Shown piece after piece: positions 1-64,000 of a stretch of DNA of 64,000 nt. This DNA is from Bacteroidetes bacterium HGW-Bacteroidetes-7. Its GTDB lineage: Bacteria > Bacteroidota > Bacteroidia > Bacteroidales > UBA932. Where the stretch lies: contig PHDA01000008.1 of NCBI GenBank assembly GCA_002842465.1, positions 1 to 64,000 on the forward strand, in the 5' to 3' direction. How positions within the stretch are numbered: the stretch's first letter is position 1; each line of letters begins with the position of its first letter. The translations under genes were made by a program, and so were the position numbers. The notes under the pieces are model-generated. The model was not told where the DNA came from and did not search any database. It saw only the letters and a program-made list of their open reading frames with translations.

Positions 1-163
1 CGTATAAAGTTGAGACTTAAAGGAAAGAGCCCGGTACAATACCGAACTCTTTACAATAATAATTAATAATAAACCGTCCAACTTTTTGGGTTCACATCAG
101 ACAAAATTGGCTCATTCTTATGTTATTCTTATTATGATAGTTACCACAAACTGGCGCGGAGAA

Positions 164-2311
164 TTACCTCGCCAATGTCATTTCGTTAATAAGGTGGCCG
201 GCTCCGCCGAATTTGTCAATGATGAATAGTACGTAACGGATATCAACGCTGATGCATCTTTGAAGAGTTGGTTCAAAAATGATATCGCCACTCATTGCTT
301 CCCAGTTGCCATCAAATGCGCACCCGATTAATTCTCCTTTTGCGTTCAAAACCGGACTTCCTGAGTTTCCTCCGGTAATGTCGTTGTTGGTTAAGAATGC
401 TACAGGCATTTCACCGTTTGACATGGCATATTGGCCGTAGTCTCTGTTTTTGTGAAGCTCTTTGAGTTTCTCAGGAACCACAAATTCCCAGTTGTTTGGA
501 TCCTCTTTTTCCATAACTCCGTTAAGGGTAGTGATGTGTTCAAAAAGAACTGCATCTTTTGGAGAGTAATTTAATACCTGACCATAGGTCAAACGCATTG
601 TAGAATTTGCGTCAGGATACATTGCGGTACCTTTTTTCATCTCAAGCTGACCGGCAATATATGCTTTGTGACCTTCTGCATAGGTTTGATTTGCTCTTGC
701 CAGTTGTGCTTGTAGCTTAGGCATAAGTGAGAAGATGCTATTGCCAACTTCGAGGGCAGGATCGTTAATTATTGCCGCATGATTTTCTGCAAGTGCCTTC
801 TCTATCTTTTCACGGGATGTGAATACAGAGTTGTCAAACATATCATCAACAAACTTGTCGATATTGCCGGCATATTTTCCATCAAGGGTCTTGAAGAACT
901 CAGGTCTCTGATCGGCAGCAACTTTAGCCTGATAAACTTTAATAAGAGCTTTGGCAACCTTGCGGTCTGTAGGCTCTGAGTAGTTCACGAAAAATGCATT
1001 GATCCTTTGCTCAAGCCCCTTTGCAGCCTTCATTGCCCCATCTTTGTCTCCCTTAGCAAGTAAAGAAGCAACCTGTGCGTAATGGTTTGCAACAGCAGTA
1101 AGCTCGATGTTGCCCAGTGCCTCTTGAAGATATCTCAGGTGATAAATTGGCTGAGCTCTTTTCTCAACGGCTGAATTAATATTTTCCAGAGCATTGGCAT
1201 ATTTTTCGGCCCTCTTCTTATCTTTTTTAACCCACTCTGCAAAGGCCTTCTCCTCTTGAGCGCGACGCTCCTGAACATTTAGTTTTGCAAATGTTTCGTT
1301 CATCCCGATTGCCTTTTTCCAGAAATTTGAACTGCCTGAGTATTTACTTGAGTACTGAAGACGAATTTTTGGATCGGCCTCCATGTCTGCCATCAATACA
1401 TCCTGACGAACTCCTCTTACATAGATAGAAATTGCGTTTGTAATGTCTCTTGTTTCGGCAACCTCTGCCGAGGTCATAAAACGGCTTGTTCTGCCGGGAT
1501 ATCCGATAACCATTGCAAAGTCATTCTGCTCAACACCCTTCAACGATATTGTCAGGTGCTTTTTAGGCTGAAGAGGTTTGTTGTTTGGAGAGTAAGCCGC
1601 AGGTTGGTTGTTTTCGTCGGCATAAACGCGGAAAAGTGAGAAGTCACCGGTGTGTCTTGGCCACATCCAGTTGTCTGTGTCAGCACCAAACTTACCAATA
1701 GATGACGGTGGAGCACCAACAAAACGAACATCAGTATAAACCTTAGTTACTACCAGATAGTAGTCATTGCCACCATACATTGTGGTAACTCTTGCCTGCA
1801 AAAACTTGTTATCGGCTGTTGCCTTTTTTGTAAGTTCTTCGATTTTGCCCTCCAGAGCCTTTTTTCTCTCCTCATCAGTATTAGCCTTTTTTAGAGCTTT
1901 TTCAATCTCCTTGGTTACATCTGTAAAGCTTTCAAGAAATGTAACTGAAAGCCCGGGAGATGGAAGCTCCTCCTGACGGTTCATAGCCCAGAAGCCGTGT
2001 TGCAAATAGTCTTTCTCAACTGTGCTAAGCCTTTGGATTACACCGTAACCGCAGTGGTGGTTCGTAAGAAGCAGACCCTCCGAAGAGATTATCTCGCCTG
2101 TACAGCCTCCTCCGAAATGAACTATGGCATCTTTTAGACTTGTGTTGTTAATATCATAAATATCCTTAGCGGTTAACTTGAACCCCATTTCGGACATCTT
2201 TTTAATATTTAGCTTCTCAATTAACGGAAGCAACCACATTCCCTCGTCAGACCTTAATGGGCTGATGGAGAGTAAAATGGCAAAAAGAATCAATAGACCG
2301 GTCTTTTTCAT
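164..2311 (-). CDS. S46 family dipeptidyl-peptidase, DPP7-like
   Basis: Periplasmic serine exopeptidase that removes dipeptides from oligopeptides, feeding amino-acid fermentation. Translation gives 715 aa from the ATG at 2311, where a signal peptide begins (MKKTGLLILFAILL); the open frame runs further upstream but that part is not protein-like. The His motif TNHHCGYG lies at residues 83-90, a WPRHTGDF block carries the probable catalytic Asp, and the nucleophile is Ser650 in GGNSGSPV. The residue 18 positions after the Ser is Gly668; family knowledge says Gly there marks DPP7 (hydrophobic P1) while Arg marks the acidic-specific DPP11. Length is normal for S46. Divergent from glycerate kinase. 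Confidence 0.93.
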   Translation of the reverse strand: MKKTGLLILFAILLSISPLRSDEGMWLLPLIEKLNIKKMSEMGFKLTAKDIYDINNTSLKDAIVHFGGGCTGEIISSEGLLLTNHHCGYGVIQRLSTVEKDYLQHGFWAMNRQEELPSPGLSVTFLESFTDVTKEIEKALKKANTDEERKKALEGKIEELTKKATADNKFLQARVTTMYGGNDYYLVVTKVYTDVRFVGAPPSSIGKFGADTDNWMWPRHTGDFSLFRVYADENNQPAAYSPNNKPLQPKKHLTISLKGVEQNDFAMVIGYPGRTSRFMTSAEVAETRDITNAISIYVRGVRQDVLMADMEADPKIRLQYSSKYSGSSNFWKKAIGMNETFAKLNVQERRAQEEKAFAEWVKKDKKRAEKYANALENINSAVEKRAQPIYHLRYLQEALGNIELTAVANHYAQVASLLAKGDKDGAMKAAKGLEQRINAFFVNYSEPTDRKVAKALIKVYQAKVAADQRPEFFKTLDGKYAGNIDKFVDDMFDNSVFTSREKIEKALAENHAAIINDPALEVGNSIFSLMPKLQAQLARANQTYAEGHKAYIAGQLEMKKGTAMYPDANSTMRLTYGQVLNYSPKDAVLFEHITTLNGVMEKEDPNNWEFVVPEKLKELHKNRDYGQYAMSNGEMPVAFLTNNDITGGNSGSPVLNAKGELIGCAFDGNWEAMSGDIIFEPTLQRCISVDIRYVLFIIDKFGGAGHLINEMTLAR

Positions 2312-2352
2312 TTTTATCTTTTTAAAGTGTGTTTGATTTGGTTGTCTTAAAA

Positions 2353-2360
2353 CAAAGATA
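2353..2360 (-). promoter_or_regulatory. -7 promoter element for the S46 peptidase
   Basis: On the minus strand this reads TATCTTTG, a perfect match to the Bacteroidota -7 consensus TAnnTTTG, about 41 bp upstream of the peptidase start. No clear TTTG -33 box is seen, because the expected spacer is filled by a palindrome at 2361-2381. Confidence 0.6.
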
Positions 2361-2381
2361 AATAATTCTGTCAGAATTATT
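2361..2381. promoter_or_regulatory. Perfect 21-bp palindrome, candidate operator
   Basis: Two 10-bp arms (left arm AATAATTCTG at 2361-2370, right arm its exact reverse complement at 2372-2381) surround one central T at 2371. It sits between the divergent -7 elements at 2353-2360 (minus) and 2383-2390 (plus), so it occupies the -33/-7 spacer of both promoters. No T-tract follows and the flanking genes diverge, so it is not a terminator. A dimeric repressor site is the simplest inference. Confidence 0.6.
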
Positions 2382-2382
2382 G

Positions 2383-2390
2383 TATATTTA
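2383..2390 (+). promoter_or_regulatory. Probable -7 element for glycerate kinase
   Basis: TATATTTA matches TAnnTTTG except at the last base. It lies 18 bp before the ATG at 2409, directly beside the palindrome at 2361-2381. Confidence 0.4.
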
Positions 2391-2408
2391 CACAAAGCAA
2401 GGTATGCT

Positions 2409-3575
2409 ATGATGAAGGTTCTCATACTTGTAGATAAGTTCCGCGGAAGTCTTTCCGCAAGCGAGGTTTCTGAGGCCATCGCAATTGGGTTACAATCATT
2501 TTCAGATAATTTGGATATTGTAAAGGTCCCTTTGGCAGATGGAGGTGAGGGAACTTTGGAAGCTGTTGAGAGAGATGGCACCGAGAGGTTAATGATAGAA
2601 TGTATTGACCCACTCGGGAGAGAAATTGTAGTGCCTGTGCTCAAAATGGGTGATCGGATTTTGATAGAGATGGCAAAGTCTACAGGACTGCACCTATTGA
2701 CCAGAGAGGAGAGGAATCCTCTATACACCAGCAGCTATGGCCTTGGGTTGGTGATAAAAAAGGTGTCTGAAATGGGCTTTAAAAATATACTTATTGGTAT
2801 AGGAGGTAGCGCTACAAACGATGGTGGGGCCGGAATGCTGGAGGCATTGGGGTTTCGTTTTGTTGATGAGGAGGGTAGGGACGTAAGGCTTGGTGAGCAC
2901 ATTACAGGTCGTGATCTGATTAATATAAGAAATGTAGACGATTCAGGGTCCAATCCATTATTAAAGGAGTTAAATATTGAGGTTGCAAGTGATGTTACTA
3001 ACACTCTTGTCGGGGCTAAAGGGGCAAGTAGAGTTTATGGACCGCAGAAAGGAGCAGGGGAAGTTGAGGTTGAATATCTTGAAAAGGGGATGCAAAATTT
3101 TGCTAAGGTATCAGCAGACTATCATGGCAAAGATTTCTCTTCACTACCTGGATCCGGAGCAGCCGGGGGTGTGGGTTTTGGCCTTATAGCATACTGTGGA
3201 GCAACGTTAAAGAATGGGTGGCGGGTTTTGTTCGACTTTATGGATGTTGATAAAAGCATTATGGAATCACATCTTGTGATTACAGGCGAGGGTCGTGTAG
3301 ATGAGCAAAGTTTATCCGGAAAGTTGTTGGCAGGAGTTGGAGAGCTTTGTAAAAAACACAAAAAGCCTCTTTGGATTATATGTGGAGATAACCATTTGGC
3401 CAACAAAGATGTTAGAAAAGTAGGAGCCTCTATTCTGTTTGCGATCTCTTACATTGAGCCGGAAAAAGAGCTTGCAATAAAGAATGCCAGGGAGTATCTT
3501 GAAAAAATTTCCGCCGATGCTGCAACTTTTCTAAAGGATATTCAGTCTAACAATCGAACAAATAATACAAAATAA
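2409..3575 (+). CDS. Glycerate kinase (GlxK/GarK family)
   Basis: Phosphorylates D-glycerate with ATP, feeding glycerate into lower glycolysis or serine metabolism. The 388-aa product has the family landmarks PLADGGEGTL (residues 41-50) and GIGGSATNDGG (130-140), with full length for the GlxK type. Two consecutive ATGs (2409 and 2412) are both possible starts; a separate ATG at 2404 is closed by a stop two codons later. It heads a plus-strand run of four genes with short gaps (1 bp to the next gene), so it may be cotranscribed with the downstream membrane protein and ECF sigma module. Whether it makes 2- or 3-phosphoglycerate cannot be read from sequence. Confidence 0.92.
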   Translation: MMKVLILVDKFRGSLSASEVSEAIAIGLQSFSDNLDIVKVPLADGGEGTLEAVERDGTERLMIECIDPLGREIVVPVLKMGDRILIEMAKSTGLHLLTREERNPLYTSSYGLGLVIKKVSEMGFKNILIGIGGSATNDGGAGMLEALGFRFVDEEGRDVRLGEHITGRDLINIRNVDDSGSNPLLKELNIEVASDVTNTLVGAKGASRVYGPQKGAGEVEVEYLEKGMQNFAKVSADYHGKDFSSLPGSGAAGGVGFGLIAYCGATLKNGWRVLFDFMDVDKSIMESHLVITGEGRVDEQSLSGKLLAGVGELCKKHKKPLWIICGDNHLANKDVRKVGASILFAISYIEPEKELAIKNAREYLEKISADAATFLKDIQSNNRTNNTK

Positions 3576-3576
3576 T

Positions 3577-3921
3577 ATGGAAGGAGTATTTGGAATCATA
3601 AGCCCGTTTTTAACCGCCATCATAATAATCCTTATAGTGTTTATCTCAAAGGTATTAAGAGAAAGGTCAAAAAACGAAGTAATTATGAAAGCGCTGGAGC
3701 ATGGAAAGGATTTATCTCCCGAGCTACTGGCAGACAGAAGAAAAGAGAAAAAGAGCGACCCGCTTGCATCATCTCTTATTATTATTGGAATTGGAGTTGG
3801 AATATTCATTTCCCTCTATCTTTTCTTTAATGAATTAAAATTTGCCGCTTTCGGATTCATTCCCCTCTTTATCGGTTTAGGACAGTTAACGGCCTACCTG
3901 ATAAACAAAAAGAATGGTTAG
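3577..3921 (+). CDS. Small membrane protein, DUF6249-like
   Basis: A 114-aa protein with a hydrophobic segment at about residues 5-24, a charged central stretch rich in Lys/Arg/Glu, and two more membrane segments near 68-85 and 91-108. It resembles small three-helix proteins found beside ECF sigma and anti-sigma genes in Bacteroidota (DUF6249 by recollection, not confirmed). It starts 1 bp after the glycerate kinase stop and precedes the sigma gene by 26 bp. A role in sensing or tethering for the sigma module is inference from position only. Confidence 0.7.
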   Translation: MEGVFGIISPFLTAIIIILIVFISKVLRERSKNEVIMKALEHGKDLSPELLADRRKEKKSDPLASSLIIIGIGVGIFISLYLFFNELKFAAFGFIPLFIGLGQLTAYLINKKNG

Positions 3922-3947
3922 GGACGAAGGATTAAAAACAAAAGAGA

Positions 3948-4442
3948 TTGACCAGAGCAGAATTTGAACAACAGGTTAAGTTAAATCAGGAGCCGCTCAG
4001 ACGGTTCCTGATTAACCTCTGCGACGGCAACCTCTCACTAGCAGATGATATTGCACAGGAGGCGTTTATAAAGGCATATATGAATCTTGGCAGTTTCATC
4101 GGAAAATCAAAATTCTCCACCTGGCTTTTTAAGATTGCATATAACAGCTTTTGTGACAATAAAAGAGTATCGCAAAGACAAGCAAGCACTGAGCTAATAG
4201 ACGGCAAGTTATACGCAAGTGAAAATCCTGAAGACAACTACAGGAATCAGGAGCTCCAAATGGCATTATCCAGGCTGAACGAAAAGGAGAGAGGATGCAT
4301 TCTGCTTTTTTATATGGAGGATAAACCAATAAAAGAGATAGCATTAATAACGGGAATAAACGAAAATACGGTGAAATCCCACCTCTCAAGGGCGAAATCA
4401 AACTTAGAGACACATTTAAAAAGTATCGGTTATGAAAGATGA
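3948..4442 (+). CDS. ECF-type RNA polymerase sigma factor (first of two)
   Basis: A 164-aa sigma-70 family factor. Region 2 includes LADDIAQEAFIKAYMNL (residues 31-47) and the KFSTWLFKIA block (55-64). Region 4 at about 108-152 has the helix-turn-helix PIKEIALITGINENTVKSHL. The start must be the TTG at 3948: an in-frame TAA at 3933 lies upstream and the codons between are not start codons. The downstream gene overlaps by 11 bp, so the two are translationally coupled, as is usual for a sigma with its anti-sigma. Confidence 0.9.
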   Translation: MTRAEFEQQVKLNQEPLRRFLINLCDGNLSLADDIAQEAFIKAYMNLGSFIGKSKFSTWLFKIAYNSFCDNKRVSQRQASTELIDGKLYASENPEDNYRNQELQMALSRLNEKERGCILLFYMEDKPIKEIALITGINENTVKSHLSRAKSNLETHLKSIGYER

Positions 4443-4767
4443 TAATATAAAGAGGTTTTTTGATGACCATAAACAGACAATTAGTGACCAAGGTTTTAGC
4501 GAGCGATTGTTTGCTACTTTGGATTGTCTTCCGCAGCCTGAAGTAAAAAAGGACAGGAGCAGGTTCATAATTCCTGTTTTTGCACTTGCAGGGTTTTTAA
4601 TCTTTGTACTCCTGGGTGGATATAGCGCAATAATTGATGGTCTAACATCATTAGGGGGAACATTTAGTGAATTGAAATCGGTAACTCCGGAAATAGTTGT
4701 GTCATTTCTTTTAACAGCGCTTGCCATATTTGGTGTTAGTAAATTTGCCAACGAAGAGGTTGGTTAA
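4432..4767 (+). CDS. Putative anti-sigma / membrane partner of the ECF factor
   Basis: A 111-aa protein with a short cytoplasmic N-terminus (a KRFFDDHKQTISDQGFSERL block, residues 6-25) and two membrane helices at about 43-66 and 85-104. The N-terminal block resembles DUF5056-type proteins that accompany ECF sigma genes in Bacteroidales; I give that name from memory. It lacks a recognisable zinc anti-sigma motif. The 11-bp overlap with the sigma gene is the main evidence for function, so the anti-sigma role is inferred. Confidence 0.65.
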   Translation: MKDDNIKRFFDDHKQTISDQGFSERLFATLDCLPQPEVKKDRSRFIIPVFALAGFLIFVLLGGYSAIIDGLTSLGGTFSELKSVTPEIVVSFLLTALAIFGVSKFANEEVG

Positions 4768-4786
4768 CACAATCAATAATATCAAC

Positions 4787-5371
4787 CTAAAGTAGCCGGA
4801 ATGACATTCGGTGATATTTAGTTGTCCCAAATTTGCGAATGGCCTCCCTGTGTAGTTTTGTTGGGTAGGCCATATTTTTATCCCAACCATACATTGGAAA
4901 CTCAGATGCAATCTCTCTCATAAAACAATCCCTGTAACTTTTGGCAAGAACAGATGCAGCAGCAATTGAGGTCATCTTTCCATCACCTCCAACAATGCAT
5001 TTATGTGGAATGTTGCCGTAAGGCTTGAATCTGTTACCATCAACAAGAATAAGCTCCGGCTTTATTTCAAGTTTACTAATTGCCCGGTGCATAGATAAAA
5101 TTGCAGCGTTCAGAATATTTATATTGTCAATTTCTACTGCATCTGCCCATGCAACTCCCCATGCAATTGCCTCTTTTTCAATCACTGGTCTAAGCAATTC
5201 TCTCGCTTTTTCTGAAAGCTGTTTTGAGTCATTTAAAAGAGGGTGAAAGAAATCGTCAGGCAGAATAACTGCTGCTGCATAGACCGGCCCGGCAAGACAA
5301 CCTCTGCCCGCTTCGTCGCAACCGGCCTCAACTTTGCCCTTTTCAAGATAGCTTAAGAGTGTATTTGCCAT
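4787..5371 (-). CDS. rnhB: Ribonuclease HII
   Basis: Removes ribonucleotides and RNA-DNA hybrids in the cytoplasm. The 194-aa protein has [14 protein letters not shown] at residues 17-30, giving the metal ligands Asp19 and Glu20, Asp111 in ILVDGN and Asp148 in KSYRD, which completes the DEDD active site. Length matches family norms. It lies 45 bp downstream of a same-strand XRE regulator and converges on the ECF module with only 19 bp between stops and no clear terminator. Confidence 0.96.
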
Positions 5372-5416
5372 TTTTGATGCAATTTAGCAATGGCATTTAA
5401 AATATGAAAATCAGAT

Positions 5417-5812
5417 TTAATATTCAGGAAGCCTTTCACGAAGAACTCCAATGATACTCTCTTTGGTTTCAAGATTTGCTTTAAGAACATTTATCTCCCC
5501 CTCTTTTTCGGCTAGCTTTATTCTATAAGCAGTCTCGGAGATGTCAAGCTTCTCTTTAAACTCCTTTTCAATAACACTTAACTTTTGTGAATAATCGAAT
5601 GACGAAGCGGTGTCAAAAATTAAGTTTTCAAGAGGTTTGTCAAGAATTTTTGCAATCTCTTCAAGACGGGGGTTTACCAGTAATGTTGTGCCACTTTCAA
5701 TTTCGCGATATGAGTTCACCGATATACCCAAGATTGTAGCCATGTACTCCTGGGTATAGCCAAGGGACCTTCTCTCCCTTTTAATGCGCTCTCTTATCTG
5801 GTCGAAATCCAT
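5417..5812 (-). CDS. XRE-family helix-turn-helix regulator with C-terminal coiled coil
   Basis: Translation from the ATG at 5812 gives 131 aa; an upstream in-frame ATG would add a weak 14-residue extension. Residues 5-62 form a Cro/CI-type DNA-binding domain (LGYTQEYMATILGISVNSYREIE), followed by a Glu/Lys-rich predicted coiled coil from about 75 to 125, likely for oligomerisation. Target genes are unknown. It is upstream of rnhB on the same strand and diverges from a small AraC-like gene. Confidence 0.8.
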   Translation of the reverse strand: MDFDQIRERIKRERRSLGYTQEYMATILGISVNSYREIESGTTLLVNPRLEEIAKILDKPLENLIFDTASSFDYSQKLSVIEKEFKEKLDISETAYRIKLAEKEGEINVLKANLETKESIIGVLRERLPEY

Positions 5813-6005
5813 ATATGACAAATTTATATTTAAGATGGCACTGTTGAACAACAACCATAAGTTGTGAAATAAACAGGAAACACATGTGATATTTGGAAAA
5901 TAAATTTAAAAAAAGATATAAATGAATTAAAATCAGATAAACCACATGCTGAGGTTTGCTTTAAGATATGATATGGGTATACATTTGCATAAAAATTATG
6001 TTTTT

Positions 6006-6317
6006 ATGAAATGTGAGATTGCAGATTTTCAAAGGGCAAATTCCCTTGTGGAGATATTCGAAAACCAGAAACTATTTATTAATCCACAACTCGGCTCAGC
6101 AGACATTGCGTTAGCATTAGGTGTAGAGGTCATACATCTGGAGATGTCGGCAAAAATCCACTTTGGGCTATCGCTAAGAGAGCTTACGGACATGTATAGA
6201 GTGCAGCATGCGACAGAGCTACTCAAAAAAGGTGTTCCCTATAAAGTTTTATACAAATATTCCGGATTTCGTTCTTTTAGCTGCTTTGAAAGGGCAATTG
6301 ACGATATTGTCTATTGA
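6006..6317 (+). CDS. Stand-alone AraC-type DNA-binding domain protein
   Basis: About 103 aa from the ATG at 6006 (the frame is open from 5946, but the added residues look non-coding). The product consists almost only of an AraC-type double helix-turn-helix: a first HTH around SADIALALGVEVIHLEMS and a second around VPYKVLYKYSGFRSFSCFERAI. There is no ligand-binding or receiver domain. Either a naturally minimal regulator, as occurs in Bacteroidales, or the remnant of a larger gene; no frameshifted upstream part is visible in the 150-bp gap before it. Target unknown. Confidence 0.6.
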   Translation: MKCEIADFQRANSLVEIFENQKLFINPQLGSADIALALGVEVIHLEMSAKIHFGLSLRELTDMYRVQHATELLKKGVPYKVLYKYSGFRSFSCFERAIDDIVY

Positions 6318-6407
6318 ATTTTTTTTTATAAATTTGATGTTCTGTTTTTAAAATTTGTTAATAAAAATGAGCTAAAAGAAGTAACTAATAAGTAATTTGG
6401 ATTAAGT

Positions 6408-8561
6408 ATGAAAGTCTATCCCACCCAAAGCATCCGTAACGTAGTCCTTATAGGGAATACGAAATCTGGTAAAACTACCCTTGCGGAGACAATGTTGTTT
6501 GAAGGTAAAGTAATTGATCGTAGAGGATCGGTTGAGGCGAAAACAACAGTCAGTGACAACTCAGAAATCGAGCAGATTTATCAACGTTCAATTTATCCGG
6601 CTCTGTTGTATACAGAGTTTATGGATAATAAGCTGAATATAATTGATACTCCCGGCTCAGACGATTTCGTAGGAGGAGTAATATCTGCATTTAAGGTTGC
6701 CGATACCGGAGTTATGATTGTCAATGCACAACAGGGTGTTGAAGTTGGGACTGAAATACTGGCCCGTTACGCTGAAAAACATAATAAACCACTTATTCTT
6801 GGAGTAAACCAACTTGATCACGAAAAGGCAAACTGGGAAGGAGCGTTGGAATCTTTAAAGAAGACTTTTGGAAAAAAAGTGGTCCTTATTCAATTTCCGA
6901 TTGATCCGGGGCTTAATTTCAAGTCTTTTGTGGATGTACTAAAGATGAAAATGTATGTTTTCAAAGATGAAAACGGTACAAGAGAGGAGCATGAAATTCC
7001 TGCAGACCTGGCAGATCAGGCAGCGGAATACCATCAGGAGCTTGCTGAAATGGCAGCCGAAAATGACGAAGCTTTAATGGAGGCCTTTTTTGATAAAGGG
7101 CAGCTCAGTGAGGAAGAAATACGTAAAGGCCTTTCGATAGGTCTCTCAAAATGCGAAATCATGCCGGTTTTCTGTCTTTCGGGAAAGAAAGACATTGGAG
7201 TTAAAAGGCTAATGGAGTTCATAATCAACGTTGCACAAACTCCTGACAAAACTGTTCAGACCCTTAAGACTGGCGAAACTGTACCTTGTGATGAAAAAGG
7301 ACAAACATCTCTTTTTATTTACAAAACTGCAATCGAACAACACCTTGGTGAGGTATCATATTTCAGGGTAATGTCAGGAAAACTGACAGAGGGAATGGAT
7401 GTAGTTAATCATGAAACAGGAGCAAAAGAGAGAATTTCAACAATATATGCTGTTGCCGGCAAGAAGAGAGATAAGCTTACCGAGATTGTAGCGGGAGATA
7501 TCGGATGTACTGTTAAACTTAAGTCTGTGAAAACTAACCAGACTCTTAACAGTGGATCAAAAGAGTGGGCATTTGAGCCAATCATATTCCCTCCTTCAAA
7601 ATTCAGAACTGCAATAAAGGCGAAACAGGAGAAAGACGAGGAGAAACTAGGTGAATTGCTTAACAAAGCTCACGCAGAAGATCCAACTATCAGAATTGAA
7701 TATTCTAAAGAGTTAAAGCAAACAATTTTGAGTGGACAAGGCGAGCACCATATTAATATTCTTAAGTGGCACCTTACAAACACAAACAAGATAGAGGTAG
7801 ATTTATTTGCCCCAAAAATTCCTTACAGAGAGACAATTACAAAAGTTGCGCTTGCTGATTACAGACACAGAAAACAATCGGGTGGTGCCGGACAGTTTGG
7901 CGAAGTTCACATCCTTATAGAGCCTGTAGTAGAGGGAGTTCCTGCCGGAAACAAATTCAAAATTGAAGGAAAGGAACTTGTTCTTAACCTAAAAGGTAAA
8001 GAGGAGTTTACTATGGACTGGGGAGGCAAGCTGGAATACTATAACTGTATTGTAGGCGGTGCAATTGATGCCCGTTTTATGCCTGCAATCCTAAAAGGAA
8101 TAATGGAAAAAATGGAAGAGGGTCCTTTGACAGGTTCTTATGCTCGCGACATTCGTGTGTTCGTATATGATGGTAAAATGCACCCGGTAGATTCAAATGA
8201 GATCTCCTTTAAACTTGCAGGTAGAAATGCATTTAAGGAGGCATTCAAAAAGGCAGGGCCGAAGATTATGGAGCCAATCTATAATATAGAGGTTCTTGTT
8301 CCAAGTGAAAGTATGGGTGATGTGATGAGTGACCTACAGAATAGAAGAGCTATGATTGAGGGAATGAGCAGTGAAAAAGGATTTGAGGTTTTAAAGGCAC
8401 GCGTTCCTCTGGCCGAGTTACACAAATACTCTACAACCCTAAGCTCGCTTACGTCAGGAAGAGCCACCTTTACAATGACTTATGCAGATTACCAGCAGGT
8501 TCCTGCGGAGGTTCAGGATAAGTTGCTCAAGGATTACGAAGCAAGCGAGAAGGACGAATAA
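6408..8561 (+). CDS. EF-G paralogue with degenerate GTPase site (EF-G2 type)
   Basis: A 717-aa protein with the full EF-G domain order, but with divergent nucleotide motifs: G1 is GNTKSGKTT (residues 16-24) rather than AHIDAGKTT, the switch I RGIT is RSIY (60-63), G3 is DTPGSDDF (80-87) so the catalytic His is Ser84, and G4 is NQLD rather than NKxD. Domain IV-V motifs such as the [15 protein letters not shown] block are kept. This is the pattern of Bacteroides EF-G2, which is established to support translation without normal GTPase activity during nutrient limitation. The neighbouring LepA (13464) has canonical motifs, so the changes here are real. Confidence 0.88.
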
Positions 8562-8566
8562 CATTA

Positions 8567-9220
8567 ATGATAAAAGCACAGAATATTACAAAATCGTTCG
8601 GACCTCTTCTTGTCCTCAAGGGCATTGACTTTGAGGCAAGAGATTCCGAAGTGTTGAGTATAGTTGGAGCAAGCGGGGCTGGTAAGTCCAGTTTGCTCCA
8701 AATTCTTGGTACCCTTTCGAATCCTGATACCGGTAAAGTTTTTATTGACGGAACCGATGTTTTTTCGCTAAAGTCGGACGAACTTGCAGATTTCAGAAAC
8801 AAAAAAATAGGTTTTGTTTTTCAGTTTCATCATTTGTTACCTGAGTTTACTGCTTTGGAGAATGTTGCTATTCCTGCACTTATTGCCGGAGAAAAAATGT
8901 CCCGTGCTAAAGATAGCGCAGGGGAGTTATTAACTTTCTTAGGCCTGGGTGAGAGGCTGACTCACAAACCCTCTGAGATGAGTGGCGGAGAGCAGCAAAG
9001 AGTTGCAATTGCACGTGCCCTGATCAACAAGCCAGCCGTTGTATTTGCAGATGAACCTTCAGGAAACCTCGACACGAATACCAAGAGGGAGATTCATAAA
9101 CTCTTTTTCGATCTCAGGGACAAATATCGACAAACAGTTGTAATCGTAACCCACGACAGAGATCTGGCAAAGATGAGCGACAGAATCCTGGAGATGAAAG
9201 ATGGGGAGTTTTTACTTTAA
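8567..9220 (+). CDS. ABC transporter ATP-binding protein, LolD/MacB-like
   Basis: A 217-aa ATPase with Walker [10 protein letters not shown] (residues 34-42), the signature MSGGEQQ, Walker [13 protein letters not shown] and a switch His in VTHD. The subfamily (short, Q-loop [16 protein letters not shown]) is that of LolD and FtsE/MacB partners, so outer-membrane lipoprotein release is the likeliest role. No LolC/LolE permease is adjacent, so the partner must be elsewhere. It starts 5 bp after EF-G2 and its 3' end overlaps trmN6 by 20 bp, which suggests a three-gene operon. Confidence 0.88.
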
Positions 9221-9998
9221 AAAATTTGCAATACGGCATACAGATTCAGCAATGAAGGTGAATACAGACGGTGTTCTCCTTCCTGCATGGGTCTCTGTTT
9301 TACCAACAAATTCAGAATTATTCAGGGTTCTTGATATTGGCACCGGAACCGGTGTCATCTCTCTAATTATTGCTCAGCGATTGGCCCAACTGCATAAAGC
9401 AGATTTTGAAATTTGCGCAATTGATATTGACGCTGATGCAGCAAAAGAGGCACAATTTAATTTCGAAAACTCAGATTGGAGTCAAAATTTGAAATCTGAA
9501 CACATTTCACTTCAAAGCTTTTTAACTCGCTTTAAATCTGATTCAAATCATAAATGTGAGCGAGCAAATTCAAAGTTTTCGTTGATTATTTCAAATCCCC
9601 CATTCTTTACAAATTCACTTCAGGCTCCCTCTCAAAGAAGAACAGATGCCAGACACAACAACGCTTTGCCCTTTTCTGATCTAATAAAAGGTGCATTTGA
9701 ACTGATTGAAGAAGACGGTGTATTTGCTGTTGTTTTGCCGGCAGATGCAGGAGATCCATTCATTGACCTTGCAAAGAAACACGGCTTATACCCTCAGAGA
9801 TTGTGCCGCGTAAAGACACTGGCAGAAAAATTGGAAAAGAGGTATCTGATAGAATTTTCCAAAAACAAAAAGGCCTCCTTTTCTGAGGAGACCCTTGTTA
9901 TGCAACTTAGCGGCGGTAAGTATTACACTCCGGAGTACTGTCAACTTGTTGAAAATTTTTACCTAAAAGATTTTCCGCAGACAACGTCCGGAAACTGA
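9201..9998 (+). CDS. trmN6: tRNA1(Val) (adenine(37)-N6)-methyltransferase
   Basis: Class I methyltransferase that makes m6A37 in valine tRNA. The 265-aa protein opens with [20 protein letters not shown] (residues 4-23), typical of YfiC/TrmN6, followed by the SAM motif [12 protein letters not shown] and the catalytic motif SNPPFF characteristic of amino-methyltransferases. The ATG at 9201 lies within the preceding ABC gene (20-bp overlap), indicating translational coupling. Converges on the Spy-like gene with an 8-bp gap. Confidence 0.9.
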
Positions 9999-10006
9999 CA
10001 GCCATA

Positions 10007-10507
10007 TTATTTTGGTTGTTTTTGATCGGAAGGTGTTCCGGGGCCGCCTGTACCTCTGAGCTGATGAATCATCTTCATCCTGAACTCCTCTTCGGCAACA
10101 TATAGTTTTGCAACTTTCTTTGGAGGCAATATTTTTAAGAATTTCTCGAAATAGCCTTTGTGTATTGCTCCCTCTTCAGATGATCCGCTAATGTAAATTT
10201 CAAGTTGGTTTTTGAATTCGGTATCAGTCATTGCCTGCTCACCTTTTAATGAACGGTTTATATTACGAAGTGTTCCTTGGACTCTTCTGATGACAGTTTC
10301 TCTCTCTTTCCAGTATTGATTGTAAACAGGCCAGAACTCCTCTGCCTCTTTGGGGGTAAGCTCCAACTCGGCAGTAAAGAATGCAATTTTAGCACTTTGA
10401 ATCTGCTGGTATCTCTGGTTTCTCTGCTGCTGTTTGTTGGGTTCGGGCTGAGCCATTGCAGGTATTACAAGGGCTATTGTAAGCAGAATTAATAGTATTC
10501 TTTTCAT
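10007..10507 (-). CDS. Spy/CpxP-like periplasmic protein of an ECF module
   Basis: A 166-aa secreted protein: signal peptide ending near AMAQ (residues 1-19), then a Gln-rich helical region. The block LELTPKEAEEFWPVYNQYW resembles the LTxxQ-like motif of Spy/CpxP periplasmic chaperones. Such proteins commonly follow ECF sigma and anti-sigma genes in Bacteroidota. It is the last gene of the minus-strand sigma / membrane protein / Spy-like series. A sensor or chaperone role that feeds back on the sigma factor is inference. Confidence 0.7.
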   Translation of the reverse strand: MKRILLILLTIALVIPAMAQPEPNKQQQRNQRYQQIQSAKIAFFTAELELTPKEAEEFWPVYNQYWKERETVIRRVQGTLRNINRSLKGEQAMTDTEFKNQLEIYISGSSEEGAIHKGYFEKFLKILPPKKVAKLYVAEEEFRMKMIHQLRGTGGPGTPSDQKQPK

Positions 10508-10535
10508 TATTGTTTTATTTATTTAGTGCTCCCTG

Positions 10536-10964
10536 CTATTCCAGAGAGGTGAGTGTAATAATGTCAATATTTTCACTTATGTAGCTCATTACCTCTTCAG
10601 AGGGAATGGTGTGTATATCGCCGGTCTCGTTTTCTGCATCAATATCAAAGAAGTCTATAAAGGTAGTTTTAAGAAAACCCTCTTCTATGTACTGATTCCC
10701 TGCAGTCAGAGTTGAAACGTCGCTATTCGAAGTTCTTGGAGTGAAAATTGTCAGAGCTGCGTAGCCAATGAAAAATATAATGGCAAATGCAGACACCATT
10801 GCTAGTTGTGGCCGGATAACAGTAATAAAGCCGGTCTTTGGAGTGCTGCCGGATGCAGATATCTTTTCTGCAACCTGAGCCTTCATTTCATTGAAGTATC
10901 CGTTGGGAACCGTAAATGGATTCTCCTTCATACGGGCATCTTCTATGTAATTTTTTGGTTTCAT
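10536..10964 (-). CDS. Putative anti-sigma factor, single-pass membrane protein
   Basis: A 142-aa protein with a cytoplasmic N-terminus containing NPFTVPNGYFNEMKAQVAEK, a motif frequent in Bacteroidota proteins encoded after ECF sigma factors, one membrane helix at about residues 51-72, and an acidic periplasmic tail. It lies 30 bp downstream of the sigma gene and 28 bp upstream of the Spy-like gene. No known anti-sigma fold is certain from sequence, so function rests on the gene order. Confidence 0.65.
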   Translation of the reverse strand: MKPKNYIEDARMKENPFTVPNGYFNEMKAQVAEKISASGSTPKTGFITVIRPQLAMVSAFAIIFFIGYAALTIFTPRTSNSDVSTLTAGNQYIEEGFLKTTFIDFFDIDAENETGDIHTIPSEEVMSYISENIDIITLTSLE

Positions 10965-10994
10965 ACCTATTTGACTATAAAAATAACAAAAGGA

Positions 10995-11537
10995 TTAAAT
11001 TGTCTCTTTTAAATATTCCTGAATTTTTTGATAAGCGTGATGATAAGAGGCCTTTAGTGCTCCAACAGATGTGCCGGATATCTCCGAAATATCTTCGTAA
11101 CTCAATTCGTCAAAATAGCGCATGTTAAATACAGCCTTTTGTTTAAGTGGGAGACGCATAATTGCCTTTTGAAATATCATTTGGGTGTTATCACCATTAA
11201 AATACGGGTCGGCTTCAAGTTGATTCTCCAGTTGCCGGGAGTAGTCGCTAAGTGAAAGAAAGGCCTTAAGTTTTGCCTTTTTGATAAATGTAAGTGTTTC
11301 GTTTGTAGCGATTCGGTAAAGCCATGTATAGAGGCGTGACTCCTCCCTGAACCGGGGCAATGCTGCCCAGGCCTTGATAAATGTCTCTTGAAGCAGGTCA
11401 TTGGCATCTTCATGAGATGCAACCAACTTACGAATGTGCCAATAAAGTCTTTCTCCGTATTTATCTACGATAAGGTTGAAGGCATAATTCTCTTTTCCCT
11501 CCTCTCTAAATAACTCCAGGAGATCCTTATCGTCCAT
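10995..11537 (-). CDS. ECF-type RNA polymerase sigma factor (second of two)
   Basis: A 180-aa sigma factor with region 2 features (DANDLLQETFIKAWAALPRF, then the SRLYTWLYRIATNE block) and region 4 (LPLKQKAVFNMRYFDELSYE followed by the helix-turn-helix ISGTSVGALKASYHHA). It begins 12 bp after the transketolase C-subunit stop on the same strand, leaving no intergenic room for a promoter, so it is probably cotranscribed with transketolase or read from a promoter inside that gene. Followed by its membrane partner and a Spy-like protein. Confidence 0.93.
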   Translation of the reverse strand: MDDKDLLELFREEGKENYAFNLIVDKYGERLYWHIRKLVASHEDANDLLQETFIKAWAALPRFREESRLYTWLYRIATNETLTFIKKAKLKAFLSLSDYSRQLENQLEADPYFNGDNTQMIFQKAIMRLPLKQKAVFNMRYFDELSYEDISEISGTSVGALKASYHHAYQKIQEYLKETI

Positions 11538-11549
11538 TAGATTTTTGTA

Positions 11550-12506
11550 TTACTTTCTTTTAAGTACTCTCTTAACAGCAGCAATAATGTCCATTGAAGA
11601 TAGTCCGTACTCTTTAAGTAGTTGAGCCGGTTCGCCACTCTGCCCAAAGTGGTCGTCAACGGCAACACATTCAACAGGAAGGGGTAGCTCTCTGGCTAGT
11701 AACCCTGAAATCAACTCTCCCATTCCTCCTGCAATCAGATGCTCTTCGGCTGTAACAACTGCCTTGGTTTTTGCTGCTGATTCTAAGACTGCTTTTTTGT
11801 CAAGGGGTTTAATTGTGTGAATGTTTATCAGCTCAACTGAGATCCCCTCTTTTTCGAGTTCCTCTGCAGCTACGATTGCTTCCCATACCAGGTGACCTGT
11901 TGCAAAGATTGTCACATCGGTTCCCTGAGCAAGTGTAATGGCCTTACCTATTTCAAACGGGGCATCCTCCGGAGTGAAGTTTGGTACAGCGGGGCGGCCG
12001 AACCTCAGATAAACAGGGCCTTTGTGATTTGCAATTGCTATTGTTGCCGCCTTGGTCTGATTGTAGTCACAAGGGTTGATAACCGTTAAGTTTGGCAACA
12101 TTCTCATAAGGCCGATGTCCTCCATAATTTGGTGTGTTGCTCCGTCTTCGCCAAGAGTTATTCCGGCATGTGATGCACAAATCTTTACGTTTGTCTCCGA
12201 ATAGGCAACTGATTGCCTAACCTGGTCGTAAACGCGGCCTGTTACAAATCCTGCAAAAGAGCCTACAAACGGAATCTTGCCTGAAACAGCAAGTCCGGCG
12301 GCAGTGCCAATCATGTTAGCTTCTGCAATCCCGCACTGGATAAACCTTTCGGGATGTTCGGCCGCAAAGGCATCCATCTTTAATGAGCCGGTAAGGTCTG
12401 CGCAAAGCGCAACAACCTTTTCATTTATTTTGCCCAATTCAGAGAGTCCGGCTCCAAATCCTGAGCGTGTATCTTTATTTCCTTTGTTTTCAAATTTTGC
12501 CTTCAT
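11550..12506 (-). CDS. Transketolase, C-terminal subunit
   Basis: Second half of a split transketolase (318 aa), covering the pyrimidine-binding and C-terminal domains. It has RFIQCGIAEANMIGTAAGLA with the conserved catalytic Glu of thiamine diphosphate enzymes, and a C-terminal part ending in the VDDHFGQSGEP block. With the N-terminal subunit just upstream (10-bp gap) it forms the non-oxidative pentose phosphate enzyme. Alternative names for such pairs are 1-deoxyxylulose-5-phosphate synthase-like or apulose transketolase, but the two-gene arrangement fits the bacterial split transketolase best. Confidence 0.92.
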   Translation of the reverse strand: MKAKFENKGNKDTRSGFGAGLSELGKINEKVVALCADLTGSLKMDAFAAEHPERFIQCGIAEANMIGTAAGLAVSGKIPFVGSFAGFVTGRVYDQVRQSVAYSETNVKICASHAGITLGEDGATHQIMEDIGLMRMLPNLTVINPCDYNQTKAATIAIANHKGPVYLRFGRPAVPNFTPEDAPFEIGKAITLAQGTDVTIFATGHLVWEAIVAAEELEKEGISVELINIHTIKPLDKKAVLESAAKTKAVVTAEEHLIAGGMGELISGLLARELPLPVECVAVDDHFGQSGEPAQLLKEYGLSSMDIIAAVKRVLKRK

Positions 12507-12516
12507 AGTCTTCTCT

Positions 12517-13362
12517 TTAAAAATCGCCCAGGGTCTCTTTTAGTTGTTCCAGTGCTTTTACTGTTTGATCTGCATTTGGTGCTTTTCCGTGCCAGTGGTG
12601 GGTACCCTGCATGAAATCAACATCTTTGCCCATAACCGATTTCATCAGTAGCATTTTTGGTTTTCCATCTCCTGCACTATCCTTTGCCCATTTGAATGCT
12701 GCCTTTATTTCGTCAATATTGTGACCGTCAACCTCTTTGCAACTCCATCCGAATGCCGTCCACTTTGCTTTGAGGTCACCTAGGTCAAGAATTGAACTTA
12801 CAGGACCATCAATCTGTTGGCCATTCCAGTCGGTCATAGCTATAAGCCTGTCAAGTTTGTGCTGTGCTGCAAAAAGTGCTGCCTCCCAAATCTGACCCTC
12901 CTCACTCTCTCCGTCACCAATCAGTGCATAAATAAAATTCTCCTCTTTATTGAGACGTTTTGCAAGAGCTGCACCGCATGCGACAGATAACCCTTGTCCC
13001 AGTGATCCGGATGCAGTATGAACCCCAGGAAGAGCTCTCTCTATTGAGGGGTGACCCTGCAGTCGGCTTCCGTATTTGCGGAATGTTGCCAGTTCTTTAA
13101 CCGGAAAGTATCCACTCCTAGCAAGAACGCTGTAGTAAACCGGTGAAAGGTGGCCTGCCGAGAGAAAAAACATATCATTATTCTTGCCCTCTCTGTCCCA
13201 ATTGGCAGGGTTGTGATTGAGTGTTTCAAAAAATAGTACGGTCAGAAAATCGGTACTGCTTAATGATCCGCCGGGGTGGCCTGAACCGGCCATACTTACC
13301 ATTCGGATAATATCTCTTCTAACCTGAGAAGCAATATCTTTTAAATTTGCTGTTTCAGCCAT
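12517..13362 (-). CDS. Transketolase, N-terminal subunit
   Basis: First half of the split transketolase (281 aa), binding thiamine diphosphate. Diagnostic parts are the SGHPGGSLSSTDF block near residues 27-39 and the diphosphate/Mg-binding motif GDGESEEGQIWEAA, with the following NGQQIDGP loop. The start at 13362 follows a -7 element at 13391-13398. It diverges from lepA and leads the minus-strand group of split transketolase, ECF sigma, membrane partner and Spy-like protein. Confidence 0.93.
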   Translation of the reverse strand: MAETANLKDIASQVRRDIIRMVSMAGSGHPGGSLSSTDFLTVLFFETLNHNPANWDREGKNNDMFFLSAGHLSPVYYSVLARSGYFPVKELATFRKYGSRLQGHPSIERALPGVHTASGSLGQGLSVACGAALAKRLNKEENFIYALIGDGESEEGQIWEAALFAAQHKLDRLIAMTDWNGQQIDGPVSSILDLGDLKAKWTAFGWSCKEVDGHNIDEIKAAFKWAKDSAGDGKPKMLLMKSVMGKDVDFMQGTHHWHGKAPNADQTVKALEQLKETLGDF

Positions 13363-13390
13363 TATTTTCTTTAAATTTATCTATGTTCCG

Positions 13391-13398
13391 CAAAGATA
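13391..13398 (-). promoter_or_regulatory. -7 element for the transketolase operon
   Basis: Minus strand TATCTTTG, a perfect TAnnTTTG match, 28 bp upstream of the transketolase start. No clear -33 TTTG at the usual distance. Confidence 0.6.
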
Positions 13399-13428
13399 AC
13401 ACCAAAGTCATAATTTTGGAATTATTTT

Positions 13429-13436
13429 TATCTTTG
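13429..13436 (+). promoter_or_regulatory. -7 element for lepA
   Basis: TATCTTTG, perfect match to the Bacteroidota -7 consensus and identical to the divergent element at 13391-13398, 27 bp before the lepA ATG. Confidence 0.6.
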
Positions 13437-13463
13437 CACCCACAATAACGCCTTACTCGTAAA

Positions 13464-15251
13464 ATGAAGCATATTAGGAACTTTTGCATAATTGCACACA
13501 TAGATCACGGTAAAAGCACACTAGCAGACAGACTGCTTGAGTGCACTCATACCCTTTCAGCAAGGGATATGGACAACCAGGTGCTGGATTCTATGGATCT
13601 GGAGAAGGAGAAGGGGATTACGATTAAGAGTCATGCAATCCAGATGGATTATGTGTACAAGGGAAAGGATTACATCCTTAATCTGATTGACACTCCCGGC
13701 CACGTGGACTTCTCTTATGAGGTATCACGTGCCATTGCATCCTGCGAGGGAGCTCTTCTTATAGTAGATGCCACTCAGGGTATTCAGGCACAGACTATTT
13801 CAAATCTTTATCTGGCAATAAACCACGACCTTGAAATAATTCCTGTTCTGAATAAAATAGACATGGATGCCGCTATGATTGATGAGGTCAAGGACCAGAT
13901 AATTGAACTTATCGGGTGCGATAGCGATGATATATTGTTGGCAAGCGCCAAAACCGGACAAGGTGTGCCGGAGATTCTTGAGGCAATAGTTGAGAGGGTC
14001 CCTGCACCAAAGGGTAATGAGGATGCCCCTTTGCAAGCGCTTATTTTTGACTCTGTCTTTAACTCCTTCAGAGGGATTATCGCATATTTTAAAGTTGAGC
14101 ATGGAGTAATCAGAAAGGGAGATAAGGTTAAGTTTTATAATACCGGCAAGGAGTATGAGGCCGATGAGGTGGGCAAGCTCCGTCTTAAGATGGTTCCTAC
14201 CGGGGAGGTTGGAACAGGTGATGTAGGGTATATCATCTCGGGGATTAAAACAGCCAGTGAAGTAAAGGTGGGAGATACAATTACCCATCGCGACAGGCCG
14301 TGTTCAGGGTCAATTGCCGGTTTTGAGGAGGTTAAGCCGATGGTGTTTGCCGGGCTTTATCCTGTGGAGGCTGATGAATATGAAGATCTTAGAAGCTCTC
14401 TTGAAAAATTGCAGCTTAATGATGCATCTCTGGTTTTTGAACCGGAGTCTTCACTTGCTTTAGGATTTGGTTTCCGTTGCGGATTTCTTGGACTTTTGCA
14501 CATGGAGATTGTTCAGGAGCGTCTTTACAGAGAGTTTGATATGGATGTGATAACAACCGTGCCAAACGTTTCATACATAGTTTACACAACTCAGGGAGAT
14601 AAGATGAATGTTCACAACCCATCAGGTCTGCCGGCTCCAACTCTAATTGACTATATTGAAGAGCCATACATAAGGGCACAGATAATCTCAAAGTCTGAGT
14701 ATTTTGGAGTAATCATGAAACTCTGCCTTGATAAAAGAGGAGTACTGATAAGTCAGCACTTTCTTACAAGCGAAAGGGTGGAGCTTAACTTTGATATGCC
14801 ACTCGCAGAAATTGTCTTCGATTTTTATGACAAGCTAAAATCGGTTTCACGAGGTTATGCATCTTTTGACTATCACGTGACTGAATACAAAGAGGCCAAC
14901 CTTGTTAAGCTTGATATTCTGCTCAACTCAGAACAGGTTGACGCACTATCTTCACTCATACACCGTGATCATGCCTATGACTTTGGCCGACGTATGTGTG
15001 AAAAGTTAAAAGAGCTAATACCCCGCCAGCAATTTGATATAGCCATTCAGGCAGCAATCGGTTCAAAGATTATAGCCCGCGAAACCGTTAAGGCGGTTAG
15101 AAAAGATGTAACCGCTAAATGTTACGGTGGTGACATCTCCAGAAAGCGCAAGCTACTTGAAAAACAGAAGAAGGGTAAGAAGCGTATGCGCCAGGTTGGA
15201 AACGTAGAGGTTCCGCAAAGCGCCTTCATGGCGGTCTTGAAACTGGACTAA
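13464..15251 (+). CDS. lepA: Elongation factor 4 (LepA)
   Basis: Ribosome-associated GTPase that influences translation initiation/elongation. The 595-aa length is standard. G1 is AHIDHGKST (residues 11-19), G3 DTPGHVDF has the catalytic His, and G4 is NKID. The C-terminal part holds the LepA-specific basic domain ending in the [20 protein letters not shown] block. Monocistronic: its own promoter upstream and a bidirectional terminator just downstream. Confidence 0.98.
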
Positions 15252-15284
15252 TAGTTTTCTCCGCGGAGAATTTTATGCAAGCAC

Positions 15285-15318
15285 AAAAAAGACCGGCTGA
15301 ATTTCAGCCGGTCTTTTT
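15285..15318. terminator. Bidirectional intrinsic terminator between lepA and the TPR lipoprotein
   Basis: A 10-bp perfect stem, GACCGGCTGA at 15291-15300 pairing with 15304-15313, with a 3-nt loop ATT, flanked by an A-run (15285-15290) and a T-run (15314-15318). It therefore works for both convergent genes. A smaller palindrome TTCTCCGCGGAGAA at 15257-15270 followed by four T lies just upstream. Confidence 0.9.
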
Positions 15319-15342
15319 ATTTAATATAGTCGGATCAAAGAC

Positions 15343-16995
15343 TTATTCTCTGAATTTTGCAAATTCGATATCGTTTTGTGCGCGGGCTTTCAAAGCGTCG
15401 TTCTTGTAAACGATTTCAAGTTGTTTTGCAACTTCTGTCATGTTACCCTGGCGGGCAGCGATGATAGCTCTCATGTAAGCAGCGTGAGGGCATTTGCAAG
15501 TGATTGCTGCAGATGCTTTGTCAAGCTGGTTTGTGAGAATGTATGCAAGACCTTCATTTTCGTTCTTTGAACCGGCAAGTTTGTTAACCGCATCATTGTA
15601 CTTACCGTTAAGGATATCAATGATAGCTGCATTTTGTTTAGCCTCTTTCAGATCTGATTTTGCAAACATCTCTGCAGCAACTTTGTAATCTTTATCGCGA
15701 AGTGCAATAACACCGGCGTTGTTAAGATAGAAACCAGATGTCTTGTTGGTTACTTTTGCATGAGCAGCTTTTGCTTCAGCAAGTTTACCGTTGTCAAGAG
15801 AAACAGCTGTAAGGTTGTTGTAAGCACGATCACACTTGAATTTATCACCGGCTTTCTTATAAAGAATAGCTTTGGTGTCATAATCTTTAACAAGTGCTGC
15901 TGTGTAAAGAAGAGCCTCAACATCCATTATCTCGATGTTTGTTTTAGCAAGATCTTTAAGCTCCTCGTCGTTATAGTTTGTGTAGTCAACATGAGCAATC
16001 ATTCTTGCTCTTCTAAGCTCTGGAAGAATTTTGTCGGCTAGAGTGCTGAATACTTTAGACATGTTTTTGATCTCCCTTTCACGTACCATAGGGTCGCTGT
16101 ACATAGAGAGAACGCGAAGAATAAGCTCTTTGTCTTGAATTGTAGATGCTGCAACCAACTCCTGGAAACCTTCCCAGTCTTCTGCTATTGTTGAAACATT
16201 AACCGGAGCAGATACAGGAACATTCTTGGTTATTTTGTCAAATGCTGCTTTAGCAGTTTCACCACGTTTGTCTGAGAGTTTTGTATTGAGAGCTGTAGGG
16301 CCGTCCGGTGAAGCATAAGCAACGATGTCAGTGCTCTTAACCTCTCTTCTTTCATCCTTTTCGATTTTGGCAAGGAATTGCTCGAACTCTTTGATCTCTG
16401 CCTTGGTAAGCTCTTTAGGGCGAACAACAGGGCTGTTGATTGTGTAAAGAATCTGAGTCTCTTTCTTCTCTTTTAAAACTTTCTGGTAGTTGTTTGAAGT
16501 GATAGCTGTGATTCCGTCTGTGTGAACAAGCTTGTATGTAATGTTTGCTCCGTCTGCAAGTTTGTAAGGTGCAGGGAAGTCGTATTTCTTAAGTTTGTTC
16601 CAAACTGCAACTCTAAGTTCCAGATGAGATTTTTCCATTCCCGGCTTGTATGCAAACTTAACAGTATTGCTGGCTTTTCCTCCGGTTGAGTAAATAGGCT
16701 GGAAATTATCGGTAATCTTTTCGCCTTGCAATTTGAATGCAGGGGCTGCAACCTCTCCGCCTTGATAAACCAAAACAGGAATTACTTCGAGAATAGCTCT
16801 TGGATGGAAATATTTCTCAGGGAAGTTCATTGTGTAGGTGGCTGTAATCTCATCAGCAACTACTTCAAGGATTTTGGGATTACTTTCAACACTCACCAAC
16901 TGAGCATTTTTTGCCATCTTGGAAGGGTTACTGCAGGATGCAATAGAAAGGCCCATGACGGCAACCGCTAAGATTTTAAATAGATTTTTTTTCAT
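15343..16995 (-). CDS. Large lipoprotein with OmpA-like segment and TPR repeats
   Basis: A 550-aa predicted lipoprotein: N-terminal signal with lipobox IASC and lipidated Cys21. Residues about 35-200 look beta-rich. A central stretch (ASPDGPTALNTKLSDKRGET and following) resembles the OmpA C-terminal motif that lists a polar D-G, then N..LS..R, suggesting peptidoglycan binding or a degenerate copy. The C-terminal 200 residues contain TPR-like helical repeats (for example the YNNLTAVSLDNGKLAEAKAA block). I do not recognise a named family. Monocistronic, with a shared terminator at its 3' end and a long 65-nt leader. Confidence 0.75.
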   Translation of the reverse strand: MKKNLFKILAVAVMGLSIASCSNPSKMAKNAQLVSVESNPKILEVVADEITATYTMNFPEKYFHPRAILEVIPVLVYQGGEVAAPAFKLQGEKITDNFQPIYSTGGKASNTVKFAYKPGMEKSHLELRVAVWNKLKKYDFPAPYKLADGANITYKLVHTDGITAITSNNYQKVLKEKKETQILYTINSPVVRPKELTKAEIKEFEQFLAKIEKDERREVKSTDIVAYASPDGPTALNTKLSDKRGETAKAAFDKITKNVPVSAPVNVSTIAEDWEGFQELVAASTIQDKELILRVLSMYSDPMVREREIKNMSKVFSTLADKILPELRRARMIAHVDYTNYNDEELKDLAKTNIEIMDVEALLYTAALVKDYDTKAILYKKAGDKFKCDRAYNNLTAVSLDNGKLAEAKAAHAKVTNKTSGFYLNNAGVIALRDKDYKVAAEMFAKSDLKEAKQNAAIIDILNGKYNDAVNKLAGSKNENEGLAYILTNQLDKASAAITCKCPHAAYMRAIIAARQGNMTEVAKQLEIVYKNDALKARAQNDIEFAKFRE

Positions 16996-17060
16996 TCTGG
17001 ATGTATTTAGTTGTTTAATTCTAATTCTTTTTAAATTTAGTTGGGACTACCCCATTATTG

Positions 17061-17068
17061 CAAATATA
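17061..17068 (-). promoter_or_regulatory. -7 element for the TPR lipoprotein gene
   Basis: Minus strand TATATTTG matches TAnnTTTG, 65 bp upstream of the lipoprotein start. It lies within the 97-bp gap to kdsB, whose gene is on the same strand. Confidence 0.55.
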
Positions 17069-17092
17069 TACAAAAAGATTAACAAAGCCATA

Positions 17093-17842
17093 CTATATAA
17101 GCCCTTTAGCCCTTAAAAAGTCAACATCTGCGGGGGTGTCAACTGAATATGAGGCAAAGGCAGTTTTTCCCACCACAATTTTTATACCATTTTCAAGCCA
17201 GCGAAGCTGCTCAAGGCTTTCAGCATTTTCAAGAATTCCGGGAGAGAGGCTATTTATTTTTATCAACGCCTCACGGGTATATCCGTATAGACCGATGTGT
17301 TTGTAAAAATCGCACTTTTCAATCCATTTTTCAACCGGGAAATCACGAAGGAAAGGTATGGGTGTGCGACTGAAATATAGCGCTTGACCGTTGGTGCCAA
17401 AAACGACTTTTGGAGTGTTAGGATTCAACAACTCCTCGTTGTCAGTTATCTTTTTTGCTAGAGTAGCTATCATTGTTCCGGGAACATCAAAACAACCGAC
17501 AAGCTCTTTTAGCTGAAGCGGCTCAACAAAAGGCTCATCACCCTGTATGTTTATTACCATCTCGCAAACCTCACCGGTAATCGCCTCAATTTTGTACATT
17601 GCTTCAAGAACTCGACTTGTACCATTAGGATGATCAGCCGAGGTCATCACTGCATTACCTCCGTTTTGGGTTACAATATCATATATTCTATTGTCATCAG
17701 TTGCAACATAAACATTATCGAAAGCCTCCCTGCTCCTTGAATATACCCTCTCGACCATTGTAACTCCTCCTATCAGGGTGAGAGGTTTGCCGGGAAAACG
17801 TGTAGATGCGTATCTTGCCGGTATGATTGCCAGAATTTTCAT
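17093..17842 (-). CDS. kdsB: 3-deoxy-manno-octulosonate cytidylyltransferase
   Basis: Activates Kdo as CMP-Kdo for lipid A/LPS core synthesis. The 249-aa product opens with the nucleotide-binding IIPARYASTRFPGKPL, then carries the VYVATDD segment, INIQGDEPF and the GLYGYTREALIK block, all typical of KdsB. Length fits (about 248). It diverges from the sigma-54-type activator, and a -7 element lies 20 bp upstream. It is close to lptE, another LPS gene, but on the opposite strand. Confidence 0.96.
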   Translation of the reverse strand: MKILAIIPARYASTRFPGKPLTLIGGVTMVERVYSRSREAFDNVYVATDDNRIYDIVTQNGGNAVMTSADHPNGTSRVLEAMYKIEAITGEVCEMVINIQGDEPFVEPLQLKELVGCFDVPGTMIATLAKKITDNEELLNPNTPKVVFGTNGQALYFSRTPIPFLRDFPVEKWIEKCDFYKHIGLYGYTREALIKINSLSPGILENAESLEQLRWLENGIKIVVGKTAFASYSVDTPADVDFLRAKGLI

Positions 17843-17862
17843 TTTCCACCTTTTAAATTTCC

Positions 17863-17870
17863 CAAAGGTA
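17863..17870 (-). promoter_or_regulatory. -7 element for kdsB
   Basis: Minus strand TACCTTTG, a perfect TAnnTTTG match, ending 20 bp before the kdsB start codon. Confidence 0.6.
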
Positions 17871-17881
17871 TAAATTTTATC

Positions 17882-17889
17882 TATTTTTG
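17882..17889 (+). promoter_or_regulatory. -7 element placed 6 bp before the sigma-54-type activator start
   Basis: TATTTTTG fits TAnnTTTG exactly. It ends 6 bp before the ATG at 17896, so transcription should begin about at the start codon, predicting a leaderless or nearly leaderless mRNA. Confidence 0.5.
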
Positions 17890-17895
17890 TGTGCT

Positions 17896-19050
17896 ATGGA
17901 TTTAAGGTCAATAAAGCAGAGATTCGATATTATAGGAGACAATCAGGCGCTGAACAGAGCGCTTGAAATTGCCGTTCAGGTTGCTGCTACCGACCTCTCT
18001 GTACTTGTAACCGGAGAGAGTGGAGTGGGTAAGGAGGTTATACCACAGATTATCCATATTAACAGCCCCAGAAAACACAGTCAATACATTGCCGTAAACT
18101 GCGGTGCTATACCCGAGGGTACTATTGATTCAGAGCTGTTTGGCCATGAAAAAGGGTCGTTTACCGGAGCATTTGAGACAAGAAAGGGCTATTTTGAGGT
18201 GGCAAACGGAGGTACTCTTTTTCTGGACGAAGTTGCTGAGCTCCCACTGTCGACTCAGGTACGTCTTTTAAGGGTAATTCAGTCCGGAGAGTTCATAAAG
18301 GTAGGCTCTTCAAAGGTTCAAAAGACTGATGTGAGGGTTATTGCTGCTACCAATGTTAAGTTGCAGAGGGCAATAGAGCAGGGGCGGTTTAGGGAGGATT
18401 TGTACTATAGGCTCAATACTGTTCCAATTGTGGTCCCATCATTAAGAGATCGAAAAGAAGATATACATCTGCTGTTTAAGAAGTTCTCACTGGACTTTGC
18501 CGATAAATACAAAATGCCATCCATCAGACTGACTCCCGATGCAGTTATAATGCTCGAGAGCTACAGATGGCCGGGTAATGTTAGGCAGCTTAAGAGTATT
18601 GCAGAGCAAATTTCGGTTATTGAACACAACAGATTGATTGGGCCTGAACTGCTTAATAAATATCTTCCGCCGGATCCGGCTAACAACCTGCCCGTTAGAA
18701 CAGAAGGTCACGCCAGTGACTATCTGACAGACAGAGATATTATTTTCAAAATATTATATCAGTTAAGGCAAGAGGTAGAGGAACTTAAGCTTAAGATATC
18801 AAAGGAGCAAGCGATTCCGCCTACAAGAATTTCTACCGGAAAAGAGATTCAGAGCAACATAGGGGACTCCTCAATTGTTGACTATGAAGAGGATGCCTTT
18901 ACTGAAACGCTTTCAATTTCGGAGGTAAATTCCGACCTTATCAAAAAGGCCCTGGAGAAGAATAACGGTAAGAGAAAGCTTGCCGCTCAGGAGTTGGGCA
19001 TATCAGAAAGGACTCTGTACAGAAAAATCAAGGAGATGAATCTGGATTAA
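17896..19050 (+). CDS. Sigma-54-dependent transcriptional activator without sensor domain
   Basis: A 384-aa AAA+ activator from the ATG at 17896; a TTG at 17887 would add only three residues. Walker A GESGVGKE is at residues 40-47, the sigma-54 contact loop is GSFTGA (87-92), and Walker B reads TLFLDEVAE. It lacks an N-terminal receiver or GAF domain, like PspF. After the AAA+ core comes a polar linker of about 100 residues with a short coiled coil (RQEVEELKLKISKEQ), then a Fis-type helix-turn-helix (KRKLAAQELGISERTLYRKI). It leads a plus-strand series activator-lptE-TPR-secG. Confidence 0.93.
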   Translation: MDLRSIKQRFDIIGDNQALNRALEIAVQVAATDLSVLVTGESGVGKEVIPQIIHINSPRKHSQYIAVNCGAIPEGTIDSELFGHEKGSFTGAFETRKGYFEVANGGTLFLDEVAELPLSTQVRLLRVIQSGEFIKVGSSKVQKTDVRVIAATNVKLQRAIEQGRFREDLYYRLNTVPIVVPSLRDRKEDIHLLFKKFSLDFADKYKMPSIRLTPDAVIMLESYRWPGNVRQLKSIAEQISVIEHNRLIGPELLNKYLPPDPANNLPVRTEGHASDYLTDRDIIFKILYQLRQEVEELKLKISKEQAIPPTRISTGKEIQSNIGDSSIVDYEEDAFTETLSISEVNSDLIKKALEKNNGKRKLAAQELGISERTLYRKIKEMNLD

Positions 19051-19108
19051 ACTTTTAAATTTGGACTATAAAGTTCTAAATTTGGCCTATAGGCTTATAC
19101 AAAGACGC

Positions 19109-19606
19109 ATGAAAAAGTATTTATATATAATAGTTGGACTGTTAATCTTAAACTCTTGCGGGATTTACTCCTTCTCGGGAACATCAATTCAACCGGACGT
19201 TACTTCGATAACCGTTTATAATATTGAAAACAGAGCAATGCGGGTTAATCCGGCTCTGAGCAACGCACTAACAGAGGAGCTTAAAGAGAAGTATCGCCGT
19301 TTTACTAAGCTTACCCTTGAAAACGACAGGGGAGATTTATTGGTTGAAGGTCAGATAACCAGTTATGAAACAGTATCAATAGCAGTAACCGCGCAGGAGG
19401 TGGCTGCACAGAACCGTCTGACCGTTACGGTAAAGGTTACCTTTACCAATGTAAAATACCCAAAAGAGAATTTTGAAAAAAACTTTGCAGCCTTTGAAGA
19501 CTACCCATCAACATCGTCGCTCGATGCGGTAGAGGCAAGGCTGGTAGAGAGTATTGTAAAGAAGTTGGTTGAGGAGATTTTTAACGCAACCGTTGCAAAC
19601 TGGTAA
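19109..19606 (+). CDS. lptE: LPS assembly lipoprotein LptE family
   Basis: Outer-membrane lipoprotein that plugs LptD and helps insert LPS. From the ATG at 19109 the product is 165 aa with signal peptide and lipobox LNSC (Cys17), followed by GIYSFSGTSI typical of the Bacteroidota LptE family, and a beta/alpha body with alternating polar strands. The frame is open further upstream (19061) but the signal sequence fixes the start. It lies 58 bp after the sigma-54 activator and 2 bp before the next gene. Confidence 0.85.
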   Translation: MKKYLYIIVGLLILNSCGIYSFSGTSIQPDVTSITVYNIENRAMRVNPALSNALTEELKEKYRRFTKLTLENDRGDLLVEGQITSYETVSIAVTAQEVAAQNRLTVTVKVTFTNVKYPKENFEKNFAAFEDYPSTSSLDAVEARLVESIVKKLVEEIFNATVANW

Positions 19607-19608
19607 AG

Positions 19609-20376
19609 ATGTCAAATTTGGATTTACATAAACTTGAAATGTATATCGAAAGATACCCTTGGTACTCAGCTGGGTATCTTGAGATTTTCAGACGGATGTC
19701 AATTTTGGACATAGATGCCGGCAGTTCATTTCTTGCAAAAGCGGCATCACATATCTATTCACGTTCAGTTTTATATAAGGTTAAAACAACCAGAGGAGGA
19801 CTAACTGCTCCTGAAGACATTATTGAGATTTCTGAGAATAAAGAAGAATCTTTCAAGAGTAAAGAAATCAGTATTTTACCAAGCAAACACTCTCAAGAGA
19901 CAATCAATACTAAACCTGCAGAGAGTCAAATGCCAGGCTCAAGCTACACGGCCGACGAGATCAAGGGATTTGAAGATGGAGACGAAATTGTTCTTGACGA
20001 AATGTCAGATCTTGTTCCGGGAACAATGCCCCGGTTTGTGCTTGCCGGAGGAGACTATTTCTCCAGAGAGGAGTTTTCCCAAATTGATCTTGACCGTTCA
20101 AAACCCGTGGATAATTTTATTGTAGAAAAGCCCTCCCTGCTCAGGGCATCGCCAAATTTTAAAGAACACCATACAGTACCCGAAGCAGAGATAGATACAG
20201 CAGAGCTTTTTGATGACTCCTCATTTTATACAGAAACACTTGCAAAAATTTATCTGGATCAAGGTTTTTACAAAAGAGCATTAGATGTTTATGCAAAACT
20301 TATTTTGTTATATCCGGAAAAAAGTGCTTACTTTGCGACCCTTGTAAAAGAGATTAAGAACAAATATAACAACTAA
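19609..20376 (+). CDS. Conserved hypothetical with C-terminal TPR-like motif
   Basis: A 255-aa cytoplasmic-looking protein without signal peptide or membrane segments. The N-terminus (YIERYPWYSAGYLEIFRRMS) is helical and conserved in Bacteroidota between lptE and secG, by recollection. The centre is long, acidic and low in complexity. The C-terminal 45 residues form one TPR-like unit (LAKIYLDQGFYKRALDVYAK). It is spaced 2 bp from lptE and 4 bp from secG, so it belongs to that operon. No function can be assigned; a scaffold for envelope export is only a guess. Confidence 0.7.
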   Translation: MSNLDLHKLEMYIERYPWYSAGYLEIFRRMSILDIDAGSSFLAKAASHIYSRSVLYKVKTTRGGLTAPEDIIEISENKEESFKSKEISILPSKHSQETINTKPAESQMPGSSYTADEIKGFEDGDEIVLDEMSDLVPGTMPRFVLAGGDYFSREEFSQIDLDRSKPVDNFIVEKPSLLRASPNFKEHHTVPEAEIDTAELFDDSSFYTETLAKIYLDQGFYKRALDVYAKLILLYPEKSAYFATLVKEIKNKYNN

Positions 20377-20380
20377 TATT

Positions 20381-20731
20381 ATGTATACCGTAATAGCTAT
20401 CCTTATCGTCATCGCAAGTATATTGCTGACAATAGTAGTGTTAGTGCAGAATTCGAAAGGTGGCGGACTTGCTGCCAACTTCGCATCAGGCAACCAGACA
20501 TTTGGTGTTCGTCAAACTGCCGACTTCCTTGAAAAGGCAACATGGACACTTGCAATTTCAATTTTGGTTTTGTGTGTTCTGGCTACAGCTTTCGTTTCAA
20601 CAGGCAGCAGCAGGAAGCAAAATGCAATTCAGCAGAGAATAGAACAGTCGGCACCAACACAAGGTCAACCGGAATTTCCTGTTAATCCTGCCCCGGCAAC
20701 ACCTGAAACACCATCGGGTACAGAAAATTAA
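20381..20731 (+). CDS. secG: Protein translocase subunit SecG
   Basis: Inner-membrane subunit of SecYEG. The 116-aa protein has two membrane helices (about residues 2-22 and 54-74) and, between them, the diagnostic cytoplasmic loop VLVQNSKGGGLAANF. The Pro/Gln-rich C-terminal tail is typical of Bacteroidota SecG. Last gene of the activator-lptE-TPR-secG series and followed by an intrinsic terminator. Confidence 0.95.
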   Translation: MYTVIAILIVIASILLTIVVLVQNSKGGGLAANFASGNQTFGVRQTADFLEKATWTLAISILVLCVLATAFVSTGSSRKQNAIQQRIEQSAPTQGQPEFPVNPAPATPETPSGTEN

Positions 20732-20754
20732 TAAAAATTTTCTCACAGTATATC

Positions 20755-20784
20755 AGCTCGTTACGTAAGTAACGGGCTTTTTTT
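20755..20784 (+). terminator. Intrinsic terminator after secG
   Basis: Stem AGCTCGTTAC (20755-20764) pairs with GTAACGGGCT (20769-20778) with one G-U pair, loop GTAA, followed by seven T (20778-20784). Confidence 0.9.
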
Positions 20785-20831
20785 GTGAAAATTTTTAGTA
20801 CTATGTGATACAAGGTATTGAAAAAAGTATA

Positions 20832-20839
20832 TATATTTG
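20832..20839 (+). promoter_or_regulatory. -7 element for the PspC-PadR cluster
   Basis: TATATTTG, a perfect TAnnTTTG match, 38 bp before the ATG of the first PspC gene and after the secG terminator, so the cluster is an independent unit. No standard -33 TTTG is evident. Confidence 0.55.
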
Positions 20840-20877
20840 CAGTACCAAATTCTATGTATAATTAAATAGGTTAAAAA

Positions 20878-21441
20878 ATGAAAAAGGTTGTAACAGTAGG
20901 TATAGGCGGAAGAAGCTTTGTAATAGATGAGGACGCTTATCAGAAATTAAATCTTTACCTCACCCGTTTTAAAGAGAAGACGGGAATGGGTGTACAGTCG
21001 GGTGATGTAATGGAGGATCTGGAACAAAGAATTGCCGAGCTTTTTACTGAGGCGCTTGGAACCAGGTACCAGGTTGTGAACATCACAATGGTCAACAACA
21101 TTATCTCTCAGTTGGGTATGCCCGACGGAGGACAGATGGAGGATGACTTTGGTGTAAAAAACGAGCCGTTCTATAATATGGCCGTTAAAAAGTTTTACAG
21201 AAATCCGGATGACAAGGTCATCGGAGGAGTCTGCAGCGGAATGGCTCTTTACCTCAATGTAGATGTTGTTCTTGTGAGGGTACTCTTTTTTGTTGCAATA
21301 TTTATGGGTAGCATTGGCTTCTGGGGTTATATTATTCTCTGGATTGTTGCACCGCTAGCATATACAGCAGCACAGAAATGTGAAATGAGAGGTTTGCCGG
21401 TAACAGCCGAAAACCTAAGGAAATTTTCTACTTACAGATAA
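20878..21441 (+). CDS. PspC domain protein, short form
   Basis: A 187-aa protein. Residues 1-90 (MKKVVTVGIGGRSFVIDEDA onward) form a soluble N-terminal domain shared with the longer PspC protein at 21797. The PspC domain follows at about 100-172: FYRNPDDKVIGGVCSGMALY, then two hydrophobic segments (LVRVLFFVAIFMG and WGYIILWIVAPLAY). PspC proteins are inner-membrane factors linked to phage-shock or envelope stress. The PadR gene starts 12 bp after its stop. Confidence 0.85.
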   Translation: MKKVVTVGIGGRSFVIDEDAYQKLNLYLTRFKEKTGMGVQSGDVMEDLEQRIAELFTEALGTRYQVVNITMVNNIISQLGMPDGGQMEDDFGVKNEPFYNMAVKKFYRNPDDKVIGGVCSGMALYLNVDVVLVRVLFFVAIFMGSIGFWGYIILWIVAPLAYTAAQKCEMRGLPVTAENLRKFSTYR

Positions 21442-21453
21442 TTGGGAGGGGTT

Positions 21454-21795
21454 ATGAACGAGATTAACACAGACAATATTAAATCGCAAATGCGAAAAGG
21501 AGTTTTGGAGTATTGCATTTTGAGTATTCTGAACAACAATGACGCATACGCCTCTTCGCTCATAGGCGAATTGAAGGATGCGAAAATGATAGTGGTGGAG
21601 GGAACTCTCTACCCGCTGCTCACAAGACAGAAAAATCAGGGACTTTTAAGCTACAGATGGGAAGAGTCGCAACAGGGGCCGCCCAGGAAATATTACGCAA
21701 TAACCGATAAGGGAAGAGAATTGCTTGCAGAGATGGATTCAGCGTGGATAGAGATAGTCGAAACAATTGCATTAATAAGAAATAATAAGAAGTAA
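21454..21795 (+). CDS. PadR family transcriptional regulator
   Basis: A 113-aa winged helix regulator from the ATG at 21454, which is preceded by GGAGGG, an unusually good ribosome binding site for this phylum (the upstream TTG at 21442 is disfavoured). The fold is typical: MRKGVLEYCILSILNNNDAY, then the recognition region and the wing YRWEESQQGPPRKYYAIT. It sits between two paralogous PspC genes, 12 bp after one and 1 bp before the other, so control of the cluster, probably autoregulatory, is inferred. Confidence 0.92.
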   Translation: MNEINTDNIKSQMRKGVLEYCILSILNNNDAYASSLIGELKDAKMIVVEGTLYPLLTRQKNQGLLSYRWEESQQGPPRKYYAITDKGRELLAEMDSAWIEIVETIALIRNNKK

Positions 21796-21796
21796 A

Positions 21797-23383
21797 ATGA
21801 AAAAGGTTGTCAAAGTAAGTATCGGAAATCTTGCCTTTACTATTGAAGAGGAGGGATTCCTCATCATTAAAGGTTACCTTAACGAACTTCACGACCACTA
21901 TGACAACAAGGAGAATGGCCAGGAGATTATTGAGGGGATTGAGGAGAGGATGGCTGAGCTGTTTGTTGAAAAGTGCGGTGCAAACAATGTTGTAACATCA
22001 TCTGCAATTAAAGAGGTAATCTCAATACTTGGCAGACCTGATGTTATCGATGAAGAGCAGGGGGGCGCAAGTAGCTCATACTCCTCTTCATACAAACACA
22101 AGATACCAAAACGACTTTTCAGAAATCCTGACAACAAGGTCCTTGGAGGAGTATGCTCAGGCCTTGCAGCATACACATCAATTGATACAACTCTTGTGAG
22201 AGTACTTTTTGTGCTCCTCTTTATCGGCTTCTCATTCTTTGGCTTAATGCATGTTGGAGGCGGAGGTTTTATGATTTTCGCATATATAGTTATGTGGATT
22301 GCTATACCTGAAGCAAGAACAGTTGAGCAGCGTTGTGCTATGTACGGCGAGCCATTGGATTTGAATAATTTTCAAAGACAGATGGAGAGAGGTTTTAGTC
22401 AGGCTGGCAAAGGGATAAGAAGAGCTGGAAGAGAGGGGGTAGAGGCAATGAGTACAATTGCAACAATTATTTCAAAAATTGTGTCGGTATTTCTTATTGT
22501 CATTTCGCTTAGCGGTCTGATTTTCTTTTCATTTCTGTTTTTGGGTGTTGAGATTTTCAAAGATGTGGTACCTGTAGATTTTCTGGACTATATTGAGATA
22601 GGCATTGAGAATCCGGTTTATATAAAGATTGCATTTTTGAGTATGATTTTCCTTCCATTTATTGGGATGCTCTATGGTGGAATCCATCTTCTGTTTGGTT
22701 TCAGGCCTCAGGGAATTCGCCCTGGTCTGATAATATTCATATTGTGGATAATTTCAATTTTCACTTTTGGAATCTTGGCAACAAAAGCAAGTCGCCCGTT
22801 CTGGAATGATGCAAGAAGCGAACAGGAGGTAATAATAAGCGACAAATACGACACTCTTTATGTAAAATTTGAATCCTCTTCTGGTGTTCCCTCTTCAAGA
22901 GTGATGTTGAATGCAGGATACTCAGATTATACACTGTTTTGGATGGAAGGTGAGAACAAAAGCCAGCAAATAGTTTCATTCCCCAAATTCAGAATTGTAA
23001 GGCAAAGCAAAGAGGATGGATTTATGTTAAAAAGCCGTACCGATGCACTCTCTTATACATACTCCGAGGCACTTGACAAGGCACAAAAAAATCTGCCATC
23101 TTATGAGATAACAGATTCTCTTATAACTATCAAGTCAAATATTTACAACAAACAGAACAAGTTTGATGCAACATTCAGGCAAGTAATGCTCTACATTCCC
23201 GAAGGTGTTAAAGTTATTGTTACAAGCCCAATTGAGCACGACTTTGAAAGGCGTTTAGAAAGGGACTGGATATTTAACTGTGACCGCAACGATCGTCGTG
23301 ACGATAGATGGGAGGGCAGATACTACGAATTCAAAGATAGAATGGAGCGCAAAAAGGATAGGCTGGAGCGTAAGTTTAACTGA
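21797..23383 (+). CDS. PspC domain protein, long form with C-terminal beta domain
   Basis: A 528-aa paralogue of the 20878 product. The N-terminal domain (MKKVVKVSIGNLAFTIEEEG) and the PspC domain (RNPDNKVLGGVCSGLAAYTS, about residues 113-170) align with it. Two more membrane segments follow (about 228-255 and 277-335). The C-terminal 190 residues are predicted extracytoplasmic, beta-rich and end in a strongly charged Arg/Asp/Lys tail; they resemble the head domains attached to PspC in other Bacteroidota. The stop overlaps the convergent kbl gene by 8 bp. Confidence 0.85.
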   Translation: MKKVVKVSIGNLAFTIEEEGFLIIKGYLNELHDHYDNKENGQEIIEGIEERMAELFVEKCGANNVVTSSAIKEVISILGRPDVIDEEQGGASSSYSSSYKHKIPKRLFRNPDNKVLGGVCSGLAAYTSIDTTLVRVLFVLLFIGFSFFGLMHVGGGGFMIFAYIVMWIAIPEARTVEQRCAMYGEPLDLNNFQRQMERGFSQAGKGIRRAGREGVEAMSTIATIISKIVSVFLIVISLSGLIFFSFLFLGVEIFKDVVPVDFLDYIEIGIENPVYIKIAFLSMIFLPFIGMLYGGIHLLFGFRPQGIRPGLIIFILWIISIFTFGILATKASRPFWNDARSEQEVIISDKYDTLYVKFESSSGVPSSRVMLNAGYSDYTLFWMEGENKSQQIVSFPKFRIVRQSKEDGFMLKSRTDALSYTYSEALDKAQKNLPSYEITDSLITIKSNIYNKQNKFDATFRQVMLYIPEGVKVIVTSPIEHDFERRLERDWIFNCDRNDRRDDRWEGRYYEFKDRMERKKDRLERKFN

Positions 23384-24566
23384 TTACACCAAGCTTCTTT
23401 CCAACTTTGATAAAAGCATCAACGCACCTGTCAATATGCTCAGGCTCGTGTCCCGCACTAATCTGAACCCGGATACGAGCCTGATCTTTTGGTACCACAG
23501 GGAAGTAGAACCCAATAACATATATACCCTCTTCAAGCATCTTTGATGCAAACTCCTGGGATAATTTGGCATCGTACAACATTACCGCACAAATAGCAGA
23601 GCGTGTTGGTTTAATGTCAAAGCCGGCATCCTTCATTTTACCAAGGAAGTAAGCTGTGTTACTGTGAAGTTTATCCTGAAGATCATTGGTCTTTGACATC
23701 ATATTAAACATCTCAATTCCCGCAGCAGCAACCATTGGCGGAATAGAGTTAGAGAATAGATATGGCCTTGAGCGCTGTCTCAGCATCTCTATTACCTCTT
23801 TCTTTCCCGTTGTGAAGCCTCCGATAGCACCTCCGAAAGCCTTTCCGAGAGTTCCGGTGATAATCTCAACCTTACCTCTAAGATTGTAGAGTTCGGTTGT
23901 TCCTCTTCCTGTCTCTCCAACAACTCCTGCAGAGTGAGATTCATCAACCATTATCATTGCATTGTACTTTTCGGCAAGTTCGTAGATTTTATCCAGAGGA
24001 GCTACATTACCATCCATTGAGAATACACCATCAGTAACAATCAAGCGAAACCTCTGTGCCTGTGAGACCTTAAGACAATTTTCAAGCTCCTCCATATTGG
24101 CATTTGCATAACGGTATCTTTGAGCCTTGCAGAGACGCACTCCGTCAATAATTGATGCGTGATTGAGGGAGTCAGATATTATGGCATCCTCTTCAGAGAG
24201 CAGAGGCTCAAAAACTCCTCCATTTGCATCAAAGCAAGCAGCATAAAGGATAGAATCTTCTGTACCGAAAAATTCCGAAATCTTTTTCTCAAGTTCCAGG
24301 TGCAGATCTTGTGTGCCACATATAAAGCGAACACTGGACATCCCGAAACCGCGGGTATCAAGAGCCTTTTTTGCCGCTTCTATAAGATTGCTGTTGTTTG
24401 AAAGGCCAAGATAGTTGTTTGCACAAAAATTTAGAACCTCCTGCCCACTTGAAATTTTTATGTTTGCCTGTTGGGGATTAACTATAACTCTCTCTCTCTT
24501 ATAGAGCCCTGCCTCATTAATGTTGCTCAGCTCAGTTGAAAGAAAATCCTGAAAATTTGTATACAT
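23376..24566 (-). CDS. kbl: 2-amino-3-ketobutyrate CoA ligase (glycine C-acetyltransferase)
   Basis: PLP enzyme that cleaves 2-amino-3-oxobutyrate with CoA to glycine and acetyl-CoA in threonine degradation. The 396-aa product matches Kbl along its length: LNFCANNYLGLSNN (residues 45-58), DESHSAG with the PLP-contacting Asp, and the Schiff-base Lys242 in TGTLGKAFGG. Threonine dehydrogenase is not adjacent. Serine palmitoyltransferase is the closest alternative but the N-terminal AQQAN-type block favours Kbl. Diverges from the tetR operon. Confidence 0.92.
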   Translation of the reverse strand: MYTNFQDFLSTELSNINEAGLYKRERVIVNPQQANIKISSGQEVLNFCANNYLGLSNNSNLIEAAKKALDTRGFGMSSVRFICGTQDLHLELEKKISEFFGTEDSILYAACFDANGGVFEPLLSEEDAIISDSLNHASIIDGVRLCKAQRYRYANANMEELENCLKVSQAQRFRLIVTDGVFSMDGNVAPLDKIYELAEKYNAMIMVDESHSAGVVGETGRGTTELYNLRGKVEIITGTLGKAFGGAIGGFTTGKKEVIEMLRQRSRPYLFSNSIPPMVAAAGIEMFNMMSKTNDLQDKLHSNTAYFLGKMKDAGFDIKPTRSAICAVMLYDAKLSQEFASKMLEEGIYVIGFYFPVVPKDQARIRVQISAGHEPEHIDRCVDAFIKVGKKLGVIS

Positions 24567-24602
24567 ATTGTTGATTTTAATGATTTTGTAACACTATAAA
24601 GA

Positions 24603-24610
24603 CAAAGTTA
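24603..24610 (-). promoter_or_regulatory. -7 element for kbl
   Basis: Minus strand TAACTTTG, a perfect TAnnTTTG match, 36 bp upstream of the kbl start. Confidence 0.5.
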
Positions 24611-24640
24611 GCAATGAAATATAAATTTTTGGCATAAAAC

Positions 24641-24672
24641 TTGAAAACTATTTTTGTTTTTTAAGTTTTCAA
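24641..24672. promoter_or_regulatory. Inverted repeat over the tetR promoter, candidate TetR operator
   Basis: Arms TTGAAAACT (24641-24649) and AGTTTTCAA (24664-24672) are exact reverse complements separated by 14 nt. The spacer holds the -33 box and the right arm lies between -33 and -7, so binding would block the promoter. TetR proteins usually bind such dyads in their own promoter, hence the proposed operator. The kbl promoter at 24603-24610 is 30 bp away. Confidence 0.5.
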
Positions 24673-24683
24673 TATTACCTTTG
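24653..24683 (+). promoter_or_regulatory. Consensus promoter of the tetR-efflux operon
   Basis: -33 box TTTG (24653-24656), 19-bp spacer, -7 box TACCTTTG (24676-24683). This matches the Bacteroidota consensus at both elements and spacing. The -7 box ends 25 bp before the tetR ATG. Confidence 0.75.
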
Positions 24684-24708
24684 CGCCCCAATTAAGAGTA
24701 ATTATAAA

Positions 24709-25317
24709 ATGGATATAAGAGATAGAATTATTGAGGTGTCAACCGAACTTTTTCTCCAGAACGGCTGTAAGTCCATAACAATGGATGATGTAGCCAAAGA
24801 GAACGGTATCTCAAAAAGGACCCTTTACGAGCACTTTTCAGACAAATCGCAGCTGCTGGAGGAGTGCATAGAATTTATGAAAGTACAGATGAAGGACTAT
24901 TCGATGGAGCTGGAGAAAGAGTCAGAAAATGTACTTGACCTACTGTTTAAGATTCACAGCTCCCAATCGGACCTTATAATAAATCTTAAAATAAATTTTT
25001 TCCAGGAGCTTAGAAAATACTACTACGACCTCTATAAGAAAACTGTAGAAAATGTGATGGTTTACCACATGGAGAGGATAAATGAATACATAGATAAAGG
25101 TCAGAAAGAGGGGTACATTATTAAAAATATTGACAATAAAATTGTCTCTAAAGTTGTGATTGAGATATCGCATCTATTAGAGAACTCAGATGTGTTTCCG
25201 GTTAAGGAGTACAGAAGAAAAGAGCTCTTCAAGGAGGTTGTTATTTACTATTTCAGGGGAATAGCAACTGACAAGGGGATCAAAGCAATAGATGAATATT
25301 TAGCAAATTCAAATTAA
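24709..25317 (+). CDS. TetR family transcriptional regulator
   Basis: A 202-aa regulator. Residues 1-50 form the TetR helix-turn-helix (SITMDDVAKENGISKRTLYE), followed by a mostly helical ligand-binding domain rich in charged and aromatic residues. It is first in an operon with TolC, adaptor and RND pump genes, 8 bp ahead of tolC, so it is almost surely the local repressor. A dyad overlaps its promoter. The ligand is unknown. Confidence 0.92.
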   Translation: MDIRDRIIEVSTELFLQNGCKSITMDDVAKENGISKRTLYEHFSDKSQLLEECIEFMKVQMKDYSMELEKESENVLDLLFKIHSSQSDLIINLKINFFQELRKYYYDLYKKTVENVMVYHMERINEYIDKGQKEGYIIKNIDNKIVSKVVIEISHLLENSDVFPVKEYRRKELFKEVVIYYFRGIATDKGIKAIDEYLANSN

Positions 25318-25325
25318 TTTAAATT

Positions 25326-26678
25326 ATGAAATTAAGGACAAAAGTAACCGTAGCACTTACACTTTTGATTACTGTTGCCTCAGGCAGCAGCCTGCGTGCG
25401 CAACAGGCAGCAGGTGGAACCCTTACACTGACAATCGATCAGGCACTTGAGATAGCCGTTAACGAAAACCTTAGCGTTAAAATTGCTGACGAAGAGATTA
25501 AAAGAGTTGACTGGCTTAAGACAGAAAACTGGTACTCATTGCTGCCCTCTTTAAGCGCTAATGCACAGTACACAAACAACATACTCAAGCCGGTTTTCTT
25601 CTCGGATTTTTTCCCCGGAGGAAAAATGGAGATAGGTGCAACAAACAGCTATGCTGTTAACGGAGTAATGCAGGTACCAATATTCTCGCTAACTCTGTTC
25701 AAAAGCATTCAGCTGTCTGAACTTGACCTGAAGAGTGCTCTTGAATCGGCCAGAAATACTAAGATAGAGCTTATTTCACAGGTAAAGAACTCTTTCTATG
25801 GAGTACTGATGCTGGAGCAATCTCTGGAGGTTCTTCAGGAGAGTTATAAAAACGCAGGGCAGACAGCGCAGAATATAAAAAATATGTACGAAAACGGTCT
25901 TGCATCGGAATATGATAAAATCAGATCAGATGTTGCAGTTAGAAATCTTCTTCCAACAATAACACAGGCAACCAACGGTCTTGAACTTGCAAAAATGCAG
26001 CTGAAAGTACTTTTATCCCTTGACCTGGAAACCCCTGTTGAGGTAGCCGGCAACATCTCTGATTATGAAAATGAGATTGCCGCTTTTCAGGGAATGGGTC
26101 CAATGATTCTTGACAATAACAGCTCTCTTAGAAGTCTTGACATTCAGTTGGAAAAACTTGGAAAAACATATGAGTTAATAAGGTCTCAGAGACTCCCATC
26201 TGTTGCTGGTTTTGCAAACTACCAACTGCAGATGCAGAGCGAAGAGTTTACATTCAACAGACTCTGGACAAACTCTATGGCGGTAGGTCTGGCAATTCAG
26301 ATACCTATTTTCAATAAGTTTTCCATCTCCCTTAAAGAGAAACAGACACAGGTTGGAATCAGACAAATGAGTTACCAGAGAGAGATGGTTGAGAACAATC
26401 TCTCACTTGCTCTGAAAAACTCTCTTAATGAGATGAATAGAGCCAAAATTCAACTTGAGTCAGATAAAGAGGCGGTTATGCAGGCTAAAAAGGGTTATGA
26501 AATTGCAAAGGTGAGGTATTCGACAGGAACCGGCACTCTGCTTGAACTAAACGATACAGAAGTTGCACTTACAAGGTCACAGCTAAACCTCAACCAGACA
26601 ATTTATGACTTTATAAAAGCAAGAAATGAGTACGAAAAGGTAACAGGAAACGAGAAAATAGATAAAATCAGTAACTAA
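25326..26678 (+). CDS. TolC-family outer membrane efflux protein
   Basis: A 450-aa protein with a signal peptide ending near LRAQ (residues 1-25) and two similar halves of long helices and short barrel strands (TLTIDQALEIAVNENLSVKI starts the first). It forms the outer-membrane exit duct for the RND pump encoded two genes on. Its stop overlaps the adaptor start in a TAATG junction, implying coupled translation. Substrate cannot be told from the sequence. Confidence 0.93.
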   Translation: MKLRTKVTVALTLLITVASGSSLRAQQAAGGTLTLTIDQALEIAVNENLSVKIADEEIKRVDWLKTENWYSLLPSLSANAQYTNNILKPVFFSDFFPGGKMEIGATNSYAVNGVMQVPIFSLTLFKSIQLSELDLKSALESARNTKIELISQVKNSFYGVLMLEQSLEVLQESYKNAGQTAQNIKNMYENGLASEYDKIRSDVAVRNLLPTITQATNGLELAKMQLKVLLSLDLETPVEVAGNISDYENEIAAFQGMGPMILDNNSSLRSLDIQLEKLGKTYELIRSQRLPSVAGFANYQLQMQSEEFTFNRLWTNSMAVGLAIQIPIFNKFSISLKEKQTQVGIRQMSYQREMVENNLSLALKNSLNEMNRAKIQLESDKEAVMQAKKGYEIAKVRYSTGTGTLLELNDTEVALTRSQLNLNQTIYDFIKARNEYEKVTGNEKIDKISN

Positions 26679-27724
26679 TGGAAAACAATTTATTCAGAAA
26701 TATGAAAAGAATAGCAGCACTATTACTAATCGGTACTCTGGTACTTGCATCCTGCTCGGGAGAAAAGGGAACAACAGAGACCACAGAGAAGATCTTCCCG
26801 GTTAAGGTTGCCGGAGTTGAAATGGCTCAGGTGGGCCAGGTAATTGAATTCACAGGCAATATTGAGCCTTTGGTTAAAAACTACATATCCAGCTCTGCGG
26901 CACAACGTGTAGAGAAAATTTATGTTGAGGTAGGGAGTCGTGTTACAAAAGGACAACTGCTGGTTCAAATGGAGAACATCAACTATTCTCAGGCCAGAAT
27001 TCAGCTTGAAAATCTTAAACTGGACCTTTCAAGAATTGAAGCCCTGTACAATTCAGGAGGAATAGCCGCACAGCAGTATGACCAGATGAAGACACAGGTT
27101 AAAATTGCCGAAGAGAGTATTGCCAATCTTGATAAAAACACCAAGCTTCTCTCACCAATTGACGGTATTATTGTTCAAAGAAACTTTGACAATGGTGACC
27201 TTGCAACAGGTCAGCCTATACTGGTAGTAATGCAAATGCAACCTGTAAAGATACTCATTGGTATTTCAGAGGAATTTTTCCCACAGGTTAAAATTGGAAC
27301 GCCTGTTGAGATATCACTTGACATTTATCCCGGTAAAAAATTCAATGGTAAAGTGATGCTTATCCACCCAACAATCGATGCTTCAACAAGAACATTCCAG
27401 GCCGAGGTAAGAATTGAAAATCCTTCTCTTGTGATGCGTCCGGGTATGTTTGCCAGGGCAAGGGTTGACTTTGGAACAAAAGAGAGAATCGTAGTACCCG
27501 ATAAGGCTGTTATCAAACAACAGGGCACAAACGACAAGTATGTATTTGTTCTGGATGGTGACATTGTAAGGTACACAAAAGTAGAGCTTGGAAAAAGAGT
27601 TGACTCGCTTTACGAAGTGATGAGCGGTCTTGAGCCTGGGCAGAAGATTGTAGTTGCAGGTAACACTGCCCTGATTGATGGCTCTAAAGTTCAGATCACA
27701 GAATCTGATCTAAACATTAAGTAA
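26678..27724 (+). CDS. RND efflux periplasmic adaptor (membrane fusion protein)
   Basis: A 348-aa adaptor linking the RND permease to TolC. A lipobox VLASC lies at about residues 22-26 counted from the ATG at 26678 (a second ATG at 26702 is closer to the signal), so it is a lipoprotein. It contains the lipoyl-like half motif VEKIYVEVGSRVTKGQLLVQ, a short helical hairpin around LSRIEALYNSGGIAAQQYDQ, and the second half LLSPIDGIIVQRNFDNGDL. Length and order are standard HlyD/AcrA family. Confidence 0.93.
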   Translation: MENNLFRNMKRIAALLLIGTLVLASCSGEKGTTETTEKIFPVKVAGVEMAQVGQVIEFTGNIEPLVKNYISSSAAQRVEKIYVEVGSRVTKGQLLVQMENINYSQARIQLENLKLDLSRIEALYNSGGIAAQQYDQMKTQVKIAEESIANLDKNTKLLSPIDGIIVQRNFDNGDLATGQPILVVMQMQPVKILIGISEEFFPQVKIGTPVEISLDIYPGKKFNGKVMLIHPTIDASTRTFQAEVRIENPSLVMRPGMFARARVDFGTKERIVVPDKAVIKQQGTNDKYVFVLDGDIVRYTKVELGKRVDSLYEVMSGLEPGQKIVVAGNTALIDGSKVQITESDLNIK

Positions 27725-27746
27725 AAAAAGAATAAAATAATTACTG

Positions 27747-30700
27747 ATGAAAATATACGAAAGTGCAGTAAAAAAACCGGTTACCACGGCCCTCATATTT
27801 GTGGGGATAATGGTATTTGGTCTCTTCTCTTTCTCAAAACTTTCGGTTGACCTCTATCCCGAAATAGAGCTCAATGCGGTTATGGTAATGACCACATACT
27901 CCGGAGCGAGTGCATCCGATATTGAGCAGAATGTGACCAAGAGAATGGAGATGTCCCTGAGTACAGTATCTGACCTAAAAAAGATTACATCTGTCTCAAA
28001 GGATAATATCTCAATGATTACAGTTGAGTTTGAGTATGGGACAGATATGACCGAAGCGGTGAACGATATCCGCTCTGTTATAGATATGCTCAGGAACTTT
28101 CTTCCTGAGGGGGTTGAAAATCCTGTAATTCTCAAATTTAACTCAACAATGATTCCTGTTGCCTTCATATCTGCAAGAACATCACAGAATGTGCAAGGGC
28201 TGTATAAAATTCTCGAAGATAAAGTAGGTAACCCCATTAATCGTATAGACGGGGTAGCCTCAGTCTCAATTTCGGGAGCTCCGCAAAGAGAGATTCAGGT
28301 ATTAACCGATCCAAGAAAACTTGAGGCTTACAGGCTTACAGTTGAGCAAGTTGCAGGTGTTCTTGCAATGGAGAACAGAAATGTTCCTGGTGGAAATATC
28401 GACATCGGGTCGGAGACCTTCTCTGTTAAAGTTGACGGTGAGTTTAAATCTAGTGACGAAATCAAGGAAATTATTGTAGGAAGCTTTAACGGGCGCAGTA
28501 TCTACATTAAAGATATTGCCACAGTTAAAGATACCCTTAAAGAGCGTGCCACAGAAGTATTGACCAACGGTGAGAGGGCTGCAACAATTGTGGTTCAGAA
28601 ACAGTCCGGAGCAAACGTGGTAGATATTGCCAATAAGATACAGTTGGAACTGGAGAGGATTAAACCACTTCTTCCTCCTGACATTCAACTGGAGATGATT
28701 ATGGATACTTCGGAATTTATAAAGGGAAGTATAGGGTCACTTACAGAAACAGTGCTTCTTGCAGGCCTGTTTGTAATGATAGTGGTACTTTTCTTCCTGG
28801 GAAGATGGAGGGCTACCTTTATAATCATACTTACAATTCCGGTTTCGCTGATTGCTGCATTCATCTACCTGATGATATCGGGCAATACTCTGAATATTAT
28901 ATCGTTAAGCTCATTATCCATAGCAATTGGTATGGTGGTAGATGATGCTATTGTGGTACTTGAGAATATAACATCGCATATTGAGAAGGGCAGTAAACCT
29001 AAGGATGCAGCAATTTATGCCACAAATGAGGTGGCGGTTGCGGTAATTGCATCAACCCTTACAATTGTAGCGGTATTCTTCCCGTTGACAATGGTTTCGG
29101 GGCTTGCAGGTATAATGTTTAAACAACTTGGTTGGATTGTTACCATAATCATAACAGTTTCAACAATTGCAGCTCTTACCCTTACGCCAATGCTTAGTTC
29201 AAAAATGCTCAGAAAGGATCCTAAGAGAAGTAAGGCATTCATGTTCTTTTACGCACCAATAGAAAGAGGGCTTGATGGACTAGACAGGGCATACGAAAGA
29301 TTCCTTACCTGGGCACTTGGCCACAGACTTCTTGTAATCTTTTCGGCATTAGCCCTCTTTGTATCAAGTCTTTTGCTCCTTACCAGGGTTGGAACGGACT
29401 TTTTCCCCGCAGTGGACAATTCTCAAATCGGGGTTACAGTAGAACTTCCGGTTGGAACAAGGGTTGAACACTCAAGAGAACTCAACCAATATCTGTACAG
29501 CCAATGGAAAGATAAATACCCTGAAATTGAGGTAATGTCAACCACAATGGGACAATCAGACGGGTCAAACATCTTCCTTTCTATGGGTAATTCAGGTACA
29601 CATCTCATCTCATATACAATGAAGATGACACATGTCAACTCAAGAAAAAGGGATATATTCGAGATTTCTGACCTTATTAGGAAAGATCTAGAAGCAATTC
29701 CTGAGATCTACCGTTTTGAGGTAATGCCCGGAGGATCAAATGAGGGTATGGGTACCGGAGGCTCTTCTCTGGAGATGAATGTACTTGGTTACAACATGGA
29801 GGATGCTGAGGCGGTTGCACATCAGGTTGCCGAAATAATGAAGGGCACAGAGGGTCTTAGAGATGTAAAACTCAGTCGTGAGAACTACATGCCTCAGCTT
29901 AAGGTTCAGTTTGACAGAGCCAAACTTGCTTTGAACGGAATAAGTCTTACCAATGCAGCTACAGCCGTAAGAAACAGAATCAATGGTATAATTACTACTC
30001 AGTTCAGAGAAGATGGCGATGAGTACGATATTGTTGTAAGAAATGAAATAAAATTCAGATCCAACATAGATGATGTCAGGGCTATATTGCTGTACAATAA
30101 TCAAGGTAGGGCTATCAGATTAAGTGAAGTTGCAGATGTTATAGAAGATTTTGCACCTCCATCTATAGAGCACCTTGACAGAGAGAGAGTTGTTAAGATT
30201 ACAGGATCGGTTTACAACAGACCACTTGGAGATATTGCGGCTGAAGTAACAACAGCGGTAAATCAAATTACACTTCCGGCAAATATTGTGATTAAAACAT
30301 CCGGAGCTTATGAAGAGCAGCAGGAGTCCTTTATGGACATGATAACTCTTTTGTTGCTTGTAATTATGCTTACATACATTGTGATGGCAGCTCAGTTTGA
30401 ATCATTCAGGGACCCATTCATAATTATGTTCTCGCTGCCATTTGCTTTCACAGGAGTATTTGCCGCGCTATGGATAACCGGAACATCTCTAAGTCTTATT
30501 GCGCTGATTGGTGCTGTTATGCTTGTAGGTATTGTTGTAAAGAACGGTATTGTGCTCATTGACTACATCAATCTCAACAAAGAGAGGGGAATGAGTATTA
30601 TGAAGTCGGTTGTCTCAGGAGGTAAATCGAGGTTAAGACCTGTACTTATGACAACTGTTACTACCATTCTGGGTATGGTTCCGATGGCTATTGGAATAGG

Positions 30701-30875
30701 CGAAGGTTCAGAGATATGGCAACCTATGGGTATTGCTATTATCGGAGGTCTTAGCGTATCTACTCTCTTAACTTTGGTTGTGATTCCAACTATTTATACA
30801 TCACTTCATGTAAGGGAGATGTCTAAGAAGAGAAAAGCTCATGCAAAAGGACTCAAATTAAAAAATGCAAGATAA
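27747..30875 (+). CDS. RND efflux transporter permease, HAE-1-like
   Basis: A 1042-aa inner-membrane proton antiporter with 12 predicted helices and two large periplasmic loops. The proton-relay Asp pair is Asp399-Asp400 in AIGMVVDDAIVVLENI. The double Asp fits the HAE-1 multidrug type; heavy-metal (CzcA) pumps usually differ in this region. Length is normal. It is 22 bp downstream of the adaptor, and its TAA overlaps the ATG of a PII-like gene (TAATG), so the small protein should be made in coupled amounts. Confidence 0.94.
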   Translation: MKIYESAVKKPVTTALIFVGIMVFGLFSFSKLSVDLYPEIELNAVMVMTTYSGASASDIEQNVTKRMEMSLSTVSDLKKITSVSKDNISMITVEFEYGTDMTEAVNDIRSVIDMLRNFLPEGVENPVILKFNSTMIPVAFISARTSQNVQGLYKILEDKVGNPINRIDGVASVSISGAPQREIQVLTDPRKLEAYRLTVEQVAGVLAMENRNVPGGNIDIGSETFSVKVDGEFKSSDEIKEIIVGSFNGRSIYIKDIATVKDTLKERATEVLTNGERAATIVVQKQSGANVVDIANKIQLELERIKPLLPPDIQLEMIMDTSEFIKGSIGSLTETVLLAGLFVMIVVLFFLGRWRATFIIILTIPVSLIAAFIYLMISGNTLNIISLSSLSIAIGMVVDDAIVVLENITSHIEKGSKPKDAAIYATNEVAVAVIASTLTIVAVFFPLTMVSGLAGIMFKQLGWIVTIIITVSTIAALTLTPMLSSKMLRKDPKRSKAFMFFYAPIERGLDGLDRAYERFLTWALGHRLLVIFSALALFVSSLLLLTRVGTDFFPAVDNSQIGVTVELPVGTRVEHSRELNQYLYSQWKDKYPEIEVMSTTMGQSDGSNIFLSMGNSGTHLISYTMKMTHVNSRKRDIFEISDLIRKDLEAIPEIYRFEVMPGGSNEGMGTGGSSLEMNVLGYNMEDAEAVAHQVAEIMKGTEGLRDVKLSRENYMPQLKVQFDRAKLALNGISLTNAATAVRNRINGIITTQFREDGDEYDIVVRNEIKFRSNIDDVRAILLYNNQGRAIRLSEVADVIEDFAPPSIEHLDRERVVKITGSVYNRPLGDIAAEVTTAVNQITLPANIVIKTSGAYEEQQESFMDMITLLLLVIMLTYIVMAAQFESFRDPFIIMFSLPFAFTGVFAALWITGTSLSLIALIGAVMLVGIVVKNGIVLIDYINLNKERGMSIMKSVVSGGKSRLRPVLMTTVTTILGMVPMAIGIGEGSEIWQPMGIAIIGGLSVSTLLTLVVIPTIYTSLHVREMSKKRKAHAKGLKLKNAR

Positions 30876-31168
30876 TGAAAGCTGTAATGATAATATACAA
30901 CCAGGCCCACTCAAGTGTGGTTATGGAAATTCTGGACAACTGTAACGTAAGGGGTTTTACCAAATGGGTTGATGTTCAGGGAAGAGGCTCTGTAAAGGGT
31001 GAGCCTCACTACGGAACCCATGCCTGGCCATCCAAAAATATGGCAATTCTGGCTGTTGTGCCCGAAGAGTTTCTGGCTCCTCTTCTAAAGGAGCTCAAAG
31101 CAGAAAATAACGCTGCAAAGGAACAAGGTATGAGAGCTTTTGTTTGGGAGGCAGAATCAGTTATTTAG
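30875..31168 (+). CDS. Small PII-like protein coupled to the RND pump
   Basis: A 97-aa soluble protein with a beta-alpha-beta-beta-alpha-beta pattern: MKAVMIIYNQAHSSVVMEIL, then the loop VRGFTKWVDVQGRGSVKGEP, then NMAILAVVPEEFLAPLLKEL and a final strand AFVWEAESV. This fits the PII/CutA-like ferredoxin fold. The T-loop is short and the uridylylated Tyr region of GlnB is missing, so it is not a nitrogen-sensing GlnB. Its ATG overlaps the RND stop. A trimeric sensor acting on the pump is inference. It is followed by a strong terminator. Confidence 0.72.
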   Translation: MKAVMIIYNQAHSSVVMEILDNCNVRGFTKWVDVQGRGSVKGEPHYGTHAWPSKNMAILAVVPEEFLAPLLKELKAENNAAKEQGMRAFVWEAESVI

Positions 31169-31170
31169 TT

Positions 31171-31199
31171 AAGAGGGGCATAAGCCCCTCTTCTTTTTA
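31171..31199 (+). terminator. Intrinsic terminator of the efflux operon
   Basis: Nine-base-pair stem AAGAGGGGC (31171-31179) with GCCCCTCTT (31184-31192), loop ATAA, then a T-rich tail to 31199. It begins 3 bp after the PII-like stop, closing the operon. Confidence 0.92.
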
Positions 31200-31293
31200 T
31201 GTTCCGTTTTATGCAGCTAAAAGCTTAATAGGATTTTTAAAAAAAACATAGTAATTTAGCATCTCAAATGTTTAATTCTAAAAAAATCAAAAA

Positions 31294-31611
31294 ATGGCTA
31301 TAGCAGTAAACGATTCAAATTTTAACGAAATAGTTATTAATTCAGATAAACCTGTACTGGTTGACTTCTGGGCTCCATGGTGCGGTCCTTGCCGCATGAT
31401 TGCTCCAATAGTTGATGAACTGGCTGTTGAGTATGATGGTAAAGCAGTCATTACCAAGTGTGATGTTGACTCTAACGAGTCTATTCCTGTGAAATATTCA
31501 ATCAGGAATATACCTACAATTCTTTTTTTCAAAAACGGAGAGCTAAAAGATAAAATTGTGGGGTCTACAACAAAGGCTGCAATTGCAGCCAAGCTAAACG
31601 ATCTAATGTAA
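31294..31611 (+). CDS. trxA: Thioredoxin
   Basis: Cytosolic disulfide reductase of 105 aa. The active site is WCGPC with Cys30 and Cys33, followed by the MIAPIVDELA helix and the cis-Pro loop NIPTILFF. Standard thioredoxin length, no signal peptide. It lies behind the efflux terminator with a 94-bp leader and 7 bp before the outer membrane barrel gene, so those two may be cotranscribed. Confidence 0.97.
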   Translation: MAIAVNDSNFNEIVINSDKPVLVDFWAPWCGPCRMIAPIVDELAVEYDGKAVITKCDVDSNESIPVKYSIRNIPTILFFKNGELKDKIVGSTTKAAIAAKLNDLM

Positions 31612-31618
31612 AAATAAA

Positions 31619-32215
31619 ATGAAAAAAATTGCGGTATTAGTATTAGGAATCCTTATTCTGTCTGCATCGGCAACCGCTCAGTCAAAGTTTGGAGTAAAGG
31701 GTGGACTTAACTTCAACTCCCTAAAGGATATTTCAGATAATGTTGATGATACCTGGGGCAAACAGACAGGTTATCATTTTGGAATCACATACCAGTTTAA
31801 GGTTCCTGTTATAGGTATTGGACTGCAGCCCGATCTCCTTTTTGTAAGGCAAGGCGCCGAGAATACAACAGGCCCTAATCAAAGTTTCTACCTTGATTAT
31901 CTTACTCTTCCTCTAAATATTCAGCTTGGTCTGGATCTTTTGCTTATAAGGCCGTTTATAATGTTTTCTCCATACATTTCTTATGCTGTAGGAAAGGGAG
32001 ATTCATTCGAAACAGCCGAATGGGACGATATAAACAGATTTGACTATGGTTACGGCATTGGTGCCGGTGTAGATATTTGGAAGCTCCAGGTTAGCGGAAA
32101 ATATAACTGGGGTCTTGGGAAATTGCAGTCTGCAGGTGCAGGTGCTATTAACGGGGAAACATTTTCAAATGCAAAACTGCAAGGCTTTCAGCTTTCAGTA
32201 AGTATAATGTTTTAA
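31619..32215 (+). CDS. Outer membrane beta-barrel protein, PorT-like
   Basis: A 198-aa secreted protein with signal peptide (MKKIAVLVLGILILSASATA), then the motif KFGVKGGLNFNSL that begins small barrel proteins of the PorT/OmpW-like group in Bacteroidota, alternating strands and a final strand ending in Phe (FQLSVSIMF), a barrel assembly signal. The exact role is unknown; PorT of the type IX secretion system is related but cannot be claimed. Starts 7 bp after trxA. Confidence 0.8.
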   Translation: MKKIAVLVLGILILSASATAQSKFGVKGGLNFNSLKDISDNVDDTWGKQTGYHFGITYQFKVPVIGIGLQPDLLFVRQGAENTTGPNQSFYLDYLTLPLNIQLGLDLLLIRPFIMFSPYISYAVGKGDSFETAEWDDINRFDYGYGIGAGVDIWKLQVSGKYNWGLGKLQSAGAGAINGETFSNAKLQGFQLSVSIMF

Positions 32216-32227
32216 GCGTTTTAATAG

Positions 32228-32809
32228 ATGGGAAAACGAGTATGTGTTTACTGTTCATCCAGTAACATCCTTGAATCTAAATATACAGAGGCCGCCAGAG
32301 ATTTTGCAAAGGCGGCTTCTTTACTAAATTACACCATTGTGTGCGGAGGTAGTATGAGAGGATTGATGGGTGTTATTATTGATACTGTTTTGGATAATGG
32401 GACAAGTGTTGAGGGGGTTATCCCCGGTTTTATGGGAGAGATGGAACTGCAACACCCAAATATGAAGCAGCTTGAAATTGTTGAAACAATGAGCAGACGC
32501 AAGGAACTTCTAAGGGAGGATACCGATGCAGTGGTTGCTTTTCCCGGAGGGCTGGGAACACTGGAGGAGTTTCTGGAAACATACACTCTTAAAAGGCTTG
32601 GTCAGTACGACGGAGCAGTAATAATCTTCAATCAAGATGGATTTTACAATAAACTGATTGATCTTTTTGATTTTTTTGTTGAAAAAAACTGCCTTGGACA
32701 AAACTTTAGAGATAGTCTGATTGTTGTTGATACTGTTGAACAATTAATAGATGCTATTGAGAACAGCAGCAGATCTGTACTTGAGGCAAAACACTATCTG
32801 CCCGCATAA
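32228..32809 (+). CDS. LOG family protein (nucleotide 5'-monophosphate phosphoribohydrolase)
   Basis: A 193-aa Rossmann-like enzyme of the Lonely guy / lysine decarboxylase-like family, which hydrolyses N6-modified or plain AMP to base and ribose phosphate. The two signature motifs are present: MSRRKELL (residues 88-95) and PGGLGTLEE (106-114). Starts 12 bp after the barrel gene and is followed at 2 bp by the polyprenyl synthase, likely the same transcript. The true substrate in bacteria is uncertain. Confidence 0.92.
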   Translation: MGKRVCVYCSSSNILESKYTEAARDFAKAASLLNYTIVCGGSMRGLMGVIIDTVLDNGTSVEGVIPGFMGEMELQHPNMKQLEIVETMSRRKELLREDTDAVVAFPGGLGTLEEFLETYTLKRLGQYDGAVIIFNQDGFYNKLIDLFDFFVEKNCLGQNFRDSLIVVDTVEQLIDAIENSSRSVLEAKHYLPA

Positions 32810-32811
32810 TA

Positions 32812-33786
32812 ATGGAAATAAGCAAAATCCAGGATAGAATTAAAGGTGATCTTTTAGAGGTCAATAATCTGATAAAGGAGAGCCTTGACAGCAATGTAGA
32901 GTTGCTCAATACAATTAACAGATACCTTTTTGAACTTAAGGGCAAGCAGATCAGGCCCATTTTAAGCCTTGTGTCGGCAAAGGCATGTGGTGTGCCCAAT
33001 TCTCTTACAATTTCATGTGCCGCAGTTGCAGAGATGATACACACTGCAACATTACTTCATGACGATGTTGCCGATAATTCTTCCCAGAGAAGAGGTTCTC
33101 CAACCGTACAAAATTTATACAGCAATGCATCATCTGTACTGACGGGCGACTACTGGCTTTCAAAAGCACTCTCATTAATTGTAAAACAAAACAACCCCAG
33201 GGTAATGGGCTTCTTCACCAAAGCAGTAGAGGAGTTATCGGAGGGGGAACTGTTTCAGATACAAAAAGCCTCTCGGCTCGATACTACCGAAGAGGACTAC
33301 TATTATATTATCTCAAGAAAGACCTCGAGTCTTTTCATAGCCTCAGTTGCCAGTGCAGTCTATTCTGCAGGAGCATCTGAGAGCTTGATCTCAGACTTGA
33401 GCAGGTATGCATACCATCTTGGCATAGCATTCCAGATAAGAGACGATGTGTTTGATTATATGCCAGATCTTGATACAGGCAAGATGGCCGGAACAGATAT
33501 TAAAGAGAAGAAGATTACCCTCCCGTTGATATGTGCATTTAAAAACAGTTCTACTGCAGAAAGAGATGAGATGTTAAAGTTCATCAAAGATACCGACGGA
33601 GATTCAAACTCGTTGGTAGATAAAACACTTGAATTTGTAAAGAGATTTTCCGGGATAGAATCCGCTCAAAACTCCCTGGCCGAACATTCAAGGTTAGCAA
33701 TTGAGGCCCTGGATAATCTGGATGATTCTGAGTATAAAAAAGAGCTTGAGGCTCTTGCCATGTACGTTGGAAACAGGGTTGTTTAA
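32812..33786 (+). CDS. Polyprenyl diphosphate synthase
   Basis: A 324-aa trans-prenyltransferase that elongates isoprenoid chains, probably for the menaquinone side chain. The first Asp-rich motif is DDVAD (residues 84-88) followed by RRG, and the second is DDVFD (211-215). Chain length depends on residues before the first motif, which I cannot resolve confidently. Its stop overlaps the convergent DUF3109 gene by 4 bp in a shared TTAA. Confidence 0.94.
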   Translation: MEISKIQDRIKGDLLEVNNLIKESLDSNVELLNTINRYLFELKGKQIRPILSLVSAKACGVPNSLTISCAAVAEMIHTATLLHDDVADNSSQRRGSPTVQNLYSNASSVLTGDYWLSKALSLIVKQNNPRVMGFFTKAVEELSEGELFQIQKASRLDTTEEDYYYIISRKTSSLFIASVASAVYSAGASESLISDLSRYAYHLGIAFQIRDDVFDYMPDLDTGKMAGTDIKEKKITLPLICAFKNSSTAERDEMLKFIKDTDGDSNSLVDKTLEFVKRFSGIESAQNSLAEHSRLAIEALDNLDDSEYKKELEALAMYVGNRVV

Positions 33787-34370
33787 ATCTGCCCATCCAG
33801 CTCTATGGCTGCCTTTTCAAGTTTATCGTAAAACTCCACACCAAAAGCAAATATTATAGGTTCCCTCAAGAATTTATAAGCGGGAACTCCTTCACTCTTT
33901 CCTTTGGCAAATGCATCTTTACAGATGTGCCATTCGTGAAGATTCAGGGCTGTCATTCCGTTTGAAAGAGTTGAAACTCTTATGGGGTAAAGCCAGCAGG
34001 AAATTGGTTTTCTGAATTGACTTTTTCCATCTCTGTGGGACATCTCTATGCCGCAGAAACAGTTGTCATCTTTGTCAAAAATGGTGTAGGCACACTCCTC
34101 GCCATCTATCAGCGGGGTAACCAGATCACCGTCTATATCCAGAACAAAGGGACCCGACTCCTGAACGGAGCGGATCCCCTCATCTCTGAGATATCTTTTA
34201 AAATTTGGGTATTCACTGCTTAATAAATCGCACTCCTCCTGTGAAAGTGGCGCTCCGCTGTCTCCAATTATGCAACATGCTCCATGGCATTTTGAAAGGT
34301 CGCAAATGAACTTCTCTGTTAGAATTGCGGAGGATACCAGAAAATTATCAATCTCAATTATAGTGGTCAT
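33783..34370 (-). CDS. DUF3109 family Cys-rich protein
   Basis: A 195-aa cytoplasmic protein. The N-terminal part contains KCHGACCIIGDSGAPLSQEE and more Cys downstream (CAYTIFD, FCGIEMSHRDGKS, PISCWLYPIRV, HEWHICKD), an arrangement suggesting an iron-sulfur cluster or zinc site, as in YkgJ-type proteins. Common in Bacteroidota, function unknown. It is downstream of the M16 protease on the same strand with a 23-bp gap. Confidence 0.88.
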   Translation of the reverse strand: MTTIIEIDNFLVSSAILTEKFICDLSKCHGACCIIGDSGAPLSQEECDLLSSEYPNFKRYLRDEGIRSVQESGPFVLDIDGDLVTPLIDGEECAYTIFDKDDNCFCGIEMSHRDGKSQFRKPISCWLYPIRVSTLSNGMTALNLHEWHICKDAFAKGKSEGVPAYKFLREPIIFAFGVEFYDKLEKAAIELDGQI

Positions 34371-34393
34371 TAAGCAGTACAGTAGTTAGTTCT

Positions 34394-37210
34394 TTATTTC
34401 TTTTCGGCAGCTACACCGTTCATTATTATTTCAAACTGATTGCCCTGCTTGAACATCTCCTTCATAAAGTTCTGAAGTTTTTCAGGGGTAACAGCTTTAA
34501 GAGCAGTTTCATAAGTTGTGTGGAGGTCTTTACCAATCAGGTATCTGTTTGATATAGTACCAACCCAGTAACTGTTTTCTCTAAGGTTCTGAGTATAATT
34601 CTTGGTCATATACTCGACAGTCTTGTTAAAATCTTCTGTTTTTATGCCATTTTCAAGAACAAGTCCTATCTCTTTGTAAGCTCTTGCAAGAAGTCTGTCT
34701 CTTAGAGCAACATCTGTATCAAAACCGAAAAGGAATGAGAAACTGTCTTCAGGATAGTAGCTAAGGCTCATGTTAACGCCAACACCGTATGTTCCTTGCT
34801 CTTCCTCACGGATAGTACGGGTGAATACCATATCGAATATCTGTTTGGTCATGCTGGCCATAATCTGATTTTCTACAGTATATGGAATCTTGCCGGTGTA
34901 AATAGAGTAGATTGTTGCCTTAGGTGTCTGCATCTCTTTTTCAAAGTGCTTCTGAACCTTGCCTTTCACCGGAACCATTCCAATGTTTTTCCAATCTTCT
35001 TTTTTGCCTTTGTTGCCCGGAAGTGATGCGATATATTTTTCAACCAACGGTTTAAGGATAGCAGGGTCAATATTTCCAACAAATACGAATGTGAAATCGG
35101 CTGCATTTGCAAAACGTTCTTTTGCAAGATTCAGCGTTCTCTCATAATCTACTTTGTCAAGCATCTCAATAGTAATCCTCTTTGCATAAGGGTTGTTGTT
35201 ATAGAGATGTTTCTGAAGTGTGTCTGAGAATGCTGTCATTGGCTCAGCTGCTGCATTTTTAAGAGATGCCTCCATCCTTCCTTTATATGACAGGAATGCT
35301 TCGTCGTCTTTTCTGAGTGATGTAAAGTAAAGGTGAAGAAGCTGCATAAAGGTTTCAACATCTTTAGGAGAGCTGTTTCCGGTAAAGGCTTCGCTGCTTG
35401 CCCCTATTGCAGGGCGCAAACCTACCAATTTCCCAGCAAGCATCTTTCTTAAATCAGTTGCACTGAAATTGCCAAGACCACCAATTGTTACAAGGTCATT
35501 AATAACTTTTGTATTTATAACATCTGAGATATCTGTCAGTGAGTAACCACCCCTGCTTACTGCCTGGAATGTAATCTGATCTTCTTTAAAGTCTGTCTTC
35601 TTAACTACAACTGTAGCACCGTTTGAAAGATTCCAAACAACTCCGCCACTCATTGGCTCCGGAACCTCTGTAACAACTTTGCCCGGAGCAGGCTCTTTTG
35701 ATATAAGTGGTTCATTTGAAACAGTCTCTTGATATGGTTCAAGTTGGTCGTCATGTGCATCTTTGAAAACAGCAAGCAGTTTATCGTTTTCAGGAATAAC
35801 AATACCCTCTTTTCTTGGCATCATTACCGCAACAACAACATTCTCTTCTGTAGGAAGCGACATGGCGAAGGTGTTTATCTGCTCAAGAGGAATTGCCGGA
35901 GCAATCTGTTGCATCATGGCATACTCCATTTCAATACCTGGCAGAGCCTCTCCTGTAAGGAAGTGGTTCAGGATCTGGTCAACAAAGTATGAGTTGTTCA
36001 GTTTTTCTCTCTCTTTGAAGGTCTGATCAAGACGGCTGATGTAGTTTGCTTTTGCTCTCTCATATTCCGATGGAGTAAAGCCAAATCTCTTCACCTTTTC
36101 TGCTTCGTGAACTATAGCCCTGAGAGCCTCTTCAATTCCTCCGTCTTTTGCACCGGCTGAAATTCCAAATGATGCCTTTGTATTTGAAACAATAAAGTCA
36201 CTGTGTGATGCAGAAGCCCTTGTAAACGGAGCGTTCGACTTTTGAGTAATATCTGCAAGCCTTGAATTTAGCATCATTGTTGTCATGCTTTTAAGGTAAT
36301 TGTTTACCAAAGATGCAACAGTCGGTCTGAATTGTTTAGGCATAACATCATGCTTGTACATGAGCATAACGCTGGTTCCTGTAGCTTCAGGGTCAGTTAC
36401 AACCGATACAAGCGGCTCCTTTGTGTCAGGAACTACAAATTCTTCTCTAACAGCAGGATTTTTTGGAGCAGGGATAGCTCCGAAAAGTTTTACAATTTGC
36501 TTTTCAATAGCTTCGGGATCAATATCTCCGACAACAATAATTCCCTGAAGATCCGGGCGATACCATTTACGGTAATATGATCTAAGCTCCTCGTAGGTGA
36601 AGTTGTCGATAACAGATACAAGCCCTCCGGGTAGTCTGTGAGCATATTTGCTGCCCGGCATAATTTCAGGAAGTAAAGCTTCAATCATTCTCATTTGCGC
36701 GCTGCTTCTGGTACGAAGTTCTTCGCGAATAACGCCCCTCTCTTTGTCAATGTCGTCTTCATTAAGAGAGATTGCATTTGACCAGTCATGAAGAATTAGA
36801 AGGCATGAGTCAATTATGCCCTGTCTGCTAACCGGTACCGCAGAGATATTGTAAACGGTCTGGTCAACTGCTGTGTATGCATTCAGGTTTGCGCCGAATT
36901 TAACACCGATTGTCTCAAGCCATGAAATAATTTTGTTTTCAGGAAAATTCTTTGTTCCGTTAAAAGCCATATGCTCCAGGAAGTGCGCCAGACCTCTCTG
37001 GTTCTCCTCTTCGAGTATAGCTCCTACCTTTTGTGCAATGAAAAATTCGGCCTGGCCTTTAGGTTCGGCGTTTTTCATTATGAAGTAAGTTAGTCCGTTG
37101 TCAAGTTTTCCGCTTTTTACCTTGGGGTCCAGCGGTAAAACCGGAGGCATCTGCGCCATTAACCCAAAAGTGAGAAAAAGCGAGGCCACTATAAGAAATA
37201 GTCGTTTCAT
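34394..37210 (-). CDS. M16 family zinc metalloprotease (full-length, two-lobe)
   Basis: A 938-aa secreted peptidase of the insulinase/pitrilysin clan. Signal peptide at residues 1-19, the inverted zinc motif HFLEH at 76-80 (His76, Glu79, His80), and the third ligand in ERGVIREEL near 157. The C-terminal half is a second M16 lobe without the zinc motif, as expected for a clam-shell enzyme. Likely degrades peptides in the periplasm. A single-gene unit upstream of DUF3109. Confidence 0.94.
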   Translation of the reverse strand: MKRLFLIVASLFLTFGLMAQMPPVLPLDPKVKSGKLDNGLTYFIMKNAEPKGQAEFFIAQKVGAILEEENQRGLAHFLEHMAFNGTKNFPENKIISWLETIGVKFGANLNAYTAVDQTVYNISAVPVSRQGIIDSCLLILHDWSNAISLNEDDIDKERGVIREELRTRSSAQMRMIEALLPEIMPGSKYAHRLPGGLVSVIDNFTYEELRSYYRKWYRPDLQGIIVVGDIDPEAIEKQIVKLFGAIPAPKNPAVREEFVVPDTKEPLVSVVTDPEATGTSVMLMYKHDVMPKQFRPTVASLVNNYLKSMTTMMLNSRLADITQKSNAPFTRASASHSDFIVSNTKASFGISAGAKDGGIEEALRAIVHEAEKVKRFGFTPSEYERAKANYISRLDQTFKEREKLNNSYFVDQILNHFLTGEALPGIEMEYAMMQQIAPAIPLEQINTFAMSLPTEENVVVAVMMPRKEGIVIPENDKLLAVFKDAHDDQLEPYQETVSNEPLISKEPAPGKVVTEVPEPMSGGVVWNLSNGATVVVKKTDFKEDQITFQAVSRGGYSLTDISDVINTKVINDLVTIGGLGNFSATDLRKMLAGKLVGLRPAIGASSEAFTGNSSPKDVETFMQLLHLYFTSLRKDDEAFLSYKGRMEASLKNAAAEPMTAFSDTLQKHLYNNNPYAKRITIEMLDKVDYERTLNLAKERFANAADFTFVFVGNIDPAILKPLVEKYIASLPGNKGKKEDWKNIGMVPVKGKVQKHFEKEMQTPKATIYSIYTGKIPYTVENQIMASMTKQIFDMVFTRTIREEEQGTYGVGVNMSLSYYPEDSFSFLFGFDTDVALRDRLLARAYKEIGLVLENGIKTEDFNKTVEYMTKNYTQNLRENSYWVGTISNRYLIGKDLHTTYETALKAVTPEKLQNFMKEMFKQGNQFEIIMNGVAAEKK

Positions 37211-37243
37211 AAAATTTTTAATGATTTAATTTATTAGATAGTA

Positions 37244-37251
37244 CAAATGTA
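37244..37251 (-). promoter_or_regulatory. -7 element for the M16 protease
   Basis: Minus strand TACATTTG, a perfect TAnnTTTG match, 33 bp upstream of the protease start. Confidence 0.5.
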
Positions 37252-37259
37252 ACTAATAT

Positions 37260-37291
37260 TTTGCATCCTAATTTAGTTTTTTATATTTTTG
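37260..37291 (+). promoter_or_regulatory. Consensus promoter of the TPR protein gene
   Basis: -33 box TTTG (37260-37263), 20-bp spacer, -7 box TATTTTTG (37284-37291). It faces the divergent protease -7 element and lies 56 bp before the ATG at 37348. Confidence 0.65.
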
Positions 37292-37347
37292 CGATTACCC
37301 CTATACTGAAACTAATTATTTTTAATTTTCAATTTAATACTACACAA

Positions 37348-38313
37348 ATGAAAAAGATCAAGTCATTTTTAGCCGTTTGTCTGTTTACTGTTCTGACATT
37401 CGGTACAGTTGCGGCGCAAGATATGCAAAGCGCAACCGATTTATTCAATGCAGGTGGGAAAGCTCTGAGTGAAAGCAACTATGTTGCCGCGATTGAGTCA
37501 TTTAACAAATCACTAAAAATGCTTGAAACTCTTTCTGCAGAAGATCGCGCCGAAGAGGGTGATGCAATGATTAAAGAGTGCAAAGGTATAATCCCTCAGA
37601 TTCACCTTCGTTTCGGAAAAGAGCTTGCTACTGCCGGAGAGATTGACAATTCGATTGTTCAGATTAAACTAGCTGCTGAAACAGCCGCGAAATATGAGCA
37701 AACAGAGATTGTTGAAGAGGCCAATATGCTTATCCCTCAATTGCTGCTTGCTAATGCTTCAAATCTATTGAATGAGGGCAAAAATCCTGAATCAATTACA
37801 GCCTTCAAAAAGGTCCTTGCAGTTGATCCAAAAAATGTAGACGCATATTTTAGAATGGGAGTTGCAGAGAGCCGTCTTGAAAACGAAGCCGGTGCTTTGG
37901 CAGCATTTGAAAAGGCAATTGAGCTTGGCGAAACTGAAGTTGCTCCAAGACAGATTGCGGTAATTTATCTTAAGAGATCTGCAGCTGCAACCCGTACAAA
38001 AAACTGGGCTGAGGTTTTTGCAAATGCAAAAAAATCAAATGAATACAATGAGTCGCCTCAGGGCAACAAACTGGTAGGCCTAGCAGGTGTTCAGTTAAAG
38101 AAATATGATGAGGCAATTGCTGCGCTTGAGAGCTATTATGCTTCAGACCCAAATGCGTCGGATAAGAACGGTACAATTTACAATCTTGCCGTTGCCTATG
38201 AGGCTAAGGGTAACAATGCAAAAGCTTGCGGTTACTACAAGCAACTTCTCAATGATGCTACATATAAGCAAATTGCAGAATACAAAGTGAAAACTCAATT
38301 AAAGTGCAACTAA
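37348..38313 (+). CDS. Secreted TPR-repeat protein
   Basis: A 321-aa periplasmic protein from the ATG at 37348, chosen because it starts the signal peptide (MKKIKSFLAVCLFTVLTFGT). Several TPR units follow, for example LFNAGGKALSESNYVAAIES, SITAFKKVLAVDPKNVDAYF and ALAAFEKAIELGETEVAPRQ. No enzymatic domain. Likely a scaffold for protein-protein contacts in the periplasm. The next gene overlaps by 10 bp. Confidence 0.88.
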   Translation: MKKIKSFLAVCLFTVLTFGTVAAQDMQSATDLFNAGGKALSESNYVAAIESFNKSLKMLETLSAEDRAEEGDAMIKECKGIIPQIHLRFGKELATAGEIDNSIVQIKLAAETAAKYEQTEIVEEANMLIPQLLLANASNLLNEGKNPESITAFKKVLAVDPKNVDAYFRMGVAESRLENEAGALAAFEKAIELGETEVAPRQIAVIYLKRSAAATRTKNWAEVFANAKKSNEYNESPQGNKLVGLAGVQLKKYDEAIAALESYYASDPNASDKNGTIYNLAVAYEAKGNNAKACGYYKQLLNDATYKQIAEYKVKTQLKCN

Positions 38314-40145
38314 GAGAGTTAGAGATCTTAGCTCCGGCAAAAAACAGGGACATCGGCATTGCAGCAATTGATTGCGGTGCCGATGCTCTCTATATTGCAG
38401 GGCCCTCATTCGGTGCAAGGGAGGCCGCAGGCAATACAATTTCCGATATTGAGGCACTTGCCAAATATGCCCACAAGTACGGAGCGGGGGTCTATCTTAC
38501 TCTGAATACAATACTATTTGAAAACGAAATAGAGAGGGCAGTCAAGATTGCCTGGGAAGCCTATGAGAGTGGCTGCGATGCCCTGATAATTCAGGACCTT
38601 GGTCTTCTTAAAGCCAATCTTCCCCCCTTACCCCTCTTTGCATCAACTCAAACAAACATAAGAACTCTGCAACAGGCAAAGCTATTGGAGTCACTCGGCT
38701 TCAGCCGCCTGATATTGGCAAGGGAACTTTCTCTGCAGCAGATAAAGGAGATAAGCGATAACTGTTCAGTAGATCTTGAAAGCTTTGTACATGGTGCACT
38801 TTGCGTTTCATACAGCGGACAGTGCTATATGAGCAGCCGTATAACCGGTCGCAGCGGAAACAGGGGCGAGTGTGCCCAGCCATGCCGCTCAGACTACAAC
38901 CTTGTTGACAGTAACGGAAAAGTGCTAATCAAAGATAAACCACTCCTCTCGCTCAAAGACCTTAATCTGGCAGATTATATTCCTCAGCTTGCAAAGGCGG
39001 GGATAACATCATTTAAAATTGAAGGAAGGCTCAAGGGAGCGTCATATATCAAGAACATTGTGAGGTACTACAGAGCTGTTGCCGATAATTTTCTGGAAAG
39101 TGATACCGGTTTTAGGCAAAGCTCTCTAGGAAATCTATATGGAGGGTTTACTCCAAGACCACAGAATACATTTAACAGAGGGTACACAAATCTCTATATT
39201 GAAGGAGACAGAGGAGAGTGGAACAGCGGTGACAGCGCAAAATCAGTGGGAGAGTACATAGGAAAAGTAGATTCAACTTCAACCGACAACAGAGGGAATC
39301 TGGTTTTCACGTACAAATCACAACAGAGAATTGGTAATGGAGACGGCCTCTGCTTTATCTCACCAAAAGGGGAGGTAACAGGCATAAGGGCCAGTCTCTC
39401 TGAAGGGAAAACAGTTTACACAAACGACAAGGTATCACTTCCACCCGGGTCGGCACTCTACAGAAACTATAACCATTCATTTGAGAGGGAACTGGAGAGC
39501 AACATGCCCAAAAGATTAATAGAGATAAAGGTTAATTTTATCAATAAAGTAGGAGTAACATCACTCGAAGGAGTAAGAGAAGATGGTGCGAAAGAACGTG
39601 TGAGTATTGAGGGTGTTTATGAGAAGGCTCAAAACACAGAGGCTTCGCTGTCTGGTATAAAAAGACAAATTGAAAAGAGTTCCGGAGGCTATACATTTAA
39701 ACTTGAAAGCACAGATATCCAAGAGTTATTGTTTTACCCGGCATCGGTACTGAACGAAGCCAGAAGAGCATTGGCAGAAAAGTTTGAATCTGTGCCAATT
39801 GAGAAAACCGCTAAGAAACAAAGTGTTGCCGGCAAAAACTCACGGGAAATCCCCCGGATATTGGATGGTCACACATTGGACTTTCGCGCCAATGCTGCAA
39901 ATGCACTTAGTAAAAAAATCTATAGTCAACTTGGTGCAGAAACTGTTGATGACGCTTTTGAGATAAGTGCCCCAAAAGAGGCTGAATTGATGAGGTGTAA
40001 ATATTGCATCAAGTTTGAACTTGGTACCTGCCCCTCTGAAGGGAGCAAAATGAGATACAACGAACCTCTCTTTCTTGAAAACCGAGGAAAGCGATTTCGC
40101 CTTGTGTTTGATTGTAAGAATTGTGAAATGGTTATATTTGGATAA
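38304..40145 (+). CDS. U32 family protein (RlhA/TrhP-like RNA hydroxylation)
   Basis: A 613-aa protein of the former peptidase U32 family, which in E. coli hydroxylates RNA (RlhA on 23S rRNA, TrhP on tRNA). The usual N-terminus ELEILAPAKN begins 5 residues after a GTG at 38304; that GTG is the start and overlaps the TPR gene by 10 bp. A Cys cluster (LCVSYSGQC, GECAQPC) fits the iron-sulfur site. The C-terminal extension carries further Cys (MRCKYCIKF, CPSEGS, DCKNCEM). Length is close to RlhA rather than TrhP. The old collagenase label is not well supported. Confidence 0.85.
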   Translation: MQLRELEILAPAKNRDIGIAAIDCGADALYIAGPSFGAREAAGNTISDIEALAKYAHKYGAGVYLTLNTILFENEIERAVKIAWEAYESGCDALIIQDLGLLKANLPPLPLFASTQTNIRTLQQAKLLESLGFSRLILARELSLQQIKEISDNCSVDLESFVHGALCVSYSGQCYMSSRITGRSGNRGECAQPCRSDYNLVDSNGKVLIKDKPLLSLKDLNLADYIPQLAKAGITSFKIEGRLKGASYIKNIVRYYRAVADNFLESDTGFRQSSLGNLYGGFTPRPQNTFNRGYTNLYIEGDRGEWNSGDSAKSVGEYIGKVDSTSTDNRGNLVFTYKSQQRIGNGDGLCFISPKGEVTGIRASLSEGKTVYTNDKVSLPPGSALYRNYNHSFERELESNMPKRLIEIKVNFINKVGVTSLEGVREDGAKERVSIEGVYEKAQNTEASLSGIKRQIEKSSGGYTFKLESTDIQELLFYPASVLNEARRALAEKFESVPIEKTAKKQSVAGKNSREIPRILDGHTLDFRANAANALSKKIYSQLGAETVDDAFEISAPKEAELMRCKYCIKFELGTCPSEGSKMRYNEPLFLENRGKRFRLVFDCKNCEMVIFG

Positions 40146-40156
40146 AACAAAACTGT

Positions 40157-41284
40157 ATGCAGTTTGCCGAAATAGTAGGACAGAAAAAGATAAAGAGACA
40201 GCTTGCCGCAATGGCCGATGAGGGGAGGGTGAGCCACGCTATACTCTTTTGTGAAGAGCCCGGATACGGAGCGTTACCCCTGGCAATTGCATTTGCCCAG
40301 TATATGTCATGCCCGTCAAAAGAGGGAGGAGACTCGTGTGGCACATGCCCTACATGTAATAAGTTCAGAAAACTTATTCACCCAGACCTGCACTTTGCAA
40401 TGCCGGTAAGTTCAACCAAAACCATAACCGCAGATAAGAAACCGGTTAGCGACCTCTTTGCTTCAGAGTGGAGAGAAATTATTGGTGAAAACTGCTATTT
40501 AACAGAGCAGGAGTGGTATGAGTTTATTGGAATAGAGAATAAATCGGGCATAATTGGTGTAAACGAAGCTGCACTCATATCCCGTAAACTGAGCCTTAGG
40601 TCATTTGAGGGGGGTAATAAATTCATGATTATATGGCTGCCCGAAAGGATGAATCAAGAGGCGGCAAACAAGTTGCTTAAGTTATTGGAGGAACCACCTC
40701 CCGAGACTTTTATTTTTCTTGTAAGCGAGGCACCCGAAAGAGTTATATCAACAATTGTATCACGATGCCAGATATTTAAGCTTACACCTGCCGAGACCGA
40801 AGAGCTTGCTGCAGAGCTCACCGAAGAGTATGATATTACCCCTGACGAGGCACGTTTTTGGGCAGGAATTTCAGGAGGAAGTTTAAGCAGATCGAGAGCT
40901 TTGATTAGCGAGTCAGGAAAAGAGAGTGAGTTTTATCAGCCACTGGCCGTTCTGCTTGAAGGGTGCGCCACAAAGGACCTTAAAAAAATAGTTCAGTTTT
41001 GGGAGGAGATATCTACTCTGGGAAGAGAGAAACAACGCACATTTTGTGAATACGCTCTTGAGTTTTTAAGAAGAACTCTTATTACTCAGGCAGGTACCCC
41101 GGAGGTCTCAAATACTCCACCTGCACAGAGAGAGTTTATCAAATATTGGGCAGGCAGACTCAAACCGGCATTCTTAGTAAAGGGATATGATGTTCTAAAT
41201 AAAGCACTTGCAGACATAGACAGGAATGTAAATTCAAAGTATATATTTGCAGATCTTGGTAATCGCTTTTTTCTATCTTTGTAG
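40157..41284 (+). CDS. holB: DNA polymerase III subunit delta'
   Basis: A 375-aa clamp-loader AAA+ subunit. It has a zinc-type Cys set (SCGTCPTCNKF), a degenerate P-loop (CEEPGYGALPLA) as expected for delta', the conserved MNQEAANKLLKLLEEPP helix and the SRCQ arginine motif. It begins 11 bp after the U32 gene and 9 bp before ricT, the order typical for Bacteroidota (holB-ricT-gldH). Confidence 0.93.
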   Translation: MQFAEIVGQKKIKRQLAAMADEGRVSHAILFCEEPGYGALPLAIAFAQYMSCPSKEGGDSCGTCPTCNKFRKLIHPDLHFAMPVSSTKTITADKKPVSDLFASEWREIIGENCYLTEQEWYEFIGIENKSGIIGVNEAALISRKLSLRSFEGGNKFMIIWLPERMNQEAANKLLKLLEEPPPETFIFLVSEAPERVISTIVSRCQIFKLTPAETEELAAELTEEYDITPDEARFWAGISGGSLSRSRALISESGKESEFYQPLAVLLEGCATKDLKKIVQFWEEISTLGREKQRTFCEYALEFLRRTLITQAGTPEVSNTPPAQREFIKYWAGRLKPAFLVKGYDVLNKALADIDRNVNSKYIFADLGNRFFLSL

Positions 41285-41293
41285 TTTCAAAAT

Positions 41294-42472
41294 ATGGATA
41301 CACAAAACATAAAATATGATTGTACGCGGGGCAGCATAACTGAGCGCACTCCCGAAGGAGAGCTAAAGTGCGTTTCTAAGTCATGTTGTTGCAAACTAAG
41401 TGTATTTGACTGGCTCAAAGACATCCCCGACGAACTTACTCAGGATATTTTTGAGGTAAGGTTCAAAAACACAAGAAAACTCTATTTCAAAAACACCTCC
41501 GGAATATCCATTCAGGTAGGTGATCTGGTTGTAGTTGAAGCTACAAACGGGCACGATGTGGGAATTGTTACCCTCAATGGACCTGTTATTATTCCTCAGC
41601 TTAGAAGGCACAACATAGATATTAAAACTTATGAGTTTAAGAAGATATTCAGAAAGGCTAAGATGCTTGACATTGAAAGATGGCAGGAGGCTATCGCAAG
41701 AGAGCACAAAACCATGATTCGTTCAAGGCAGATAGCAGTATCACTTAACCTTAACATGAAAATCGGAGATGTTGAATTTCAGGGCGACGGCACTAAGGCG
41801 ATCTTCTACTACATTGCCGACGAGCGCGTTGACTTCAGGCAGTTAATCAGACTCTTTGCAGATGAATTCAGAATTCGCATAGAGATGAAACAGATTGGAG
41901 CCCGCCAGGAGGCAGGTTTGATAGGAGGAATCGGAGTATGCGGTCAGGAGTTATGTTGCTCGCGTTACATGTCCGATTTCCAGTCAATAACAACACAGGC
42001 TGCCAGAACCCAGGACCTCTCTCTTAATCCTCAGAAGCTTGCCGGACAATGCAGCAAACTAAAATGCTGCATAAATTATGAAGCAGCAACTTACATAGAT
42101 GCCCATATTAATATTCCTCAGGTAAGAGGTCCGCTTGAAACAGAAGAGGGGCTGGTTTACCTGGTTAAAACAGATACACTAAAGGGAGTAATGTGGTTCT
42201 CTTACGAACAGAACAGCATGACAAATATGTTCCCGCTCTCTGCTGACAAAGTTAGAGAGATAATAAAGCTCAACAGGAGAGGCGTTAAGGTATCCAACAT
42301 CAATGAGAAAAAGCAGGAAAAATCTCCTGAATTTATGAGTGCAGTTGGAGAAGACAGCATTTCTCGCTTCGATGAAAAGACCAACGACAGACACAGACAT
42401 CCTAAAAGGGGAAACTCTTCGCGTAATAACAGAAAAAGAGGGGGAAATGACTCTAATCAGCAGAAATCTTAG
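41294..42472 (+). CDS. ricT: PSP1 domain protein RicT (YaaT)
   Basis: A 392-aa protein with the PSP1 domain (VRFKNTRKLYFKNTSGISIQ onward) and the Cys motifs of the iron-sulfur RicAFT complex: CGQELCCSRYMSDFQS, then LAGQCSKLKCCINYE. An extra Cys group SKSCCCKLS is near residue 30. The basic, Asn/Arg-rich tail is disordered. In Bacillus RicT helps RNA processing; the role in Bacteroidota is not established. The last 26 bp overlap gldH. Confidence 0.92.
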   Translation: MDTQNIKYDCTRGSITERTPEGELKCVSKSCCCKLSVFDWLKDIPDELTQDIFEVRFKNTRKLYFKNTSGISIQVGDLVVVEATNGHDVGIVTLNGPVIIPQLRRHNIDIKTYEFKKIFRKAKMLDIERWQEAIAREHKTMIRSRQIAVSLNLNMKIGDVEFQGDGTKAIFYYIADERVDFRQLIRLFADEFRIRIEMKQIGARQEAGLIGGIGVCGQELCCSRYMSDFQSITTQAARTQDLSLNPQKLAGQCSKLKCCINYEAATYIDAHINIPQVRGPLETEEGLVYLVKTDTLKGVMWFSYEQNSMTNMFPLSADKVREIIKLNRRGVKVSNINEKKQEKSPEFMSAVGEDSISRFDEKTNDRHRHPKRGNSSRNNRKRGGNDSNQQKS

Positions 42473-42887
42473 ATCTGCAATTCTCCTTTTCCCATTGCTA
42501 ATTCTCTCTTGCACAGGTTTGGGGAGTTTTTCAATGGGACACAGACATATTACCCGATTCTCTGCCGATGATACTCTATCAAGCTACTCAATAGACCTCT
42601 ATGCTAGATTACCAGCAGGTTATACCGAAGAAAAGCTACCACTAATACTTGAGATAACCTCTCCACAAGGAGATCTCTACAGAGATTCACTGAGTTTACC
42701 GGTAACAAAATCAAATATCCCAAATATCTCTGTAAAAAGCGGCAGATGGTGTGATATGTATTGGAGGTATCGCGAAGGGGTGAAATTTACCAAAAGCGGT
42801 AACTGGACCTTTGTTTTGTCAACCGGCAAAGAGTATGAGAATAATTCAGAGACAGGAGAGATGGGTGTAATTATTAGAAAGATGTAA
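42447..42887 (+). CDS. gldH: GldH-like gliding motility lipoprotein
   Basis: A 146-aa predicted lipoprotein from the ATG at 42447 (the frame opens at 42339 but the signal sequence begins here). Lipobox LILSC gives a lipidated Cys22. The beta-rich body has DLYARLPAGYTEEKLPLILE and ends SETGEMGVIIRK, as in GldH. The position after ricT is the standard context. GldH is tied to gliding and type IX secretion in Flavobacteria, but it is widespread in non-gliding Bacteroidales. It overlaps ricT by 26 bp. Confidence 0.85.
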   Translation: MTLISRNLRSAILLFPLLILSCTGLGSFSMGHRHITRFSADDTLSSYSIDLYARLPAGYTEEKLPLILEITSPQGDLYRDSLSLPVTKSNIPNISVKSGRWCDMYWRYREGVKFTKSGNWTFVLSTGKEYENNSETGEMGVIIRKM

Positions 42888-42888
42888 A

Positions 42889-43596
42889 ATGGGAAAGGAT
42901 AAATTAAAAAGATTTGAGGAGAATAAGAGCTTTGAGTGTCTTCACCAGCCGGAGTTCAGCGACGTCTTTAATGGTGACTGCAATATGAAGGGCAACTGGA
43001 ACGCAGTACAATTCAAAAACAACAATCCCGTTGTACTTGAGCTTGGTTGTGGCAGAGGTGAGTACACGGTAGAACTTGCCAGAAGATTTCCCTACAAAAA
43101 CTTTATTGGTGTCGATATTAAGGGGGCAAGAATGTGGAGGGGAGCAAAAACAGTAACAGAAGAGAGTATTCCAAACGCCGCTTTCTTAAGATGTCGTATT
43201 GAATTTGCACAGAGCGCATTTGGTTGCGATGAGGTGTCGGAGATATGGATTACCTTTCCTGACCCACAAAAGAAGAAGAGTTCAAAGAGGCTTACATCGT
43301 CATATTTTCTCGAGAGGTACAGAAAATTTCTAAGAGATGAGGGGGTTGTTCATCTTAAGACAGACAGCCGGTTTCTTCACCAGTATACACTTGAGCTGAT
43401 AAAACACAATAAACTTGAGCTGATAGAGGCCAATGACGACATTTACGGTACCGGCCGTGCCGATGCCCTATTATCTGTAAAGACCAGATATGAGTCAGAG
43501 TTTCTGTCGCAGGGAATGAAAATTACCTACCTTTCATTTAAACTTAGAAAGGCAGGTAAACTTACTGAACCTGAATGGGATCCCGAAGATCTTTAG
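42889..43596 (+). CDS. trmB: tRNA (guanosine(46)-N7)-methyltransferase
   Basis: Makes m7G46 in tRNA using SAM. The 235-aa product has the SAM site VLELGCGRGEYTVELA, the acidic FIGVDIKGARMW, and the catalytic ITFPDPQKKKSSKRLTS region with the conserved Asp-Pro. It starts 1 bp after gldH and shares the last 4 bases of its 3' end with the opposite-strand gene at 43593 in a TTAG overlap. Confidence 0.96.
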   Translation: MGKDKLKRFEENKSFECLHQPEFSDVFNGDCNMKGNWNAVQFKNNNPVVLELGCGRGEYTVELARRFPYKNFIGVDIKGARMWRGAKTVTEESIPNAAFLRCRIEFAQSAFGCDEVSEIWITFPDPQKKKSSKRLTSSYFLERYRKFLRDEGVVHLKTDSRFLHQYTLELIKHNKLELIEANDDIYGTGRADALLSVKTRYESEFLSQGMKITYLSFKLRKAGKLTEPEWDPEDL

Positions 43597-44078
43597 CCGT
43601 CGTTTCTATCGTCTCTTACGGCGTATTCTATCATGCGCGCAATTCTGTAAACATCTTTACGCATACCCTCAAGAGCAATAGGATTATCAGAGTAGTTAAC
43701 GGTAATCTTGTCTTCAAACATTCTCATTAACCTCATAAAGGCCGATTTGTGGCGGAATGTTACATAATCGGGACCTTCGTTGTCCTGTACAAAATTATTT
43801 CTTGTAAACACATCTGTAATTTTCTCCCTGTCCTGAGCAAAAGTCTTGTTCAGGTATACCCTCTTTTTTGAGAATCCGAATATTGGGTATATAAATGACA
43901 AAGCCAGAAGGAAGATTATTATCTGAACCTCGGTTCCTTCGCGGAAGAGTGAACTGAAATTGAAGCTCTGTTTAGTTATAAGGGCGAAAACTCCAATAAC
44001 AAGAATAAAAACTACAACAAGGTACACCATGTATTTTGCTGCCCTTGTTATATACTGTGGAAAATTAAATGATGCCAT
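43593..44078 (-). CDS. Conserved membrane protein, two helices
   Basis: A 161-aa protein with two predicted membrane segments (about residues 15-34 and 50-67) and a charged soluble C-terminal domain that looks alpha/beta (YLNKTFAQDREKITDVFTRN and SAFMRLMRMFEDKITVNYSD). I do not recognise the family by function. It is 13 bp downstream of the ROK kinase on the same strand, so probably cotranscribed with it. Confidence 0.75.
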   Translation of the reverse strand: MASFNFPQYITRAAKYMVYLVVVFILVIGVFALITKQSFNFSSLFREGTEVQIIIFLLALSFIYPIFGFSKKRVYLNKTFAQDREKITDVFTRNNFVQDNEGPDYVTFRHKSAFMRLMRMFEDKITVNYSDNPIALEGMRKDVYRIARMIEYAVRDDRNDG

Positions 44079-44091
44079 AAATATTTATTTT

Positions 44092-45054
44092 TTATCTGTT
44101 TAGTTCTTTCCATGCAAGTGCAGATGATCCCAGAATTGCGGCATTGTTTTCGTCAAGTCCCGAAAGAAGAAGCTTTACCTTCCCTTTCCACATCTTTAAC
44201 AGGTTCTCTTCAAATGCCCTTTTGGTTGGCTCCAGAATAAGATTGCCCGACTTAGCCAGGCCTCCAAATAGGAAAATTGCCTCGGGTGTTGTAATTGCTA
44301 CAAGATCGGCAAGAGCTTCACCAAGAATGCGTCCTGTCGTTTCAAAAGCCTCAATTGCGATTTTGTCACCTGTAGCGGCTGCCATAGCAACATCTTTTGA
44401 CGTCATCTTTGCGAATGAAATATCTCTGAGCGAACTTTGGGTATTCTCATTTGAAAGCAGTTCGAAAGTGGTTTTCTTAATACCCGGTGCAGAGACATAA
44501 GTCTCAAGACACCCTCTTCTACCACAACCACACTGACGTCCATCTCTTTTATAAATGATATGGCCATACTCACCGGCAAATCCGTCATGGCCGTATAAAA
44601 TCTCTCCATTTACAACAAATCCACTACCAAGACCAGTGCCCAGGGTGATAACTACAAAGTTTTTCATCCCCTTTGCACCACCATAAATCATCTCCCCAAT
44701 GGCTGCAGCATTTGCATCATTTGTAAGCACTACCGGCACACCCCCGAAAAGAATTTTCAACTTCTCAACAATTGGCAGATTCTCTTTCCAGATTAGGTTT
44801 GCAGCAGATTCAATGCATCCTGTATAGTAGTTTCCGTTGGGAGCTCCAATGCCAATTCCGGCAATTTTATGTTCAAAATCAACCTCTTTAGAGATTTCCA
44901 GAATACCATCTCTTATAGCAATAATGAAGTCGTTGAACTTTTCATATCTGTTAGTGGGAAAAGTACCACTCCCGTGAATTGTTCCGGATTCATCTACAAG
45001 AGCAAAAACGGTGTTGGTTCCACCTATGTCAATTCCGGCTACAAGTTTTTTCAT
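44092..45054 (-). CDS. ROK family sugar kinase
   Basis: A 320-aa sugar kinase, possibly glucokinase. The ATP-binding motif AGIDIGGTNTVFALV is at residues 6-20, the zinc signature CGCGRRGCLETYV follows the GHIIYK segment, and LGTGLGSGFVVNGE is typical of glucokinase-like ROK enzymes. No DNA-binding domain, so it is an enzyme, not a repressor. Sugar specificity is unresolved. Confidence 0.93.
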   Translation of the reverse strand: MKKLVAGIDIGGTNTVFALVDESGTIHGSGTFPTNRYEKFNDFIIAIRDGILEISKEVDFEHKIAGIGIGAPNGNYYTGCIESAANLIWKENLPIVEKLKILFGGVPVVLTNDANAAAIGEMIYGGAKGMKNFVVITLGTGLGSGFVVNGEILYGHDGFAGEYGHIIYKRDGRQCGCGRRGCLETYVSAPGIKKTTFELLSNENTQSSLRDISFAKMTSKDVAMAAATGDKIAIEAFETTGRILGEALADLVAITTPEAIFLFGGLAKSGNLILEPTKRAFEENLLKMWKGKVKLLLSGLDENNAAILGSSALAWKELNR

Positions 45055-45095
45055 AAACGAGGCATTAAATTTGTTCTTAAATTGATATAGAATGA

Positions 45096-45103
45096 CAAAG
45101 CTA
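45096..45103 (-). promoter_or_regulatory. -7 element for the ROK kinase
   Basis: Minus strand TAGCTTTG, a perfect TAnnTTTG match, 41 bp upstream of the kinase start. Confidence 0.5.
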
Positions 45104-45139
45104 ACAAAAAATAATCAATACCATTTAGGATAAAATTGC

Positions 45140-45147
45140 TATTTTTG
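45140..45147 (+). promoter_or_regulatory. -7 element for the coiled-coil membrane protein
   Basis: TATTTTTG, a perfect TAnnTTTG match, 27 bp before the ATG at 45175. Confidence 0.5.
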
Positions 45148-45174
45148 TAAGACTGAGAACGCACAAAACACAAT

Positions 45175-46047
45175 ATGATTATGGGAAATGAAAAGAATTT
45201 AAAGAGACTGGTTATTGGAATGGCAGTAGTTGCCGTTATACTGGCTGCAATACTTGCATGGATATGGGTTGAGAAGAGCGGAATGGTCAAAGACCTTACT
45301 GTTGAGAAAGATCAGCTTACTACCCAGATGATCCAGCTAAGAGATGACTATGGCGTTCTTACAACCAACAATGACAGCTTAAATGCAGAACTTGACAGAG
45401 AGCGTGAAAAGGTAGATCAGCTCATAGAGCGCATTAAAACCACAGAGGCAACAAACAGGTCTAAAATTCGTGAATACGAAAAAGAGCTGGGCACTCTCAG
45501 GAGTATAATGAGAACATATATTCAGCAGATAGACTCTCTTAATACTCTTAATATTTCATTAAGGAAAGACGTTGCCGTTGCCAAGGATGAGGCCAAAGAG
45601 TCAAGGCAGAGATATGATCAGCTTGTGACAACAACAGAAGAGTATGCAAAAAAGGTAGAGGTAGGTTCTGTTCTTAAGGGCAGAGGATTTGTTATGACTG
45701 CAATCAACTCATCAGACAGAGATACCGACAGAAGCAGCAGAACGGCTAAACTTAAAACCTGTCTTAATCTTGTAGAGAACACAATTGCTATTAAAGGCCC
45801 AAGAAGAATCTTCATTAGAGTAAAGGGTCCCGATGGCATTCTTATGACCAATTCACAGCAGCAAATATTCACCTCAGCAGGAGAACAGATGATCTACTCT
45901 GCAGTAAGGGAGGTAGATTACCAGGGCAGCGAGCTGGAGGTTTGCATCTTCTTTGCAAGCAATCAGCCGTATGTTAAAGGGGTATATACTGTAGATGTCT
46001 TTACCGAGGAGTCAAAACTGGGAAGTACCGATCTGCTTCTTAGATAA
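45175..46047 (+). CDS. Membrane-anchored coiled-coil protein of unknown function
   Basis: A 290-aa protein. One membrane helix at about residues 13-33 (RLVIGMAVVAVILAAILAWI), then a long coiled coil to about 165 and a C-terminal globular domain (IRVKGPDGILMTNSQQQIFT, then the YQGSELEVCIFFASNQPYVK region) that looks beta-rich. No recognised family, though close homologues are common in Bacteroidota by recollection. A second in-frame ATG at 45181 is a possible start. It is 2 bp ahead of hemW. Confidence 0.75.
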   Translation: MIMGNEKNLKRLVIGMAVVAVILAAILAWIWVEKSGMVKDLTVEKDQLTTQMIQLRDDYGVLTTNNDSLNAELDREREKVDQLIERIKTTEATNRSKIREYEKELGTLRSIMRTYIQQIDSLNTLNISLRKDVAVAKDEAKESRQRYDQLVTTTEEYAKKVEVGSVLKGRGFVMTAINSSDRDTDRSSRTAKLKTCLNLVENTIAIKGPRRIFIRVKGPDGILMTNSQQQIFTSAGEQMIYSAVREVDYQGSELEVCIFFASNQPYVKGVYTVDVFTEESKLGSTDLLLR

Positions 46048-46049
46048 CA

Positions 46050-47186
46050 TTGGCTGGGATATACATACACATTCCGTTCTGTTCTCAGTTTTGCAGTTAC
46101 TGTGATTTCTACTCTGTGAAGCAGACAGGAAAAGTGAATGAGTTTACAGAGTCTCTCTTAAAGGAGATTGTTTTAAGGTCAAATGATTTCAAAAACAAGG
46201 GGTTAACCGTCAACACCGTATATTTCGGTGGCGGAACCCCTTCTTTAATTGACATTCCATCGCTTAAGGCTGTTTTAAGCGCTCTTTTTGAAAACTACCC
46301 TATATCTCCAACCGGAGTTAAAGAGCAAACAATAGAGCTCAATCCCGATGATATAACCCCTCAATATCTCCACGGCCTTCGGGAGTGTGGCTTTAATCGT
46401 CTAAGCATAGGAATTCAGTCATTTAATGACAGGCATCTTAAATGGATGAACAGAAGGCATAACGCCCGTACAGCACTTAACGCTTTTGAGATGGCCCGTG
46501 AAGCGGGGTTTGCAAACATTAGCATCGATCTTATTTTTGGATTTGAGATGCTCACGACCCAAGAGTGGACAGATAACCTTCAAAAGGCAATCTCACTTTC
46601 TCCCGAACACATCTCTGCATACCAAATGAGCATTGAGAGGGGGACAACTCTCTATAAAAACTACACAAAAGGGTCATATCTGCAACCCTGTGATGAATCC
46701 TCTGCTAAACAATATGAGATGCTTGGGCAAGAGCTTGCAAAGGGTGGTTACATACAGTATGAGGTATCAAGTTTTTGCAAACCCGGTCAATTTTCACAGC
46801 ACAACAGCTCCTACTGGAATTTTACACCCTATTTCGGATTTGGCCCATCTGCACACTCATTTGACGGCACTTTCCGTCACCGCAATTTCTCGTCGCTTGC
46901 AAAGTATATCAAAACAATGAAAGCAGGCGAGAGCTTTGGTACATCACATAAACAGAGCGCAAAGGAGAAATTTAACGAATACATAATGCTTTCTCTGAGA
47001 AGAGCTGATGGTATAGACAAGTTGTTTTTGGAAAGCAACTTTAGCAATTTTATCACATCTCAATTCCAGTCGGAGCTAAACAGATTGATTGAGGGCGGCT
47101 ACCTTTTAGAAGAGTCGGGAAAAATAAGAATCCCGCCGGAACATCTGTTTGTGTCCGACGGGATAATAAGAGATCTTTTTGCCTGA
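46050..47186 (+). CDS. hemW: HemW, radical SAM heme chaperone
   Basis: A 378-aa radical SAM protein related to HemN, but a heme-trafficking chaperone rather than a coproporphyrinogen oxidase. The iron-sulfur motif is CSQFCSYCDF, with three Cys and no fourth Cys after the third, which separates HemW from HemN. The start is TTG at 46050: an in-frame TAG is at 46041 and no ATG or GTG lies before the GIYIHIPFC motif. Starts 2 bp after the previous gene. Confidence 0.93.
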   Translation: MAGIYIHIPFCSQFCSYCDFYSVKQTGKVNEFTESLLKEIVLRSNDFKNKGLTVNTVYFGGGTPSLIDIPSLKAVLSALFENYPISPTGVKEQTIELNPDDITPQYLHGLRECGFNRLSIGIQSFNDRHLKWMNRRHNARTALNAFEMAREAGFANISIDLIFGFEMLTTQEWTDNLQKAISLSPEHISAYQMSIERGTTLYKNYTKGSYLQPCDESSAKQYEMLGQELAKGGYIQYEVSSFCKPGQFSQHNSSYWNFTPYFGFGPSAHSFDGTFRHRNFSSLAKYIKTMKAGESFGTSHKQSAKEKFNEYIMLSLRRADGIDKLFLESNFSNFITSQFQSELNRLIEGGYLLEESGKIRIPPEHLFVSDGIIRDLFA

Positions 47187-47188
47187 AA

Positions 47189-47851
47189 TTAAATAATTCC
47201 TGAGGCCTTTAGATATGAGAATATCGCGATAATGCTGAATCCCACGGCAATGATTGTCGAATAGATATAAGATACAACCTTAAGTCTGCTCAGCCATTTG
47301 CTGTTGTTTGCGCCTATAGTCTGAAATGCACTCCAGAATCCGTGAGTAAGGTGGAACCACAATGCAGCAAACCACACAAGATAGACCAGAGTTATCCAGA
47401 TATTGCCAAAAGTCTGCTCCATTAGCACATTGCCATTTTGCGCATGGCCTCCGGTAAATTCAGGTAGTTGCATCTTTGCCCAGAAATGAGAAAGGTGAAA
47501 TACTAGAACTCCAAAAATTATAATACCCAGGACAAACATATTCTGAGAGGCCCAAGAGTCCCCCTGAGTAGCATTTGCAACCTCGTACCTCTGACTCCCC
47601 CTTGCCTTCATATTGTAACGGGTGAGGTATGCAGCGTAAATAATGTGGACCACAAATCCTGCAGCAAGAACAGGAACCATTGCTACAATAACCGGTGATC
47701 CCATAAATTCAATTACTGCATCAAATGCCTCCGGACCAAAGAGATATGCCGAATTTGCCAGCATGTGAACAAAAAGAAAAACAATAAGAAAAAGGCCAGT
47801 AATACTCATTATGAGTTTTTTGCCTATTGATGAGGTGAGAATATTTCCCAT
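47189..47851 (-). CDS. Succinate dehydrogenase / fumarate reductase cytochrome b subunit
   Basis: A 220-aa membrane subunit anchoring the flavoprotein and iron-sulfur subunits and oxidising/reducing quinone. It has five hydrophobic segments and conserved His residues for heme, in FLFVHMLANSAYLFG, VLVFHLSHFWAK and ALWFHLTHGFWSAF. This is the Bacteroidetes fumarate reductase C type. The usual neighbours frdA and frdB are not present: the downstream gene is hemW on the opposite strand, with a 2-bp gap, so this gene is isolated. Confidence 0.9.
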   Translation of the reverse strand: MGNILTSSIGKKLIMSITGLFLIVFLFVHMLANSAYLFGPEAFDAVIEFMGSPVIVAMVPVLAAGFVVHIIYAAYLTRYNMKARGSQRYEVANATQGDSWASQNMFVLGIIIFGVLVFHLSHFWAKMQLPEFTGGHAQNGNVLMEQTFGNIWITLVYLVWFAALWFHLTHGFWSAFQTIGANNSKWLSRLKVVSYIYSTIIAVGFSIIAIFSYLKASGII

Positions 47852-47897
47852 AATAAAACGTTTTATTGATTGAAGGTCACCCTCTGATTAACCCCCG

Positions 47898-47905
47898 CAA
47901 AGATA
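47898..47905 (-). promoter_or_regulatory. -7 element for the cytochrome b subunit gene
   Basis: Minus strand TATCTTTG, a perfect TAnnTTTG match, 46 bp upstream of the start. Confidence 0.55.
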
Positions 47906-47914
47906 TACCGTTGC

Positions 47915-47945
47915 TTGTTAATTTCATAATCTTTAAGTATTTTTG
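47915..47945 (+). promoter_or_regulatory. Promoter of pyrH-frr
   Basis: -33-like TTG (47915-47917), 20-bp spacer, -7 box TATTTTTG (47938-47945), 47 bp before the pyrH ATG. Confidence 0.5.
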
Positions 47946-47992
47946 TTCGGATAAACACCTCGCATGAGAGGGTGAACATAATCTCTTTTCAA

Positions 47993-48700
47993 ATGAAATA
48001 CAACAGAATACTTCTCAAATTAAGCGGCGAAAGTCTGGGAGGAAATTCGGGCAGGGGACTGGACGAAGATATCCTTGCGGTGTACGCAAAAGAGGTGGCA
48101 GAAGTGGTAAAGTCGGGCACAGGAGTATCCATCGTAGTGGGTGGAGGAAATATTTTCAGGGGACTCTCCGGAGTTGGAAAAGGTTTCGACAGGGTAAAGG
48201 GTGACCAGATGGGAATGCTTGCAACCGTAATAAACAGTATAGCCCTTTCGCTCGCTGTTAAGGCAGAGGGAGTCGAATCGGAGGTCTTTACTGCAACCCC
48301 AATGGAGCCCTTTGCAAAATACTACGAAAGAGACACAGCTCTGGCACTTTTAGAGAGAGGCGGAGTGGCAATTATTGCCGGAGGAACAGGCAACCCTTTC
48401 TTCACAACAGACTCTGCGGCAGCCCTGAGGGCAGCAGAACTGGGTGTTGGTGCGTTACTCAAAGGCACCCGGGTAGATGGAGTTTACAATGCAGATCCTG
48501 AAAAAGACCCATCTGCGGTTAAATACTCCACACTATCATACACAAAGGCCTTAGCAGACAATCTGAAAATCATGGACATGACAGCATTTGCACTCTGTCG
48601 TGAAAACAAAATACCTATAGTCGTATTTGATATTAACCGCAAGGGAAATCTTATTAAAATTGTAAAGGGAGAAGAGGTAGGTACTTTAATAAAAGAATAA
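47993..48700 (+). CDS. pyrH: Uridylate kinase (UMP kinase)
   Basis: Phosphorylates UMP to UDP; bacterial hexameric enzyme of the amino-acid kinase fold. From the ATG at 47993 it is 235 aa, opening with the standard MKYNRILLKLSGESLGG; an upstream GTG at 47972 is less likely. Motifs: VVGGGNIFRG, MGMLATVINSIAL, GTGNPFFTTDSAAALRAAEL and the KGTRVDGVYNADP segment. Followed 14 bp later by frr, the usual order. Confidence 0.96.
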   Translation: MKYNRILLKLSGESLGGNSGRGLDEDILAVYAKEVAEVVKSGTGVSIVVGGGNIFRGLSGVGKGFDRVKGDQMGMLATVINSIALSLAVKAEGVESEVFTATPMEPFAKYYERDTALALLERGGVAIIAGGTGNPFFTTDSAAALRAAELGVGALLKGTRVDGVYNADPEKDPSAVKYSTLSYTKALADNLKIMDMTAFALCRENKIPIVVFDINRKGNLIKIVKGEEVGTLIKE

Positions 48701-48714
48701 TTAAATATAAAATT

Positions 48715-49281
48715 ATGGATATAAGTAAGCAAAAAGAGGTAATTTCTGCATCAAAAGAGCGTATGGACAAAGCTCTTTTACACCTCGAAGAGGAGCTTAA
48801 AAGCTATCGTGCCGGCAAGGCAAACCCTGCAGTATTTAACAATATCATGGTTGACTACTATGGAAATCTGACACCTATACCTCAGGTAGCCAGCGTAACT
48901 ACACCCGATGCCAAGACAATGCTAATTCAGCCATGGGACAAAAAGATGATTGCTCCTATTGAGAAGGCAATTATGGTTGCAAATATCGGCTTCACCCCTC
49001 AGAACAACGGCGAACATATCAGAATTAATGTTCCACCCCTCACCGAAGAGCGCCGTAAAGAGCTTGTTAAAAAGGTAAAAGGAGAAGGCGAGACAGCAAA
49101 AATCAGCATCAGAAACGCCAGAAGAGACGGTGTTGAACTTCTCAAGAAGTATCAGAAAGATGGTCTGCCCGAAGATGTAGTTAAAGATGGTGAGGCTGCA
49201 ATTCAAAAAGAGACCGACAACTACAACAAAAAAGTTGACGAGGCTCTTGCCCACAAAGAGAAAGAGATAATGACTGTCTGA
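48715..49281 (+). CDS. frr: Ribosome recycling factor
   Basis: Splits post-termination ribosomes with EF-G. The 188-aa protein fits the L-shaped two-domain RRF: RMDKALLHLEEELKSYRAGK, then IPQVASVTTPDAKTMLIQPW, then the conserved PPLTEERRKELVKKVKGEGE and the C-terminal helix. Downstream of pyrH in an operon and closed by a bidirectional terminator. Confidence 0.97.
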   Translation: MDISKQKEVISASKERMDKALLHLEEELKSYRAGKANPAVFNNIMVDYYGNLTPIPQVASVTTPDAKTMLIQPWDKKMIAPIEKAIMVANIGFTPQNNGEHIRINVPPLTEERRKELVKKVKGEGETAKISIRNARRDGVELLKKYQKDGLPEDVVKDGEAAIQKETDNYNKKVDEALAHKEKEIMTV

Positions 49282-49347
49282 TAATGGTCTTAAAGAAACC
49301 AACAACCCGTTAATTGTCAGGGTGAAACTGAAGAAGTAATATAAATA

Positions 49348-49370
49348 AAGGGCTGCCATTGGCAGCCCTT
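49348..49370. terminator. Bidirectional terminator between frr and pgk
   Basis: Stem AGGGCTGCC (49349-49357) with GGCAGCCCT (49361-49369), loop ATT, one more A-T pair outside. T-rich sequence follows on both strands though it is interrupted. Serves the two convergent genes. Confidence 0.8.
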
Positions 49371-49397
49371 ATGTCTTAAAAATTATGCGAGAATCAA

Positions 49398-50657
49398 TTA
49401 GCTCTCTCGGATGGCTGCAATACCCGGAAGTTCAATTCCTTCGAGGTACTCAAGCATTGCACCGCCACCGGTAGATACGTAGCTTACTTTGTTGGCAAAA
49501 CCCATTTGGGTGACTGCTGCCACAGAGTCGCCTCCGCCTACGAGTGTGAATACACCATGAGAGGTAATATCTGCAAGTATCTCTGCAATTTTGTTGGTTC
49601 CGTTTGCAAAAGCAGGCATCTCAAATACACCAACAGGGCCGTTCCAAAGAACAGTTTTAGAAGCTCTAAGAACCTCTTCCCACTCTTTAAGTGTAGATGG
49701 GGCCGCATCCATTCCAAGCCATCCTTCAGGGATATTATTGTCAGGACAGATTACGGTTTTTGCATCGTTGCTGAATGAGTCAGCGGCAATAACCTCTCCC
49801 GAATAGTATAGTTTTACACCTTTTGCTTTTGCCTTTTCAAGTATAGAGAGCGCAAGTTCCATCTGGTCTTCTTCGCAAAGAGAGTTACCGATTTTTCCGC
49901 CCTGAGCCTTAACAAATGTAAAGGTCATTCCACCGCCAATAATCATGTTGTCAACAACATCAAACAACTTCTCGATAATTGCGATCTTTGAGGATACTTT
50001 TGCTCCTCCAATAATTGCCGTAACAGGGTGTTCAGGGGATTTCAGCACTTTATCAATTGCCTTAATCTCACCCTCCATTACATATCCGAACATTTTGTCG
50101 TTAGGGAAATGCTTTGCAATAAGAGCTGTTGAGGCGTGTGCACGGTGTGCTGTTCCAAATGCATCGTTTATGTAGCAATCTGCATACGAAGCAAGTTTTT
50201 TGGTAAACTCCTTCTGCTTCTCTTTCATCTCTGCCTTTGCAGCTTTTTTAACTTCGTCTGTTACATCTTCTGCAAGACCACGTGGTTTACCCTCCTCCTC
50301 TGCGTAAAAACGAAGGTTCTCAAGTAGCAAAACTTCACCCGGTTTGAGTGAGGCAGAGAGCTCCTTGGCATCTTCTCCCATGCAGTCAGTTGCAAATTTT
50401 ACTTTTGCTCCCAACTTCTCTTCTATTGCAGGAATAATGTGCTTAAGGGAGTACTTATCTGTAGGGCCTTTAGGACGGCCGAGGTGTGACATAATAATCA
50501 GAGAACCGCCCTTTTCCAATACCTTTTTAAGGGTTGGAATGGCTGCTCTGATGCGGGTGTCGTCAGTAATCTGAAATGATTCGTTAAGAGGGACATTAAA
50601 GTCCACTCTAACTATCGCTCTTTTTCCAGTAAAGTTGTAATTGTCAATGTTTTGCAT
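49398..50657 (-). CDS. pgk: Phosphoglycerate kinase
   Basis: Glycolytic ATP-generating enzyme, cytoplasmic. The 419-aa protein has [14 protein letters not shown] near residue 15, [22 protein letters not shown] and the nucleotide site [13 protein letters not shown]. The length is within the normal range, slightly long owing to an extra loop around [19 protein letters not shown]. Diverges from the RlmI-like gene with a 110-bp gap and converges on frr. Confidence 0.98.
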
Positions 50658-50693
50658 GTGGAAAAATTTTTAATTGATTGAATAACCAGACCG

Positions 50694-50701
50694 CAAAAAT
50701 A
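50694..50701 (-). promoter_or_regulatory. -7 element for pgk
   Basis: Minus strand TATTTTTG, a perfect TAnnTTTG match, 36 bp upstream of the pgk start. A weaker TACCTTCG on the plus strand near 50723-50730 might serve the divergent methyltransferase. Confidence 0.5.
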
Positions 50702-50767
50702 CGAATATTCTCAGAAAATTACTACCTTCGTTAATCTTTAATTAACAATTTAAAACAAGATTTTGCC

Positions 50768-51700
50768 ATGCTACTTGAGTCTCCCCAAAAATGGAGTGAT
50801 TATGAGCTGATTGATTCAGGAGAATTTGAAAAGCTGGAGAGATTCGGCAAATATTTCATCATAAGACCTGAACCTAAGGCTCTTTGGAACAGACAACTCT
50901 CAGAAAGAGAGTGGATGACCATGGCTCATACCCGTTTTACTACCGGAGCAGGTTTTGGGAAATCTGGAAAAGAGGATTCTGGCACCTGGCATCAACTTAA
51001 AAAGATGCCGGAACAGTGGATTATCTCTTATAAAAAAGGAGGCCTCGATTTTAATTTACGACTTGGCCTCACCGCTTTTAAGCATGTAGGGGTTTTTCCG
51101 GAGCAGGCGCCTAATTGGGATTATATTTACAAAGAGACCCTTGATATTGCAAAGAAGAACAAAGCGGCAAGCATGGCTCCGCCAAAGGTTCTTAACCTGT
51201 TTGCATATACAGGTGCAGCATCACTTGCTGCAAAGTGTGCTGGGGCTGATGTTACACACCTTGATTCTGTGAGGCAGGTAGTGACCTGGGCTCGCACTAA
51301 TATGGAGCTTAGTAACCTTGATAATGTGAGATGGGTAATTGAAGATGCTCTTAAATTTGTTATACGTGAGGCGAAACGGGGCAACCGGTATCAGGGTATT
51401 ATAATGGACCCGCCTGCATACGGTCATGGTCCGGAAGGTGAAAAGTGGAAGCTTGATGAATTGCTTTATGATATGATGTGTGAAATTTCCAGGATAATGG
51501 CATTCAAAGATAGCTATCTGGTTCTGAACCTCTATTCAAACGGTTATTCGGCTCTGCTATCAGAGACTTTGGTAAAGAGCGCTTTCGGCCTTAATCTTCA
51601 AAAAGATAGCGTAGCAGAAATCAAATACGGTGAGCTATTTTTGGAGGATAGATTTAAGAGGGCTCTGCCTTTGAGTGTTTTTACACGCCTAAGACGCTAG
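50768..51700 (+). CDS. Class I SAM-dependent methyltransferase (RlmI/RlmK-like)
   Basis: A 310-aa methyltransferase of the group that includes the 23S rRNA enzymes RlmI and RlmK (COG1092). The SAM site VLNLFAYTGAASLAAKCAGA is followed by VTHLDSV, and the catalytic-region motif is IMDPPAYGHGPEGEKW. It lacks the N-terminal PUA domain of RlmI, hence a looser call. Separated from lgt by 88 bp, which holds only a short hairpin. Confidence 0.8.
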   Translation: MLLESPQKWSDYELIDSGEFEKLERFGKYFIIRPEPKALWNRQLSEREWMTMAHTRFTTGAGFGKSGKEDSGTWHQLKKMPEQWIISYKKGGLDFNLRLGLTAFKHVGVFPEQAPNWDYIYKETLDIAKKNKAASMAPPKVLNLFAYTGAASLAAKCAGADVTHLDSVRQVVTWARTNMELSNLDNVRWVIEDALKFVIREAKRGNRYQGIIMDPPAYGHGPEGEKWKLDELLYDMMCEISRIMAFKDSYLVLNLYSNGYSALLSETLVKSAFGLNLQKDSVAEIKYGELFLEDRFKRALPLSVFTRLRR

Positions 51701-51788
51701 TATTTAACGAATAACGCTTGCCGCATTATCCTAAGAGAACAGGATAGGTTAAAGAGATAATATTGATTACAAACGAATAGAGAAGAAT

Positions 51789-52637
51789 ATGTCAACACTT
51801 GCAGCAACTCTGCCAATGGCAATAAACTGGGCACCATCACCCGAAATCTTTTCAATCGGACCGATTCATATCAGATACTACAGCGTACTATTTGTTTCGG
51901 GTTTCATAATAGGGTACTATATTTTTGTGAGATTTTTCAAGAGAGAGGGGCTTCCTGTCGAGATTCTTGATGTACTTTTATATACCCTGCTTGGATCTGC
52001 TGTTATTGGTGCTCGTCTGGGGCATTGTCTCTTTTATGAGCCGGAGTACTATCTTGCAAGACCGTTGGAAATTTTAAAGGTTTGGGAAGGAGGTCTTGCC
52101 AGCCATGGAGGAGCAATTGCGATTCTTATTTCTATCAGGTACTATGTGAAGAAGTATGGCAAGAAACATGGCTTTGACTATATGTGGCTGATGGACAGAA
52201 TTGCGGTTGCAACCCCTCTAGCAGGGGCGCTGATACGCCTTGGCAACCTTATGAATTCTGAGATTTACGGAAACCCTACCGATCTGCCATGGGGCTTTGT
52301 TTTTTTACTCAAAGGAGAGACTATTCCAAAACATCCGACACAACTTTATGAGGCTCTTGCCTACCTTATAACCTTTGCCGTTCTAATGCTGCTTTACTTT
52401 AAAGCCCTTCCCAGGCTTAAGAAGGGTACTCTGTTCGGACTCTTTTTTATTGGAATCTTTGGATCGCGCTTCTTAATTGAGTTTGTAAAAGAGCCTCAGG
52501 TTGCATTTGAGCAGGGAATGACCCTGAATATGGGCCAGTGGTTGAGTATTCCGCTTGTTCTAATGGGTATCGCAGTTATTATCTGGGGTTATTACAAAAA
52601 TATTCCTGCAGCAATTGTGCAAAAGAGAAAAAAATAA
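51789..52637 (+). CDS. lgt: Prolipoprotein diacylglyceryl transferase
   Basis: Adds diacylglycerol to the lipobox Cys of prolipoproteins, the first maturation step for the lipoproteins seen here. The 282-aa inner-membrane enzyme has about seven helices, the LSSHGG-like LASHGGAIAI, and the HPTQLYEAL motif near the C-terminal half. Length normal. Convergent with smpB with only 1 bp between the stops. Confidence 0.96.
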   Translation: MSTLAATLPMAINWAPSPEIFSIGPIHIRYYSVLFVSGFIIGYYIFVRFFKREGLPVEILDVLLYTLLGSAVIGARLGHCLFYEPEYYLARPLEILKVWEGGLASHGGAIAILISIRYYVKKYGKKHGFDYMWLMDRIAVATPLAGALIRLGNLMNSEIYGNPTDLPWGFVFLLKGETIPKHPTQLYEALAYLITFAVLMLLYFKALPRLKKGTLFGLFFIGIFGSRFLIEFVKEPQVAFEQGMTLNMGQWLSIPLVLMGIAVIIWGYYKNIPAAIVQKRKK

Positions 52638-52638
52638 A

Positions 52639-53088
52639 TCAGCCTCTGTCCTCTTCTCGTCTCAAGTCGTTTTGTTTGATTGTATGACGTTTGTCGTACT
52701 CTCGTTTTCCCTTTGCCAGCGATATGTTCAGTTTGGCGAAACCATTTTCTGCAACGAAGAGTCTTGTTGCTACTATTGTCAGCCCCTTCTCTCTGGTTGC
52801 CCTGAAAAGCTTATTTAGCTCCTTTCTGTTCATCAGCAACTTTCTGTCGCGACGTGGGTCATGCTGATTGAAACTCCCCCACCAGTACTCGGCAATGTGC
52901 ATGTTCTTTACATAGAGCTCACGTTTTACGAAATAGCAATAGGATTCAACAATAGAAGCCTTACCCGCTCTGATTGACTTAATCTCGGTACCCGAGAGGA
53001 CAATTCCTGCAGTAAAACTCTCCAGCAGCTCATATTCAAATGAGGCTTTTTTGTTTTTAATCTCTATTTTGCTCTTTCCTTTAACCAT
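52639..53088 (-). CDS. smpB: SsrA-binding protein
   Basis: Binds tmRNA for ribosome rescue. The 149-aa protein shows [18 protein letters not shown], then [19 protein letters not shown] and the C-terminal basic tail [20 protein letters not shown]. Standard length. The ATG at 53088 is only 7 bp from the -7 element, so the mRNA is predicted leaderless. tmRNA itself (ssrA) is not in the window. Diverges from miaA. Confidence 0.97.
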
Positions 53089-53095
53089 GGGAGTG

Positions 53096-53103
53096 CAAAA
53101 TTA
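53096..53103 (-). promoter_or_regulatory. -7 element placed 7 bp before smpB
   Basis: Minus strand TAATTTTG, a perfect TAnnTTTG match, ends 7 bp before the smpB ATG, leaving a leader of only a few bases. Confidence 0.5.
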
Positions 53104-53106
53104 GTG

Positions 53107-53114
53107 TAAATTTG
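53107..53114 (+). promoter_or_regulatory. -7 element for miaA
   Basis: TAAATTTG, a perfect TAnnTTTG match, 25 bp before the miaA ATG. It is 3 bp from the divergent smpB -7 element, so the two promoters likely compete. Confidence 0.5.
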
Positions 53115-53139
53115 TGGATTGAGCCAATATTTGAGATTA

Positions 53140-54039
53140 ATGAGCAACCAATTGATATGTATACTGGGTCCAACCGCTTCGGGCAAAACAAAATTTGCGG
53201 TGAGGGTTGCAGCACAGACAGACGGGGAGATAATATCGGCAGATTCCCGTCAGGTTTACAGAGGCATGGACATTGGAACAGGCAAAGATTTGTCAGAATA
53301 CTCATTTTCTGAATCCCCGCAAAATCAAATTAAAAAAATCCCGTATCACCTCATAGACATTGCAGAGGCCGGAACAAAATACAACATTTTTGAATACCAA
53401 AGGGATTTCCACAAAGCATATAACCAGATTATCAATAAGGGAAAGCAGCCAATTCTTTGCGGAGGCAGCGGACTCTATATTGAAACAGCAACCATGGGTT
53501 ACTCACTACCCGAAGTTCCCCCCGATTTTGCATTGAGGGCAGAGCTGGAGAGGGAGAGTACGGTTGACCTTGTTAAGAGGCTTGCAACAATGAGACAACT
53601 CCACAACACTAGTGACACAGAGAGCCGCAAAAGGCTTATCAGAGCTCTGGAGATTGCCATTTACATGGAGAAGCACTCAATAAATGTGGCAAGTTATCCT
53701 CCTATTGATACAAGATATATCGGAATGCTTGTAAGCAGAGATGAGCGGATAGCCAAAATCGACAGAAGGCTTGATGAGCGCCTTAAAGAGGGGTTGATTG
53801 AAGAGGTTAAAGAGTTGATGGAGAGTGGAATCACTGCCGATGATTTGATTTATTACGGGCTTGAATATAAATATGTTACGCTCTATCTGACAGGGCAGCT
53901 CTCCTTTGAAACAATGCGTGACCGCTTGGCAGTGGCCATTCATCAGTTTGCAAAAAGGCAGATGACCTGGTTCAGAGGTATGGAGCGAAGAGGCATTATT
54001 ATTGAGTGGGTCTCTCCCGATTCTGAGATTGTTCTATAA
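53140..54039 (+). CDS. miaA: tRNA dimethylallyltransferase
   Basis: Adds dimethylallyl to A37 of tRNAs that read UNN codons. The 299-aa protein opens with the P-loop ICILGPTASGKTKFA and has ISADSRQVYRGMDIGTGKD, then LCGGSGLYIETA and DTESRKRLIRALEI. The ATG at 53140 is preferred to a TTG at 53119 because the P-loop follows at the usual distance. Monocistronic, diverging from smpB. Confidence 0.96.
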   Translation: MSNQLICILGPTASGKTKFAVRVAAQTDGEIISADSRQVYRGMDIGTGKDLSEYSFSESPQNQIKKIPYHLIDIAEAGTKYNIFEYQRDFHKAYNQIINKGKQPILCGGSGLYIETATMGYSLPEVPPDFALRAELERESTVDLVKRLATMRQLHNTSDTESRKRLIRALEIAIYMEKHSINVASYPPIDTRYIGMLVSRDERIAKIDRRLDERLKEGLIEEVKELMESGITADDLIYYGLEYKYVTLYLTGQLSFETMRDRLAVAIHQFAKRQMTWFRGMERRGIIIEWVSPDSEIVL

Positions 54040-54116
54040 TTGAATCAATGCAGATTAGGAATAAGAAAAATAAGATCGAATTGCATTTTAATAAAAACAT
54101 TATTAAAATCATGTAA

Positions 54117-55265
54117 ATGAAAGACATAAAAGAAATTAAAGATATGATGAGAAGTGTAAGTACAAGGTTCTGTTTAGCGTTAATTGGTGGGTTGATGATT
54201 ATCTCTTCGGCTGCTGTTGCTAAGAAGCAGGAGGAGATGAAGTTTATCTCGGTAGATAGTCTGATGTTGATGGGAAAGGGATTTGAGCAAAGCATTGTCA
54301 AATACGGAAGATTGCCTAAAGTGCTGGAGGGGGAGTTCAGGAAAGAGCTCATTTCCCTTGGATCAAACAGCTCAGGTCTGGCAGTGAGGTTCAGTACTAA
54401 CAGTGCGGCAATTGCGGCCAGATGGAAGGTAACCGGTAATGTGAGTTTTAACCATATGGCCTCCACAGGAATAAAGGGGTTAGATTTATATGTACTCGAG
54501 GGTTCTAAATGGTTGTATGTTGGAACCGCCAGACCTTCGGGTGTGGAATCTTTCTCGGTGTTCATAAAGAATATGACCAAACAGAACCGAGAGTATATTG
54601 CCTATTTACCTCTTTATGACGGCGTTGAATCTCTTGAAATAGGTGTTGATCCAGAGGCGGAGATTGCTCTTCCCAGAAATACACGATTGGTTAAAAGTGT
54701 CAATAACAATAAAAAGCCGATAATTTTTTACGGAACAAGCATCACTCAGGGCGGATGTGCATCAAGACCGGGCATGACCTATCCTGCTATACTGGGCAGA
54801 ATGATGGACAGAGAGACAATAAACCTGGGTTTTTCGGGAAATGCAAGATTGGATTTTGCTATTGCTAAGGCAATTAATATGATTGATGCAGAGGTAGTTC
54901 TGATAGATTGTCTTCCCAATACCACCACTCAGATGGTTAAAGACAGTGCCTACCGCTTTATAACTCACCTTGCACAGTCAAAACCCCGGACACCAATATT
55001 CATGGTCGAAAACCCCAATTTCCCTTATCTTCTGCTGAACGAAACTGCAAGTGCAGAGCAGAGAGAGGAGAATGCAGCGTGGAGAGATCTCTATGCAAGA
55101 CTTGCAAGTGAAGGGTTTGAGAATATTATCTACGTAAGGGGTGACAACCTTTTAGGAGATGATAATGAAGCTACGGTAGATGGAGTCCATCTTACAGATC
55201 TTGGTTTTTTAAGATTTTCGGAGGCTCTTTTTGGAATAATTACTGACGTTGTCCCTCTTCGGTAG
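54117..55265 (+). CDS. Secreted SGNH-type esterase with N-terminal GxDLY domain
   Basis: A 382-aa hydrolase with a signal-like N-terminus (ALIGGLMIISSAAVA). The N-terminal beta domain includes GLDLYVLEG, the GxDLY motif of a module found before SGNH esterases. Block I is IFYGTSITQGG with Ser as nucleophile and block V DGVHLTDLG supplies Asp and His. Probably deacetylates glycans or acts on another ester; substrate unknown. Internal ATGs at 54144 and 54147 are possible starts. Its 3' end overlaps the mechanosensitive channel by 26 bp. Confidence 0.85.
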   Translation: MKDIKEIKDMMRSVSTRFCLALIGGLMIISSAAVAKKQEEMKFISVDSLMLMGKGFEQSIVKYGRLPKVLEGEFRKELISLGSNSSGLAVRFSTNSAAIAARWKVTGNVSFNHMASTGIKGLDLYVLEGSKWLYVGTARPSGVESFSVFIKNMTKQNREYIAYLPLYDGVESLEIGVDPEAEIALPRNTRLVKSVNNNKKPIIFYGTSITQGGCASRPGMTYPAILGRMMDRETINLGFSGNARLDFAIAKAINMIDAEVVLIDCLPNTTTQMVKDSAYRFITHLAQSKPRTPIFMVENPNFPYLLLNETASAEQREENAAWRDLYARLASEGFENIIYVRGDNLLGDDNEATVDGVHLTDLGFLRFSEALFGIITDVVPLR

Positions 55266-56553
55266 GGTAGAACTGAGGGAAATCAACCCCGGTAGGGTAC
55301 TGGAACACCTTGAGGTCAAACTGAGGTATAATTGCAAGAACGTGGTCAAATATATCTGACTGGACACTCTCGTAATAGACCCAATCCTTGATTCTTATGA
55401 AAAAGTATAGTTCAACGGGAATCCCCCTCTCCGTTGGCTGAAGCTGCCTAACCATGTGTGTCATCTCTTGATTTACCTCATGGTGACGGCTTATGTACTC
55501 CTGAAGGTAGGCTCTGAAAACACCAATGTTGGTCTGTCTTCTGCCGTTTACAAGAACCGAATTGTCAACATCATTTTCGCGGTTGTATTGTTCAATTTCA
55601 GATTCGGTATTTTGGATATAATCCTGCAGGTACTTTATTTTACTAAACCTTTCGAGCATCTCTGGTGTGCAGAATTTTATGGTACTCATATCTATCAGCA
55701 CAGACCTCTTTACCCTTCTTCCTCCTGATTCCTGCATTCCTCTCCAATTCTGAAACGACTCACTTACAAGCGAATAGGGGGGTACTGTTGTGATAGTGTT
55801 GTCAAAATTGCGCACCTTAACAGAGTAGAGGCTTATCTCCTCTACATTTCCGTCGGCGCCATATTTGGGAACCGTAATCCAGTCCCCCTGCCTTAACATA
55901 TCATTTGCAGAGAGCTGCCACCCGGCCACAAACCCGAGAATACTATCCTTGAAAATAAGCAGCAAAATTGCCATGGAGGCACCCATTGCTGCAAACAGAG
56001 TGGTAAAATCTTTATTTATAATTATGCTTATTACGGCTATTCCCCCTACAAAATAGGCGATAACCGCAATAATCTGAAATATCACCTTGATGGGCTTGTC
56101 GGAATAATCTTTAGACTCGGAATAGATTTCTGTAAGAGCCTTTGTTGAGGCGTGAACTGCCCTCATTATGGCTACCACAATAAAAATCTGTGCTACCCGT
56201 TGAAAAACAATAACCCAAAGCTCGCTTCTAATGGCAACAGGAGTCGCTATGTAGAATATTATTCCGGGTATTATGTGAACCAGATATCTTATAACCTTTT
56301 GTTCGATGAAAATGTCATCCCAACGGGATGTGGTATATCTGGCAATTCTCTCAACAATTTTGTGAATTACAACTCTTGCGAACAGATCGGTTAAATAGGC
56401 AAGCAAAAAGAGAAGGAACATACTTATTACCTCATCAAGTATGGAGGCCATCCCCGGAGAGAGGCCCCACCTGATAAGAAGATCGAATATTCCGTCAACA
56501 ACTCCAAACAGAGCTGTTGCTTTTTCTGTTATACCGGTCTCATTCATAAACAA
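55240..56553 (-). CDS. Mechanosensitive channel, YbdG-like MscS family
   Basis: A 437-aa inner-membrane protein with about five N-terminal hydrophobic segments and an MscS beta domain containing RQGDWITVPKYGADGNVEEI, then NFDNTITTVPPYSLVSESFQ and GGRRVKRSVLID, matching E. coli YbdG closely. It gates in response to membrane tension and osmotic stress. The gene lies 11 bp downstream of gcvP on the same strand and its 3' end overlaps the esterase gene by 26 bp. Confidence 0.92.
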   Translation of the reverse strand: MFMNETGITEKATALFGVVDGIFDLLIRWGLSPGMASILDEVISMFLLFLLAYLTDLFARVVIHKIVERIARYTTSRWDDIFIEQKVIRYLVHIIPGIIFYIATPVAIRSELWVIVFQRVAQIFIVVAIMRAVHASTKALTEIYSESKDYSDKPIKVIFQIIAVIAYFVGGIAVISIIINKDFTTLFAAMGASMAILLLIFKDSILGFVAGWQLSANDMLRQGDWITVPKYGADGNVEEISLYSVKVRNFDNTITTVPPYSLVSESFQNWRGMQESGGRRVKRSVLIDMSTIKFCTPEMLERFSKIKYLQDYIQNTESEIEQYNRENDVDNSVLVNGRRQTNIGVFRAYLQEYISRHHEVNQEMTHMVRQLQPTERGIPVELYFFIRIKDWVYYESVQSDIFDHVLAIIPQFDLKVFQYPTGVDFPQFYPTEEGQRQ

Positions 56554-56564
56554 TCGGTATTATT

Positions 56565-59390
56565 CTATAACCAGCCCTCGCAGCTGCACATAAGGTTACG
56601 GTCACCATAACCGTTATCTACCCTTGCTACATGCGGCCAGAATTTATTATCTCTGATCCATTCAAGAGGATAGGCGGCCATCTCTCTCTCATATTTATGA
56701 TTCCACTCATTGGCGGTAACCTCACTAGCTGTGTGTGGTGCGTTTTTCAGAGGGTTGTCATCTTTGTCCATCTTGCCGGCCTTTATAGCTTCACACTCGG
56801 CCTTAATAGAAATCATGGCCTCAACAAAACGGTCAAGCTCATCTTTTGGTTCACTCTCGGTAGGCTCAATCATTAGTGTGCCAACAACCGGGAACGAAAG
56901 CGTAGGGGCATGAAAACCGTAGTCCATCAGTCGCTTTGCAACATCTGTAGCATCAACGCCATACTCTTTGGCAAAATCTCTCAGGTCAAGAATGCACTCG
57001 TGTGCAACTCTTCCTGTTGAACCGGTGTAAAGAGTCTTGAAATGATCCTTTAGTTTAACGGATACGTAGTTTGCGTTGAGAATTGCTATTTCGGAAGCCC
57101 TCTTAAGCCCGTCAGGACCTAGAAGCTTTATGTATGCATGTGTTATTGGCAAAGCCATAGGGTATCCGTAAGGTGCCGAGCTGACAGCTCTTGCCCCTTT
57201 TTTGTCACAATTACACATGAACGGATGGCAAGGGAGGAAGGGTGTAAGCTCTTTTGTTACACAGATAGGGCCTATTCCCGGGCCGCCGCCGCCGTGAGGT
57301 ATTGCAAATGTTTTGTGAAGGTTCAGGTGGCAAACGTCTGCCCCAATGAATCCGGGATTTGTAAGACCTACCTGAGCATTCATATTGGCACCGTCCATAT
57401 AAACCAATCCGCCGTTCTCATGGATAATATCCATTATCTCTCTGATTTTTACCTCAAAAACACCGTGTGTTGATGGATATGTAATCATTATGCACGATAA
57501 TCTCTCTTTATTCTCCTGTGCCTTTTGACGAAGTTCGTCAACATTGATGTTTCCATTCTGGTCACATGATACCAAAACAATCTCCATTCCGGCCATTGCT
57601 GCAGATGCAGGGTTGGTGCCGTGTGCAGATGTTGGAATTATTGCAACAGTTCTGTTTTTGTCTCCCCTTGAAAGATGGTATGCCCTTATAGTCATCAGAC
57701 CAGCATACTCTCCTGCAGCACCTGAGTTTGGTTGTAGCGAACAGGCGTGAAATCCTGTAATTTCTGCTAAATCACTCTCAACCTCATGAATTATCTGCAT
57801 ATAACCCTCGGCCTGGTCTACAGGAACAAACGGGTGCATATTGGTAAGCTCCGACCAGCTTAACGGCATCATCTCAACTGCAGCATTTAGCTTCATTGTG
57901 CATGAACCAAGAGGAATCATTGAGTGAGTTAGTGAGATATCTCTGCGTTCAAGCTTCTTGATATAGCGCATTAACTCGGTCTCGGAGTGAAACTTGTTGA
58001 ATGTAGTCTCAGTGAGAAACTCGCTTTCACGGGCATTGAAGATATCTCCTTTGGGTGATCCCGGGCACTCTTTGATAGCAATGCCGAATGTTGATAGTAT
58101 TTTAACGGCCTCATCGCAGTTAGAGAGTTCATCAAAACTTATCTGTACAGTTTTGCTGTCAGGATAGTAGAAGTTCATCTCCAATTTAAGAGCTTTAGCC
58201 TTAACAGCCTCTGCATCAACTCCGCTAACCTGTATAGTGTCAAAGAATTTGTCTGTAACAAGCTTAAAGCCGTTTTTGGTGAGTTCTGCTGCCACAGCCT
58301 TCGCGAAGGCATGAACTCTTCCGGCAATACTCTTAAGGCCATGAGGACCGTGATAAACCGCATACATTCCTGTCATTGATGCCATGAGTGCAGTTGCAGT
58401 GCAGATATTAGAAGTGGCCTTCTCTCTCTTGATATGTTGCTCTCTTGTCTGAAGGGCCATTCTAAGAGCCGGTTTGCCCAGACGGTCAATTGAAACTCCA
58501 ATTATCCTGCCCGGCATATTTCTTTTATATTCGTCACGGGTTGCCATAAAACCTGCAGTAGGTCCGCCAAATCCCATAGGTAAGCCAAAACGTTGTGCTG
58601 TTCCCACGGCAATATCAGCTCCCCATGCAGCAGGCTCCTTAAGCAAACATAATGCGAGGAGGTCTGTTACAGCTGTTACCAGAATGCCTTTAGAGTGGGC
58701 TGTTTCGCAGAATGAAGAGTAATTTTCTACCGCTCCGTTTGCTGCCGGATACTGCAGAATTGCTCCGAAGCATCTGTCATCAAACCCAAACTTATTAAAA
58801 TCACCTTGAACAATCTCAATGTCCAGTACCTCTGCCCTGGTCTCAACAACTGCTAAAACCTGTGGAAAAATATTGGAGTCAATAAAAAGAAGGTTCTTCC
58901 CTGCCTTTTGCGACTCTCTTGAACGAAGTTCATACATCATTCTCATTGCCTCGGCAGCTGCGGTGGAGTCGTCAAGCATTGAGCTGTTGGCCATTTTGAA
59001 TCCCGTAAGACTTGCAACCATTGTCTGGAAGTTAAGCAATGCCTCTAACCTGCCTTGAGAAATCTCTGCCTGATAAGGGGTATATGATGTGTACCAACTT
59101 GGATTTTCAAAGATGTTTCTAACAACAGCAGGAAGGACTCCCGTTCCGTAAAAGCCAAGACCAATCATCGATCTGTAGTTCTTGTTTTTAGCTGCTGTCC
59201 CTTTAAGTTTCGCAAGATATTCATACTCGCTTATTGCCTTATCGGTTTTCAATGGTGATTTAAGAAGGATGTCGGCCGGAACAGTTTGCTTTACAAGTTC
59301 ATCGAGACTCTTTGCGCCTATCTCATTGAGCATTCCATCGATTTCACCTGCTCGCGGACCATTGTGTCTGTCTGCAAAAGGGATTGACAT
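56565..59390 (-). CDS. gcvP: Glycine dehydrogenase (P-protein of glycine cleavage system)
   Basis: PLP enzyme that decarboxylates glycine and passes the aminomethyl group to the H protein. The 941-aa single-chain form has both halves: RHNGPRAGEIDGMLNEIG at the start, then SFTPYQAEISQGRLEALLNF-type region, and the PLP Lys in HLNLHKTFAIPHGGGGPG. Full length. No gcvT or gcvH is adjacent. Followed on the same strand by the mechanosensitive channel. Confidence 0.97.
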   Translation of the reverse strand: MSIPFADRHNGPRAGEIDGMLNEIGAKSLDELVKQTVPADILLKSPLKTDKAISEYEYLAKLKGTAAKNKNYRSMIGLGFYGTGVLPAVVRNIFENPSWYTSYTPYQAEISQGRLEALLNFQTMVASLTGFKMANSSMLDDSTAAAEAMRMMYELRSRESQKAGKNLLFIDSNIFPQVLAVVETRAEVLDIEIVQGDFNKFGFDDRCFGAILQYPAANGAVENYSSFCETAHSKGILVTAVTDLLALCLLKEPAAWGADIAVGTAQRFGLPMGFGGPTAGFMATRDEYKRNMPGRIIGVSIDRLGKPALRMALQTREQHIKREKATSNICTATALMASMTGMYAVYHGPHGLKSIAGRVHAFAKAVAAELTKNGFKLVTDKFFDTIQVSGVDAEAVKAKALKLEMNFYYPDSKTVQISFDELSNCDEAVKILSTFGIAIKECPGSPKGDIFNARESEFLTETTFNKFHSETELMRYIKKLERRDISLTHSMIPLGSCTMKLNAAVEMMPLSWSELTNMHPFVPVDQAEGYMQIIHEVESDLAEITGFHACSLQPNSGAAGEYAGLMTIRAYHLSRGDKNRTVAIIPTSAHGTNPASAAMAGMEIVLVSCDQNGNINVDELRQKAQENKERLSCIMITYPSTHGVFEVKIREIMDIIHENGGLVYMDGANMNAQVGLTNPGFIGADVCHLNLHKTFAIPHGGGGPGIGPICVTKELTPFLPCHPFMCNCDKKGARAVSSAPYGYPMALPITHAYIKLLGPDGLKRASEIAILNANYVSVKLKDHFKTLYTGSTGRVAHECILDLRDFAKEYGVDATDVAKRLMDYGFHAPTLSFPVVGTLMIEPTESEPKDELDRFVEAMISIKAECEAIKAGKMDKDDNPLKNAPHTASEVTANEWNHKYEREMAAYPLEWIRDNKFWPHVARVDNGYGDRNLMCSCEGWL

Positions 59391-59429
59391 ATGATATTAT
59401 TTATTAGGTTTTTAATAACGATTTGAACA

Positions 59430-59437
59430 CAAATGTA
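59430..59437 (-). promoter_or_regulatory. -7 element for gcvP
   Basis: Minus strand TACATTTG, a perfect TAnnTTTG match, 39 bp upstream of gcvP. I see no glycine riboswitch in the 115-bp gap. Confidence 0.5.
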
Positions 59438-59454
59438 GTCAAAAAATCATAAAA

Positions 59455-59484
59455 TTTGCTTATTAAAATAATTTCATATTTTTG
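59455..59484 (+). promoter_or_regulatory. Promoter of the acyl-CoA carboxylase beta gene
   Basis: -33 box TTTG (59455-59458), 18-bp spacer, -7 box TATTTTTG (59477-59484), 21 bp before the ATG at 59506. Confidence 0.65.
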
Positions 59485-59505
59485 TGCGTAACAAAACTAA
59501 AACCT

Positions 59506-61056
59506 ATGAATCTATTAAAAAGAAAAATTTCTGAATTGCAGGAGAGGAGGGCCAAAGCCATACAAGGTGGAGGTGAAACCGCCATAGCAAAGCAGATAGC
59601 AATGGGAAAGCTTCCTGCAAGGGAGAGAATCAGCCAGTTGCTTGACCCGGGATCTTTTTTTGAGTATGACCTCTTTATCGAACACGAAGCCAGGGAGTTC
59701 GGAATGGAGGGAAAAGATCTGGCAGGTGACGGGGTTGTAATTGGTACCGGTACCATTCACGGGAAATCGGTAGCCATCTATGCCCAGGACTTTACAGTAG
59801 CCGGCGGATCGTTGGGTTCGATGCACGCCCGCAAGATCACAAAGATAATGGACTATGCTCTTAGAATGAGAATTCCAATAATAGGAATTAATGACTCAGG
59901 CGGAGCGCGTATTCAGGAGGGGGTAAATTCCCTTGCCGGATACGGTGAAATATTTTTCAGAAACACACTTTCAAGCGGAGTTATTCCACAACTCTCGGTA
60001 ATTCTTGGACCATGTGCGGGAGGAGCCGTTTACTCTCCGGCATTAACAGATTTCGTATTTGTTGTAGATAAAATATCAAAGATGTTTATCACCGGACCCG
60101 AAGTTATTAAATCGGTTCTGGGAGAAGAGATAGACATGGAATCCTTGGGTGGAGCCCGTGTACATAGCGAAATAACAGGTAACGCACATTTTTTTGCATT
60201 GAGTGAAAAGGAGTGCTTTGAACAGATTAAGACACTTCTAACCTATATTCCTTCGCACAATGAGTGCAACTGCAATATTGAGAAGGTGGTTGAACCTGAC
60301 ATCAAGAAATATAAAATTGAGAAAATTGTCCCTGTTGACCCTACAAAACCTTATGATGTAAGAGATGTAATCAAAGCACTTACAGATGGTTCTAAATTTT
60401 TTGAAGTTCAGGAACTTTGGGCTGCAAATATTGTAATTGGTTTCGGAAGAATTGCCGGAAGAACAGTCGGATTTGTATGTAATCAACCTATGGTTTTGGC
60501 CGGTGTACTTGATTGTGATTCAAGCGATAAGGCTGCAAGATTTATAAGGTATTGCGATGCCTTTAATATCCCGATAGTTACCCTTGAAGACCTTCCGGGT
60601 TATCTTCCTGGCGTTGATCAGGAGCACGCAGGTGTAATCCGTCACGGAGCAAAACTTCTCTATGCTTACAGTGAGGCAACGGTTCCAAAGGTTACCATTA
60701 TTCTAAGAAAAGCATACGGCGGAGGTTACATAGCAATGAACTCACGCCACCTTAGAGCAGACTTTGTATTCGCATGGCCACTGGCAGAGATTGCCGTTAT
60801 GGGCCCTGAGGGTGCTGCAAACATTATCTTTAGAAAAGAGATAGCGGAGGCAGAAGATCCTGAAGCAATGAGAAAGCAGAAGGTAGAGGAGTACAAGAAA
60901 AAGTTTGCCAACCCATATGTAGCAGCTGCAAAAGGATATATAGATGCTGTGATAGACCCTGTTGAGACCAGGAAATTCCTTATACATTCGTTTGATGTTT
61001 CATCCCACAAGGTTGTTAAAAGACCTTCAAAGAAGCATGGTATTCCACCATTTTAA
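59506..61056 (+). CDS. Acyl-CoA carboxylase, carboxyltransferase (beta) subunit
   Basis: A 516-aa carboxyltransferase of the propionyl-CoA/methylmalonyl-CoA type, from the ATG at 59506. It shows GKLPARERISQLLDPGSFFE, then GIHGKSVAIYAQDFTVAGGS-type N-lobe, GPCAGGAVYSPALTDF and the C-lobe VPKVTIILRKAYGGGYIAMN. Either a propionyl-CoA carboxylase or a methylmalonyl-CoA decarboxylase alpha chain (MmdA). A biotin carrier gene follows at 57 bp, but no biotin carboxylase or OadB/OadG subunit is nearby, so the enzyme type stays open. Confidence 0.93.
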   Translation: MNLLKRKISELQERRAKAIQGGGETAIAKQIAMGKLPARERISQLLDPGSFFEYDLFIEHEAREFGMEGKDLAGDGVVIGTGTIHGKSVAIYAQDFTVAGGSLGSMHARKITKIMDYALRMRIPIIGINDSGGARIQEGVNSLAGYGEIFFRNTLSSGVIPQLSVILGPCAGGAVYSPALTDFVFVVDKISKMFITGPEVIKSVLGEEIDMESLGGARVHSEITGNAHFFALSEKECFEQIKTLLTYIPSHNECNCNIEKVVEPDIKKYKIEKIVPVDPTKPYDVRDVIKALTDGSKFFEVQELWAANIVIGFGRIAGRTVGFVCNQPMVLAGVLDCDSSDKAARFIRYCDAFNIPIVTLEDLPGYLPGVDQEHAGVIRHGAKLLYAYSEATVPKVTIILRKAYGGGYIAMNSRHLRADFVFAWPLAEIAVMGPEGAANIIFRKEIAEAEDPEAMRKQKVEEYKKKFANPYVAAAKGYIDAVIDPVETRKFLIHSFDVSSHKVVKRPSKKHGIPPF

Positions 61057-61113
61057 AATGGAGCACTCTCTTTTTTAAAATTTACGGAGTCACTAACTTA
61101 TAAACGAATCGGT

Positions 61114-61668
61114 ATGAAAATATCTGAGAAAAGGGCACTTGTCCTGAAGAGACAAAAAGCCAAGGAGAAAGAGCTGGCCAAAAAGAAGAAGGAGCAGGAG
61201 AAGGAGGCCAAAAGAGCCGCAAAGGCTGCTGAAAAAGATAAAAAATTGCGTAAGAAGACCGATAAAGAGTCTGCTGACATTAAGAGCGACAAGCAGAAGG
61301 CTGAATTTATACAGGTTTTCCCCAATGCAAGAAAATATAGAACCAACCTTACCAAAAAGTACCTCAATCGTAAAGTTTGGCAAAGACCAGACCCTCAGGA
61401 GATAAAGTCAATTATTCCGGGTGTGGTAACCTCCCTCGAAATTAAAGAGGGCGACCATGTTACAAAGGGGAGTCACATCATGACATTTGAGGCTATGAAG
61501 ATGCAGAATCTTGTTATGGCCCCTTTTGACGGTACAGTTGAGACGATTTTTGTAAAGGAGGGCGAAAAGGTGCCTAAAGGAGGAGTAATGCTGTTCCTAA
61601 AGTCCGACACGGAGTTTGAAATTATTCAAGACAGAGCTACTTCCACCGATCTAGGTCTAATCGAATAA
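61114..61668 (+). CDS. Biotin carboxyl carrier protein with charged N-terminal extension
   Basis: A 184-aa protein. The C-terminal biotinyl domain (about residues 105-170) has the attachment motif FEAMKMQN with Lys129. Before it lies an unusual 75-residue stretch packed with Lys, Glu and Ala, predicted to be a helix or coiled coil, where Ala/Pro linkers are normally found. It likely carries biotin for the carboxyltransferase 57 bp upstream. Its 3' end overlaps rodA by 32 bp on the other strand. Confidence 0.88.
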   Translation: MKISEKRALVLKRQKAKEKELAKKKKEQEKEAKRAAKAAEKDKKLRKKTDKESADIKSDKQKAEFIQVFPNARKYRTNLTKKYLNRKVWQRPDPQEIKSIIPGVVTSLEIKEGDHVTKGSHIMTFEAMKMQNLVMAPFDGTVETIFVKEGEKVPKGGVMLFLKSDTEFEIIQDRATSTDLGLIE

Positions 61669-63061
61669 AGATAAACAGAAACAGTGTAAAGCTCCATAGA
61701 GATGATCCCCCGTAGCTCACAAAGGGCAGGGGGATTCCTATTACAGGCATAATCCCGATGGTCATTCCAATATTTATTAGAAAGTGCATGAACATGATTG
61801 ATGCAAGTGAGTAGCCGAATATACGGTTAAAGTGATCTTTCTGTTTCTCGGCAAGATTTACAATCCTGATTATCATAAACAAAAAGACCATAATCAGCGC
61901 AGTGGATCCTAAAAACCCCCACTCTTCACCAACGGTGCAAAATATAAAGTCGGTACTCTGCTCAGGAACAAAATTATACTTTGTTTGAGTGCCATTAAGA
62001 AATCCTTTTCCGGAAAACCCTCCCGATCCTATTGCAATTTTTGACTGGTGAACATTGTAGCCGGCCCCTTTTAAATCAACATTTATACCCAAAAGATTTT
62101 CTATACGTGCTCTTTGGTGATCTTTGAGCACCTCTTCAAAAAAGAACTCAACGGAAAAGACAAGAACTACTGCTCCAATGAATGAGAGTGTTGCCAGCCA
62201 CATTCCTGAAAATTTGTGCTTTACTGTCGAGTAAATGTGGTACACAAAAAGAGGAACAATAATTACGGCAAGCCAGCCCTCATCCGGCATCATAAAACGA
62301 TTGAAAATAAAATCAAGCTCACCGATTCGCGGAGAGAGAATCATAATAGGTAACAGTACACTTAGAAACAGTATATGAATTAATATCTTACGCATAAGTA
62401 CACCTCTTGCTATAACCAGTAAGGCAAACAGAACAATAAGTGCAGCAAAAGGAGATAAACTGAGGGTTATAAGGAAGATCACGATGGCCAAAATTCCGAA
62501 CATTATATACCATCCGCTCAGCCCCTCTCTGAAAAGCATAAATGTAAATGCAAGAAAGACAAGAGCCGATCCGGTCTCTTTCTGCATTACAATTATTGCC
62601 ATTGGTAAAAGAATTACTGCAATAATTTTTATTATGCTTCTTACGGATTTAATTCTGAACTGATAGCTGCTCATCATTGATGCCAAAGCTAATGTAGTGG
62701 CTATTTTGGCCACCTCAGCGGGCTGAAATCTTACCGGCCCGATTTCGAACCAGGATAGTGAGCCGTTAACCTCTATACCCAGAAAGATAACAGCCACAAG
62801 CAAAAACATGCTCAACCCGTATATAATCCATGCTAATGTGCTGTATAGCTTTGGGTTTACAAGAAAGAGTGCTGCAAAGGCAATGACAAATGAGGTTACT
62901 ATCCAGATAAATTGCATTCCGTAACGCTGGGTTACATCAAAAATCTGAGCATGATCTTCGTCATAAACAGCAGAAAATATGCTTATCCAACCAACGAATG
63001 TGAGAATCAGATAACACATTATCAGTGGCCAGTCAAGTTTCCGGTAATCGTAATTCTTCAT
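61637..63061 (-). CDS. rodA: Rod shape-determining peptidoglycan glycosyltransferase RodA
   Basis: SEDS-family glycosyltransferase that polymerises peptidoglycan for side-wall growth with PBP2. The 474-aa protein has about ten membrane helices, the RFQPAEVAKIATTLALAS segment with the conserved Glu/Asp region, and the terminal VIGIPLPFVSYGGSSLW motif of the family. It follows mrdA at a 9-bp gap. The enlarged periplasmic loops around HQRARIENLLGINVDLKGAG are typical of this phylum. Confidence 0.95.
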   Translation of the reverse strand: MKNYDYRKLDWPLIMCYLILTFVGWISIFSAVYDEDHAQIFDVTQRYGMQFIWIVTSFVIAFAALFLVNPKLYSTLAWIIYGLSMFLLVAVIFLGIEVNGSLSWFEIGPVRFQPAEVAKIATTLALASMMSSYQFRIKSVRSIIKIIAVILLPMAIIVMQKETGSALVFLAFTFMLFREGLSGWYIMFGILAIVIFLITLSLSPFAALIVLFALLVIARGVLMRKILIHILFLSVLLPIMILSPRIGELDFIFNRFMMPDEGWLAVIIVPLFVYHIYSTVKHKFSGMWLATLSFIGAVVLVFSVEFFFEEVLKDHQRARIENLLGINVDLKGAGYNVHQSKIAIGSGGFSGKGFLNGTQTKYNFVPEQSTDFIFCTVGEEWGFLGSTALIMVFLFMIIRIVNLAEKQKDHFNRIFGYSLASIMFMHFLINIGMTIGIMPVIGIPLPFVSYGGSSLWSFTLFLFIFIRLDLDRWK

Positions 63062-63070
63062 AATTCCCGC

Positions 63071-64000
63071 CTACTTTAAAACATTTCTTATCAGATTGCC
63101 CTGTATCACATAGGCCTCTAAATCCTTTCTATCAACCTTTTGGTTGAGGTATTTTTCAACTAAAAGTGATGCAATAGGGGCAGCCCATGTTGCACCAAAT
63201 CCTGCATTTTCTATATAAGCTGCAACTGCAATTTTTGGGTTGTCTTTAGGAGCAAAACAGATAAATACTGAGTGGTCTTTGCCATGAGGGTTCTGAGATG
63301 TTCCGGTTTTACCACAAATATCCAGCCCCTTAACGGCAGCAATCCTTGCCGTTGCTCCCGAACCCGGAGGCGAATTAACAGCAAGATACATACCGTCAAT
63401 AACCTCAAGGAAGTGTTCAGGCTTTACCTTTGTAAATTTTTTCTCTGAGAAGTTGAAATTTATAAGAGTGTCGGGAGAACCTTTGACAATATGAGGTGTG
63501 TAGTAGTGCCCTCTGTTGGCTATTGTTGCTGCCAGATTTGCCAGGTGTAAAGGGGTTGTCCCAATCTCACCCTGACCAATTGCCAGAGATATTATTGAAA
63601 GAGAACTCCATCTGTTTTTCCCGTGAATTCTGTCGTATGTATCTGTAGTCGGAAGCGTACCTCCCTGCTCTGCATGAAAATCGGTATTGAGTTTGTTGCC
63701 AAATCCAAAGCTCTCAACCAACTCTTTCCATCTATTGAAACCTGCCGCTACACTGGAATATTTTGGATTGTCAATTATGTTCCTGAACACATAGCAGTAG
63801 TATGTGTTACACGACATGTAAATTGACTGGGTAAGGTCAGTCGGAGAGGGGTGAGGGTGGCAGCCTACTCCCCTGCCAACAGGGTATCTGCCTGCACATG
63901 AATATCTTGTATCATGGTTGAGAACACCCTCTTCCAGACCAATCAGAGCGTTAACTAGTTTAAAAACCGAACCCGGCGGATATGGAGACATTACTGCCCT
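63071..64000 (-). CDS. mrdA: Penicillin-binding protein 2 (C-terminal part, cut by window end)
   Basis: Transpeptidase partner of RodA. Only the C-terminal 310 or so residues are inside the window; the frame stays open to the edge. The three active-site motifs are present: SVFK (catalytic Ser) in PPGSVFKL, SCN in IYMSCNTYY, and KTGT in DICGKTGTSQNP. Incomplete 5' end, so no start call. It lies 9 bp upstream of rodA on the same strand. Confidence 0.94.
   Translation of the reverse strand, partial: RAVMSPYPPGSVFKLVNALIGLEEGVLNHDTRYSCAGRYPVGRGVGCHPHPSPTDLTQSIYMSCNTYYCYVFRNIIDNPKYSSVAAGFNRWKELVESFGFGNKLNTDFHAEQGGTLPTTDTYDRIHGKNRWSSLSIISLAIGQGEIGTTPLHLANLAATIANRGHYYTPHIVKGSPDTLINFNFSEKKFTKVKPEHFLEVIDGMYLAVNSPPGSGATARIAAVKGLDICGKTGTSQNPHGKDHSVFICFAPKDNPKIAVAAYIENAGFGATWAAPIASLLVEKYLNQKVDRKDLEAYVIQGNLIRNVLK

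Follow-up and report, generated by a model that had tools for sequence, protein, structure and literature searches.

A perfect 21-bp palindrome between the predicted divergent S46 peptidase and glycerate kinase promoters in a small clade of Bacteroidales

The analysed window, a 64-kb stretch of a Bacteroidales genome (64,000 nucleotides in full), carries near its beginning an S46 dipeptidyl peptidase gene and a glycerate kinase gene that point away from each other, and a perfect dyad is located between the start of the former on the minus strand and the start of the latter on the plus strand (Table 1). In an alignment, the peptidase has Gly in the motif FDGNWE where the DPP11 structure 4xzy has FDRNWE, and from the Gly at this position we take the enzyme to be DPP7-like. 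Downstream of the other start, the genes for glycerate kinase, the DUF6249 membrane protein, the ECF-type sigma factor and a 111-aa protein make up a close-packed plus-strand run (2409-4767). The sigma factor gene is probably on the same transcript as glycerate kinase, and the 111-aa protein is a possible anti-sigma partner. An ECF sigma gene adjoins glycerate kinase on the same contig in 20 of 25 congeners, the window's own genome counted, so the plus-strand unit probably serves more than glycerate use. Elsewhere in the window genome, a 44-bp segment (G000:C18:38136-38179, or 1501-1544 of L002) shares 80% identity with the S46 leader and the beginning of the gene.

Table 1. Coordinates of the genes and sequence elements at the divergent locus
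Feature	Coordinates	Strand	Remarks
S46 dipeptidyl peptidase	164-2311	minus	Pfam PF10459, E 1.7e-252
-7 element TATCTTTG, facing the S46 peptidase gene	2360-2353	minus	score 9.5, best of its strand in the intergenic region
Perfect 21-bp dyad AATAATTCTG-T-CAGAATTATT	2361-2381	none	10-bp exact arms, one central base
Weaker -7-like element TAATTCTG, within the dyad	2363-2370	plus	score 3.9 in the window
Inner core TCTGTCAGA, 9 bp	2367-2375	none	0/9 columns vary in the four-species clade
-7 element TATATTTA, facing the glycerate kinase gene	2383-2390	plus	score 8.1, best of its strand in the intergenic region
Glycerate kinase	2409-3575	plus	Pfam PF02595, E 2.5e-115
DUF6249 membrane protein	3577-3921	plus	starts one base past glycerate kinase
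ECF-type sigma factor	3948-4442	plus	Pfam Sigma70_r4_2 and Sigma70_r2
111-aa protein with hydrophobic segment	4432-4767	plus	ORF

The palindrome is exactly as the original prediction described it in position, arm length and single middle base. The two -7 elements were said to lie directly either side of it, which is true of the minus element, abutting the dyad, and not of the plus element, which is separated from it by a G (2382). For perfect palindromes with arms of at least 10 bp and no more than one central base, a first-order Markov model predicts about 0.33 in 64 kb; the window has three, namely the dyad and two terminator-type hairpins. The chance of such a palindrome in an intergenic stretch of the target's composition is 0.0012 under a model that includes the dyad's own bases, and none of 300 shuffles reached the observed arm length, either for the window or for its relative G150 (see below). 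The dyad is thus unusual for its spot and not extraordinary for a 64-kb search. Among 188 other intergenic regions (457 kb of the same genome), which were delimited with a crude ORF caller that lost the target region itself from the set, five comparable palindromes were found against 0.2 expected. Three of these read as terminators and two as A/T-rich, non-terminator-like dyads, and the occurrence of A/T-rich palindromes of the same length elsewhere in the genome counts in favour of an incidental origin of the dyad.

An intrinsic terminator or RNA hairpin was discarded as an explanation for the dyad, which is A/T-rich, has a gene start on each side and precedes both predicted transcription starts. 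Elsewhere in the window, a G+C-rich perfect palindrome of 33 bp (15286-15318) is flanked by runs of A and T and by convergent genes (a LepA-like GTPase ORF and a 550-aa ORF, named by eye), and is likely a bidirectional terminator. A perfect 23-bp palindrome of the terminator type (49348-49370) also has convergent genes on its flanks, recycling-factor-like and phosphoglycerate-kinase-like ORFs as named by eye. Two A/T-rich perfect palindromes with 10-bp arms, GCAAAATTTTAAAAATTTTGC and TAATTTATAATTATAAATTA, were noted in the window genome in the intergenic regions starting near 7755 of G000:C27 (L083) and, after the window, near 17825 of G000:C13 (L088).

Promoter elements were scored with a -7 model that was started from TAnnTTTG and refined by expectation-maximisation on 172 upstream regions of the same genome; the promoter statistics come from 457,025 bases, that is, the window and 20 further stretches. 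TAnnTTTG occurs 84 times in the 172 upstream regions as compared with 15 occurrences of its mirror image. The refined motif is present in 74% of the upstream regions used, with a median best score of 7.8 versus 4.7 after shuffling. Both -7 elements named in the original prediction are well supported by this model, since each is the top-scoring site on its own strand. Moreover, TATCTTTG or TATTTTTG is the top minus site in all 22 intergenic regions scored, the window included. Primary-sigma promoters of the Bacteroidota (sigma ABfr type) are described as having TAnnTTTG at -7 and TTTG at -33 (PMC7366714). Both elements here fit the -7 motif in its described and refined versions; however, no TTTG was found 19-21 bases upstream of either of them, and the plus element ends in A rather than G. 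The -33 signal is weak genome-wide.

The two -7 elements are 22 bp apart, and by the -7 convention transcription would start near 2350 on the minus strand and 2393 on the plus strand, ~44 bp apart. Anything bound between the elements, RNA polymerase included, would therefore affect both promoters. Bidirectional promoters of the Escherichia coli type have overlapping symmetrical -10 elements, and the locus was rejected as a member of this class on account of its 22-bp separation. In E. coli and Salmonella, such promoters are described as pseudo-symmetrical DNA from which transcription is driven in both directions, the binding of one polymerase ruling out that of another (PMC12825309, PMC10268837). 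The locus resembles them in having symmetrical DNA with divergent transcription and, presumably, in that one binding precludes the other; as those promoters are described, however, the symmetry lies inside the -10 element, whereas here separate -7 elements flank a spacer that holds the perfect symmetry.

Glycerate kinase is present in all 25 genomes of the genus compared, and a divergent S46 gene lies beside it in 24 of them (G077 and G156 included); none was found beside glycerate kinase within the flank examined in G030. The pair also occurs in five genomes from three other genera (G012, G037, G018, G140 and G130), and the core TCTGTCAGA is absent from all five. Matches to the S46 signature in L066 and L069 were in frames judged spurious and were excluded from the pair count. 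Of the 24 congeneric pairs, four contain the core (the window genome, G000, together with G143, G122 and G150) and two, those of the window genome and G150, the perfect 21-bp dyad; the other 20 have perfect dyads with arms of 3 to 5 bases only. The four core-bearing genomes form a single clade with 100/100 support, ordered (G150,(G000,(G143,G122))). The underlying tree comprises 23 glycerate kinases and leaves out G089 (no suitable frame) and G154 (a fragment). The wide occurrence of the gene pair, set against the restricted occurrence of core and dyad, counts in favour of an incidental dyad.

Within the clade, the degree of conservation differs between parts of the intergenic region. None of the columns varies in the minus -7 element (0/8), the plus -7 element (0/8) or the inner core, as compared with 1/10 in the left arm, 4/10 in the right arm, 9/41 in the peptidase leader and 13/18 in the glycerate kinase leader. 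Across these four aligned genomes there seems to be constraint on the inner core, unlike on the outer right arm. The motif matches of both -7 elements and their lack of variation count for overlapping promoters and the unequal change of the arms for an incidental dyad; the invariance of the core beside varying leaders counts against the latter. In G150, the same place is occupied by another perfect 21-bp dyad, AATAAATCTG-T-CAGATTTATT, in which one complementary A/T pair is swapped relative to the window, and the arms retain 7/10 pairs in G143 and 6/10 in G122. Depending on the model, two random substitutions would leave a dyad of the G150 type perfect with a probability of 0.02 to 0.09, a figure that concerns one contrast within a clade of four genomes and mildly favours an operator. 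Both this different perfect dyad and the result of the shuffles weigh against an incidental origin. A cruciform or supercoiling-sensitive element between the divergent promoters, as might be suggested by a perfect inverted repeat that separates two diverging transcription units, is very improbable, as the arm symmetry is lost in two clade members and an inverted repeat with A/T-rich 10-bp arms and a single-base loop forms cruciforms poorly.

The main competitor is an operator confined to a single locus: in the four-species clade, a dimeric regulator would bind the dyad centred on TCTGTCAGA and block or tune both promoters. We regard this as a tentative possibility. It is kept alive by the core, which is invariant in all four species, and it gains from the paired A/T change between the perfect dyads of two of them, from the location of the dyad midway between the two -7 elements and from the low chance value for the stretch. 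On the clade tree, the change at the sixth base in the window may also be read as restoring a pair that was broken in a common ancestor. The erosion of the outer arms in G143 and G122 and the absence of the dyad from 20 of the 24 congeneric pairs argue against it. Correction of quasi-palindromes via template switching, as described in PMC8794818 and PMC7202029, makes or repairs perfect inverted repeats and yields paired changes in the absence of selection; the paired change in the dyad has the same pattern, which four sequences cannot separate from selection.

The outcome of a search for further sites also counts against an operator. The exact 21-mer with up to 3 mismatches has a single site in its own genome, the locus itself. 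In the four clade genomes, WWWWTCTGNCAGAWWWW was found at 10 sites, comprising the four orthologous copies of the locus and six coding sites. Allowing up to 3 mismatches, we obtained 17 sites for AATAAWTCTGNCAGAWTTATT (forward counts 4, 4, 5 and 4), four of which are the locus, and its mirror-pattern controls gave 1, 1, 2 and 0 forward matches. Twelve of the 13 remaining AATAAWTCTGNCAGAWTTATT sites were read (G122:C16 was left out): 11 are inside ORFs and the only non-coding one is a weak site with 3 mismatches in G150, upstream of a 497-aa ORF. Apart from this weak site, the searches of the four genomes revealed no further copy in a promoter, and with all other approximate matches that were read being intragenic no regulon is visible. 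Among 84,980 species genomes, the exact 21-mer occurs in three contigs, none of which was shown to have it adjoining an S46 or glycerate kinase gene, and these were rejected as relatives. Two of the contigs are near-identical, from uncultured Bacteroidetes, with the site just ahead of a short ORF and probably coding. Bacteroidetes SOS (LexA-like) operators, described as GGA-N5-TCC and CTAA-N5-TTAG (PMC8565304), are likewise short palindromes in promoters, there bound by a repressor; when compared by eye, neither these half-sites nor their spacing match TCTG-N-CAGA, and this assignment was dropped.

No regulator gene abuts the dyad. Two small, adjacent helix-turn-helix genes nearby were considered and rejected, namely HTH_3 at 5417-5854 (in 22 of 25 genomes) and an AraC-like gene at 5946-6317 (in 14 of 25), as both also occur in dyad-less species and their distribution does not coincide with that of the dyad. 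Within the clade, the AraC-like gene diverges much faster (44-74% identity) than the HTH_3 gene (84-93%). Literature searches for TTCTGTCAGAA returned, by title, only unrelated organisms or constructs; nothing was found on a Bacteroidetes operon of glycerate kinase and dipeptidyl peptidase, and nothing related on S46 peptidase regulation.

These results bear on the original prediction in several ways. It had named absence of the dyad from close relatives with the same gene pair as grounds for its own rejection, and this is largely what was observed: among the 23 other congeneric species with the pair, the core is found in three and the perfect dyad in one. Its proposal that a bound dimer places peptide and glycerate use under shared control is left without support, considering that the dyad is confined to few species, that no second promoter copy other than the weak G150 site was found and that neither HTH gene matches the dyad in its distribution; such control is now a hypothesis limited to the four-species clade. 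Glycerate use is also too narrow a role for a unit that apparently includes an ECF sigma factor. As to the blocking of both promoters by one dimer, an occupant of the spacer would indeed affect both. It is rather unlikely that an operator with one site only, made up of TCTGTCAGA and A/T arms that vary, arose in the clade, through which a dimeric regulator switches the S46 dipeptidyl peptidase and the unit from glycerate kinase to ECF sigma factor together. If this were the case, the paired A/T change between the window and G150 would represent compensatory evolution of an operator.

Part of the dyad may be explained by the promoters themselves. AATAAwT lies beside the S46 -7 element in the dyad-less G161, G111, G160, G151, G133 and G153, and the place of the left arm is taken by AATAAATCTG in G161 and by AATAATTCT in G133 and G153, which argues that conservation of the left arm has causes unrelated to the dyad. 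The counterpart of the weaker -7-like element is TAAATCTG in G143, G122, G150 and the dyad-less G161; it scores 5.2 in G161, where it is the best plus -7 candidate, and 3.8 in G150. The element is possibly a remnant of an older plus -7, and its weak plus -7 score would account for the left half in the absence of an operator. Promoter elements do not account for the right half of the core, which counts against an incidental dyad. These same elements count for a reading of the dyad as a second, weaker promoter motif, with two facing TAAwTCTG elements as extra or ancestral -7s for the two genes, as does the second promoter motif described for B. thetaiotaomicron, the near-palindromic PM2, whose elements are centred at -10 and -30 (PMC7366714). 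This reading is improbable, as TATATTTA is by far the higher-scoring element in the clade (7.2 to 8.1) and the PM2 elements, going by their description rather than their consensus, lie to either side of the spacer, the middle of which is occupied here by the conserved core.

Taken as a single contrast among four sequences, with two of them having gone the other way and template switching as an alternative, the paired change leaves the operator a tentative reading, and we give about an even chance to overlapping promoters with polymerase exclusion and an incidental, recent, local dyad in their spacer. The functional object would then be two primary-sigma (TAnnTTTG-type) promoters set closely back to back for conserved divergent genes, directed to the S46 peptidase on one side and to glycerate kinase, probably with DUF6249 and the ECF sigma factor, on the other. 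Given the spacing of the -7 elements and of the predicted starts, two RNA polymerases should be unable to bind at once, so that the two directions would compete. Control shared via polymerase competition would be a simpler consequence of the promoter layout, for which the dyad is not needed. The dyad itself would represent a symmetry that the A/T-rich spacer gained recently and in this lineage only, and not the operator of a wider regulon, with outer arms of presumably non-regulatory origin that may have arisen by substitution or short template switching. In all, the dyad seems to belong locally to a tightly arranged promoter region that both genes share, and it is no proven peptide/glycerate switch.

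The divergent arrangement of the S46 peptidase and the unit from glycerate kinase to ECF sigma factor is genus-wide and partly present in further genera, and its promoters are so close together that the two directions should interfere. The perfect, eroded and absent states of the dyad provide a small natural series for testing palindromes as operators versus by-products of symmetrical A/T-rich promoter DNA. In G111, G160 and G151 (L030, L031 and L032), only a few bases separate the ATG of glycerate kinase and the S46 -7 element, which leaves no space for an intervening plus promoter; in these genomes, TAATTTTA or TATTTTTA by the S46 start codon may serve as a replacement.

Follow-up and report, generated by a model that had tools for sequence, protein, structure and literature searches.

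A PII-like protein of the PG0541 family that accompanies one branch of RND efflux pumps in Bacteroidales

The pump cluster and its last gene

The window analysed here, a stretch of 64,000 nucleotides from contig PHDA01000008.1 of Bacteroidetes bacterium HGW-Bacteroidetes-7, carries a cluster of five genes on the forward strand, encoding a TetR-family regulator, a TolC-like channel, an adaptor, an RND permease and a PII-like protein of 97 aa. The source genome (2.39 Mb in 42 contigs, 92% complete) contains four large RND permease genes. The features that bear on the analysis are the following.

24709..25317, + strand: TetR-family regulator, first gene of the cluster (Pfam TetR_N, 49 bits, cut-off 24)
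25326..26678, + strand: TolC-like outer-membrane channel subunit (Pfam OEP, 169 bits)
26678..27724, + strand: periplasmic adaptor (membrane fusion) subunit (NCBIfam TIGR01730, 209 bits, cut-off 94.9)
27747..30875, + strand: RND permease of the HAE-like branch, 1042 aa (Pfam ACR_tran, 863 bits; DD proton-relay pair in TM4)
28788..28814, + strand: TM2-TM3 cytosolic loop of the pump, residues 348-356, a possible docking surface (conservation relative to PII-less clades)
28962..29027, + strand: TM4-TM5 cytosolic loop of the pump, residues 406-427, the most likely docking surface (top window of excess conservation)
30875..31168, + strand: PII-like protein of the PG0541 family, 97 aa (NF045581, Pfam P-II, AlphaFold2 model, match to CPII)
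30980..31039, + strand: T-loop region of the PII-like protein, residues 36-55, GRGSVKGEPHYGTHAWPSKN (conservation; modelled with low confidence, pLDDT about 66)
31171..31192, + strand: hairpin resembling an intrinsic terminator (9-pair stem, 6 GC, T-rich tail)

The open reading frame at 30875-31168 represents a real gene, since it has relatives of 42-75% identity across its full length and matches two protein families, NCBIfam NF045581 ("PG0541 family transporter-associated protein"; 110.4 bits, cut-off 45, profile positions 1-91 of 91) and Pfam P-II (PF00543; 39.6 bits, gathering cut-off 25, profile positions 1-95 of 102). Because the family is already catalogued under both entries, the window gene is an additional member of a known family; it matches NF045581 over its full length, and nothing distinguishes it from the other members. 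It is the only gene in the 92%-complete source genome with a Pfam P-II match.

The initial annotation had described a start codon overlapping the RND stop codon and a terminator at the end of the gene, and both observations were borne out. The last A of the RND stop codon TAA is the A of the PII-like ATG (TAATG, an overlap of 1 nt). The channel and adaptor reading frames likewise share one base, the former ending and the latter starting at 26678, so a start-stop overlap is not peculiar to the PII-like gene. The GC-rich hairpin lies 3 nt past the stop codon of the PII-like gene and is followed by CTTTTTATGT. Combinations of a hairpin and a T-run are not above chance in the region (5 matches versus 5.1 expected from shuffles); the hairpin at 31171-31192 has the most stem pairs and the most GC pairs of the five. 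Further downstream, positions 31294-32215 hold a thioredoxin gene and the gene of an outer-membrane beta-barrel protein, which resembles NF049866 and scores below its cut-off. These two genes also follow the PII-like gene in close relatives (L073, L133, L137, L188, L203), and do not in more distant ones.

The permease is an HAE-type pump and not of the heavy-metal kind. Its closest NCBIfam model is the multidrug model NF033617 (767 bits, versus 469 bits for the CusA/CzcA model TIGR00914; both scores are under the cut-offs), and the adjacent aspartates in TM4 (VVDDAIVV) are conserved as DD in 124/124 relatives. Elsewhere in the source genome (locus L256, contig C42) there is a tandem of two RND permease genes whose ends overlap; a PII gene accompanies neither. 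Their proton relays may differ, since relatives of one have DN as the TM4 pair and the other reads IIDTS there.

A member of the PII superfamily with a conserved T-loop

An AlphaFold2 model of the PII-like protein, built on an alignment of 75 sequences, has a mean pLDDT of 87 and the order beta-alpha-beta-beta-alpha-beta, with strands at residues 2-9, 29-34, 55-62 and 86-92, helices at 10-22 and 64-80, and a loop (35-54) joining strands 2 and 3. The strand-helix pattern originally read from the translation agrees with this model. The best match among solved structures is CPII of Thiomonas (Foldseek E 9e-8 to 2e-6; VIA-align 2 Z 13.1, rmsd 1.5 over 84 residues, 29% identity). Next come SbtB, GlnK and further PII proteins, with Z about 11. 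In a profile search of the PDB the first matches were two designed repeat proteins; these were dismissed as chance, single repeats scoring below 6 bits each. The protein is thus a member of the PII superfamily with a ferredoxin-like predicted fold. Of the earlier designation "PII/CutA-type", the PII part stands and the CutA part does not. By its likeness to PII proteins, the protein probably forms a homotrimer.

The T-loop is reduced, as had been proposed, being about 4 residues shorter than that of Escherichia coli GlnK, and it is the most conserved part of the protein. The mean frequency of the top residue is 0.80 at residues 36-55 and 0.60 elsewhere, and the region follows the pattern GRGSxxGEPHxGTHxWPxxN. 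Residues G36, G38, G42, P44, H49, W51 and P52 are invariant in 75 sequences; of the T-loop histidines, H49 is thus invariant and H45 is mostly kept. Members of the PG0541-type subfamily have a single invariant histidine and no conserved cysteine. Two signatures present in E. coli GlnK, the T-loop signature YRGAEY with its modified tyrosine (PS00496) and the B-loop signature with GDGK (PS00638), were each found in 0/143 family sequences. The C-terminal C-loop with its ATP arginines is also absent, the family chains stopping a few residues past strand 4.

Association with one pump branch and a candidate docking surface

Members of the family were detected by profile search in 119 of 247 genomes of the same order (Bacteroidales). 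In a set of 80 stretches plus the window, all 56 strong members directly follow a co-oriented RND gene, which is preceded by channel and adaptor genes wherever the stretch is long enough. Two more distant RND-linked subfamilies behave in the same way (15/15 members just 3' of an RND gene), as does one further, very divergent PII-like protein. Among 80 named loci from the genome collection the RND gene is adjacent in 75 and 595 nt upstream in one; two loci are cut by a contig end and two are orphans.

The reverse search, with the window RND permease as the query (E 1e-200, the same 247 genomes), returned 121 pumps. The PII-like gene is the next gene downstream of 119 of these; in one case (G341) it is elsewhere in the genome and in one (G227) it is missing. 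Counted by genome, 110 have both genes, one has the pump only, nine have the PII-like gene only and 127 have neither (Fisher test, p 4e-58, sequence relatedness ignored). Of the nine PII-only genomes, most of those inspected have a pump gene that is truncated by a contig end, carries a frameshift or scores slightly below the threshold. In five genomes the branch pump shares 44-54% identity with the window permease, as against 22-33% for almost all other RND genes. No PII-like reading frame was found beside 42 control pumps from two other RND branches.

Several genomes offer natural separations of the pair (loci L173 with L228, L230 with L231, L229, and L227). In a Porphyromonas MAG (G444) the PII-like gene (L173) lies among unrelated genes and an intact pump without a PII gene is found on another contig (L228), and in G341 the PII-like gene and an intact pump are again on different contigs. 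G227, of the same genus as G341, has an intact pump and no PII-like gene anywhere in its genome. In G445, PII genes remain and all that is left of the decayed pump is a C-terminal piece. Since the PII-like gene and the pump are kept in trans, their pairing is not due only to shared transcription. The PII-like protein is dedicated to one branch of RND pumps, and the association is near-obligate even when the genes are apart. The initial annotation, which saw the protein as dedicated to an RND pump, is well supported here, and the survey of other genomes confirmed the linkage of the family to RND genes. Neither of the two grounds that it had named for its own refutation, a predicted fold other than ferredoxin-like and a lack of RND linkage in other genomes, was borne out. 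Its proposal of translational coupling fared less well: the start-stop overlap exists in the window and is not conserved, occurring in 10/126 distinct pairs (nine by 4 nt and one by 1 nt; median gap 16.5 nt), and was ruled out as a conserved coupling signal.

The more distant RND-linked subfamilies (loci L123-L131 and L058-L061) have motifs of their own: a Bacteroidales group has CxCN close to its N-terminus and, in the T-loop, VWPGYN, and a group from other Bacteroidota has GKGHxTDxHLGTRxFPG. In some genomes the main and the CxCN types occur together, each behind its own RND gene. Profile matches below 29 bits from other Bacteroidota classes (L062-L068, L070, L071) have no RND neighbour, resemble other PII groups and were rejected.

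For the pump, conservation in 125 branch members was compared with that in two PII-less branches from the order (mean pairwise identities of the three sets 0.51, 0.53 and 0.44); sample sizes were matched and the topology was transferred from AcrB. Two cytosolic loops were more conserved in the PII-linked branch: the TM4-TM5 loop (entropy 0.73 versus 1.48 for the first control and 0.63 versus 1.57 for the second) and the TM2-TM3 loop (0.67 versus 1.18 and 0.59 versus 1.26). The remaining cytosolic segments showed no such difference, or the reverse, in the same two-control comparison. Along the whole pump, 949 sliding windows of 19 residues were scored by the smaller of the two excess conservation values, the uneven relatedness of the sets being uncorrected; the top window, residues 409-427, scored 0.81 (mean of all windows -0.05, sd 0.26) and the next non-overlapping one 0.47. 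The conserved loop could serve a purpose other than PII docking. In G227 the pump has an unchanged TM4-TM5 loop; the loss of the PII-like gene there may be recent, since the sister genome keeps the gene elsewhere. Residue H411 in the TM4-TM5 loop was ruled out as an exclusive marker of PII partners, a histidine being found at this position in 6/23 other pumps. Covariation between the PII-like protein and the pump is dominated by relatedness: in the top 0.5% of pairs, cytosolic loops show no excess overall (67 versus about 60 expected), and in the two pairs that rank highest, PII residues 50 and 12 are matched with the cytosolic loop TM10-TM11.

Proposed role and comparison with known systems

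The PII-like protein is probably a dedicated cytosolic regulator of the RND pump, because its gene comes and goes with that branch of pumps. PII proteins are trimers, as are RND permeases. It is well established that GlnK blocks AmtB and that SbtB binds SbtA, in each case trimer on trimer from the cytosolic side and through the T-loops (see also PMC10710835). On balance we favour a trimeric cytosolic subunit that docks on the pump and tunes efflux in response to a putative ligand. We infer the trimer, its docking and the docking site, and likewise an allosteric or sensor role for the protein. In the proposed mechanism, the PII-like protein would be the fifth, cytosolic component of one HAE-like branch of RND tripartite pumps in Bacteroidota. 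Its trimer would be stacked against the RND trimer from the cytosolic side, their three-fold axes aligned, with the conserved T-loops touching the short TM4-TM5 and TM2-TM3 cytosolic loops beside the proton-relay helices. A putative small cytosolic ligand would bind at the base of the T-loop or between subunits, and the efflux cycle may be raised or lowered depending on this ligand. A broader and more tentative suggestion is that a PII-type metabolic switch directly gates a multidrug-type RND pump from the cytosol; the export of drugs and bile salts by Bacteroidales would then follow the state of the cell with respect to energy, carbon or nitrogen.

Other roles are conceivable. It is unlikely that the protein acts as a CutA-like cytosolic sensor or chaperone that feeds a metal or small molecule to the pump, with the conserved histidines as its site. 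HAE pumps usually load from the periplasm or the outer leaflet, and the pump in the window is of the HAE and not the heavy-metal kind. The histidines H49 and H45 would suit such a site; however, only the former is invariant, and a conserved cysteine is absent in the subfamily. A sensor of this sort is also suggested by the related PII-NG group, which accompanies CzcABC metal pumps and was put forward as a cobalt sensor (PMC7726332). The strict pairing and the position right after the RND gene would suit a stoichiometric subunit on which the RND trimer depends to assemble or stay stable, with no ligand-dependent regulation. We consider this rather improbable, given that almost every PII fold studied so far acts as a ligand-gated switch and that G227 retains an intact pump without the PII-like gene.

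Control of expression is a poorer prospect still. Here the PII-like protein would bind the TetR regulator of its operon and relieve or strengthen repression, much as GlnK of Corynebacterium glutamicum acts on the TetR-family protein AmtR. A TetR gene heads the cluster in the window and in 80/109 testable clusters. About 28 of the 109, however, have no TetR gene upstream of the channel gene, which makes this role less likely and weakens TetR as a constant partner. The PII-like gene is present in all of these, so the pump is the constant partner; moreover, the PII-like gene lies behind the pump gene, not beside the regulator, and is kept with the pump even after relocation. An ordinary nitrogen-regulation PII (GlnB/GlnK) that stands beside a pump by chance is highly improbable and was ruled out as far as sequence and context go: the protein passes the Pfam P-II cut-off, but canonical signatures and C-loop arginines are absent from the family, ammonium transporter and glutamine synthetase genes are absent among the neighbours examined, 119/121 pumps are paired, and the gene is the sole P-II gene found in its genome.

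A regulatory subunit docked on the pump, the reading we prefer, would matter for several reasons. Intrinsic drug tolerance rests centrally on RND pumps, and few cases are known in which their activity, rather than their expression, is regulated. A PII-like protein that stays with one pump branch across an order, even when the genes are apart, provides a testable case for ligand-dependent control of RND pumps from the cytosol, with a candidate docking surface named. If true, it would give a function to a family now merely called "transporter-associated".

The same gene order (TetR, TolC, adaptor, permease, PG0541) is seen in an annotated record of Parabacteroides distasonis. A 117-kb record labelled as a P. 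distasonis plasmid (L261) has the whole pump cluster and the PG0541 gene beside pth and the gene for ribosomal protein L25; it may be a misassigned chromosomal contig, since the cluster adjoins chromosomal-looking genes. In Porphyromonas gingivalis the pump just before PG0541 is presumably XepCAB (PG0538-PG0540), reportedly an exporter of rifampin, puromycin and ethidium bromide. PG0541 itself has appeared as a hypothetical protein with a 2.13-fold rise in a rat-inoculation microarray (PMC4493947) and in a 2007 list of Bacteroidales-specific proteins (PMC1887533). Among the papers covered by a full-text literature search, no functional study of the PG0541 family was found. The system had been called poorly described, which holds for its function; the transporter link is recorded in the NCBIfam family name, and PII-NG with CzcABC has been described.

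Among known systems, AcrZ and other small proteins that modulate RND pumps are also small pump accessories (PMC10710835); AcrZ, however, is a single membrane helix, whereas the window protein is soluble and ferredoxin-like. CPII is the closest solved structure and shares GxGS at the base of the T-loop, but it is without the PHxGTHxWP motif, its relatives accompany inorganic-carbon transporters (DUF2309), and it binds ADP, AMP and bicarbonate. GlnK-AmtB and SbtB-SbtA likewise tie a PII-fold protein to one membrane transporter and may, by analogy, indicate the likely way of working; the transporters are different, and the nucleotide and 2-oxoglutarate residues of GlnK are absent in the window protein. 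The closest described system is PII-NG (Sant'Anna et al. 2009, as cited in PMC7726332). This PII group occurs in Proteobacteria together with heavy-metal RND pumps of the CzcABC class, and its representative in Geobacter sulfurreducens, GSU2134, is the first gene of its operon. The window pump falls outside the CzcABC class by its scores (767 versus 469 bits) and its DD pair. The two are set apart by description: a CzcABC pump with the PII gene first (in Geobacter) in one, an HAE-like pump with the PII gene last in the other. What they share is an operon that unites a PII-like gene with the genes of an RND tripartite pump.
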